DNA of 34,182 nucleotides from Bacteroidota bacterium (GTDB lineage Bacteria; Bacteroidota; Bacteroidia; B-17B0; Aurantibacillaceae): NCBI GenBank assembly GCA_013816615.1, contig JACDED010000036.1:1-34182 (forward strand), read 5' to 3'. The translations under genes were made by a program, and so were the position numbers. Positions 1-34,182 of the stretch are shown here, in pieces (position 1 is the first letter of the stretch; every line of letters starts with the position of its first letter). The notes beneath the pieces were generated by a model, which saw only the letters and a list, made by a program, of their open reading frames with translations, searched no databases and was not told where the DNA came from.

Positions 1-94
1 TTTTCTTGCCATAATTGATACAAATATAACAAATATTTGTATATTATAGAACACTAATTAGTATGACCTATGTGTTTAAACATAAACTGTTTTC

Positions 95-478
95 TTAAAA
101 CGATCTCAACAAAATAATTTCTTTTATAAAAATAAATGTACTTATTAAACACAGGTTGTGAATGAGCTGATCAAAACCGATCAATACAAAAAACAAGCGC
201 ATGTTTTTTTCTTCCCAAAACTTAGATGTGATCTTTGAAGTAATAAGATCTACAATAAAATGTAAGATCACATTTATAAGCCACCAATAAAAAGCAAATA
301 ATGGGTCGCCATAATAATAAACCATAAAACCAAAAGTAAGTAACGATACTAAGGCATAAGTACCCACATGAATACATAACCATTTAAAACTTTTGCTTTT
401 GCCGGTTGCCATTTTAGAAGATTGGAAAACAAAATCTGCTAAAAAATGTACAATAAATATTACGATAAAGGAGATCAT
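95..478 (-). CDS. DUF3307 family small membrane protein
   Basis: This 127-aa integral membrane protein has three or four hydrophobic segments. The N-terminal pattern HFLADFVFQS, the middle HFIVDLITS and the late FDQLIHNLCL are the features I associate with the DUF3307 family. Members of that family are small membrane proteins of unknown biochemical role. The ATG at 476-478 overlaps the dapD stop codon by one base (TAATG arrangement), so it is probably translationally coupled to dapD and transcribed with it. Nothing else in the sequence suggests a function. Membership is recognised from motif memory, not from a search. Confidence 0.8.
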   Translation of the reverse strand: MISFIVIFIVHFLADFVFQSSKMATGKSKSFKWLCIHVGTYALVSLLTFGFMVYYYGDPLFAFYWWLINVILHFIVDLITSKITSKFWEEKNMRLFFVLIGFDQLIHNLCLISTFIFIKEIILLRSF

Positions 479-1287
479 TAAACAGCTACATTATTCTCGC
501 GCAATGCATCATTTAAAGAAGTTTTAAGATCGGTACTTTCTTTACGCTTACCAATTATTAAAGCGCAAGGCACCTGGTACTCACCCGCAGGAAATTTTTT
601 GGTATAACTTCCGGGAATCACAACACTGCGTTCAGGCACATAACCTTTCGTTTCAACAGGTGTTGCGCCTGTAACATCAATTATTTTTGTTGACATGGTT
701 AAAACAACGTTGGCTCCCAAAACCGCTTCCTTACCCACTCTTACACCTTCTACCACAATACAGCGTGAACCTACAAAACAATTATCCTCTATAATTACGG
801 GTGCGGCCTGCACTGGTTCTAATACGCCGCCAATACCTACTCCACCACTGAGGTGTACATTTTTTCCAATTTGCGCGCAGCTGCCTACAGTTGCCCACGT
901 ATCAACCATTGTACCGCTATCTACATAAGCGCCAATATTTACATAAGATGGCATCATAATTACACCGCTGGCTAAGAATGAGCCGTAGCGCGACACTGCC
1001 GGTGGCACTACGCGAACTCCCAATTTTTCATAATTGGTTTTAAGTGCCATTTTATCGTGAAATTCAAATGGGCCAACCTCAATAGTAGCCATTTTACGGG
1101 TTGGAAAATACATGATCACCGCTTTTTTAACCCAATCATTTACCTGCCAGCTTCCATCTGCTAAAGGCTCTGCAACGCGCAATTTTCCCTTGTCCAGCTG
1201 CTCGATAACGGCGTTTATAGTGTCTAAAGTATTTTTTTCTTTAAGTAGTTCCCTGTTTAGCCATGCGGCTTCAATAATAGTTTGCAT
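478..1287 (-). CDS. dapD: 2,3,4,5-tetrahydropyridine-2,6-dicarboxylate N-succinyltransferase
   Basis: DapD transfers succinyl from succinyl-CoA to tetrahydrodipicolinate in the succinylase branch of meso-diaminopimelate and lysine synthesis, in the cytoplasm. The product is 269 aa, the usual length. It has the helical N-terminus (MQTIIEAAW), followed at about residues 100-210 by left-handed beta-helix hexapeptide repeats (MMPSYVNIGAYVDSG, then VGSCAQIGKNVHLSGGVGIGG and VIIEDNCFVGSRC). The reading frame stays open to 1482, but that extension would be read through the tRNA-Arg gene on the opposite strand. The ATG at 1285-1287 matches the family N-terminus and was chosen. The gene is divergent from tRNA-Arg and coupled to the DUF3307 gene downstream. 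Confidence 0.95.
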   Translation of the reverse strand: MQTIIEAAWLNRELLKEKNTLDTINAVIEQLDKGKLRVAEPLADGSWQVNDWVKKAVIMYFPTRKMATIEVGPFEFHDKMALKTNYEKLGVRVVPPAVSRYGSFLASGVIMMPSYVNIGAYVDSGTMVDTWATVGSCAQIGKNVHLSGGVGIGGVLEPVQAAPVIIEDNCFVGSRCIVVEGVRVGKEAVLGANVVLTMSTKIIDVTGATPVETKGYVPERSVVIPGSYTKKFPAGEYQVPCALIIGKRKESTDLKTSLNDALRENNVAV

Positions 1288-1304
1288 AGTTCTTTTCAAA
1301 ATCC

Positions 1305-1336
1305 TTTGCAAGATATTAAAAAAATGTATATTTTTG
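1305..1336 (+). promoter_or_regulatory. Bacteroidota-type promoter of tRNA-Arg
   Basis: TTTG at 1305-1308 is followed by a 20-bp spacer and then TATTTTTG at 1329-1336. This is a full match to the Bacteroidota housekeeping consensus TTTG-N19/20-TAnnTTTG. The predicted transcription start, about 7 bp downstream, leaves a short leader before the tRNA at 1350. The -33 element lies only 18 bp from the dapD start on the other strand, so the two divergent promoters must overlap. Confidence 0.7.
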
Positions 1337-1349
1337 CAGACCAAATTAT

Positions 1350-1423
1350 GGTTATGTAGCTCAACTGGATAGAGCACCTCACTACGGATGAGGAGGTTTG
1401 GGGTTCGACTCCCTACATGACCA
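1350..1423 (+). tRNA. tRNA-Arg (anticodon ACG)
   Basis: A complete cloverleaf can be drawn. The acceptor stem GGTTATG (1350-1356) pairs with CATGACC (1416-1422) with one G-T pair, and the discriminator is A1423. The D arm is GCTC/GAGC. The anticodon stem CCTCA (1377-1381) pairs with TGAGG (1389-1393) around the loop CTACGGA, which places the anticodon ACG at 1384-1386. The T stem TGGGG/CCCTA encloses TTCGACT. The 3' CCA is not encoded (bases after the discriminator are CTT). ACG is the usual wobble-modified (inosine) arginine tRNA in bacteria. Confidence 0.95.
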
Positions 1424-1430
1424 CTTGTAA

Positions 1431-1467
1431 GGAAAGCACATCTAAAAAGGTGTGCTTTCTTTTTTTC
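1431..1467 (+). terminator. Rho-independent terminator after tRNA-Arg
   Basis: GAAAGCACA (1432-1440) and TGTGCTTTC (1451-1459) form a perfect 9-bp stem with a 10-nt loop. An uninterrupted run of T follows at 1460-1466. It begins eight bases after the tRNA 3' end. Confidence 0.85.
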
Positions 1468-1761
1468 ACACCTTTGAAACATCCTCCGTTGCTATAAGTT
1501 AATGAAACCACTCTATTGAATTTGGAGGTTCGACTATATGCTGACTTTCATAAAATGCTCTACTGTCAGTAATTTAGTGTACCTTGAACCGAGTAAATAG
1601 GTCAATAGACTTGGCCGATGAATAATAGTCTTTTATAGATACAATCTTTCACCCGTATTAGCCAGGTCATTTCTCGCCACAACTATTGTTCTGCGAGTTC
1701 AATTTTAAACCATAAATATCTCGTAGAAGGGTAAAAAAATACATTATAAACGACTAGAACG

Positions 1762-2976
1762 ATGGTGACAGATAAAGAATCTTTTGCCGCTCTGATAAAA
1801 AAACATTCTGAAGAAAAAAAAGATCTGGAAGACACTATACGCTTACAGCATGAAGAGTTAGACCAGGCAAAAAAACATATCAATAAGCAAAATGATGAAA
1901 AGGAAAAACGTGCTGCAGAACTGGTAATTGCTAACATTGAGCTTGTAATTCAAAGCGAGGAAAAGGCAAAACGTGCAGCAGAACTCGCAGTAGCTAACAT
2001 AGAGCTTGCGTTTCAAAGCGAAGAAAAGGCCAAACGCGCCGCCGAATTACTAATTGCCAATATTGAGGTGGCTTTTCAAAGCGATGAGAAAAGAAAAAGA
2101 GCTGCTGAACTGGTGATAGCGAATGTAGAATTAGCCTTCCAAAATTCGGAGAAAGAAAACCGTGCCGCAGAACTTATAATCGCAAATATTGAACTTGCCT
2201 TTCAATTGAAAGAAAAAGGTGGAAGGGTTACTGAATTGAACAATTTACACAACGAAAATACTTTACAACATAAAGCAAAAGATGCGAAAGCTGCCGAAAT
2301 GGAAATTGTAAACCGCGAATTAAAACAGTTTGCCTATGTAGCATCTCATGACCTCCAACATCCACTGCGCACCGTTGCTAGTTACATGGAACTTTTCGAA
2401 TCAGAATATATGAAGGATATGGATGAGGGAGCCCATAAGTATATTCGTACAGTGAAGAATGTTACAAGCCGGATGACCAAATTGATACAGTCACTACTGG
2501 ATTATTCTCACATCGGACACAATAGGAAACGCACTTTGATCGACTGTAATAAACTTATTAAAGAAGTATTGGAAGATCTGCAAACATTAATAAATAAAAC
2601 GGAAGCTTCTATTGAAGTAACGAATTTACCAACGCTCAACCTTTATGATAATGAAATGAGACAGCTTTTTCAAAATCTTATTTCCAACGCAATAAAATTC
2701 CGTAATTCTGAAACTAAGCCTAAAATAAATATATCAGCCAAACAACAACAGGGCGAGTGGATTTTTTCAGTGCAGGATAATGGGATTGGAATTGAAGAAA
2801 TTTACCATGCAAATATTTTTAATATATTCGAGCGGCTTCACAATCATAAGGACTATGAAGGAAGCGGGATCGGGTTGGCGAATTGTAAAAAAATCATCGA
2901 GCTGCATCAAGGAGAAATAAAAGTGGAATCGAAGTTGGGTCAAGGAACGAGATTTTATTTTAATATACCGCAATAA
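1762..2976 (+). CDS. Soluble histidine kinase with seven 21-residue coiled-coil repeats
   Basis: This is a 404-aa cytoplasmic sensor kinase with no signal peptide, membrane segment or recognisable sensor domain. Residues 45-191 are seven consecutive units of exactly 21 residues (core EKxKRAAEL then IANIELAFQ). The last two units are degenerate but keep length. The array runs straight into the DHp helix with the phospho-acceptor H196 (ASHDLQHP). The HATPase follows: N box with N309, G1 DNGIGIEE, F box IFERLH, G2 GSGIGLANCKKII, and a C-terminal GQGTRFYFNIP. The H box reads QHP where most relatives have QEP. From the H box to the N box it aligns without gaps with the kinase at 8100, a clear paralog. 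No response regulator is adjacent, so it is an orphan kinase. The signal it senses is unknown. Confidence 0.9.
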   Translation: MVTDKESFAALIKKHSEEKKDLEDTIRLQHEELDQAKKHINKQNDEKEKRAAELVIANIELVIQSEEKAKRAAELAVANIELAFQSEEKAKRAAELLIANIEVAFQSDEKRKRAAELVIANVELAFQNSEKENRAAELIIANIELAFQLKEKGGRVTELNNLHNENTLQHKAKDAKAAEMEIVNRELKQFAYVASHDLQHPLRTVASYMELFESEYMKDMDEGAHKYIRTVKNVTSRMTKLIQSLLDYSHIGHNRKRTLIDCNKLIKEVLEDLQTLINKTEASIEVTNLPTLNLYDNEMRQLFQNLISNAIKFRNSETKPKINISAKQQQGEWIFSVQDNGIGIEEIYHANIFNIFERLHNHKDYEGSGIGLANCKKIIELHQGEIKVESKLGQGTRFYFNIPQ

Positions 2977-2989
2977 TCCAAAGCTGTTC

Positions 2990-3006
2990 AACTGCAGGTT
3001 GCAGTT
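2990..3006 (+). terminator. Weak hairpin after the kinase gene
   Basis: AACTGCA (2990-2996) and TGCAGTT (3000-3006) form a perfect 7-bp inverted repeat with a 3-nt loop, 13 bp after the kinase stop. No clean T-run follows, so a terminator role is only plausible. The remaining 170 bp up to 3178 show no gene. Confidence 0.35.
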
Positions 3007-3178
3007 TAAGTGCATTTTCTTATTTTCAAATAAAATTTGTTGACCAACTCAAAATCGTTATCTACGTTTTTCAGGCAACATACTCGGAAAATTTTAAGGT
3101 ATGAATGAATTCGTATAAGCAGTCGAATACTGCTAAACCTTTAAGTAAGTACATTTATGATTGAGATCTTAAATAGAT

Positions 3179-3358
3179 TTACTTGGGCTTAGTGGTCACT
3201 ACCTTCTTTTTTTTATCCGTTTTTTTTGCAATTTTTTTAATAGATTTAGTTATAACCTTTATGGTCTTCTTTTTTAGTTCGTCTTTATTATCTTTTAAAA
3301 CTTTCTTAACTGCGGTAAGGAGTTTGCCCTTTAGTATTTTTCTTTCATTCTTTTTCAT
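3179..3358 (-). CDS. Small lysine-rich basic protein
   Basis: This short ORF encodes 59 aa, beginning MKKNERKILKGKL and ending in TDKKKKVVTTKPK. It has an ATG at 3356-3358 and a TAA at 3179-3181. More than a third of residues are Lys, the centre is a likely amphipathic helix, and the tail resembles histone H1/Hc1-type basic tails. Nucleic-acid binding is an inference from composition only. It lies 33 bp downstream of the UspA-domain gene on the same strand and is probably the last gene of that operon. I do not recognise a family. Confidence 0.6.
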   Translation of the reverse strand: MKKNERKILKGKLLTAVKKVLKDNKDELKKKTIKVITKSIKKIAKKTDKKKKVVTTKPK

Positions 3359-3391
3359 AATTATTAGGTTTAAGGTTGTTTTGTAAATTGT

Positions 3392-4237
3392 TTAATTATT
3401 TTCATCATCTATGTGCATAACCAGTATTGGTGTAATAACAGCTAACGCCATATTTTCAGTAATGCTTTTATGCATAAGGTTCTCCCAAAAATTACGGTGT
3501 TTACTCGCAAATGCTAATAAATTGATATTATTTTCTTTGCCATATTTTTTTAATTTTTCTACTGTATCAACTCCATAAATTGTATGCTTTTCGAATGACA
3601 GGCCCGGCTCAACCTCTACAATAAATTGTTCCCAATTATTCTCTTTTACTTCAGGTAAAAGATGTGGTTTTTTTATATTTACAAAATGAATTTTTGCTTG
3701 TATAGTTGTGGCAAAAGCACTTATGTACTGAACAATCTGTTTAGTTACAGAGTCGTAGTTGCTTGCAAACATAATGTGTTTTATAGACTCCCATTTCGCA
3801 TCTCTTGGCACTAGTATAACAGGGCAATGCGCTTTATTAGAAACTTTTATAGATACCGATCCGAATATTTTGGTTAATACATCTGCTAAACCGGTTGCAC
3901 CAATAACAATTAAATCTGTATCATTATTTTTTGACAGATCTGTTAAAACTATTACAGGATCGCCGCTTAGAATTTTTATATTTACTTTTCTCTCTATGGT
4001 ATGCGTTGCGGCATTCTCTTCCGCAATAAGTTCTTCAATATCTTTAATCACTTCTTTATTATTTTCAACAGGAAATGGAGTAGCCATTACATCTGAAACC
4101 ATGATAAGATTTTCTTTTACATTAACAACCGTAAGGCTGGCATTTAGCGCATTAGCTAATGCGCTGGCATAACGGTAAGCGTTTCGTGCAGTAAGTGAAA
4201 AATCAGTGGCAACAATTATGTTTTGTATCTTTTTCAT
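3392..4237 (-). CDS. Universal stress protein, tandem UspA domains
   Basis: This 281-aa cytoplasmic protein has two UspA folds. Domain 1 (about residues 1-145) begins IIVATDFS and carries the ATP-binding signature G-x2-G-x9-G-S (GATGLADVLTKIFGS). Domain 2 (about 150-278) begins HIMFASNYDS and lacks that signature, so one domain probably binds nucleotide and the other has diverged. This arrangement is typical of Bacteroidota. It sits in a minus-strand cluster, 37 bp after the DUF6629 gene and 33 bp before a Lys-rich small gene. A general stress role is the family expectation. The exact trigger is not visible. Confidence 0.9.
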   Translation of the reverse strand: MKKIQNIIVATDFSLTARNAYRYASALANALNASLTVVNVKENLIMVSDVMATPFPVENNKEVIKDIEELIAEENAATHTIERKVNIKILSGDPVIVLTDLSKNNDTDLIVIGATGLADVLTKIFGSVSIKVSNKAHCPVILVPRDAKWESIKHIMFASNYDSVTKQIVQYISAFATTIQAKIHFVNIKKPHLLPEVKENNWEQFIVEVEPGLSFEKHTIYGVDTVEKLKKYGKENNINLLAFASKHRNFWENLMHKSITENMALAVITPILVMHIDDENN

Positions 4238-4274
4238 TTTAATTATTTTTGAGTTTAGTGTTTTAAATTTTATC

Positions 4275-4988
4275 CTAATTATAATTAATTAAAGACGGGA
4301 TTACGTTTATAGCGGGTAATTTTTCAGTTTCCTCTGATAGCTTATCATTCACAATTGCTTTGCGTGTTAATATAAAATAAATGGTTATACTTATTACAGC
4401 GGCAAAAAAACACCAAACTGAAAGAAGGTTATCTTTAAAAAAAAGTCGTGTGACAATATGTGATATTAAAACTATAAAGCCCATAAAAGGAACGAGTTTT
4501 ATACTTGAAAAAAAATGTGAACCAACTGTTGGTATTAAATAAAGTGTTCCTGCAATTAATAAAATTCGGTTGGAAACCTCAAGATCATAATGGATGTGGT
4601 AATGCGCAATTCTTGCGCCATGATCTTTAATGCAGAGATAATAAATCGCAAAGATTGAAAATAACAATCCCATGCAGGAAATTGCCCCTAACATTTTCCT
4701 TCGCTTATTATTTTTTTCGATGAAAAGCATGGCCAGTGGTACCCATAAAGGCCATATAATCAAAGCAAAGGTTAAAAAGAGGTTGGTAGATAATTGCGCT
4801 GACAAATAGTTTTCATTACCAGATAACGATAGCCATACAAACCCTTCTGCAAACTGTTGCATTGCAAAAAGCAAAGGGATACCGGCTAACATTAAGTAAG
4901 ATCTGTCTTCAGTTTTTCTAATACAAGTAACGCCTATAACTGTAAGCAGTGTTCCTGCGGCAAAACTGGCTGTGGTAGAAAAGCACAT
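4275..4988 (-). CDS. DUF6629-like multi-pass membrane protein
   Basis: This 237-aa inner-membrane protein has seven or so hydrophobic segments. The N-terminus MCFSTTASFAAGTLL followed by an Arg-rich loop and MQQFAEGFVWL is the pattern I associate with the DUF6629 family, whose function is unknown. The start at 4986-4988 is ATG. It lies 21 bp downstream of the Pro-rich ORF and 37 bp upstream of the UspA gene, all on the minus strand, so co-transcription with a stress protein is likely. No catalytic motif is apparent. Confidence 0.75.
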   Translation of the reverse strand: MCFSTTASFAAGTLLTVIGVTCIRKTEDRSYLMLAGIPLLFAMQQFAEGFVWLSLSGNENYLSAQLSTNLFLTFALIIWPLWVPLAMLFIEKNNKRRKMLGAISCMGLLFSIFAIYYLCIKDHGARIAHYHIHYDLEVSNRILLIAGTLYLIPTVGSHFFSSIKLVPFMGFIVLISHIVTRLFFKDNLLSVWCFFAAVISITIYFILTRKAIVNDKLSEETEKLPAINVIPSLINYN

Positions 4989-5009
4989 AGTATAAAGATT
5001 AATTGTTAC

Positions 5010-5216
5010 TTATTTTTCTTTTTTTTCAGGTTTAGTGATGGGCCCTCTTTCTGGCTGAAAAGGCTCTATTTCAGGCACTACAGGTAATGGTTCTTCTTTT
5101 TTAATTTCCGGTTTTATCTCCGGCAAATCTGGTAGAACAGGGTTGGTCTGTGGTATTGTTGGAAGTTCAATCTTTTGGGGTGTTATTATTTCGGGCTTTT
5201 TTGGTTTATCTTTCAT
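5010..5216 (-). CDS. Small proline/glutamate/lysine-rich protein
   Basis: This 68-aa protein is built almost wholly of Pro, Glu, Lys and Ile (PKKPEIITPQKIELP at the start, PEKKEK at the end). It has no signal peptide or membrane segment and is predicted to be disordered. It is the first gene of the minus-strand cluster that continues with the DUF6629, UspA and Lys-rich genes. The ATG at 5214-5216 starts right after an A/T-rich leader. No family is recognised. A spacer-like or scaffold role would be pure speculation. Confidence 0.6.
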   Translation of the reverse strand: MKDKPKKPEIITPQKIELPTIPQTNPVLPDLPEIKPEIKKEEPLPVVPEIEPFQPERGPITKPEKKEK

Positions 5217-5539
5217 TTTAATTTTATTTTTTTAATTAAACATCTGGTAAAGCAAAAGTGAATTTTTTAATGATATATATCTTTATACATAACAAATCAT
5301 GCCAACCCATCAAAACAAGGTAACAGGCCTGCCAAACAATGATAGCGCATTTAATTAATTTTGAGGAAATATGGGATAACGGGATAATGGGGTATTATAC
5401 GCAGTTATCGCAGTTTGGGAATAGCATTTAAAGAATGAACTTACAGTTTTATACGCATTATTGCAGTTTATAACATCTAATTCTGATATTCTAATTCTTT
5501 TTTTGCTAAGTCTTTTAACTTTTTTTTAAAAATATATTA
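5217..5539. other. Intergenic region with imperfect direct repeats
   Basis: No gene is seen here. It contains two related segments 54 bp apart: TTATACGCA...GCAGTTT at 5395-5416 and the same pattern with one base fewer at 5449-5469. GGGATAACGGGATAATGGGG lies at 5373-5392. These could be binding sites between the divergent minus-strand operon and the Rnk-like gene, or simple repeat decay. Confidence 0.4.
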
Positions 5540-5570
5540 TTGCTTTCGATCATTTACGATTTTAATTTTG
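5540..5570 (+). promoter_or_regulatory. Promoter of the Rnk-like gene
   Basis: TTG at 5540-5542, a 20-bp spacer and TAATTTTG at 5563-5570 match the Bacteroidota consensus. The predicted start at about 5577 gives a leader of roughly 20 nt before the ATG at 5596. Confidence 0.65.
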
Positions 5571-5595
5571 ATGCATCAAATTTTGCAATCGAATT

Positions 5596-5949
5596 ATGAA
5601 ACCTTTAATCGCAGAGTCTGTTTATTACAAGCTGAGTACTTTAGACCACCCACTCGCTCCTTATCTACTTGAAAATTTGGCAAGTGCAAAAGTTGTTGAT
5701 GACACCATTTTTGAAGAAAGCATAGTAACTCTTAACTCAACAGTAGATTATATTGAACCTGGAATGCGTCCTGTGCGGATCCAGATTGTTTTACCAGATC
5801 AGGAAGATTTAACCAAGCGTAAGGTTTCAGTTTTGGCTCCTATAAGCATAGCGCTGTTGGGATTTAAAGAAATGGATGAAATAGTAATAAAAACATCAGC
5901 TGGAAAAAAGAAAGTAAAAATTCTAAAAGTCCAGAATTACGAAAATTAA
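5596..5949 (+). CDS. GreA/GreB C-terminal-domain protein (Rnk-like)
   Basis: This 117-aa protein consists of a short helical N-terminal part (residues 1-40, LDHPLAPYLLENLASAKVV) and a GreA/GreB C-terminal FKBP-like domain (about 42-115, DYIEPGMRPVRIQIVLPDQED then ISIALLGFKEMDEI). It lacks the Gre coiled-coil that reaches into the RNA polymerase channel. This matches the Rnk family, which binds RNA polymerase and acts as an anti-Gre or regulatory factor. It stands alone behind its own promoter. The family call is firm, but the cellular role in this organism is not known. Confidence 0.8.
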   Translation: MKPLIAESVYYKLSTLDHPLAPYLLENLASAKVVDDTIFEESIVTLNSTVDYIEPGMRPVRIQIVLPDQEDLTKRKVSVLAPISIALLGFKEMDEIVIKTSAGKKKVKILKVQNYEN

Positions 5950-6076
5950 TTGTTGGTATGTAACCTCCTCAAAAAATTGGCTATATATATTATATATATC
6001 CCTGTTAATCTTGATGATTTCACTTTTTCTGGTAAATATCGGTGATCAAAAACAAATTAATTTTCACACAATAGAG

Positions 6077-6322
6077 TTATAAATAGTTGTTTACCGTCTT
6101 ATTGTCTTTTATAAAAATAATTAGTTTTTCTTCTTCTTCAGGGGTATGATCTGAAATAAAAAACGCATAATCACGAAACTTTTCTAAGACTTTTATTTTG
6201 CTGTTCCCTTCTTTTAGTAAAGTTTTAATATCAACTTTGAATTTTCTGAAGTGAACAGCTTCTATTTTAGTTTCGGGTTTGTTAGTTTTAAAAACAAATT
6301 CCTTTATAATCTCTTGAGTCAT
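6077..6322 (-). CDS. Hypothetical 81-aa protein
   Basis: This is an 81-aa cytoplasmic protein with a charged, mixed alpha/beta pattern (AVHFRKFKVDIKTLLKEG, then YAFFISDHTPEEEEKLIIFI). It has no signal peptide or membrane segment. It starts at ATG 6320-6322 and converges on the Rnk-like gene across a 127-bp gap that contains an AT-rich imperfect palindrome (about 5981-5997). I recognise no family. Coding potential is supported by the even, non-repetitive composition and by its position in otherwise empty sequence. Confidence 0.55.
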   Translation of the reverse strand: MTQEIIKEFVFKTNKPETKIEAVHFRKFKVDIKTLLKEGNSKIKVLEKFRDYAFFISDHTPEEEEKLIIFIKDNKTVNNYL

Positions 6323-6477
6323 ATTGAATAATTTTAAAATTTAGGGCTTAATTTCTCAATATACAAAAAGTCTTCGTCATTTAGGTTGTTTATTCTAGAA
6401 TTCGTTCAATTGCAATTCAAGCAAACTAAAAAACAGCAATTAAATGAATTTACAAAACACTAATAGGCGGCTTTTGA

Positions 6478-6756
6478 GTTTTATCCTTAATCATAATACC
6501 AACGTCTGACAATCTCATTGTAAATGTTTCTTCCACAAAGGTTTCTTTGAAGGAAATTCAACTTACTATTTTTGATTCAAAATGTGAAACGGTGAAAGTT
6601 ATTGATTTGCCTTATGCCGCTAAAAACATGAATTTGGCTATTCCCATAACCGATCTTCCGTTTGGAAATTATTTTTATACAATTACAAAAAAAAATAAAG
6701 AATTACATAATGGGACATTTGTAAGAGATTGGTTTGATGCTGATTTAATAAACTAA
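6478..6756 (+). pseudogene. Solo T9SS type A sorting-domain-like ORF, probable remnant
   Basis: The frame is open from 6478 and reads PTSDNLIVNVSS, then KEIQLTIFDSKCETVK, then ITDLPFGNYFYTI and a short basic tail. This is the layout of a Por-secretion-system C-terminal sorting domain: PNP-like start, a Y/F-D turn, an LPxGxYF strand and a terminal strand. No ATG precedes the domain. The only early start in frame is TTG at 6547. An ATG in another frame at about 6444 runs up to the domain start and then stops, which would fit a frameshift. It is most likely the decayed tail of a secreted protein, or a solo domain translated from TTG. Confidence 0.5.
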
Positions 6757-6815
6757 AACCATAAGGGCTTCGATCTATTGTCTTTAGCCCATGATTTTAC
6801 TATATTTTCGCATTT

Positions 6816-6878
6816 ACAACTACTGGTTGTTGAATAACAACTATAAGTAGCGTAATTACAACTATAAGTTACCATACT
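6816..6878 (+). repeat. Three 21-bp direct repeats (candidate operators)
   Basis: ACAACTA begins at 6816, 6837 and 6858, exactly 21 bp apart. The second and third copies share ACAACTATAAGT in full. The third contains the arms AACT/AGTT around ATA (6860-6870). The array ends 4 bp before the -33 element of the promoter of the HTH gene. Two-turn spacing places the copies on one face of the helix, as expected for cooperative binding by a repressor or activator. Confidence 0.6.
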
Positions 6879-6882
6879 TTTA

Positions 6883-6913
6883 TTGACTCGGGCAAGCGGT
6901 TCAATTACCTTTG
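6883..6913 (+). promoter_or_regulatory. Promoter of the HTH-pentapeptide gene
   Basis: TTG at 6883-6885, a 20-bp spacer and TACCTTTG at 6906-6913 are a full consensus match. The predicted start at about 6920 lies 22 nt upstream of the ATG at 6942. Confidence 0.7.
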
Positions 6914-6941
6914 TAAGGTAAAAAAACTAAAAATTAAACTT

Positions 6942-7865
6942 ATGGAAACTAACATCATTGGTAATAAAATTGCCGAAGCACGTAAAAAAATAAATCTGTC
7001 ACAAGCGCAGCTTGCCGAACGCCTTTTTATAAGCCAACAGGCAGTTGGAAAATGGGAACGCGGAGAATCCATTCCCGATATGGTTACCTGTAATAAGCTT
7101 GCCGAAATCTTCGGTGTTGACCTTAATTATTTTTCAGAAAATTTTCCTTCTGTTATTAAGGAAACCGGTAATAAGGAAGTATTTAAAAATGCTGAAGATA
7201 TTCAGCAAACAAAACAGGAGGATGAGAGGGATTTGTTGAACGATTTTAGTGGAAGTAATCTCAAGGAAGTAGATTTTGCTGGTGTTAAAGCCCATAAAAG
7301 GAAATTTAACGGGAGTACTTTACGCGGCTCCAACTTTGAAGGTGCCGATTTAACGGGAAGCGCTTTTACTGCCAGTGATGCAAGTGAAGCTAATTTCGAC
7401 GGAACTGACCTGACAGATTGCAGTTTGTCAGCTACTGACCTTACAAATGCAAGCTTCGTTCAAACCATTCTTGTGCGTACTGAATTCACTGCGTCAAACT
7501 TGGCCGGGGCAAAATTCACAGATGCAAAACTGCTCAATGTAAAACTGGTAACAACCGATCTTAGAAAAACAATCTTTAATAAATGCGTCTTTAACGGTGT
7601 AGACTTTAAGCATTCTGATTTACGGGGCTTGTGTTTTGATGAACAAACCTTTGCTGATGTAAAATTTGACAAAGCTGCGTTAGATGAAGCCACATTTAAG
7701 GGAGCAACATTGAAGAATGTATCTTTCCGTCCAACATTTGCGCTTACCAATAAATATTACCGTGCTATCAAAAAAATATGCTTTGACGGTGCAATGATGG
7801 ATAAACTGACCTACGCATCACTCAAAGGTATGGGCGCCGATTTATTAAAGGTTACAATTATTTAA
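6942..7865 (+). CDS. XRE-type HTH regulator fused to pentapeptide repeats
   Basis: This is a 307-aa cytoplasmic protein. Residues 8-62 are a Cro/C1-type helix-turn-helix (IAEARKKINLSQAQLAERLF, then QQAVGKWERGESIPD). A charged linker runs to about residue 100. Residues 100-275 are pentapeptide repeats of the A(D/N)Lxx/xxFxx kind (GSNFEGADLTGSAF, then NFDGTDLTDCSL, ATDLTNASF, SNLAGAKF, KGATLKNVSF), which fold as a quadrilateral beta-helix. The HTH should bind DNA, and the beta-helix may bind a partner or mimic DNA as in Qnr/MfpA. Its own promoter is preceded by three 21-bp repeats, which suggests autoregulation. The ligand and targets are unknown. Confidence 0.85.
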   Translation: METNIIGNKIAEARKKINLSQAQLAERLFISQQAVGKWERGESIPDMVTCNKLAEIFGVDLNYFSENFPSVIKETGNKEVFKNAEDIQQTKQEDERDLLNDFSGSNLKEVDFAGVKAHKRKFNGSTLRGSNFEGADLTGSAFTASDASEANFDGTDLTDCSLSATDLTNASFVQTILVRTEFTASNLAGAKFTDAKLLNVKLVTTDLRKTIFNKCVFNGVDFKHSDLRGLCFDEQTFADVKFDKAALDEATFKGATLKNVSFRPTFALTNKYYRAIKKICFDGAMMDKLTYASLKGMGADLLKVTII

Positions 7866-8036
7866 AATAAGGAAACCATTTATGAAAATTGTGTAACTGT
7901 ATTAAACAATGAGAATTCGGCGGAATAGTTGCACTTTCATTGTAATTTCAACCCTTTTAACATAATTACGGTTTGTTGTTTTTAATTCTGTAATGCACAC
8001 TATTAATGCCTACCTTACTCCTTGTGCGATATACAA

Positions 8037-8066
8037 TTGCACTAACTGACGAATCTCGCTATTTTG
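8037..8066 (+). promoter_or_regulatory. Promoter of the 14-repeat kinase gene
   Basis: TTG at 8037-8039, a 20-bp spacer and TATTTTG at 8060-8066 form a one-base-short version of TAnnTTTG. The start would fall at about 8073, leaving 27 nt before the ATG at 8100. Confidence 0.5.
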
Positions 8067-8099
8067 TCATTACCTGGTTTAGCTAAATAACATAAAATT

Positions 8100-9674
8100 A
8101 TGAGCTTAATCATTTCAAAGGAAGAGTTTGCTTTTCAAAACGAAGAAAAAGAGAAACGCGCAGCTGAATTGATTGCTGCCAATAAAGAACTTGCCTTTCA
8201 AAACAAAGAAAAGGAAAAACGAGCGGCGGAATTGAGCATTGCAAATAAAGAACTGGCTTTTCAAAACGATCAAAAAGAAAAACGAGCCGAAGAACTTATT
8301 GTTGCTAATAAAGAATTAGCGCATCAAAATGAGGTAAAGGAAAAACGTGCCGCTGAATTAATCATTGCCAACAAAGAACTGGCTTTTCAAAACCAGGAGA
8401 AAGAAAAGCGCGCCGCTGAATTAAGCATCGCAAATATTGAACTGGCCTATCAAAATGAGGAAAAAGAAAAACGTGCAGAAGAATTAGTGATCGCTAATAA
8501 AGAACTTGCTTTTCAAAATAACGAAAAGGAAAAGAGAGCAGAAGAACTCGCAGTAGCAAATAAAGAACTTGCCTTTCAGAATAAAGAAAAAGAAAAGCGC
8601 GCAGAAGAGCTTGTGATTGCAAACAGGGAGCTAGCTTTCCAAAACAAAGAAAAAGAAAAGCGCGCAGCTGAGTTAGGTGTTGCAAATAAAGAGCTGGCAT
8701 TTCAAAATAAAGAAAAAGAAAAACGGGCTGAAGAACTGGCGATCGCCAATAAAGAATTGGCTTACCAAAATGAAGTAAAGGAAAAGAGGGCAGCTGAACT
8801 CATAATTGCTAATGAAGAACTTGCTATTCAAAACCATGAGAAAGAAAAACGGGCGGCGGAATTAAGCATTGCGAACATAGAGCTGGCATATCAAAACGAG
8901 GAAAAAGAAGACCGTGCAGCAGAGTTGATTGTTGCCAACAAGGAACTTGTTTTTCAAAACGAAGAAAAAGAAAAACGAGCCACAGAGTTAATTATCGCAA
9001 ACAAGGGGCTGGAGCAGTTTTCTTACATTACTTCTCACGATCTGCAGGAACCCCTTCGCACCGTTTCTAATTACCTGCAGGTTTTTGAAGAAGATTATAT
9101 AGAAATATTAGACGATAATGCGCGTAAATACCTTAATTCTATAAATAATGCCACAAAAAGAATGAGCACGCTTATTAAATCGCTCCTGGATTTTTCAAGA
9201 CTTGGTCATAATACAAAACTTACGTTTGTAGATATTAACCATTTAGTTGAGGTTGTTATTCAAGATCTTGAAACCATGATAAAAAGCTCAGAGGCGAACA
9301 TTGAAGTTTTTGAGATGCCACAATTAAATGTATACGAGGTCGAGATCCGACAGGTATTCCAAAATCTGATTACCAATGCTATAAAATTCCGAAAAGAAAA
9401 TATCCAACCCTTAATAAAAATTCGTTCAGAAAAAATAAACGATGAGTGGCAATTCTCTGTAAGTGACAATGGCATTGGAATCGACCCGGTTTATTTTGAA
9501 AGGATATTTGATATTTTTCAGCGCCTGCATACCAATGAAAAATATGAAGGCAATGGAATAGGACTTTCTAACTGTAAAAAAATAATTGAATCTCACCAGG
9601 GAAGAATTTGGGTGGAAGAAAACCCAACGGAGGGCACAACCTTTTATTTCACAATACCTAATTTAACATTATGA
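8100..9674 (+). CDS. Soluble histidine kinase with fourteen 21-residue coiled-coil repeats
   Basis: This is a 524-aa kinase with no membrane segment. After a 15-residue leader, residues 16-309 are 13 complete units and one final unit, each exactly 21 residues (EKEKRAAEL, a variable pair, then ANKELAFQN and one more). The final unit ([10 protein letters not shown]) merges into the DHp helix with the phospho-acceptor H313 ([11 protein letters not shown]). The HATPase follows: N426 in the N box, [27 protein letters not shown] and [10 protein letters not shown]. Since 21 residues are three heptads, a continuous coiled coil is predicted. The stop overlaps the ATG of the following response regulator (ATGA), so the two form a cognate pair. 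It is paralogous to the kinase at 1762. The sensed signal is not evident. Confidence 0.92.
8145..9026 (+). repeat. 63-bp coding tandem repeat with two 7-unit blocks
   Basis: Fourteen in-frame 63-bp units have no indels. Unit types recur with a period of seven (units 3-6 resemble 10-13). Units 5 (8397-8459) and 12 (8838-8900) encode identical peptides and differ at 11 positions, all synonymous third bases. This points to an old duplication of a 441-bp block, with protein sequence kept and DNA identity lost. Confidence 0.85.
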
Positions 9675-10081
9675 GCAAAACACTAAATTGCATTATGCTG
9701 GTTGATGATGATGCTGATGATAATTTTATCCACGAAAGGGTAATTAAAAGAAGCAAAGCGGCTGAACATGTTATAGCAAAGCAAACAGGCATAGAGGCCA
9801 TAGAATATTTAAAATCGAACCGCGAGAATGATCGCCAACCTCCTGATCTTATTTTTTTGGATATTAACATGCCGGGCATGAATGGATGGGAGTTTCTTGG
9901 TGAGTATGAAAAACTGGATGAAAAATCTAAAAGCAAAGCTATTATAGTTATGCTTACAACATCAGAAAATCCCGATGATAAGATGAAAGCAAAAGCCATA
10001 AATTTAGCTTCAGACTTTAAAACAAAACCACTCACTCAGGAAATGTTGGAAGAAATAATTGAAAAATATTTTAAAGAGTAG
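9671..10081 (+). CDS. Single-domain response regulator (Rcp1-like)
   Basis: This 136-aa protein is one receiver domain with no output domain. The acidic pocket is D12-D14 ([10 protein letters not shown]), the phospho-acceptor is D64 ([13 protein letters not shown]), the switch Thr is in VMLTTSE, and the conserved Lys is K119 (FKTKPLT). The ADDN and extended beta4 style are those of the phytochrome-partner Rcp1 group common beside soluble kinases. The ATG overlaps the stop of the upstream kinase by four bases. It should accept phosphate from that kinase and pass it on or bind a target protein. Confidence 0.92.
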
Positions 10082-10097
10082 TATGCTACTCTTTAAA
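10070..10097. terminator. Perfect palindrome across both convergent stop codons
   Basis: TTTAAAGAGTAG (10070-10081) and CTACTCTTTAAA (10086-10097) form a perfect 12-bp stem with loop TATG. The stem contains the TAG of the response regulator and the TAA of the convergent CheB-CheR kinase. A T-rich stretch follows on the minus strand. A bidirectional terminator is the simplest reading. Confidence 0.6.
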
Positions 10098-13000
10098 TTG
10101 TAGGAAGATAAATATCAAAAGTAACTCCTTTGTTTAACTTACCAGTGGCAGTAATAATTCCTTTATGATTTTCAACAATCCGTTTGCAAATCGCCAGCCC
10201 CATTCCGGTGCCTTTATATACATCCTGTCCATGTAGTCTTTGAAATACTTCAAAAACACGCCCCTCATACTTTGGGTCGAATCCTATGCCATTATCGCAA
10301 ACTGATATATGGCAGTAATTTACTTCAGGTAAAAGTTCTCCTAAGTTCAATAGTCTTCCTGGTGTTACATCGCATTTTATAGTTATTCGCGGAAATCTTT
10401 TGGCATGAGTAAATTTTAAAGCATTACCAATAAGATTGTGAATGATCTGTCGAAATTGAAAAACTATTACTTTAGTATCGCAGTCACCATCAACAGTGAT
10501 TACTGCTTTTTTATCTTTGATGGATTCTTTAAAATCATCAGCAACTTCTTTTACAATTTTGCTTAGATTGATCTTCTCATACGCATTTTTTCCTTCTTTA
10601 ATTCCGGCATATATTAGTAAATCGTCAATCAATGCCTGCATCCTTGTTGCTGTTTTTTGAACTTTATTAAGCTCTTCCTTACCGGCAGCTGATAAATTTT
10701 TATTTTCGGTTTCAAGCAAGGAGGCCGTGAATATTCTGATCTTTCGTAGAGGTTCCTGTAAATCGTGACTGGATATAAAACTGAATGTTTCCAATTCCTT
10801 ATTTGCCTTCACAAGAAATGCATTTTTTTCATTAACGGTTCTATAGCTTTCTTCTAAAGCCTTTGTTCTTTCGCTAATAACATCTTCGAGTTCTTTATTA
10901 CCTGACTTATGTTTTTCGATGATCAATGTAGTATCCGTGAAAGTCAACAAAATAAGTTGCTCGTTCTGGGTCTTTTGCGTGATTTGTCGGGCATTGAGTA
11001 ACATCGTTTTTATTCCGGTTTCAGGAAAAGTATAAGTTATTTCATGTTCATAGAAATGTGTGTTTTTGTGAATAATATTTTCTAAAAGCACATGTAGAGC
11101 GGGAATATCCCACTGGTGATTTGATAGTTCGTATAATAGCACACCTTCCGTGCCTGTTTGCATTAAATGAAATTTTTTATAAAAGGCTTTGTTGGCGGAT
11201 TTTACACGAAGGTGTTTATCAAGAATAAGCATTGGTTCGTGCATCGTTTCAGCAACTGCCTCCGAAAAATTGTAGGATTCGGCCAGTTGCTCATTACGCA
11301 TTTGTAACTCCTGGTTGGTAGTAAGAAGCTCTTCGTTGGCTGCTTGAATTTCTTCTTTGGATGTTTCCAACTCTTCATTCAGAGTTTGAAACTCCTCGCT
11401 TGCAGAAATTATTTCTTCATTAGCAGCCTGTAAATCTTCATAAGCTCTGTCTTGCGATTCGATCACAGTGATCATTTCCGCACTTGCCTTATGTAATTCC
11501 TCTATTTGTTTTTTAATCCGGCTATCTTTCTGGAGTGAGTTTTTGCCCCCAGGGGTTTTTCCACTGAATTGTTCAATCTCCTGCATTGTAAATACAATCA
11601 GGTAAAGAGGCTCGCCCCATTCAATGGTGAGGGGACGTACTTCAAGAGACATTACTTGTGAAAATTTATTTTTTACATCTATATTGAGTTGAATTCCTGA
11701 CTTGAATACCGGGCTATTTGTTTTTATGACTTCATGTATGGCGTTACGAAGTTCAAAAACAAACTCCGGGCGGGTCATTTTTAAAATATTAAGACTTGCA
11801 TTACCCGAAGGGTGAGAAAGATATAAAGATGTTAAGCCTCTGAATTTAATTATCTCCATGCTTTTATTTATGATCACGCATGCGGGCATATAAAGCGAGA
11901 GAAGTGTAGAGTCGATGCTGCGATCAAGCTCAGAAGAAGTAGTTATGGTTTCTTTTCGGGAAAGTGGTTTAATAGTTTTTTCGGCAACCGGCTTTCCGGA
12001 TTGTCGCAAAAAAACTTCCGGTACATTGCGTAATCCGGTACCTTTTTTTCGGCAGTAGAGTTTGAATGTATCGCTTACCTGGTTGAAGAACTGAGAGGCT
12101 GTTCCCACCGTTTCCGATTTGCCCAGCAGTAAGCAGCCACCTTCATTCAACGCAAAATTCATTGTAGCCAGCGTTTTTTTCTGCGCCTCGCCATCAAAAT
12201 AAATAAGTAAATTTCTGCAACTAATAAAATCAATACGTGAAAAGGGAGGGTCGCGTAAAATATTATGAGGGGCAAACACACACATATCACGAAGTTCTTT
12301 CACTATCCTGTAATTGGTGCCTACCTTTGTAAAAAAACGTTCTATCCTGCGCTTACCAACATTGCCCAGGTTTTTTTCAGAATACTCTCCGACCCTTGCA
12401 TCCGCAATGGCTTGATCACTTAGGTCGGTAGCAAAAATTCGAACGGAAATTTTCTTTATTTTGTTAGTCTGTAATTCAGTTATTAGCATTGCGAGCGAAT
12501 AGGCCTCTTCGCCCGTTGAACAGGCCGGTACCCAGATCTTGATAGTATCGTTTTGAGTTTTACTTTTTAATAACGTTGGAAGAAAAGTAGTTTTCAAATA
12601 CTGGAAAGTTTCCGGGTCTCTGAAAAAACTAGTGATATTAATTAATAGGTCTTTATAAAGTAAATCAATTTCTTTATTTTTTTTTAAAATGTATTTACCA
12701 TATTCCTTAATTAATTTTACGCCGCTCTGAAGCATCCTATGATTGATTCGCCTCTTGATCGTTGCCAGTTTATAAAGACTAAAATCTACATTAATTTTTT
12801 TATGTAAAGTTTCAATTATAATCTTCAGATCCGGATCATTGTCCTTAATACTGGTTTCTTTTTCTTCACTAAAGACTTCCTTCACTTTAGATTTAACGGC
12901 AAGTTTCGCAATGCCACTTTTGCCAAGCAAGTTTAGCTTAAGGGCAATTTTTTTTGGCGATAATACAAAATCTACTACGCCGGATGCAATTGCTGAGTGG

Positions 13001-13554
13001 GGCATGCTTGTGGCTTGGGCAGTATCGTCTTGGGCAAAAGTAATACCTCCTGCATTTTTAATAGCTTTTAATCCGCTTGTGCCATCATACGCATTTCCGG
13101 AAAGTATTACTCCAACAACATTTTCTTTATGCGTTTCTGCCAGAGATAAAAAAAGTACATCGATGGAAATAGCAATGCCACCTTTTGAACGGGGAATAAC
13201 TTTTATATGTCCGTTAGTAACCTCAATTCCTCTATCGTTAGGAATAACATAAACATTATTTGGAATAATATGTTGCATGTTTTCAATTTCCTGCACTTTC
13301 ATAGCAGTAATTTTGGATAAAATAGGTGAGAGCATGCTTTTATGGTCAGGGCTAATATGCTGAACATAAATATAGGCCATGCCGGTTTTAGGTGACAGAT
13401 TTTTAAAAAATTCCAATGCTGCCTCTAATCCACCCGCTGAAGAACCTATCGCTACTACTGGAAAATCACTGACGTGTTTAGCAGTGGCCTTTTTAAAAGT
13501 TAACTCACTTGTCGCAATTTTTTTTCTTCCGCTTTTTATTTTTTTCTTCTGCAT
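10093..13554 (-). CDS. CheB-CheR-PAS-histidine kinase fusion
   Basis: This is a 1153-aa cytoplasmic protein. Residues 30-200 are a CheB methylesterase without a receiver, with the likely triad S39 (GSSAGG), H66 (QHISPDH) and D157 (GNAYDGTSG). Residues about 240-520 are CheR: an N-terminal helical part (RRINHRM), then the SAM-binding WVPACSTGEEAYSLAM and FISCRNLLIYF. A PAS-like region follows, then a Glu/Asn-rich coiled coil (about 700-770, AANEELLTTNQELQ), a second PAS, and a kinase with H930 ([10 protein letters not shown]), N1044, DNGIG at 1087 and GTGMGLAICKRI. It lies 17 bp after two response regulator genes. No chemoreceptor, CheA or CheW is in the window, so the methylation substrate may not be a classical receptor. 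Confidence 0.93.
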   Translation of the reverse strand: MQKKKIKSGRKKIATSELTFKKATAKHVSDFPVVAIGSSAGGLEAALEFFKNLSPKTGMAYIYVQHISPDHKSMLSPILSKITAMKVQEIENMQHIIPNNVYVIPNDRGIEVTNGHIKVIPRSKGGIAISIDVLFLSLAETHKENVVGVILSGNAYDGTSGLKAIKNAGGITFAQDDTAQATSMPHSAIASGVVDFVLSPKKIALKLNLLGKSGIAKLAVKSKVKEVFSEEKETSIKDNDPDLKIIIETLHKKINVDFSLYKLATIKRRINHRMLQSGVKLIKEYGKYILKKNKEIDLLYKDLLINITSFFRDPETFQYLKTTFLPTLLKSKTQNDTIKIWVPACSTGEEAYSLAMLITELQTNKIKKISVRIFATDLSDQAIADARVGEYSEKNLGNVGKRRIERFFTKVGTNYRIVKELRDMCVFAPHNILRDPPFSRIDFISCRNLLIYFDGEAQKKTLATMNFALNEGGCLLLGKSETVGTASQFFNQVSDTFKLYCRKKGTGLRNVPEVFLRQSGKPVAEKTIKPLSRKETITTSSELDRSIDSTLLSLYMPACVIINKSMEIIKFRGLTSLYLSHPSGNASLNILKMTRPEFVFELRNAIHEVIKTNSPVFKSGIQLNIDVKNKFSQVMSLEVRPLTIEWGEPLYLIVFTMQEIEQFSGKTPGGKNSLQKDSRIKKQIEELHKASAEMITVIESQDRAYEDLQAANEEIISASEEFQTLNEELETSKEEIQAANEELLTTNQELQMRNEQLAESYNFSEAVAETMHEPMLILDKHLRVKSANKAFYKKFHLMQTGTEGVLLYELSNHQWDIPALHVLLENIIHKNTHFYEHEITYTFPETGIKTMLLNARQITQKTQNEQLILLTFTDTTLIIEKHKSGNKELEDVISERTKALEESYRTVNEKNAFLVKANKELETFSFISSHDLQEPLRKIRIFTASLLETENKNLSAAGKEELNKVQKTATRMQALIDDLLIYAGIKEGKNAYEKINLSKIVKEVADDFKESIKDKKAVITVDGDCDTKVIVFQFRQIIHNLIGNALKFTHAKRFPRITIKCDVTPGRLLNLGELLPEVNYCHISVCDNGIGFDPKYEGRVFEVFQRLHGQDVYKGTGMGLAICKRIVENHKGIITATGKLNKGVTFDIYLPTI

Positions 13555-13571
13555 GGTATTTTTTAGTCAAA

Positions 13572-14039
13572 CTATTGTAAGCTGAGAATAAACGTATCTT
13601 TTGTTTTCTTATTCAAATTATTATTCGCAAACTTTTCTAAAATAAGTTCAAGGTGTTTGATCAGATCATTAAATTCACCTTTTTTTACATAATGCTGCGC
13701 GCCTTTCTCATAACACTCTTGTGTCATTGATTTATTGAGAGATGTTGAATATATAATAACAGGAAATTCATTTGTGCTTTCGTTTGCTTTTGTTTCTATC
13801 AGGCACTCCAAACCATTTTTACGAGGCGTATTTAGATCGAGGAAAAGTATATCCGGAAAATAGAGCTGCTTTTTCTCAAAATGGTTCATTAGCATTTCAC
13901 CATCTTCTACAACTTTTATTTTAGTGAGAAACGAAACGCTTTTTAACGTGCGGGAAAAGTAGAGATTGTCGTCCTTCTCATCATCAGCAAGCAGAATATT
14001 TATTCGTTTTGGTATTACCGTTGTAACTCTTTGCTTCAT
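13572..14039 (-). CDS. Single-domain response regulator
   Basis: This 155-aa receiver-only protein has an acidic pocket at D19-E21 (LLADDEKDD), phospho-acceptor D68 (ILFLDLNTPRKNG), a switch Ser/Thr in IIYSTSLN and a conserved Lys in YVKKGEF. The ADD-KDD and PRKNG style matches its neighbour at 14052, so the two are tandem duplicates. It lies 12 bp after that gene and 17 bp before the CheB-CheR kinase on the same strand, forming an operon. It is expected to be a phosphate acceptor or sink for that kinase. Confidence 0.92.
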   Translation of the reverse strand: MKQRVTTVIPKRINILLADDEKDDNLYFSRTLKSVSFLTKIKVVEDGEMLMNHFEKKQLYFPDILFLDLNTPRKNGLECLIETKANESTNEFPVIIYSTSLNKSMTQECYEKGAQHYVKKGEFNDLIKHLELILEKFANNNLNKKTKDTFILSLQ

Positions 14040-14051
14040 GATAAATAAAAT

Positions 14052-14510
14052 TTAAGTAACTTTAATATCATTAAGAACAAATTCCTCTATTGATGGCCTT
14101 TGAAAATTTTCTCCTTGCAACATCGTTAAAACAAGCTGAAGGTGGTTTACGAGATCTTTAAAGTCACCTTTACGCAGATAATAATGGGCGCCGTTTTGAA
14201 ATAACATCTCCGCCACTGTATCCTTTAGCGAAGTTGAATACATTATAACAGGAAAATAATTTATGTCCTTATTGCTTTTTATTTCGATAAGACATTCATT
14301 GCCATTTTTACGAGGCATATTAATGTCAAGAAAAAGAATATCCGGAAGTTTCGATTTGTTTTCCGCGAGATAATTCATAAGTTGTTCGCCGTCATCAACA
14401 GTAACCAGCTTAGTGGGTATCGGCAGACTTTTTAGTGCTTTTGCAAAAAAATAACGGTCATCCTTGTCGTCATCTGCCAGCAAAATATTAATTACATTTT
14501 TATCCGGCAT
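14052..14510 (-). CDS. Single-domain response regulator, operon leader
   Basis: This 152-aa receiver-only protein begins at the ATG at 14508-14510 (MPDKNVINILLADDDKDD). An upstream ATG at 14552 would add 14 hydrophobic residues that are not part of the fold, so the shorter start is preferred. The phospho-acceptor is D62 (ILFLDINMPRKNG), the switch is in IMYSTSLKD, and the Lys is in YLRKGDF. It is the paralog of the next gene and first in the three-gene operon ending in the CheB-CheR-kinase fusion. The promoter is not clear. TAGGTTTA (14554-14561, minus) is a partial -7 match. Confidence 0.9.
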   Translation of the reverse strand: MPDKNVINILLADDDKDDRYFFAKALKSLPIPTKLVTVDDGEQLMNYLAENKSKLPDILFLDINMPRKNGNECLIEIKSNKDINYFPVIMYSTSLKDTVAEMLFQNGAHYYLRKGDFKDLVNHLQLVLTMLQGENFQRPSIEEFVLNDIKVT

Positions 14511-14676
14511 GACCTTTTTAGTAATTAAAAGTGAGTTTATTATCAAGCTCAATTAAACCTAATACTAGTAAAGGTACTTTAATCTTCCACATATAGCTAA
14601 TTAATCGTAAGGCGGCTGTATCATTACCAAACTTGTAGCCTGATCAGCAAATTTTCCTTTAAACAACCTTCTTATA

Positions 14677-14716
14677 TAGGTAATATTACCTACTAAAAAA
14701 TAGGTAATATTACCTA
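14677..14716. repeat. Two copies of a perfect 16-bp palindrome
   Basis: TAGGTAATATTACCTA occurs at 14677-14692 and again at 14701-14716, separated by CTAAAAAA, with 24 bp between starts. Each copy is its own reverse complement. The pair sits in the gap between the divergent response-regulator operon and the LytTR gene. It is about 170 bp upstream of the former and 330 bp upstream of the latter. A dimeric regulator's operator pair fits best. Confidence 0.65.
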
Positions 14717-14759
14717 TTGATGGTTTTAGTTATAATGCAAATCTTATGAGTTACAAATA

Positions 14760-14933
14760 AACCTCCTTTTTATTGAAAAGCACCAACAGGCAAAATATGT
14801 GAAAAAACTTTTTGGAGTGTTCCAGCGTCTTCATAATGCCACTGAATTTAAAGAAAGTGGAATTAGTTTAGCTAATATTCAGCGCATAATTACAAGACAT
14901 CGTGCTAAGGTTTGAGCAGAAGCAAAAAATTAA
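14760..14933 (+). pseudogene. Remnant of a histidine kinase ATPase domain
   Basis: The frame starting at 14760 reads QAKYVKKLFGVFQRLHN, then GISLANIQRIITRH, then a TGA at 14913-14915 where a Trp (VWAEG) is expected, then AEAKN and TAA. This is the F box to G3 part of a kinase ATPase with a damaged G2 box (ESGISL for GTGIGL). No DHp domain or start lies upstream. The intervening DNA is the palindrome pair. It is a decayed 3' fragment of a kinase related to, but not copied from, the intact ones here. Confidence 0.75.
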
Positions 14934-15045
14934 TTAAAAAATATAGTTAATAATTTGATTGCCAAACTTTTGTAAACTCATATTCTTTAAATAAAAAACC
15001 ACTTTCCAATTTTTTTCCTCCAAAAAAAATTACATCTTTACAACA

Positions 15046-15831
15046 ATGAAGCTTAGGGCCTTAATAGTTGATGATGAAATTCATGCAAGAGAAAATTTAA
15101 AATATCTCCTGCAAAATTTCTGTCCCGAAATTGAAGTAGTTGGTATGGCTAATGGCCCTGAAAGCGCCACGGAGTGTGTAAATACTTTAAACCCGCAGGT
15201 AATATTTTTAGATATCTGTATGCCATCCGGTACCGAAGGATTTGACTTTTTGGATTCTTTACCCGAAAAAAAATTCCAGGTGGTTTTTGTTACGGCATTT
15301 AAAGATTACGCTATTCGTGCATTAAATGCAAATGCCATTCATTACCTCCAAAAGCCGGTTGATGTAGACGATCTTAAAATGGCTGTTAAAAAACTGGTAA
15401 GTACTAACCAGTTATTTACCGAAAACCAGGATCAATTATTAAATTATATTAAGTCACTCGAAAATCTTTCAAAGGCCATGTTGCCTTCTACCGGTGTGCC
15501 GCGTATTACTATTAACCATGCAAAAGGATTTAAAATAGTTGACCCAAACGATTTTATGTACCTTGAAGGTGAAGGAAATTATACCTCCATTATTTTTATT
15601 GACGGCACAAAATACGTTGATACAAAATCAATTGGCGTTTATGAAGAAATATTAGATCCCCAGCTTTTTTTCAGGATCCACAAATCGCACATAGTAAATG
15701 TGTTGTATGTAAAAGAGTTTTTAAATGACGATGGGCATTCCGTTATCATGAAAGACAATACCAAACTCTCTATTTCCCGCTTAAGGGTTCCCAAATTTTT
15801 AGAGTTCTTTAAACCCGGTAAAAAAAGCTGA
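15046..15831 (+). CDS. LytTR-family response regulator
   Basis: This 261-aa transcription factor has a receiver at residues 3-125 with D9/D10, phospho-acceptor D56 (IFLDICMP), a switch Thr in FVTAFKDYAIRAL and a Lys in YLQKPVDVDDL. A LytTR DNA-binding domain covers about 155-255 (DFMYLEGEGNYTSIIF, then FFRIHKSHIVN and LSISRLRVPKF). LytTR regulators bind pairs of short repeats upstream of target genes. The gene is followed 135 bp later by its LytS-type sensor in the same direction, a standard pair in Bacteroidota. A 300-bp gap with the kinase remnant and palindromes lies upstream. Confidence 0.93.
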   Translation: MKLRALIVDDEIHARENLKYLLQNFCPEIEVVGMANGPESATECVNTLNPQVIFLDICMPSGTEGFDFLDSLPEKKFQVVFVTAFKDYAIRALNANAIHYLQKPVDVDDLKMAVKKLVSTNQLFTENQDQLLNYIKSLENLSKAMLPSTGVPRITINHAKGFKIVDPNDFMYLEGEGNYTSIIFIDGTKYVDTKSIGVYEEILDPQLFFRIHKSHIVNVLYVKEFLNDDGHSVIMKDNTKLSISRLRVPKFLEFFKPGKKS

Positions 15832-15966
15832 TTACATTTAAATCAACCAAAGCTACATTTTATACAGTGTAATTCACATCCTGTTCATTCATGGGCTCAT
15901 AATAGCCTGTTGCTGTTTTTGTTAAGATATATTAATAGTATTTTTAATAAATCTTTAACCCAAATT

Positions 15967-18963
15967 ATGGTGTCATTACAAATAAGATCAAATATTTTTC
16001 TTTTGCTAATGGGGTTTTTAGCATTTACCTCTTTGCAGGGCCAGCACTATAATTTCATAAATTATTCTACAGAATCAGGCCTGGCACAATCACAGATCCG
16101 CTCTATAGCACAGGATAAAAACGGCTATTTATGGTTAGGTACACTTGCCGGTCTATCAAAATACGATGGTAAAAAATTTGTGAATTATTCTATTCAAAAC
16201 GGATTAATAAACAACCAGATCTTTTCGCTGGCTCCCGATAAATCTCTTGGCCTTTGGATAGGAACGCTTGGCGGACTAAATTATTTTGACGGTGAAAAAT
16301 TCAAGTCATATTCATTTAAAGAAGATATGGCCGATAACATTGTAAATGCAATTGCACAAGACCTCAACGGCAATTTATGGCTGGCAACAGACGGTGGTGG
16401 TGTGTGTAAATTTAATACAAAAACTTTCGATTATTTTACTGAAGAAAATGGTATTGCAAACAATAATGTACGTGCTGTTTGTGTGGATGATAAAGGATTA
16501 ATTTGGCTTGGAACAAAGAATGGCATTTGTTTTTACGATGGTAAAGAATTTAAAACCTTAGATACAAATATTGTCCAGCCCCGCAATGTAAGTCATATTT
16601 TTATGGATAAGCATAAAAAATTATGGTTCAGTACTTTTGGTGAAGGCATTTATTATTATGACGGTAATGTATTTAAAAATTATAACGAAACTAATGGCTT
16701 AATAAATAACTGGATTCGCTCGGCTATTGAAGATTCTGAAGGAAAGATCTGGCTGGCATCAAAATTTGGCCTTTCGAGATTTGATGGTAAAACATTTATG
16801 AAATTTACCGAAGCAGAAGGATTACCTGTAGATAATACAAACATTGTATATGAAGATAAAGAAAAAAATATCTGGATTGGCTCTGATGGAAAAGGTCTTT
16901 GTAAATTTTTAGGAGAAACCTTTACTTATCTCACCACTAAAGATGCGCTTAGCAGCAATGTGGTGCTTTCTATATTGGAAGATAAAGACCAACACCTGTG
17001 GTTCTCAACTTTTGGTAAAGGCATTACAAAAAAAGAAGGAAGTAAAACTATAATCTATTCCGCCGACCAGGGTTTAAACAATAATACAATATGGGCAAGC
17101 TTAAAAGATAAAGATAATAACCTGTGGTTTTGCACATCAGATGGCGTGAGCATGTTTGATGGTAAAAAATTTAAAAACTATGGTGTTGATGATGGTTTAA
17201 GCGCTAAAATTGTTTACTCTATTTGCCAGGATCACAATGGTAATTTGTGGTTTGGTACTACTAAAGGTGTTTCTTTTTTTAATGGTGTGGAGTTTAAAAG
17301 TTATATAAACGGCACTGATAATATTGGCTCTGATGTAAAAAGCATTGTTGAAGATAAAAATAACTGTTTGTGGTTTGCCACAAAGAATGGGTTATATAAA
17401 TTAAAAGGTAACAGCTTTACAAAATTCACAACTGCTGATGGTTTAAGTAATAATAATTTGGTTTCGCTTGTTGTTGACCCAAATAATAATTTGTGGATAG
17501 GCTCACCTGCAGGAATTAATTTTTACGACGGCAAAGTATTTTCGAAAATTTTAATGGATGATATATTTAACTCTAATAACATTTGTTTTCTTGCTTTAGA
17601 TAATAAAGAATTTCTTTGGGCAGGAACCAATAGCGGTGTTTTTGTTTTAGATACAAAAGAATATATTCAATCAAAAAAAACAAAGTTCAGGCAGTATACT
17701 ATATTTGACGGCTTACCAGGCATGGAGTGTAATCAAAACGCAGCCTTCAAAGATCATTCAGGAAACATCTGGATGGGAACAACCGAAGGTGTAATTAAAT
17801 ACGATCCCAATATAAAAAACTTTCACGCCAATAATTTTGAACCTATCACTCATATTTCGGGCGTGCGCTTATTTTTAAAAGATACAAATTGGATAAGTGT
17901 TACAAAAGAAATTGATCCGGCCACACGTTTACCAAAAAACTTAAAAGTTAATTACCAGATCACACATTTTACATTTGATTATATTGGTATAAAACTTAGC
18001 AACCCCTCATCTGTACGTTATAAATATATGTTGGATGGTTTTGACGAGAACTGGTCAACCGCTACCGATGCAACGTTTGCAACCTATTCTAACTTACCAA
18101 GCGGTAAATATACTTTTAAGATCATGGCCGGCGATGCAACAGGCAATTGGAATACAACACCTGCTACTTTTAGTTTTGAGATCTTACCACCCTTCTGGAC
18201 CAAATGGTGGTTTATTTTATTATGCGCTTTAGTTGCTTTATTTTTATTATGGGCAGTATATCGTATCAGAATAAACGAGATCAGAAAAAAACATCAAACA
18301 CAACAGCTTGAATTTAAATCAAAGCTTATGACACTCGAGCATCAGAGCTTAAATTCAAGTATGAACCGCCATTTTATTTTCAACGCGCTTAATTCCATTC
18401 AGTATTATATGGATAAAGAAGATAAATTATCAGCGCATAAATATCTTTCGAGATTTGCTAAGCTTATCCGGATGAATTTAGATAGCTCAATGAGCAATTT
18501 GGTTTCTGCTGCCGAAGAACTGGAAAGGCTTGATCTTTATTTACAAATTGAATTAATGCGTTTTGAAGATAAATTTCAATATAATATTAAAGTGGATGAT
18601 GAAGTGGATATCGAATCTATTGAGATCCCTCCTATGCTTTTACAGCCCTATGTTGAAAATAGTATTTTGCATGGAATTTTACCCTCGGGCCAAAACGGTC
18701 GTATAGATATAAAAGTTGAACAAAATGCCGACCAGTATATTGTGTTTAGCATTCAGGATAACGGTATAGGAATTGAAGAAAGTAAATTAAAGAAGATATT
18801 AAAAAAGAGTCTTCATGTCTCGAGGGGTACATCCATTACTACCCAGCGAATTCAACTTTTAGGGGCTATGAACAACATTAATATCTCAATAAAAGGCCCT
18901 TTTGAGGTAAAAGATGCCGAAAATAAGGTTTTGGGCACCCGGGTTGAATTAATAATACATTAA
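15967..18963 (+). CDS. Two-propeller LytS-type sensor histidine kinase
   Basis: This is a 998-aa sensor. The start at ATG 15967 gives a signal peptide (SNIFLLLMGFLAFTSLQGQ), and the upstream in-frame TTG at 15910 would bury it. Residues about 25-610 contain 14 Reg_prop blades (pattern LWxGTxxGLxxxDGxxF), enough for two seven-bladed propellers. A Y_Y_Y domain follows (RYKYMLDGFDENWS, then AGDATGNWN). One membrane segment (WWFILLCALVALFLLWAVY) leads to a short coiled coil and a His_kinase domain with H802 (HFIFNALNSIQYYM). The ATPase has LLQPYVENSILHGI and DNGIGIEE. The periplasmic propellers should sense an extracellular ligand, often a glycan in this group. It pairs with the LytTR regulator just upstream. 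Confidence 0.93.
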   Translation: MVSLQIRSNIFLLLMGFLAFTSLQGQHYNFINYSTESGLAQSQIRSIAQDKNGYLWLGTLAGLSKYDGKKFVNYSIQNGLINNQIFSLAPDKSLGLWIGTLGGLNYFDGEKFKSYSFKEDMADNIVNAIAQDLNGNLWLATDGGGVCKFNTKTFDYFTEENGIANNNVRAVCVDDKGLIWLGTKNGICFYDGKEFKTLDTNIVQPRNVSHIFMDKHKKLWFSTFGEGIYYYDGNVFKNYNETNGLINNWIRSAIEDSEGKIWLASKFGLSRFDGKTFMKFTEAEGLPVDNTNIVYEDKEKNIWIGSDGKGLCKFLGETFTYLTTKDALSSNVVLSILEDKDQHLWFSTFGKGITKKEGSKTIIYSADQGLNNNTIWASLKDKDNNLWFCTSDGVSMFDGKKFKNYGVDDGLSAKIVYSICQDHNGNLWFGTTKGVSFFNGVEFKSYINGTDNIGSDVKSIVEDKNNCLWFATKNGLYKLKGNSFTKFTTADGLSNNNLVSLVVDPNNNLWIGSPAGINFYDGKVFSKILMDDIFNSNNICFLALDNKEFLWAGTNSGVFVLDTKEYIQSKKTKFRQYTIFDGLPGMECNQNAAFKDHSGNIWMGTTEGVIKYDPNIKNFHANNFEPITHISGVRLFLKDTNWISVTKEIDPATRLPKNLKVNYQITHFTFDYIGIKLSNPSSVRYKYMLDGFDENWSTATDATFATYSNLPSGKYTFKIMAGDATGNWNTTPATFSFEILPPFWTKWWFILLCALVALFLLWAVYRIRINEIRKKHQTQQLEFKSKLMTLEHQSLNSSMNRHFIFNALNSIQYYMDKEDKLSAHKYLSRFAKLIRMNLDSSMSNLVSAAEELERLDLYLQIELMRFEDKFQYNIKVDDEVDIESIEIPPMLLQPYVENSILHGILPSGQNGRIDIKVEQNADQYIVFSIQDNGIGIEESKLKKILKKSLHVSRGTSITTQRIQLLGAMNNINISIKGPFEVKDAENKVLGTRVELIIH

Positions 18964-18976
18964 ATATGTTAAAAAA

Positions 18977-19008
18977 TTTGGCTGTTAACAAACAATTATG
19001 TACCTTTA
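18977..19008 (+). promoter_or_regulatory. Promoter of the small lipoprotein gene
   Basis: TTTG at 18977-18980, a 20-bp spacer and TACCTTTA at 19001-19008 match all but the last base of the consensus. AGGAGG at 19031-19036, seven bases before the ATG at 19043, is an unusually strong Shine-Dalgarno site for this genome type. Confidence 0.55.
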
Positions 19009-19042
19009 TTGAGTTACAAGTCCTAAAAAAAGGAGGTTAAAA

Positions 19043-19291
19043 ATGAAGATCTTGAAAATATTACTTATTCTTTTAGTTCCGGCAATTGGTTTTGTAGGTT
19101 GTAAAAAATCCGGCGTTACACCGCATAATAATTGCGCTACTGAAACGTCAACAGAAAATACACAAGGAAATAAACTAAATCCTAACACCATTCAAAATGG
19201 TGATCATTCTTATCAATCAACTGATATTGTTGGTTCTGGTGATGATGATCGTGATGGTGGAGACAAACCGAAAAGAATCGGTTCTAAATAA
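19043..19291 (+). CDS. Small acidic lipoprotein
   Basis: This 82-aa protein has a lipoprotein signal peptide (MKILKILLILLVPAIGFVGC), with the modified Cys at C20. The mature part of about 62 residues is Asn/Thr/Gly/Asp-rich, with an acidic stretch GSGDDDRDGGD that could bind a divalent cation. It has a promoter, a strong ribosome-binding site and a terminator of its own, so it is a monocistronic and probably well-expressed gene. No family is recognised. Confidence 0.75.
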   Translation: MKILKILLILLVPAIGFVGCKKSGVTPHNNCATETSTENTQGNKLNPNTIQNGDHSYQSTDIVGSGDDDRDGGDKPKRIGSK

Positions 19292-19306
19292 TTTATTAAA
19301 AAATTT

Positions 19307-19334
19307 AAAAGCCCTTTTTAAGGGCTTTTTTTTT
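19307..19334 (+). terminator. Rho-independent terminator
   Basis: AAAAGCCCTT (19307-19316) and AAGGGCTTTT (19320-19329) form a perfect 10-bp stem with a 3-nt loop, followed by more T. It lies 15 bp after the lipoprotein stop. The A-rich 5' flank may let it work for the convergent gene as well. Confidence 0.85.
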
Positions 19335-19385
19335 GCGCATTTATTTGCGCTTTAAATAAAACAAAATTGCATTAGTGTAAATAAA

Positions 19386-19640
19386 TCAACACTTACTTAT
19401 TAATTCACCTAAGCTCAGATCTTTTAAGTAGGCAAACAAAATGTCGTCGTCATCCTGAATATTTATATCAACTAATTCTTTGTTGAACTTATCTATAAAT
19501 ATTTCTACAAAAAAATTATCTAATAAAAATAAAGTAATATAATAATCGTCTGTTTCTAAAGTTGTAACAAGTTCGCCGTAATTCCAGGTCAACTCTGTTT
19601 TTGTATCCTTAGCTAAATCTATAAAATAACTCTTTCTCAT
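19386..19640 (-). CDS. Hypothetical 84-aa protein
   Basis: This 84-aa protein has an alternating hydrophobic pattern typical of a small beta-rich fold (DYYITLFLLDNFFVEIFIDKF) and an acidic patch QDDDDILFAYL. It has no signal peptide. The start at 19638-19640 is ATG. It converges on the lipoprotein gene. No family is recognised. The ordered strand pattern favours a real protein. Confidence 0.55.
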   Translation of the reverse strand: MRKSYFIDLAKDTKTELTWNYGELVTTLETDDYYITLFLLDNFFVEIFIDKFNKELVDINIQDDDDILFAYLKDLSLGELISKC

Positions 19641-19774
19641 GATACTGGTTTTTAGTTCTCTTCTATTTTATACTAATCAATTTCAGTGCCATAAATTGTG
19701 AAAAAATTTAACAAATGCTATCTTAAATAAAATTGCTGGCATGGATTTATCTATCCTTTTTACAAAAAATAACT

Positions 19775-20311
19775 ATGGATAGCATTAACAAAAACCAACC
19801 CGAACATAACTTACAACATCTTACAAATAAAGATGCAGTTGAGAAAATAAAAGAGTTAATAAAAAAATCGTCTACCTGTTTTTTTACAACAGCGGCAGCA
19901 ACAGGTCAATCAGCCGGCACCAGGCCAATGGCCGTACAAAAAACAGATGATGAAGGCAATCTTTGGTTTTTAAGCGCAAAAGATAGCCACAAAAATATGG
20001 AGATCTCAATGAGCCCTTTGGTAAAATTATACTTCCAGGGCTCACCGCATTCTGACTTTTTATTTTTAGAAGGTTCTGCCGTCATCACTGATAATAAACA
20101 AATAATAAAAGAGTTGTGGGAACCACTTTTAAAAGTTTGGTTTACCGAAGGAGAAAATGATCCAAGGATCTCGGTTATTAAATTTACGCCAGCAAAAGGA
20201 TACTATTGGGATAACAAGCACGGTAATGCCATTGCGGGAATTAAAATTATGATAAGCGCTGCAATCGGAAAAACACTTGACGACTCTATTGAAGGAAAAA
20301 TTATAATTTAA
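19775..20311 (+). CDS. PNPOx-like flavin-binding stress protein
   Basis: This 178-aa protein has a split-barrel pyridoxamine-phosphate-oxidase-like fold of the general stress protein 26 type. Visible features are CFFTTAAATGQSAGTRPMAVQ (strand and Arg near the flavin), GNLWFLSAKDSHKN, PLVKLYFQ, FLFLEGSAVI and the C-terminal FTPAKGYYWDN. The chosen ATG at 19775 (MDSINKNQ) is more plausible than the in-frame TTG at 19733, which adds a segment foreign to the family. Relatives bind FMN or F420-like cofactors and are often stress induced. The exact substrate is unknown. Confidence 0.85.
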   Translation: MDSINKNQPEHNLQHLTNKDAVEKIKELIKKSSTCFFTTAAATGQSAGTRPMAVQKTDDEGNLWFLSAKDSHKNMEISMSPLVKLYFQGSPHSDFLFLEGSAVITDNKQIIKELWEPLLKVWFTEGENDPRISVIKFTPAKGYYWDNKHGNAIAGIKIMISAAIGKTLDDSIEGKIII

Positions 20312-20324
20312 TTTTAAAAAAAAT

Positions 20325-20352
20325 AAAAAGCCGGTGTAAGAACCGGCTTTTT
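20325..20352. terminator. Bidirectional terminator
   Basis: AAAAAGCCGGT (20325-20335) and ACCGGCTTTTT (20342-20352) form a perfect 11-bp stem with a 6-nt loop, and T or A runs on both sides. It separates the PNPOx-like gene (+) from the YtxH-like gene (-) and can serve both. Confidence 0.9.
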
Positions 20353-20355
20353 ATT

Positions 20356-20547
20356 TTACGCTAAACCCCAATTGAGTTTATGCTCATAAAAATCTTCTAA
20401 ATTATAATCGTGCGCATAGCCCTTTTTACGGTTAATTAATTTTTTGCGTGAAACACTTCCTTTATCCGGTGCCAATAGCACGCCAATTATTGCGCCTACA
20501 GCTGCGCCAATTAATAAAGCGCTAATAATTGTTCCTGAATTTTTCAT
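20356..20547 (-). CDS. YtxH-like small membrane protein
   Basis: This 63-aa protein has one glycine-zipper-like transmembrane segment (ALLIGAAVGAIIGVLLAPDKG) followed by a basic tail, the YtxH/gas-vesicle-like signature LLAPxxG. It is the last of three closely spaced minus-strand genes, 21 bp after the SpoIIAA-like gene. Relatives are small stress-associated membrane proteins without a known reaction. Confidence 0.75.
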   Translation of the reverse strand: MKNSGTIISALLIGAAVGAIIGVLLAPDKGSVSRKKLINRKKGYAHDYNLEDFYEHKLNWGLA

Positions 20548-20568
20548 AATTATATTTTTTAATTTATT

Positions 20569-20943
20569 TTAATACTCGCTTTTGCCAGATGTCCAATCAA
20601 TGGCATCCTGCAAATGGTTATGATCAAAACCTTTAAATTCACCATGCATAATAATACTGAACATATCTGTAAACTTCCGAATACCTTCTACATCCGAAAC
20701 AATTGCTGCACGGTTCCATTTACTTAAATGTTTTATGCCCATAATAGCATCCTTAAACCAGGCGCCGGCTGTAAAGTGCGAAATAGGCGTTTCCAATACC
20801 AACATGTAATTTAATTTTCCTGTTTTTTGAATTTGCTCCGCTACCTTGGGCATTACTACATTTGTAAAATCTTTTTCGGTAATATCACCACTAGCTTTAA
20901 AGCCAACCATGGTTTCGGGTAAATTTTCTATTTGCGTTATCAT
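20569..20943 (-). CDS. SpoIIAA-like (STAS-type) protein
   Basis: This 124-aa soluble protein has the SpoIIAA-like fold pattern: VGFKASGDITEKDFTNVVMP at the start, LNYMLVLETP in the middle, and WNRAAIVSDVEGIRKFTDMF near the end. This group resembles anti-sigma antagonists and SEC14-like lipid-binding proteins. I do not see a clear phosphorylatable Ser in the usual loop. It begins 5 bp after the membrane-protein gene upstream and belongs to the same operon. Confidence 0.8.
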   Translation of the reverse strand: MITQIENLPETMVGFKASGDITEKDFTNVVMPKVAEQIQKTGKLNYMLVLETPISHFTAGAWFKDAIMGIKHLSKWNRAAIVSDVEGIRKFTDMFSIIMHGEFKGFDHNHLQDAIDWTSGKSEY

Positions 20944-20948
20944 AATTT

Positions 20949-21323
20949 TTATTTTTTAAATTGTATAATGAGTATTATTATTCCCCAAATGGCCAATAAA
21001 TATTCTAAAGCTCCTACCATATAAGTGGCTTTTAATATATTGCCATAATACAGGGCACTTATTGTGCGTGTTAAAATAATGCCAACATATAAGCACACAC
21101 AAAATATGGTTGCTGTTGACCTCATATCTATCTTAAAAGAACAAATTCCTAAAAACGCTGCAAAACCAAACTGTAATCCCGTATATAGTGTTAAGTACTC
21201 TACTCTTCCGGTGTTATTTAAGAATGAGTAGCCTAAAAATTCTGAACTACCTCCCATTTTAATAAGACACCAAATCGCAAATAGGAAATATAGAATAGCA
21301 TTGGTTATAAGGTAAACTTGCAT
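20949..21323 (-). CDS. Four-helix membrane protein (DUF4345-like)
   Basis: The product is 124 aa from the ATG at 21321-21323 (MQVYLITNAILYFLF). The frame is open to 21398, but the extra 25 residues are polar and precede the first membrane helix, so the shorter start is preferred. Four hydrophobic segments are visible, with an LTLYTGLQFGFAAFLG second helix and an RTISALYYG loop. The pattern recalls DUF4345-type proteins. It is first in the operon with the SpoIIAA-like and YtxH-like genes. Function is unknown. Confidence 0.65.
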   Translation of the reverse strand: MQVYLITNAILYFLFAIWCLIKMGGSSEFLGYSFLNNTGRVEYLTLYTGLQFGFAAFLGICSFKIDMRSTATIFCVCLYVGIILTRTISALYYGNILKATYMVGALEYLLAIWGIIILIIQFKK

Positions 21324-21507
21324 AGTATAATTATATTTAATAATACAATCCATCTTTATGCCATTCATAGGCGAACCACTTTTACCTACAAAATCCACAT
21401 ATTCACCTCAATATTTAGCTTTTAATGGGTTTTGGGTTTAATTTTATGGTAATTATTCTTTTTAGAGTTAGTTGTGATCTCCCGAAATTAAAGAGTGTTT
21501 TTTCATG

Positions 21508-21543
21508 AAAGGAGCAAAAGGGGGATATGGGTGCCTCCTTTTG
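21508..21543 (+). other. Intergenic alternative hairpins
   Basis: CAAAAGGGGG (21515-21524) can pair with CCTCCTTTTG (21534-21543) with one mismatch. AAAGGAG (21508-21514) can pair with CTCCTTT in the same 3' arm. The two structures exclude each other. No T-run follows. No gene is seen between 21399 and 21669. Confidence 0.35.
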
Positions 21544-21616
21544 TGTTAAATAGCCCGACTGACTGCTTAAAAGCTCTCTGCTGCTTTATTTGAAGGGCTT
21601 CATATTCCTTCATAAT

Positions 21617-21624
21617 TAATTTTG
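21617..21624 (+). promoter_or_regulatory. -7 element upstream of the long helical protein
   Basis: TAATTTTG is a full match to the -7 consensus, 45 bp before the ATG at 21670. The nearest TTTG (21589-21592) is 24 bp away, longer than the usual 19-21, so the -33 assignment is uncertain. Confidence 0.4.
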
Positions 21625-21669
21625 GGAGAAAAAGCATTTTTCATTACTTTTAAAATCCACATTTAAAAA

Positions 21670-24552
21670 TTGATGAAAAATTACCATAAGCTTATAATTA
21701 TTTTTTTCTTTTTCGGCGCACGATTGTTTTCGCAGGAATGGGTATTTGTTTTTACAAGTACGATTGTTAAGGACGATAAAGGCATTGGAGGTGCGAGCAT
21801 TAAACTTTATAATGGTTCCACTTTAGTTAAAGAAACAACATCTGATGCTGGTGGTGATTTTAAATTAGAAATCCCACCAAACGGTAATTATTCAATCATC
21901 ATAAGTAAACCAAATCATGTCACAAAAAAAGTAGCGGTTTCTACTTTAGATGTTCCTGCTGATACAAAAAATAAATCCTTTGCTCTTAAGATAGAATCCT
22001 TTTCATTATTCGAACCGCTTCCCGGAATTGATTATTCAGCTTTAAATCAACCACTTTTAAATATCGCCTATAACGGATCAAAAAAATCATTTAGTGATAA
22101 TGCTGCCTATACCGATCAAATGCTTGGAGTTTTAGGGCAGATAAAGGAACAGGAAAAAGCATTGATGAGAAAATATGATGCTGCTGTTGCACTTGCAGAC
22201 GGTGCATTTACAAAACAAGATTGGACAACCGCAAAAACAAATTATCAATTAGCCTTAACATTGTTGCCCGATAAAAAATATCCAAAAGAGAGATTAGCAT
22301 TAATAGATAAAATAATTAAAGAAGAAGAAGAAGCATTAAAGAAAGCAGAAGCAGATAAACTTGCTACTGATAAAGCAGCAAAAGACAAAGCGGCAGCTGA
22401 TAAATTAGCAGCTGAAAAAGCAGCAGCTGATAAAGTAGCGGCAGACGCTGCGGCTAAGGCTAAAGCAGAAGCAGATGCCAAGTCAAAAGCCGATGCAGAA
22501 GCGGCAGCAAAGAAAGCATCTGAAGAAGCTGCTGCTAAAGCGAAGGCAGATAAAGAAGCTGCGGAAGCTGCAGCAAAAGCAAAAACTGAGAAAGAAGCTG
22601 CTGATAAAAAAGCAGCCGAAGAAGCTGCGGCAAAATTAAAAGCAGATAAAGAGGCGGCAGACAAAGTAGCAAAAGAAAAAGCAGAAGCGGATACCAAAGC
22701 AAAAGCTGATGCAGCAGCTGCGGCTAAGAAAGCTGCTGAAGAAGCAGCCGCAAAAGTAAAAGCAGAAAAAGAAGCTGCGGATGCTGCTGCAAAAGCGAAA
22801 GCAGAAAAAGAAGCTGCTGATAAAAAAACAGCGGAAGAGGCAGCCGCCAAAGCGAAAGCTGAGAAAGACGCTGCTGATAAAGCAGCAAAAGAAAAAGTAG
22901 CTCAAGAAGCTAAGGCAAAAGCCGAAGCAGAAGCTATTGCGAAAAAGTCAGCCGAAGAAGCTGCACTAAAAGCAAAAGCAGAAAAAGAAGCCGCAGATAG
23001 ATCGGCGAAAGAAAAAGCTGATGCGGAATTAGCTGCAAAGAAAGCAGCTGATGAAGCGGCATTAAAAGCTAAAGCAGAAAAAGAAGCGGCTGATAAAGCT
23101 GAGAAAGAAAAAATAGCTGCAGAAGCAAAAGCTAAAGCAGAAAAAGATAACGCAGATAAAGCAGCAAAAGACAAAGCGGATGCAGAAGCTAAGGCGAAAG
23201 CAAATGCGGAAGCTCTCGCAAAAAAAGCAGCCGATGAAGCTGCACTAAAAGCAAAAGCAGAAAAAGAAGCGGCTGATAAAGCGGCCAAGGAAAAAGAAAA
23301 CGCTGATGCTGTTGCGAAAAAAACAGCGGATGAAGCTGCCGCAAAAGCTAAAGCAGAAAAAGAAGCAACAGAGTTTGCGGCAAGATCTAAAGCGGAAGCG
23401 GATAAAATTGCGAAAGAAAAAGTGGATGCTGAAGCAAAATTAAAAGCAGATAAAGAAGCAGCCGATAAATTAACAAAAGAAAAACAGAATGCAGATGCTG
23501 CAGCGAAAAAAGTTGCAGAAGAAGCTGCAGTCAAAGCAAAAGCCGAAAAGGAAGCAACCGAGCTTGCGGCAAAATCTAAAGTAGAAAAAGAAGCTGCCGA
23601 TAAAAAAGCTGCAGAAGCAACGGCTGCAAAAGAAAAAGCAGATAAGAACGCCGCAGATATCGCAGCAAAAGCTAAAGCAGAAACAGATAAACTTGCTGCC
23701 GAAAAGGATGCCAAAGCAAAAGCTGAAGCGGATAAACTTGCGGCTGAAAAAGCAACTAAGGATAAAGAAGCCGCCGATAAAGCCGTTAAAGAAAAGGCAG
23801 CGGCTGATAAATTAGCAGCTGAAAAAGATGCCAAAGCAAAAGCGGATGCAGATAAATTGGCTGCTGAAAAAGCAGCTAAAGAGAAAGAAGCTGCCGATAA
23901 GACCGCTAAAGACAAAGTTGCGGCGGATAAAATAGCCGCAGAAAAAGCAGCAATAGAAAAAGATAAGGCTGACCAATTAGCTGCTGAAAAAGCTGCTGAA
24001 GATAAAGCGAAGCTTAAAGCACAAAAAGAAAAAGAAGCGGCAGATAAAGATAAAGTTGATCAGTTAGCTGCTGAAAAAGCCGCAGCCGATAAAGCAAAAT
24101 TAAAAGCGCAGAAAGAAAAAGAAGCTATTGAAAAAGATAAGGCGGAACAATTAGCCTTAGAAAAAGCTGCTGAGGATAAAGCAAAATTAAAAGCACAAAA
24201 AGAAAAAGAAGCTGCAGAAAAAGATAAAGCAGATCAACTGGCCAAAGAAAAAGAAAAGGCTGATAAAGAAGCTGCTGCAAAATTAGCAAGAGAAGAAGAA
24301 GGAAGAAAAGCTAAGGAAGCAGAAGAAACTGAAAAAACAGAAGGAAAAAAAGGCAATGCAAAACATTCAATTGCCAACCAGATAGGAAAAGATTTTTATA
24401 AAGAAACTATTGTAAAAGCCGACGGTTATTTTAAAATGAAACGCTACGAAGAAGCAAAAAATGCCTACCAGGAAGCGCTTGACATGAGACCGGACGATGC
24501 TTATGCAAAAGGTAAATTAGACCAGATCTCAAAATTAATAGTGCCGAAATAA
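21670..24552 (+). CDS. Exported protein with a very long Ala/Lys/Glu helix between TPR-like ends
   Basis: This is a 960-aa protein with a signal peptide (KLIIIFFFFGARLFSQ). Residues about 25-105 are a carboxypeptidase-regulatory-like beta domain (KDDKGIGGASIKLYNG, then NGNYSIIISKPNHVTKK). A TPR-like pair (about 165-215, ADGAFTKQDWTTAKTNYQLAL) follows. Residues about 220-895 are almost only Ala, Lys, Glu and Asp, with no Pro or Gly until the end. Near the C-end of this part a 29-residue unit (DKAKLKAQKEKEA core) occurs three times. A final TPR (YFKMKRYEEAKNAYQEALDMRP) closes the protein. A single alpha-helix or coiled coil of the order of 100 nm is predicted. The TolA-like composition suggests a periplasmic or surface-spanning rod. 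The partner is unknown. Long antisense frames here are composition artefacts. Confidence 0.85.
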   Translation: MMKNYHKLIIIFFFFGARLFSQEWVFVFTSTIVKDDKGIGGASIKLYNGSTLVKETTSDAGGDFKLEIPPNGNYSIIISKPNHVTKKVAVSTLDVPADTKNKSFALKIESFSLFEPLPGIDYSALNQPLLNIAYNGSKKSFSDNAAYTDQMLGVLGQIKEQEKALMRKYDAAVALADGAFTKQDWTTAKTNYQLALTLLPDKKYPKERLALIDKIIKEEEEALKKAEADKLATDKAAKDKAAADKLAAEKAAADKVAADAAAKAKAEADAKSKADAEAAAKKASEEAAAKAKADKEAAEAAAKAKTEKEAADKKAAEEAAAKLKADKEAADKVAKEKAEADTKAKADAAAAAKKAAEEAAAKVKAEKEAADAAAKAKAEKEAADKKTAEEAAAKAKAEKDAADKAAKEKVAQEAKAKAEAEAIAKKSAEEAALKAKAEKEAADRSAKEKADAELAAKKAADEAALKAKAEKEAADKAEKEKIAAEAKAKAEKDNADKAAKDKADAEAKAKANAEALAKKAADEAALKAKAEKEAADKAAKEKENADAVAKKTADEAAAKAKAEKEATEFAARSKAEADKIAKEKVDAEAKLKADKEAADKLTKEKQNADAAAKKVAEEAAVKAKAEKEATELAAKSKVEKEAADKKAAEATAAKEKADKNAADIAAKAKAETDKLAAEKDAKAKAEADKLAAEKATKDKEAADKAVKEKAAADKLAAEKDAKAKADADKLAAEKAAKEKEAADKTAKDKVAADKIAAEKAAIEKDKADQLAAEKAAEDKAKLKAQKEKEAADKDKVDQLAAEKAAADKAKLKAQKEKEAIEKDKAEQLALEKAAEDKAKLKAQKEKEAAEKDKADQLAKEKEKADKEAAAKLAREEEGRKAKEAEETEKTEGKKGNAKHSIANQIGKDFYKETIVKADGYFKMKRYEEAKNAYQEALDMRPDDAYAKGKLDQISKLIVPK

Positions 24553-24558
24553 TTGGAA

Positions 24559-25110
24559 CTATTTTGAAAGGTTTACCAATTCGAAAAATGCTTTTTTATA
24601 TGTTTCAGAAACGGGAATAAATAATTCTTTTATTTTTATCCTGTCGCGCTCTATCGAGTCTATTTTATCTAAAGCTAACATAAACGATTTATGTACCCTG
24701 CATAAAATAGTTGCTGGAATTTCCTGTTCAAGATCTTTAAATGTTTGCAGCGTCATTATTTTTTTATTCGTGCAATGAATTCGCCTGTAATCCCTCATAC
24801 CCTCGATATAAATTATTTCGTTTAAAAATATTTTCTCCAAACGATACTCTGTTTTAATAAAAATAAATTTTTTATCCGGTACTCTCTCTTCTTTTCCGAA
24901 ATTGCTTTGAAATTTATTTACTGCCTGTAAAAAACGCTCATAGGTAAAAGACTTTAATAAATAATCAGTCACGTTTAATTCATAACCTTTTAATGCGTAT
25001 TCATCATAAGCTGTTGTAATAATAACAGCATAAAGATATGTCTCTGCAAAACCCCGCTTTCGTTCTGCAAGATCTTCTAATTCCCTATGAACTTTAATCC
25101 TTAAACATTG
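24559..25110 (-). pseudogene. 5'-truncated LytTR response regulator
   Basis: The frame open from 25110 reads ELEDLAERKRG, then VIITTAYDEYALKGYELN and VTDYLLKSFTYERFLQAV (the last third of a receiver), then an intact LytTR domain (YRLEKIFLNEIIYIEGMRDY, then CRVHKSFMLALDKI). The first two thirds of the receiver, including the phospho-acceptor Asp, are missing, and no ATG is available. A GTG at 24970-24972 could start a 137-aa DNA-binding-only product. A decayed regulator is more likely, although a phosphorylation-independent LytTR protein cannot be excluded. It converges on the helical-protein gene, with 6 bp between stops. Confidence 0.7.
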
Positions 25111-25142
25111 TTATCTTAGCAATAACTAATATTATTTAAATT

Positions 25143-25553
25143 ATGAAACGTACAGCAAAAGCACATTGGGAAGGAAACCTGAAAGAAGGCAAAGGAAATT
25201 TAAGTTCACAAAGCGGAATTTTAAATAATACCAATTACAGTTTTAAAACCCGGTTTGAAGGTGATCCCGGAACTAATCCTGAAGAATTATTAGCAGCAGC
25301 TCATGCAGGTTGCTTTACAATGGCTGTGAGTGGTGCGATCACCAAAAAAGGATTCACCCCTACTTCATTAGATACAGAAGCTACAGTTACGATGGAAGAA
25401 CTAACAATAACAGGAGTTCATTTAAACATTAAAGGTTCGGTACCGGGCTTAACTACCGAAGAATTTGAAGCTATTACAAAAGACGCTGAAAAAAACTGTG
25501 TGATCTCAAGAGCACTAAGCGTGAAAATTACTTCCGAAGCTCATTTTTCATAA
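25143..25553 (+). CDS. OsmC family peroxiredoxin
   Basis: This 136-aa OsmC/Ohr-type thiol peroxidase reduces organic hydroperoxides. The two catalytic cysteines are C57 (AHAGCFTMAVS) and C119 (KNCVISRALS), with the EELLAAAH helix before the first. The N-terminal AHWEGNLKEGKG matches OsmC rather than Ohr. The length is normal. It is monocistronic, with a terminator 27 bp after the stop. No redox regulator is nearby. Confidence 0.93.
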   Translation: MKRTAKAHWEGNLKEGKGNLSSQSGILNNTNYSFKTRFEGDPGTNPEELLAAAHAGCFTMAVSGAITKKGFTPTSLDTEATVTMEELTITGVHLNIKGSVPGLTTEEFEAITKDAEKNCVISRALSVKITSEAHFS

Positions 25554-25579
25554 ACAGAAATTACCCTTAATTATAAACT

Positions 25580-25616
25580 AAAGCCTCATGCATTTTGTAT
25601 GGGGCTTTTATTTTTT
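25580..25616 (+). terminator. Rho-independent terminator of the OsmC gene
   Basis: AAAGCCTCAT (25580-25589) pairs with ATGGGGCTTT (25599-25608) with one T-G pair and a 9-nt loop. A T-rich tract follows to 25616. Confidence 0.8.
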
Positions 25617-25682
25617 ACCGATCCAAAAAATGGAACTATAGTTTTCAACCTTTAAAATGTTGATAATTGTAAGGTCAGTTGT

Positions 25683-25713
25683 TTTGAAAAACCTTTTTGA
25701 TGTTATAGATTTA
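25683..25713 (+). promoter_or_regulatory. Promoter of the small basic protein gene
   Basis: TTTG at 25683-25686, a 19-bp spacer and TAGATTTA at 25706-25713 match all but the last base. The predicted start near 25720 lies inside the longer reading of the next ORF, and so supports the shorter start at 25735. Confidence 0.5.
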
Positions 25714-25734
25714 TTAAAACTAAATCTCCCATAT

Positions 25735-25905
25735 ATGATCAAGCGCAACTCGAAGGACCAAAAGCCTGTTCTTAAAACAAAAGAAGGAAAAGTTCAACAT
25801 GAAACAAGCTCATCTGTCAAATCAAATAAAAATACAAAGGCAGGTTTTGTTGCATCGCTTATCAATAATGATCCTGATAACAACCTTGTATATTTATACT
25901 GGTAA
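25735..25905 (+). CDS. Hypothetical 56-aa basic protein
   Basis: This 56-aa protein begins MIKRNSKDQKPVLK and is Lys/Ser-rich, with a hydrophobic C-terminus (GFVASLINNDPDNNLVYLYW). The in-frame upstream start at 25657 precedes the predicted promoter and is not favoured. There is no signal peptide and no recognised family. It ends 21 bp before the convergent gene at 25927. Confidence 0.5.
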   Translation: MIKRNSKDQKPVLKTKEGKVQHETSSSVKSNKNTKAGFVASLINNDPDNNLVYLYW

Positions 25906-25926
25906 TCCATTCTTAATTAAAAAAAA

Positions 25927-26271
25927 CTAAGCCGCTACCCTGTAAGATGCAGCGTAATGCTTTCTTACTCTTATTTCATTATATGATTCCCTGATAGAAT
26001 CAAACAATTGTTTTGTTTCGCTCATCTTATTTTCAAAAATGGTTTTATGACGAGGCGTAAATCTTACGCCTAAATACTCATTCAATAACCAATTCGTAGC
26101 ATCTATTGATTCCTTAAACCTTTCTGAATCTTTTAAAGGACGAATTAATTTTAATACCTCACGCGAATACGCCATAAACTGAATGTAAGCATACGAACCG
26201 CCATTTTCATTTTCATACTTAATATTTTCTATCATATTAAAATACGCTTCTACTTTTTTAGGTGTTTTCAT
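25927..26271 (-). CDS. Hypothetical 114-aa helical protein
   Basis: This 114-aa protein is predicted to be mostly helical and soluble (KVEAYFNMIENIKYENENGG, then EVLKLIRPLKDSERFKESID and FENKMSETKQLFDSIRES). Its upstream region has an inverted repeat ATACTAC (26287-26293) / GTAGTAT (26333-26339). No family is recognised. Even codon composition and a clean start support a real gene. Confidence 0.6.
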   Translation of the reverse strand: MKTPKKVEAYFNMIENIKYENENGGSYAYIQFMAYSREVLKLIRPLKDSERFKESIDATNWLLNEYLGVRFTPRHKTIFENKMSETKQLFDSIRESYNEIRVRKHYAASYRVAA

Positions 26272-26367
26272 AATTTTAGTTTTTTGATACTACTAAATTA
26301 CTACATAAAATAGTTGTGTTTTGCTACGATTTGTAGTATTAACAAAAATAATAAAATGGGAAAGCAA

Positions 26368-28563
26368 TTAAGCAATAACGGGCTTCGCAGGCGAACGTTC
26401 TACCATTAAGCAAAGCACTTCGAGCTCAAAAATTATCTTTTCAAGTTCTACTTTAACAAATTGAAGCTCCTTATTTTCGTCAAAAACGGTTGACCTTAAA
26501 GTTTCTTTTACCACATTAAAATCGGGTAAGGTGGGTGCGTTTTCTTTTATCAACGCATTTGCTGCTAACCAATCAAACAACAGATCTATTTCCTTTACAA
26601 AGTTATTTATTTCGGTTACAGTTTGCACAAGATTATTTTGTTCCATAGCCATTGCAACAGAAGTTATCTCGCGCGCAATACGAATATTCACGCCTACAAT
26701 AGCAAAATTAAGATCAACCGACTCTCTTACAGATTCGGGCTCTTCAAACATCCTTTGCACACAGGCAAACAAACTATTATTTGCCGCTTCTGCCGAGTTT
26801 CGGTATTTATACCAGTTATATTTCGATTCTTTATTAAAGTACTTTAATGTTTGTACTAAATATGTTTTATTCTGTAGTAAGGCGTTTGATAATAAAGTTG
26901 GAAATCTTTCTTTCTCCCACATTGGCCAAAAAATATAACCCGCAAGCAATGCCAAAACAGATCCTATTAATGTTGAAAGCACACGCCAGCCAATTAATTG
27001 CATAGATGATTGTTGCGAAAGCTGCATTAATATTACCATCATAATGGTTACAAAAAATACACCGACCTTATAATTGTTCCGTAAAAAATAAGCAACAAAA
27101 AACGAAACAAAAATCAACAAAATAACAAAGGCCTGGTGCGGCACTGGTAACAACATTATTATTCCACCAACAATAATTCCTAAAACGGTACCCACAACCC
27201 TTTCAATTCCTTTTTTTCGCGTGGCACCATAATAAGGTTGTATCACAATTATTATTGTTAAAGGAATCCATTGCCCATGATCTATATTAAAGAATTTAAA
27301 AACAAAAACACCAATAGATAGAACAAATGCAACACGCAAGGCATACTTAAATTGCTCTGAATTTACATGCGTTAATTCTTTTATCAATTCAACAACAGCC
27401 CTTGGCTTTAAACCTGCTAAAAAATTATTGATAGATAATTTATAGTTCTCTAAATAATCACTTTTTTTAAAATTTAATTTTTCTTCTATCTGCAAAATAC
27501 TTTGCTGCAAATAACCATACGCTTTATAAAGTGTTTCAATAAAATGTTGCAAAACACTTTTTTCTTTTTCTGAAAGCTGAAGATCTTTACTTGCCTCTTT
27601 AAATAATTCAATAGCAACCTCGCAACGCTTCACTCTAACTTTTGCCAGCGTAAGATCATCGGCCCTGAAAGTAAAAATAACAATGGCCATACGTGCGCTG
27701 GCTTGTCCATAGGCAGATAATGTTTTATATAATACCGAATCTTTTACATCTTTAAATGCCGGGCCATTTAAAACTTCCAGTTCTTCATACATCACATTTA
27801 AAGAGGCACCAAATAAAGCAGAGGTTCTTCTCAACTCCATCATCATATCATAATGCTGCGCTTTTAAACGTGTTTTTTTTCGACGCGAAAAAAGATCAAT
27901 AGAGTGGTTGATCACTTTTCTAACGGCCATTTCTTTTTCTGTAATTTTAGAATGATCGTTCTTTGTTTCTGACGATTGATGCAAAATAATTGTATCCAAC
28001 AGGTCTGTATTGGCCTGCCAGATCTTAGCAACAGATCGACGTACCGGACTTGAAGGCTTAAACGGAAAAGAAGCTACGGTGATTAATATCGACCACGCCG
28101 CACCTATCAATAAATAAATGCCACAATCTATTGCTTTATCAAAAGGTAAAGGATATGCCAATCCAAATAAAAAGAAGAAGCCAACTGCCACACCAATGTT
28201 TGAGCCATAGTCGCTCCAGTTTCTTATTAATGCAGCAAACATGCCAATTAAAAACATCATTAAAATTGATAGTGTAATGGAGGATGAAACACCCATACCT
28301 AATAAAGCTGCAAAGAACATTAATCCGGCTTCAACACTTTGAATGATGATCTTTTTATAATGCGGTCCGCGATAATCAATTAAGGCTAACATGTAAGCGC
28401 CAAAAGCGGCCCAAATAACTTCAAACGAAAACCCTTTGTAAATTGGAATTATTATTAAAGGAACATTTAAAGCCAACACCACCCTAAATGCCCAGCTGAT
28501 AGTTGGCTCAAAATACTCTTGCCTTACAATACTGTTTATTTTTTTTATGGGTTGAAAGCGCAT
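26368..28563 (-). CDS. FUSC family membrane protein (YccS/YhfK-like transporter)
   Basis: This 731-aa inner-membrane protein has the duplicated FUSC layout. There are about six N-terminal membrane helices (residues 25-165, FRVVLALNVPLIIIPIYKG), a long soluble helical middle (about 170-395), a second set of six helices (about 400-525, ALRVAFVLSIGVFVFKFF then QWIPLTIIIVIQPYYGATRKKGIERVVGT) and a helical C-terminal part. The GxxxRxxGTxxG motif is characteristic of FUSC and aromatic-acid exporters. Export of aromatic acids or other toxic anions is the family expectation, and the substrate is unknown. A partial -7 element, TAACTTTA on the minus strand (28580-28587), lies just upstream. Confidence 0.9.
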   Translation of the reverse strand: MRFQPIKKINSIVRQEYFEPTISWAFRVVLALNVPLIIIPIYKGFSFEVIWAAFGAYMLALIDYRGPHYKKIIIQSVEAGLMFFAALLGMGVSSSITLSILMMFLIGMFAALIRNWSDYGSNIGVAVGFFFLFGLAYPLPFDKAIDCGIYLLIGAAWSILITVASFPFKPSSPVRRSVAKIWQANTDLLDTIILHQSSETKNDHSKITEKEMAVRKVINHSIDLFSRRKKTRLKAQHYDMMMELRRTSALFGASLNVMYEELEVLNGPAFKDVKDSVLYKTLSAYGQASARMAIVIFTFRADDLTLAKVRVKRCEVAIELFKEASKDLQLSEKEKSVLQHFIETLYKAYGYLQQSILQIEEKLNFKKSDYLENYKLSINNFLAGLKPRAVVELIKELTHVNSEQFKYALRVAFVLSIGVFVFKFFNIDHGQWIPLTIIIVIQPYYGATRKKGIERVVGTVLGIIVGGIIMLLPVPHQAFVILLIFVSFFVAYFLRNNYKVGVFFVTIMMVILMQLSQQSSMQLIGWRVLSTLIGSVLALLAGYIFWPMWEKERFPTLLSNALLQNKTYLVQTLKYFNKESKYNWYKYRNSAEAANNSLFACVQRMFEEPESVRESVDLNFAIVGVNIRIAREITSVAMAMEQNNLVQTVTEINNFVKEIDLLFDWLAANALIKENAPTLPDFNVVKETLRSTVFDENKELQFVKVELEKIIFELEVLCLMVERSPAKPVIA

Positions 28564-28668
28564 TTAAATTATTAAAGCATAAAGTTACCAAGACAAATTT
28601 AAACTGGCTTAATTAAATTTTTATTTAGCGTTTTTTAATTTTTTTCTTCCCTAAATTAATTTTTATAC

Positions 28669-28776
28669 CGTGCGTTAGCGATTGCAATGAAAATCCTTTT
28701 TGAGCGTCGACCTGCCAAAAGGCAGAGTTGCGAACAAAAAGATTGAAGTGGAAAGCGCGGGCCGAAGGCAACGCCC
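28669..28776. repeat. Structured intergenic repeat upstream of the cyanophycin cluster
   Basis: This G+C-richer block in an AT-rich gap contains the hairpin CTGCC-AAAA-GGCAG (28712-28725). Outside it lie ATCCTTTTTG and CAAAAAGATT, which pair imperfectly around that hairpin. GATTGCAATGAAAATC and GATTGAAGTGGAAAGC are direct imperfect repeats. It ends in GGGCCGAAGGCAACGCCC. Its style is that of interspersed elements I recall from Bacteroidota genomes. It has no coding frame. Confidence 0.6.
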
Positions 28777-28845
28777 AAAATTTGATTAATATTTCTCTTT
28801 AAATATTTTACTTCTTTAAATTATTTATTTTATACCTTTACACTA

Positions 28846-29778
28846 ATGAGAAAATTTGCAATTGCCATACACGGCGGCGCCGGAACAATTTTACGTTCAA
28901 GCATGTCTGCCGAAAGAGAATTAACTTACCGTAAAGCCTTAGAAGAAGCCATCCTTGCAGGAGAAGCGGTATTAATGAAAAATGGCAGAAGTATAGATGC
29001 CGTTGAAGCTGCTATAGTTTCGCTGGAAGATAATCCATTGTTTAACGCTGGCAAAGGTTCTGTATTTACACATGACGGCAAGAATGAAATGGATGCATCT
29101 ATCATGAATGGAAAAGATCTTATGGCAGGCGCTGTTGCAGGAGTTCAGAATATTAAAAATCCAATTCGCCTCGCAAGAGCTGTGATGGAAAAATCTGAAC
29201 ATGTTTTTATGGCAGGATTAGGGGCACAAGAATTTGCGAAAAAAATAAATGCAGAATTTATGCCGGATGATTATTTTTTCGTTCAACATCGCTTTGATCA
29301 ATTACAGGAAGCGAAAAAAAGTGACACTATGGTATTAGATCATACTGTTGACAAAGAAAAGAAATTCGGAACAGTTGGCGCTGTTGCTATTGATGCGCAC
29401 GGCAATTTAGCTGCGGGCACAAGTACCGGCGGCATGACCAACAAAAAACATGGTCGCGTTGGTGATACACCAATTATAGGATCAGGAACTTATGCCAATA
29501 ATAAAACCTGCGCTATTTCATGTACAGGGCATGGCGAATTTTTTATTCGCTCGGTTGTTGCTTATGATATTTCGTGTTTAATGGAGTACAAAGGCCTAAC
29601 ATTAAAAAAAGCCTGCGATATTGTTGTGATGGATAAACTTGTGAAGATTGGTGGCGAAGGAGGCTTAATTGCAATAGATGCAAAAGGAAATATTGAATTG
29701 CCTTATAATTCGGAAGGCATGTACCGCGCTTCTAAAAAACAAGACGAAGAATTATATATTGGAATTTATAAAGATTAA
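28846..29778 (+). CDS. Isoaspartyl peptidase / L-asparaginase (Ntn hydrolase)
   Basis: This 310-aa precursor is a plant-type asparaginase. It should cleave itself between G175 and T176 (KKFGTVGAVA), leaving T176 as the catalytic nucleophile of the beta subunit. Other family marks are IHGGAGT at the start, NAGKGSVFTHDG, MDASIM, GTSTGGMTNK and GDTPIIGSGTYA. It hydrolyses beta-aspartyl dipeptides and asparagine. Next to cyanophycinase and cyanophycin synthetase, the natural substrate is very probably beta-Asp-Arg, giving Asp and Arg. There is no signal peptide, so it is cytoplasmic. It converges on the cyanophycinase gene with a 4-bp gap. Confidence 0.93.
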   Translation: MRKFAIAIHGGAGTILRSSMSAERELTYRKALEEAILAGEAVLMKNGRSIDAVEAAIVSLEDNPLFNAGKGSVFTHDGKNEMDASIMNGKDLMAGAVAGVQNIKNPIRLARAVMEKSEHVFMAGLGAQEFAKKINAEFMPDDYFFVQHRFDQLQEAKKSDTMVLDHTVDKEKKFGTVGAVAIDAHGNLAAGTSTGGMTNKKHGRVGDTPIIGSGTYANNKTCAISCTGHGEFFIRSVVAYDISCLMEYKGLTLKKACDIVVMDKLVKIGGEGGLIAIDAKGNIELPYNSEGMYRASKKQDEELYIGIYKD

Positions 29779-29789
29779 AATTTTAATCT
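29772..29789. repeat. 18-bp perfect palindrome across two stop codons
   Basis: AGATTAAAATTTTAATCT is its own reverse complement. It contains the TAA of the isoaspartyl peptidase gene (29776-29778) and the TAA of the convergent cyanophycinase gene (29783-29785). It resembles the palindrome at 10070-10097. A weak bidirectional terminator is possible. Confidence 0.6.
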
Positions 29790-30661
29790 ACCATTTTTAC
29801 AGGGCGATCGTGTAGTACTAATTTTTTTAGCTTCAGATCAAAATGATCACCAAACGACATAACGTGTACCGTTAAGTTTTCTATAGAAACAGGCTCACCC
29901 ATTTGCACTTCGAAGATATTTGTGCGACCCATGTTGGTTCCATCTACTAATATTACAAGTCCGGAACCAATGGCTTCCATATCATTACCATCTTTAATCA
30001 GTAATCCTGTATCTTCCCCTAAACCAATTCCAATATTAATTGGGTTGCTTGCGCAGGCATACATTAAACGGCCAATACGGCCACGTTGTACAAAGTGCGT
30101 ATCAATAATTACGTTATTAATAAATCCTAAGCCTCCGGTAATTTTCACTTCGCCTTTTAATAAAGCTTCACTGCTACTCCCTTGATAGATCATATTATTA
30201 GAGCTCGCTGCTGCACCTGCAGAAGTTCCGGCAATAATAAAATTTTCATTCTCGTAACGGTCTAACAACATGTGATGAAAAGGTGTTCCACCATAAATAG
30301 AAGTTAATTTTAATTGATCGCCACCGGTAAAAATAACTACATCTGCCTTTTTTAATCTTTCTATATTCTCCGGCGCATTCGCTTCTTGTCTTGTACGAAT
30401 ATCAAGAATAGCAACGTCCTGTATATTTAATGATTGAAATGCTTTTACATACTCAGCGCCAACTTCTTGCGGTATACTGCTGGCCGTTGTAATAATTTCT
30501 ATACGTGATAGATTTTGTTTTGCCGATTCAGTACTGATGCGTTTTAAAATTCCACGCTCAAAAAATTTAAGATTAACAGGTAGATCTGCCTGGGCCACAA
30601 AATGACTTCCTTTATCTACAGAACCCCCTATTATTATTAGTTTACCTTTTGGTGCACCCAT
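29783..30661 (-). CDS. cphB: Cyanophycinase
   Basis: This 292-aa serine exopeptidase of the S51 family degrades cyanophycin to beta-Asp-Arg dipeptides. The nucleophile is S147 (IAGTSAGAAASS). The GGDQLKLT loop and IDTHFVQRGRIGRL are characteristic, as is the N-terminal LIIIGGSVDKG. There is no signal peptide, so it acts on intracellular granules. It is divergent from cphA (144-bp gap) and convergent with the isoaspartyl peptidase gene, so its expression can be opposed to that of the synthetase. Confidence 0.95.
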   Translation of the reverse strand: MGAPKGKLIIIGGSVDKGSHFVAQADLPVNLKFFERGILKRISTESAKQNLSRIEIITTASSIPQEVGAEYVKAFQSLNIQDVAILDIRTRQEANAPENIERLKKADVVIFTGGDQLKLTSIYGGTPFHHMLLDRYENENFIIAGTSAGAAASSNNMIYQGSSSEALLKGEVKITGGLGFINNVIIDTHFVQRGRIGRLMYACASNPINIGIGLGEDTGLLIKDGNDMEAIGSGLVILVDGTNMGRTNIFEVQMGEPVSIENLTVHVMSFGDHFDLKLKKLVLHDRPVKMVD

Positions 30662-30681
30662 GTTTATTTTTTGATGATATA

Positions 30682-30689
30682 CAAAACTA
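30682..30689 (-). promoter_or_regulatory. -7 element of the cyanophycinase gene
   Basis: Read on the minus strand, TAGTTTTG is a perfect TAnnTTTG, about 20 bp before the cphB start. No TTG lies at the expected -33 distance. The 144-bp gap must hold both divergent cphB and cphA promoters. No clear element is seen for cphA. Confidence 0.4.
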
Positions 30690-30805
30690 CCTTTTTATCA
30701 AACAATTGACGCCTTTTTATGTTTCATTTATCATGTTATTTTAAACACTTAGTTGTTTAAATAAAAAACAAATAGTATTTTCAAGAAATTGCAAAACCGA
30801 ACCGA

Positions 30806-33421
30806 ATGAAAATTATAGAAACAAGAGCCCTGAGAGGCCCTAATTACTGGTCAAACTACAGAAAAAAACTTATTGTGATGAAGCTTGACCTGGAAGAACT
30901 TGAGCAATCTCCAACCAATAAAATACCCGGTTTTTCGGAAAGAATGGAGAAATTGATCCCTTCGCTTTACTCACACCGTTGTTCATTTAACCACGAAGGC
31001 GGCTTTTTTGAACGCGTTAAAGAAGGTACCTGGATGGGGCATGTTATTGAACATATTGCTTTAGAGATACAAACCCTTGCCGGGATGGAATGTGGCTATG
31101 GACGCACGCGCGGCACCGGTAAAGAAGGTGTTTACAATGTTGTATTTTCTTATATGGAAGAAAAAGTGGGTTTATTTGCCGCCAGATCCTCTGTAGCAAT
31201 TGCAGAAGCTCTTATTGCAGACAAAGAATATGATATTAATGCAGATATTAAAACCATGCGCGAAATGCGCGAACGCGAACGTTTAGGGCCAAGTACAGGC
31301 TCTATCGTTGACGAGGCTGTTGCACGTGATATTCCTTTTATTCGTTTAAATGGCGAATCATTGATACAATTAGGGTATGGTAAAAATCAGGTACGCTTTA
31401 GAGCAACAATGACAGATCGCACCAGTTCCATTGCTGTAGATCTTGCGAGCAATAAAGATGAAACCAAGCGTATGCTCAAAGAAGCTGCAATTCCTGTAGC
31501 TGCCGGCATGACGATCATTTACGAAGAAGAAATAAAAACCGTAATTGAGAAAGTAAAATTCCCATTAGTTTTTAAACCTTTGGATGGTAACCATGGTAAA
31601 GGCGCTTCTATTAATGTAAAAACAGAAGAAGAAGCTATTGCCGCTTTTCACCATGCTAAAAAATATTCACGAAAAATTATTGTAGAAAAATTTATTACCG
31701 GTTACGATTTTCGTGTGCTTGTAATTAATAACCGTTTTATTGCGGCGGCTTTACGTGAGCCAGCGCATGTTATAGGCGACGGTAAATCAAACATCCAGCA
31801 ATTAATTGAAACCGAAAATAAAGATCCGCGAAGAGGTTACGGACATGAAAATGTGTTGACCGAAATAAGTATTGATAAAGAGACACACGATCAATTGGCA
31901 AAATCTAATTACACATTAGAAACAGTTCTTAAAAAAGCTGAAAAATGTTATTTAAAAGGCACCGCCAATTTAAGTACCGGCGGCACTTCTACGGATATTA
32001 CAGATATTGTTCACCCAAATAATATTTTTATTTGCGAACGCATCTCACGTGTTATTGGTTTGGATATTTGCGGTATTGATATCATGGCGCAAAATTTAAG
32101 TGAACCTTTAGAAATATCAGGTGGTGTTGTTTTAGAAGTAAATGCTGCGCCTGGTTTTCGTATGCACTTGGCACCGGCTAATGGATTGCCGCGTAACGTG
32201 GCCGCACCGGTAATTGATATGTTGTATCCCCCTGGAAAAAATTGTCGTATTCCTATTATTGCTATTACAGGCACAAACGGTAAAACAACTACAACCCGTT
32301 TAATTGCACACATTGTAAAAAATAACGGTTATCGTGTTGGCTTTACAACATCAGATGGTATTTATGTTCAGAATTCGATGCTGACCAAAGGCGATACTAC
32401 AGGGCCGATGAGTGCTGAATTTATTCTAAAAGATCCTACCGTTGAATTTGCAGTTTTAGAAACGGCGCGCGGTGGAATTTTACGTTCAGGTTTAGGTTTT
32501 GGAAAATGCGATGTGGCTGTTGTTACCAATATTCAGGAAGATCACATGGGCCTTTCCGATATCAACACTTTAAAAGACATGGCCAATGTAAAAGGGGTTG
32601 TTGTAAAAGCTGTAAAACGAAATGGTTATGCGGTTTTAAATGCAGATAACGCACATTGTGTGGGCATTGCAAAAGATGCGGATTGCAAGATCGCTTATTT
32701 TAGTTTGAATGAAAAGAACCCTGTGATTGTTGAGCATTGCAAAAAAGGTGGCACCGCTGCTATTTTTGAAGAAGGTTATATCACCATTAAAAAAGGAGAT
32801 TGGAAATTCAGGGTTTGTAAAGCAAGTAACGTGCCTTTAACCTTTAACGGAAAAGTTACGTTTATGATAGCAAATGTTTTAGCTGCTACTTTAGCTTCTT
32901 ATGTTTACGGTTTTACTATTGAAGATATTAAAACAAACTTAGAAACATTTATTCCGTCGGCCTCACAAACACCGGGCCGTATGAATGTGTTTGATTTTAA
33001 AGAATACAAAGTTCTGATCGATTTTGCACATAACCCTGACGGTTTTTCAGGTATCAAAGAATTTTTATCATCGATCGATTCTCCTAAAAAGATCGGTATT
33101 ATTACCGGCACGGGTGATCGTCGCGATGAAGACATTCGTAAGATGGGGAAAATTTCTGCTGAAATGTTCGATCATATTATTATCAGACAGGATAAATTTT
33201 TACGTGGCCGCGAGGCACAGGAAATTGTAGATCTGTTAGTGGAAGGAATTAAACAATCTGATCCAAAAAAATCTTACGAATATGTTCCTAAAGAAATTGA
33301 AGCGCTTAAACATGCATTTTCATTAGCAAAACCGGGCACATATATTGTTGCTTTAAGTGATGTGATTGATAATGCTATTGAAGTGGTACAATCCTATTTA
33401 GATAAAGAGAGGGCATTGTAA
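30806..33421 (+). CDS. cphA: Cyanophycin synthetase
   Basis: This 871-aa enzyme polymerises Asp and Arg, with ATP, into the storage polymer multi-L-arginyl-poly-L-aspartate. It has the full CphA1 layout. The N-terminal domain (1-160) contains HxxEH-x3-E (H79, E82, H83, E87). The ATP-grasp domain (about 200-480, PLVFKPLDGNHGKGASI, then VLEVNAAPGFRMH) adds Asp. The Mur-ligase-like domain (about 490-870, P-loop ITGTNGKTTTTRL, then NIQEDHMG and DFAHNPDGF) adds Arg. Both P-loop and ATP-grasp motifs are intact, so it is not the truncated CphA2 form. The N-terminal motif may form the primer-generating hydrolytic site described for some family members, which is an inference here. A structured repeat follows the stop. 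Confidence 0.96.
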   Translation: MKIIETRALRGPNYWSNYRKKLIVMKLDLEELEQSPTNKIPGFSERMEKLIPSLYSHRCSFNHEGGFFERVKEGTWMGHVIEHIALEIQTLAGMECGYGRTRGTGKEGVYNVVFSYMEEKVGLFAARSSVAIAEALIADKEYDINADIKTMREMRERERLGPSTGSIVDEAVARDIPFIRLNGESLIQLGYGKNQVRFRATMTDRTSSIAVDLASNKDETKRMLKEAAIPVAAGMTIIYEEEIKTVIEKVKFPLVFKPLDGNHGKGASINVKTEEEAIAAFHHAKKYSRKIIVEKFITGYDFRVLVINNRFIAAALREPAHVIGDGKSNIQQLIETENKDPRRGYGHENVLTEISIDKETHDQLAKSNYTLETVLKKAEKCYLKGTANLSTGGTSTDITDIVHPNNIFICERISRVIGLDICGIDIMAQNLSEPLEISGGVVLEVNAAPGFRMHLAPANGLPRNVAAPVIDMLYPPGKNCRIPIIAITGTNGKTTTTRLIAHIVKNNGYRVGFTTSDGIYVQNSMLTKGDTTGPMSAEFILKDPTVEFAVLETARGGILRSGLGFGKCDVAVVTNIQEDHMGLSDINTLKDMANVKGVVVKAVKRNGYAVLNADNAHCVGIAKDADCKIAYFSLNEKNPVIVEHCKKGGTAAIFEEGYITIKKGDWKFRVCKASNVPLTFNGKVTFMIANVLAATLASYVYGFTIEDIKTNLETFIPSASQTPGRMNVFDFKEYKVLIDFAHNPDGFSGIKEFLSSIDSPKKIGIITGTGDRRDEDIRKMGKISAEMFDHIIIRQDKFLRGREAQEIVDLLVEGIKQSDPKKSYEYVPKEIEALKHAFSLAKPGTYIVALSDVIDNAIEVVQSYLDKERAL

Positions 33422-33434
33422 ATAAAACATTTTT

Positions 33435-33522
33435 GTCAGTTCGAGTAGCCGCTCTTTGCGGCGTATCGAGAACGTAGTAAACGCTTCTCGATAGGCTATC
33501 GCTACTCGAAGTGACTTTTTTT
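33435..33522. repeat. Three-tier inverted repeat, probably also a terminator
   Basis: The outer arms GTCAGTTCGAGTAGC (33435-33449) and GCTACTCGAAGTGAC (33501-33515) match at 14 of 15 positions. Inside are TATCGAGAA (33464-33472) / TTCTCGATA (33485-33493) and the hairpin GCCGC-TCTTT-GCGGC (33448-33462). Seven T follow at 33516-33522, so it can end cphA transcription. Similar elements are scattered in Bacteroidota intergenic DNA, as far as I recall. Confidence 0.75.
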
Positions 33523-33534
33523 GGAGAATTACTG

Positions 33535-33849
33535 ATGAAAAAACATTTTTTCATACTTACATTTTGTTTTTGTTTTGTGCTTTTTAAAGCGCAGGATAAG
33601 TCTTTTAATTTATCCGGTTTTACCAACTGTACTCCAAAAAGTGTAAGAGATTTTCGTTTTACTTCAATTCCATTAATGAATGTGTATTCTCAAAAAAACA
33701 TTAAAGACCTTTCTATAAAAACACAGTTGCCTCCTCTTCCTTTCTTTTGTAATATGGAAGAAAAATGCAGAGGCAGGCTCAGTTTTTTTCTAAAACTTCG
33801 TGCCGGCAATGATGAATCGTATATGCGGATGATCTCTCCAAACAAATAA
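33535..33849 (+). CDS. Small secreted protein, unknown
   Basis: This 104-aa protein has a signal peptide (MKKHFFILTFCFCFVLFKAQ). The mature part carries IKTQLPPLPFFCNMEEKCRGR and FLKLRAGNDESYMRMI, a pattern I have seen in small exported Bacteroidota proteins of unknown function. The in-frame GTG at 33511 lies inside the inverted repeat and is rejected as a start. It follows cphA but is separated by the terminator-like repeat, so it is probably a separate unit. Confidence 0.65.
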   Translation: MKKHFFILTFCFCFVLFKAQDKSFNLSGFTNCTPKSVRDFRFTSIPLMNVYSQKNIKDLSIKTQLPPLPFFCNMEEKCRGRLSFFLKLRAGNDESYMRMISPNK

Positions 33850-34147
33850 AAAAATTCCACTAATTACACTAATTAGCGCAAACTAATTCTTCAAATTCAA
33901 AATTAGCTAAGGAGCTTGCGGCTTCATTACACCAATTCTAAACAGCATTGATTAGTTGAATATAAACTCACAAACTTTGATCAATTATTTTTTGCATTCA
34001 AAAATCAATCTGTGAAATTTGTGGCTTATCAGATCTACTTAAAAATCCCCCATTTAGAGTCCGCTGCAAGCAATGAACAGTGGGATTTCAACACTATATT
34101 GTCTGAAACTATTGATATCATTGGTTTTTATTATGTGAGTTGCTTTG
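33850..34147. other. Non-coding AT-rich region
   Basis: No gene is recognised. It holds only short scattered inverted matches, for example AATCCC (about 34045) with GGGATT (about 34082), and AT-rich text resembling decayed sequence. Confidence 0.4.
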
Positions 34148-34155
34148 TATCTTTG
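34148..34155 (+). promoter_or_regulatory. -7 element for a gene leaving the window
   Basis: TATCTTTG is a perfect -7 match. An ATG follows at 34159 (MIKKSNLP to the window end), which would make the transcript nearly leaderless, so the true start may lie beyond the window. The nearest upstream TTG is 24 bp away. Confidence 0.3.
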
Positions 34156-34182
34156 ACTATGATTAAGAAAAGCAATCTCCCA

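Follow-up and report, generated by a model that had tools for sequence, protein, structure and literature searches.

A histidine kinase with a repeat array

This locus raises the question of what an array of fourteen 21-residue units does in a histidine kinase in which no sensor domain is found, and how such an array keeps its register with the helix that it enters. We call the window the whole stretch of DNA analysed, 34,182 nucleotides in length. Its ORF at 8100-9674 (+) encodes a protein of 524 amino acids, which consists of seven residues, 14 consecutive units (residues 8-301; 8121-9002, +), a DHp/HisKA region continuous with the array (9003-9209, +; Pfam HisKA at residues 305-370, E=6.9e-13) and a HATPase_c catalytic domain (9339-9662, +; residues 414-521, E=3.9e-28). 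Both kinase domains lie above the Pfam cut-offs, and the phospho-acceptor His313 (codon 9036-9038) is invariant in an alignment of 34 sequences, as are the Asn, Asp and Gly positions of the kinase. With a HisKA domain bearing the phospho-His and a HATPase_c domain, the protein is a HisKA-type histidine kinase. It is not a canonical sensor kinase with a sensor domain of its own, since Pfam matched no sensor domain or family in either of the two array kinases of the window (8100 and 1762), as the original prediction, made from the DNA letters, had held.

The array was delimited by a unit split, identity matrices, Tandem Repeats Finder (TRF) and a synonymous-site test. Its units share a 21-letter consensus and are equal in length, and TRF reports it at 8130-9001 with period 63 (13.8 copies, 0% indels, score 596) as well as at 8130-8977 with period 126 (1% indels, score 682). 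The repeats had been described as exact, which is true of their length but not of their letters, the identity between units being 66-95% for the protein and 63-82% for the DNA. The bounds first proposed for the array, 8145-9036, are slightly shifted, as they start inside the first unit and end on the first base of the His313 codon. The constant unit length and the merging of the last unit into the phospho-acceptor helix were both borne out: the last unit runs in register into HisKA/DHp, and its Arg293 lies 20 residues before His313.

A paralogous sensor-less histidine kinase of 404 amino acids is encoded at 1762-2976 (+; ORF and Pfam). Seven in-phase units can be counted in it by eye (residues 39-185; 1876-2316, +), followed by HisKA and HATPase_c, which agrees with the number proposed earlier, but the last two are degenerate and a stricter profile accepts four complete units; TRF places this array at 1897-2114. 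In an AlphaFold monomer model of the paralog (mean pLDDT 73.2, pTM 0.48), a single helix spans residues 3-219, including the array, and continues through the H-box, and its output part has matches among the histidine kinases of the PDB (8f71, E=1.1e-17). The monomer model of the 14-unit kinase (mean pLDDT 73.0, pTM 0.40) contains helices at 2-166 and 170-336. The break at 167-169, with pLDDT below 50 around it, falls in units resembling the others. The continuous helix is thus predicted for the paralog, but is interrupted by a low-confidence break in the longer protein.

The repeats of both window proteins partially match the SLA1-like PH domain (PH_SLA1, PF24081) at 24.0 and 19.2 bits, below the cut-off of 27, and their models are helical across the repeats, so that neither the label nor the fold was retained. 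Matches to PF24081 above the cut-off (27.5-55.1 bits) occur on five other arrays (L022, L062, L118, L120 and L125), and automatic annotation may label these coils as a PH domain.

The stop codon of the window kinase is overlapped by 4 bases by the gene for a single-domain response regulator (9671-10081, +; Response_reg, E=3.1e-15 by Pfam). There are 93 array ORFs with both an H-box and 500 bases of room, and in 34 of them a receiver-like ORF, recognised by pattern, follows within 250 bases; 23 further array ORFs, with no room downstream, stand outside the 93. The window kinase is also adjoined by a CheB-CheR-histidine kinase fusion with weak PAS matches (10093-13554, -), beside which a response regulator lies at 13572-14039. 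Elsewhere in the window, a tRNA gene listed as 1350-1423 (+) is located within the 5′ part of the ORF at 478-1482, on the strand opposite to it, and the true start of this tetrahydrodipicolinate succinyltransferase-like gene is probably further downstream. Long overlapping tandem repeats with periods of 15 to 216 occupy 22342-24253, within the ORF at 21670-24552; their consensus units are Ala/Lys/Glu-rich, and there are long open frames on the opposite strand.

At the gathering threshold, Rfam gave two matches in the window, neither within the array; a Flavo-1 RNA (RF01705, 46.3 bits) is located at 28661-28766 (+). An RNA-level function of the repeat DNA was rejected, as there is no Rfam match in the array and its synonymous divergence, given below, argues against a constraint on DNA or RNA. 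A mobile or phage origin of the array was likewise rejected, since it has no match in the phage collection. The plasmid collection gave one weak match (25.9% identity, a ParA-family protein), and four viral_contigs loci were counted among the arrays.

Heptad register of the units

The conservation profile of the unit, built from 117 distinct ORFs with 883 distinct units, has 76.8% of its non-constant power at 21/6 = 3.5 residues, a value that was reached in 0 of 200,000 permutations; hydrophobicity has only 4.1% of its power at this period. The heptad frame, set by the likeness of KRAAEL in the unit to the S-helix ERT segment, gives three heptads per unit, as had been proposed, in register to the DHp helix and with a = Leu3/Lys10/Leu17 and d = Gln6/Arg13/Ala20. 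By conservation (a, d, e, g against b, c, f), it is the best of the seven frames, at 1.35 bits with the runner-up at 1.18, although another frame scores better by the hydrophobicity of a + d (0.91 vs 0.69). Mean information content falls from a (4.11), d (3.97), g (3.95) and e (3.52) to c (3.23), b (2.38) and f (1.99), which is the order expected if the unit forms a two-stranded coil. Since the periodic conservation is best in the a/d/e/g frame, the conserved face reads as the face of a coiled coil, yet with polar core layers in every unit. Of the six layers of each unit, three are formed by polar or charged residues (Gln, Lys, Arg), one polar heptad being flanked by two more apolar ones, and this, together with the weak hydrophobic signal, leaves the rigidity claimed for the extension unproven. 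In two of three heptads, position c is occupied by a conserved hydrophobic residue (Phe5, Ile19), beside a mostly hydrophobic b (4, 18), a stripe that a plain two-stranded coil leaves exposed. The consensus holds neither Pro nor Gly.

The distance from the array to the kinase was also measured. In 56 of the 124 array proteins with an H-box, the phospho-His follows position 13 of the last unit at a distance of exactly 20 residues, and this position is Arg in 53 of the 56. In 17 array proteins whose array ends further upstream (distance 52), an S-helix-type signature stands 20 residues before the His, with its Arg in the context ERT (13), DRT (3) or LRT (1); ERT occurs at the in-array position in one of the 56 distance-20 proteins. 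As the Arg of the last unit and the ERT-type Arg both lie 20 residues before the His, the last unit occupies the position of the S-helix core. The likeness of the unit to the normal pre-H-box segment, noted in the original prediction, is supported, this segment being where the S-helix signature lies in other array proteins. At array-to-His distances below 100 (n=104), one register modulo 7 is common to 74 proteins, and the other 30 are spread over three registers (19, 9 and 2); among these 30 are the 17 with a distance of 52 and 5 whose distance, at 16, is four residues less than 20. The remaining 20 of the 124 have distances of 164-299.

The available text of Anantharaman et al. 2006 (PMC1592074) describes the S-helix as a segment of about 40 residues, mostly five heptads, with an ERT signature, a polar heptad in the dimer interface and stronger conservation at g, a, d and e. 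Like the S-helix as described there, the array would be a helical coupling segment upstream of the DHp, which it adjoins at distance 20 in the 56 proteins above and elsewhere in the others; its unit has an Arg at d of a polar central heptad, and positions a, d, e and g exceed b, c and f in conservation. It differs from that description in its signature, the unit having KRA where the S-helix has ERT at c, d and e of the central heptad, with the Arg kept. It also differs in length and number, a three-heptad unit of 21 residues being repeated about 2 up to 25 times, over up to 533 residues.

We looked for insertions and deletions inside the arrays with a cyclic profile, which covered 166 distinct array ORFs, 163 arrays of at least two units and 38,497 residues; array size has a median of 11.5 and a maximum of 25.4 units. 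There were 29 internal register breaks, of which three have a net shift of zero (L130, L139 and L160), leaving 26 indels. Of these non-21 indels 24 are multiples of seven, a count that is not independent, since some ORFs are overlapping reads of one gene and several heptad indels resemble inherited copies of one event (L089, L091, L096 and L105 at the same place, L090 nearby). Nineteen are of size 7 and five of size 14, sizes being known modulo 21 only. The two non-heptad cases, L133 (net 4) and L201 (net 13), are kept as evidence against the rule, and L139, which was within the scan, is an unrelated NAEL repeat. In a separate list of 43 breaks, the 28 at array edges (within 4 residues of the array end), most of them at the exit into DHp, were left uncounted; real four-residue shifts at this exit occur in L050, L099 and L115.

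Homologs were compared as 26 mutual-best kinase pairs with cores 63-99% identical; a broader count covering 686 kinase pairs was discarded, since it mixed in gaps from outside the arrays. The count for the 26 pairs omits gaps at alignment ends and gaps outside the arrays, two of which have a length of 21 and lie at array edges. Within the arrays, 14 of 17 gaps are multiples of 21, two are of 49 and one is of 17, so that 16 of 17 are multiples of 7; the single exception (L129/L133) counts against the heptad rule. Six of the pairs have cores 92-99% identical: in four of them the arrays differ in length by 2, 3, 2 and 2 units, and in the other two there is no difference. The arrays of one pair whose cores are 99% identical are 42 residues apart in length. 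The proposal that length is set by gain and loss of units is thus supported by the homolog pairs, but change is not confined to whole units. Since non-21 indels occur and yet 24 of 26 are multiples of seven, the constraint on array length looks like the heptad, with 21 residues as the unit of copying. Whole-unit steps are weak evidence because recombination between 63-bp repeats yields them without selection; the heptad indels are hence the better indication of selection on register.

Selection and distribution

Adjacent units of the window array differ at synonymous sites with pS 0.839, which is the random-codon level (0.838 +/- 0.051 in 200 simulations), while pN is 0.137. No recent unit duplication is visible in the window array, and its saturated synonymous sites together with its conserved protein show that it is old and maintained by selection on the protein. 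For 97 arrays of five or more units, the median pS is 0.71 (lowest 0.40) and the median pN 0.107. A pair of near-identical units, differing at no more than 2 of 63 bases, was found in 24 of the 97, and some other arrays evidently changed more recently than the window array.

Of the six array genes in the source genome, the window contains two, and contigs C241, C172, C100 and C52 contain one each. With G000 included throughout, matches were found in 35 of 100 related genomes at E 1e-3 (26 of 100 at E 1e-10 or better), in 40 of 395 class-level genomes at E 1e-15 and in 16 of 296 phylum-level genomes at E 1e-10. When named genomes were scanned with the whole kinase, at least 559 relatives were found, the best 80 of which, all full-length matches, are by title from Bacteroidetes/Bacteroidota and Ignavibacteria. 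Some other array kinases carry PAS, GAF or REC, and in ten long array proteins that were scanned, the array is N-terminal, between PAS and DHp, before PAS or after REC; by this placement, the arrays sit where linkers sit. The distance from the PAS-end motif, which we take to be a DIT-like motif assigned by pattern, to the His is 76-425 residues in 13 cases, with registers modulo 7 of 5, 6 and 1 in 5, 6 and 2 of them; in this sample, L022 and L187 represent one gene, and another two pairs are closely related.

In ten array proteins, each from a different genome and one of them from the source genome, the chain stops after a DHp-like segment that contains the His and leaves no space for an ATPase (10 of 170 array ORFs). 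Classification by pattern had placed 25 of the 170 ORFs in the class 'DHp only', 16 of which have tails of 221-401 amino acids, sufficient to hold an ATPase domain missed by the pattern; L056, with a tail of 124 amino acids, stops early and was excluded. By tail length, eight are truly DHp-only (L012, L128, L142, L143, L160, L161, L162 and L164), and L130 and L183 were added from the class 'other'. The source-genome member is L012 (3174-3854 on C52). Their DHp-like segment carries the motif SHKVRQP or similar, and of five that were run against Pfam HisKA, L143 passes the cut-off and the other four match more weakly. Among their relatives, a PAS-like sequence replaces the array in L163, L165, L169 and L175, as judged by eye, and L170 (110 amino acids) stands alone. 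The DHp-only proteins may form a family whose members act in phosphotransfer or as dominant partners. In one array ORF of 170, from a genome other than the source (L125, 682-2304, -; 541 amino acids), the array is fused to an MCP (methyl-accepting chemotaxis) signalling domain (E=2.3e-37), and Pfam found no sensor domain in this protein.

The proposed stalk and its alternatives

The array is probably a long, continuous and most likely parallel dimeric coiled-coil stalk that arose by tandem amplification of an S-helix-like segment. Its structure is well supported from the sequence, and its function is inferred. The ancestral segment would be an S-helix-like helix of the kind that usually links a sensor with the DHp helix, and the Arg of the unit would correspond in position to that of the S-helix ERT signature. 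As a parallel dimer, the stalk may dimerise the kinase and hold the DHp helices in a defined register. It may also pass on, or set, a twist from its N-terminal end, and in the sensor-less proteins, the end of the stalk or a partner that binds the stalk may be the input. The gain or loss of units would alter the length of the stalk without altering its register, so that reach varies and the coupling to the kinase is kept. A dimeric stalk that holds register and transmits it into the DHp is the best-supported mechanism. It is supported by the 3.5-residue period of conservation, the dominant register to the His, the heptad and whole-unit indels, the purifying selection on the protein, the single helix modelled for the paralog and the linker-like placement of the arrays. 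The weak hydrophobic periodicity, the close runner-up frame, the hydrophobics at b and c, the several His registers, the three registers of the PAS-to-His lengths, the non-independence of the indel counts, the whole-unit steps that recombination alone would yield and the break in the model argue against it.

That break is what helical hairpins or a solenoid, in place of one long helix, would explain. However, the paralog is modelled as one helix, the break falls in ordinary units whose consensus is free of Pro and Gly, and the heptad indels and the single conserved face imply a continuous register, all of which makes this arrangement highly improbable. Two other explanations are compatible with a stalk. 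Array length may have no function of its own, the duplicated 63-bp unit being resized by recombination and any heptad-preserving length being tolerated. The differences of two or three whole units between kinases with 92-99% identical cores, as well as the near-identical unit pairs in about a quarter of the arrays, fit such neutral growth, which we nevertheless regard as doubtful. The protein of the units is kept while their synonymous sites diverge, and hence the units are under selection; this counters free decay of the array but not neutral variation in unit number.

Alternatively, the array could be an assembly device, in which a common face of the stalk associates the array proteins of one cell, either in mixed dimers or in bundles formed side by side. 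Through the common stalk, kinases would then meet both DHp-only phosphotransfer proteins and proteins of chemoreceptor type, with the hydrophobic stripe at b and c as a lateral contact. In favour of this, the interface positions of the six source-genome paralogs are 82-92% identical (a 0.92, g 0.88, e 0.84, d 0.82), compared with 27-49% at the outward positions (c 0.49, b 0.41, f 0.27) and 24-62% in the output cores, and DHp-only array proteins exist in the source genome and nine others, with an array-MCP protein in one other genome. But the same conservation follows if every homodimer needs the same geometry, the paralogs differ in number of complete units (4 to 14), and the DHp-only and MCP forms are few, so that we consider an assembly role unlikely. 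An extension of it, in which the array proteins of one cell share a coiled-coil face, co-assemble and use the unit number as a ruler, seems distinctly improbable to us. If it were true, unit number would place kinases, DHp-only proteins and chemoreceptor-type proteins along a shared cytoplasmic bundle, and the heptad register would keep every output coupled.

Returning to the dimeric stalk, poly-HAMP kinases and receptors likewise have tandem copies of a signal-coupling module that precede a kinase or MCP output. A HAMP module has two helices per chain, forming a four-helix bundle, whereas the unit of the array is predicted to be a single stretch of helix. A full-text literature search, by unit letters and for repeat arrays in histidine kinases, found no paper that treats such arrays in its title or the opening of its abstract, most subscription journals being outside its coverage. 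In the available text of PMC6798134 and PMC11164954, designed (YF1, DmF1) and natural coiled-coil linkers to the DHp show heptad effects. These PAS/LOV/phytochrome linkers run into the DHp, as the array does, and registers modulo 7 matter in their response; in contrast to the kinases that carry them, the window proteins have no sensor domain found by Pfam. The same text of PMC11164954 reports that the linkers of natural phytochrome kinases group, in length, to within about 10 residues of the parent receptors, for reasons that it calls unclear, and the PAS-to-His distances measured here span a wider range.

The arrays constitute a natural series of linkers of about 2 to 25 units, mostly keeping the heptad register, in kinases that are sometimes near-identical. 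This series makes it testable whether register alone matters or length too, and whether the stalk is an input of the kinase. It bears on the transmission of a signal from a helix into the DHp bundle and on why natural linkers usually vary little in length.
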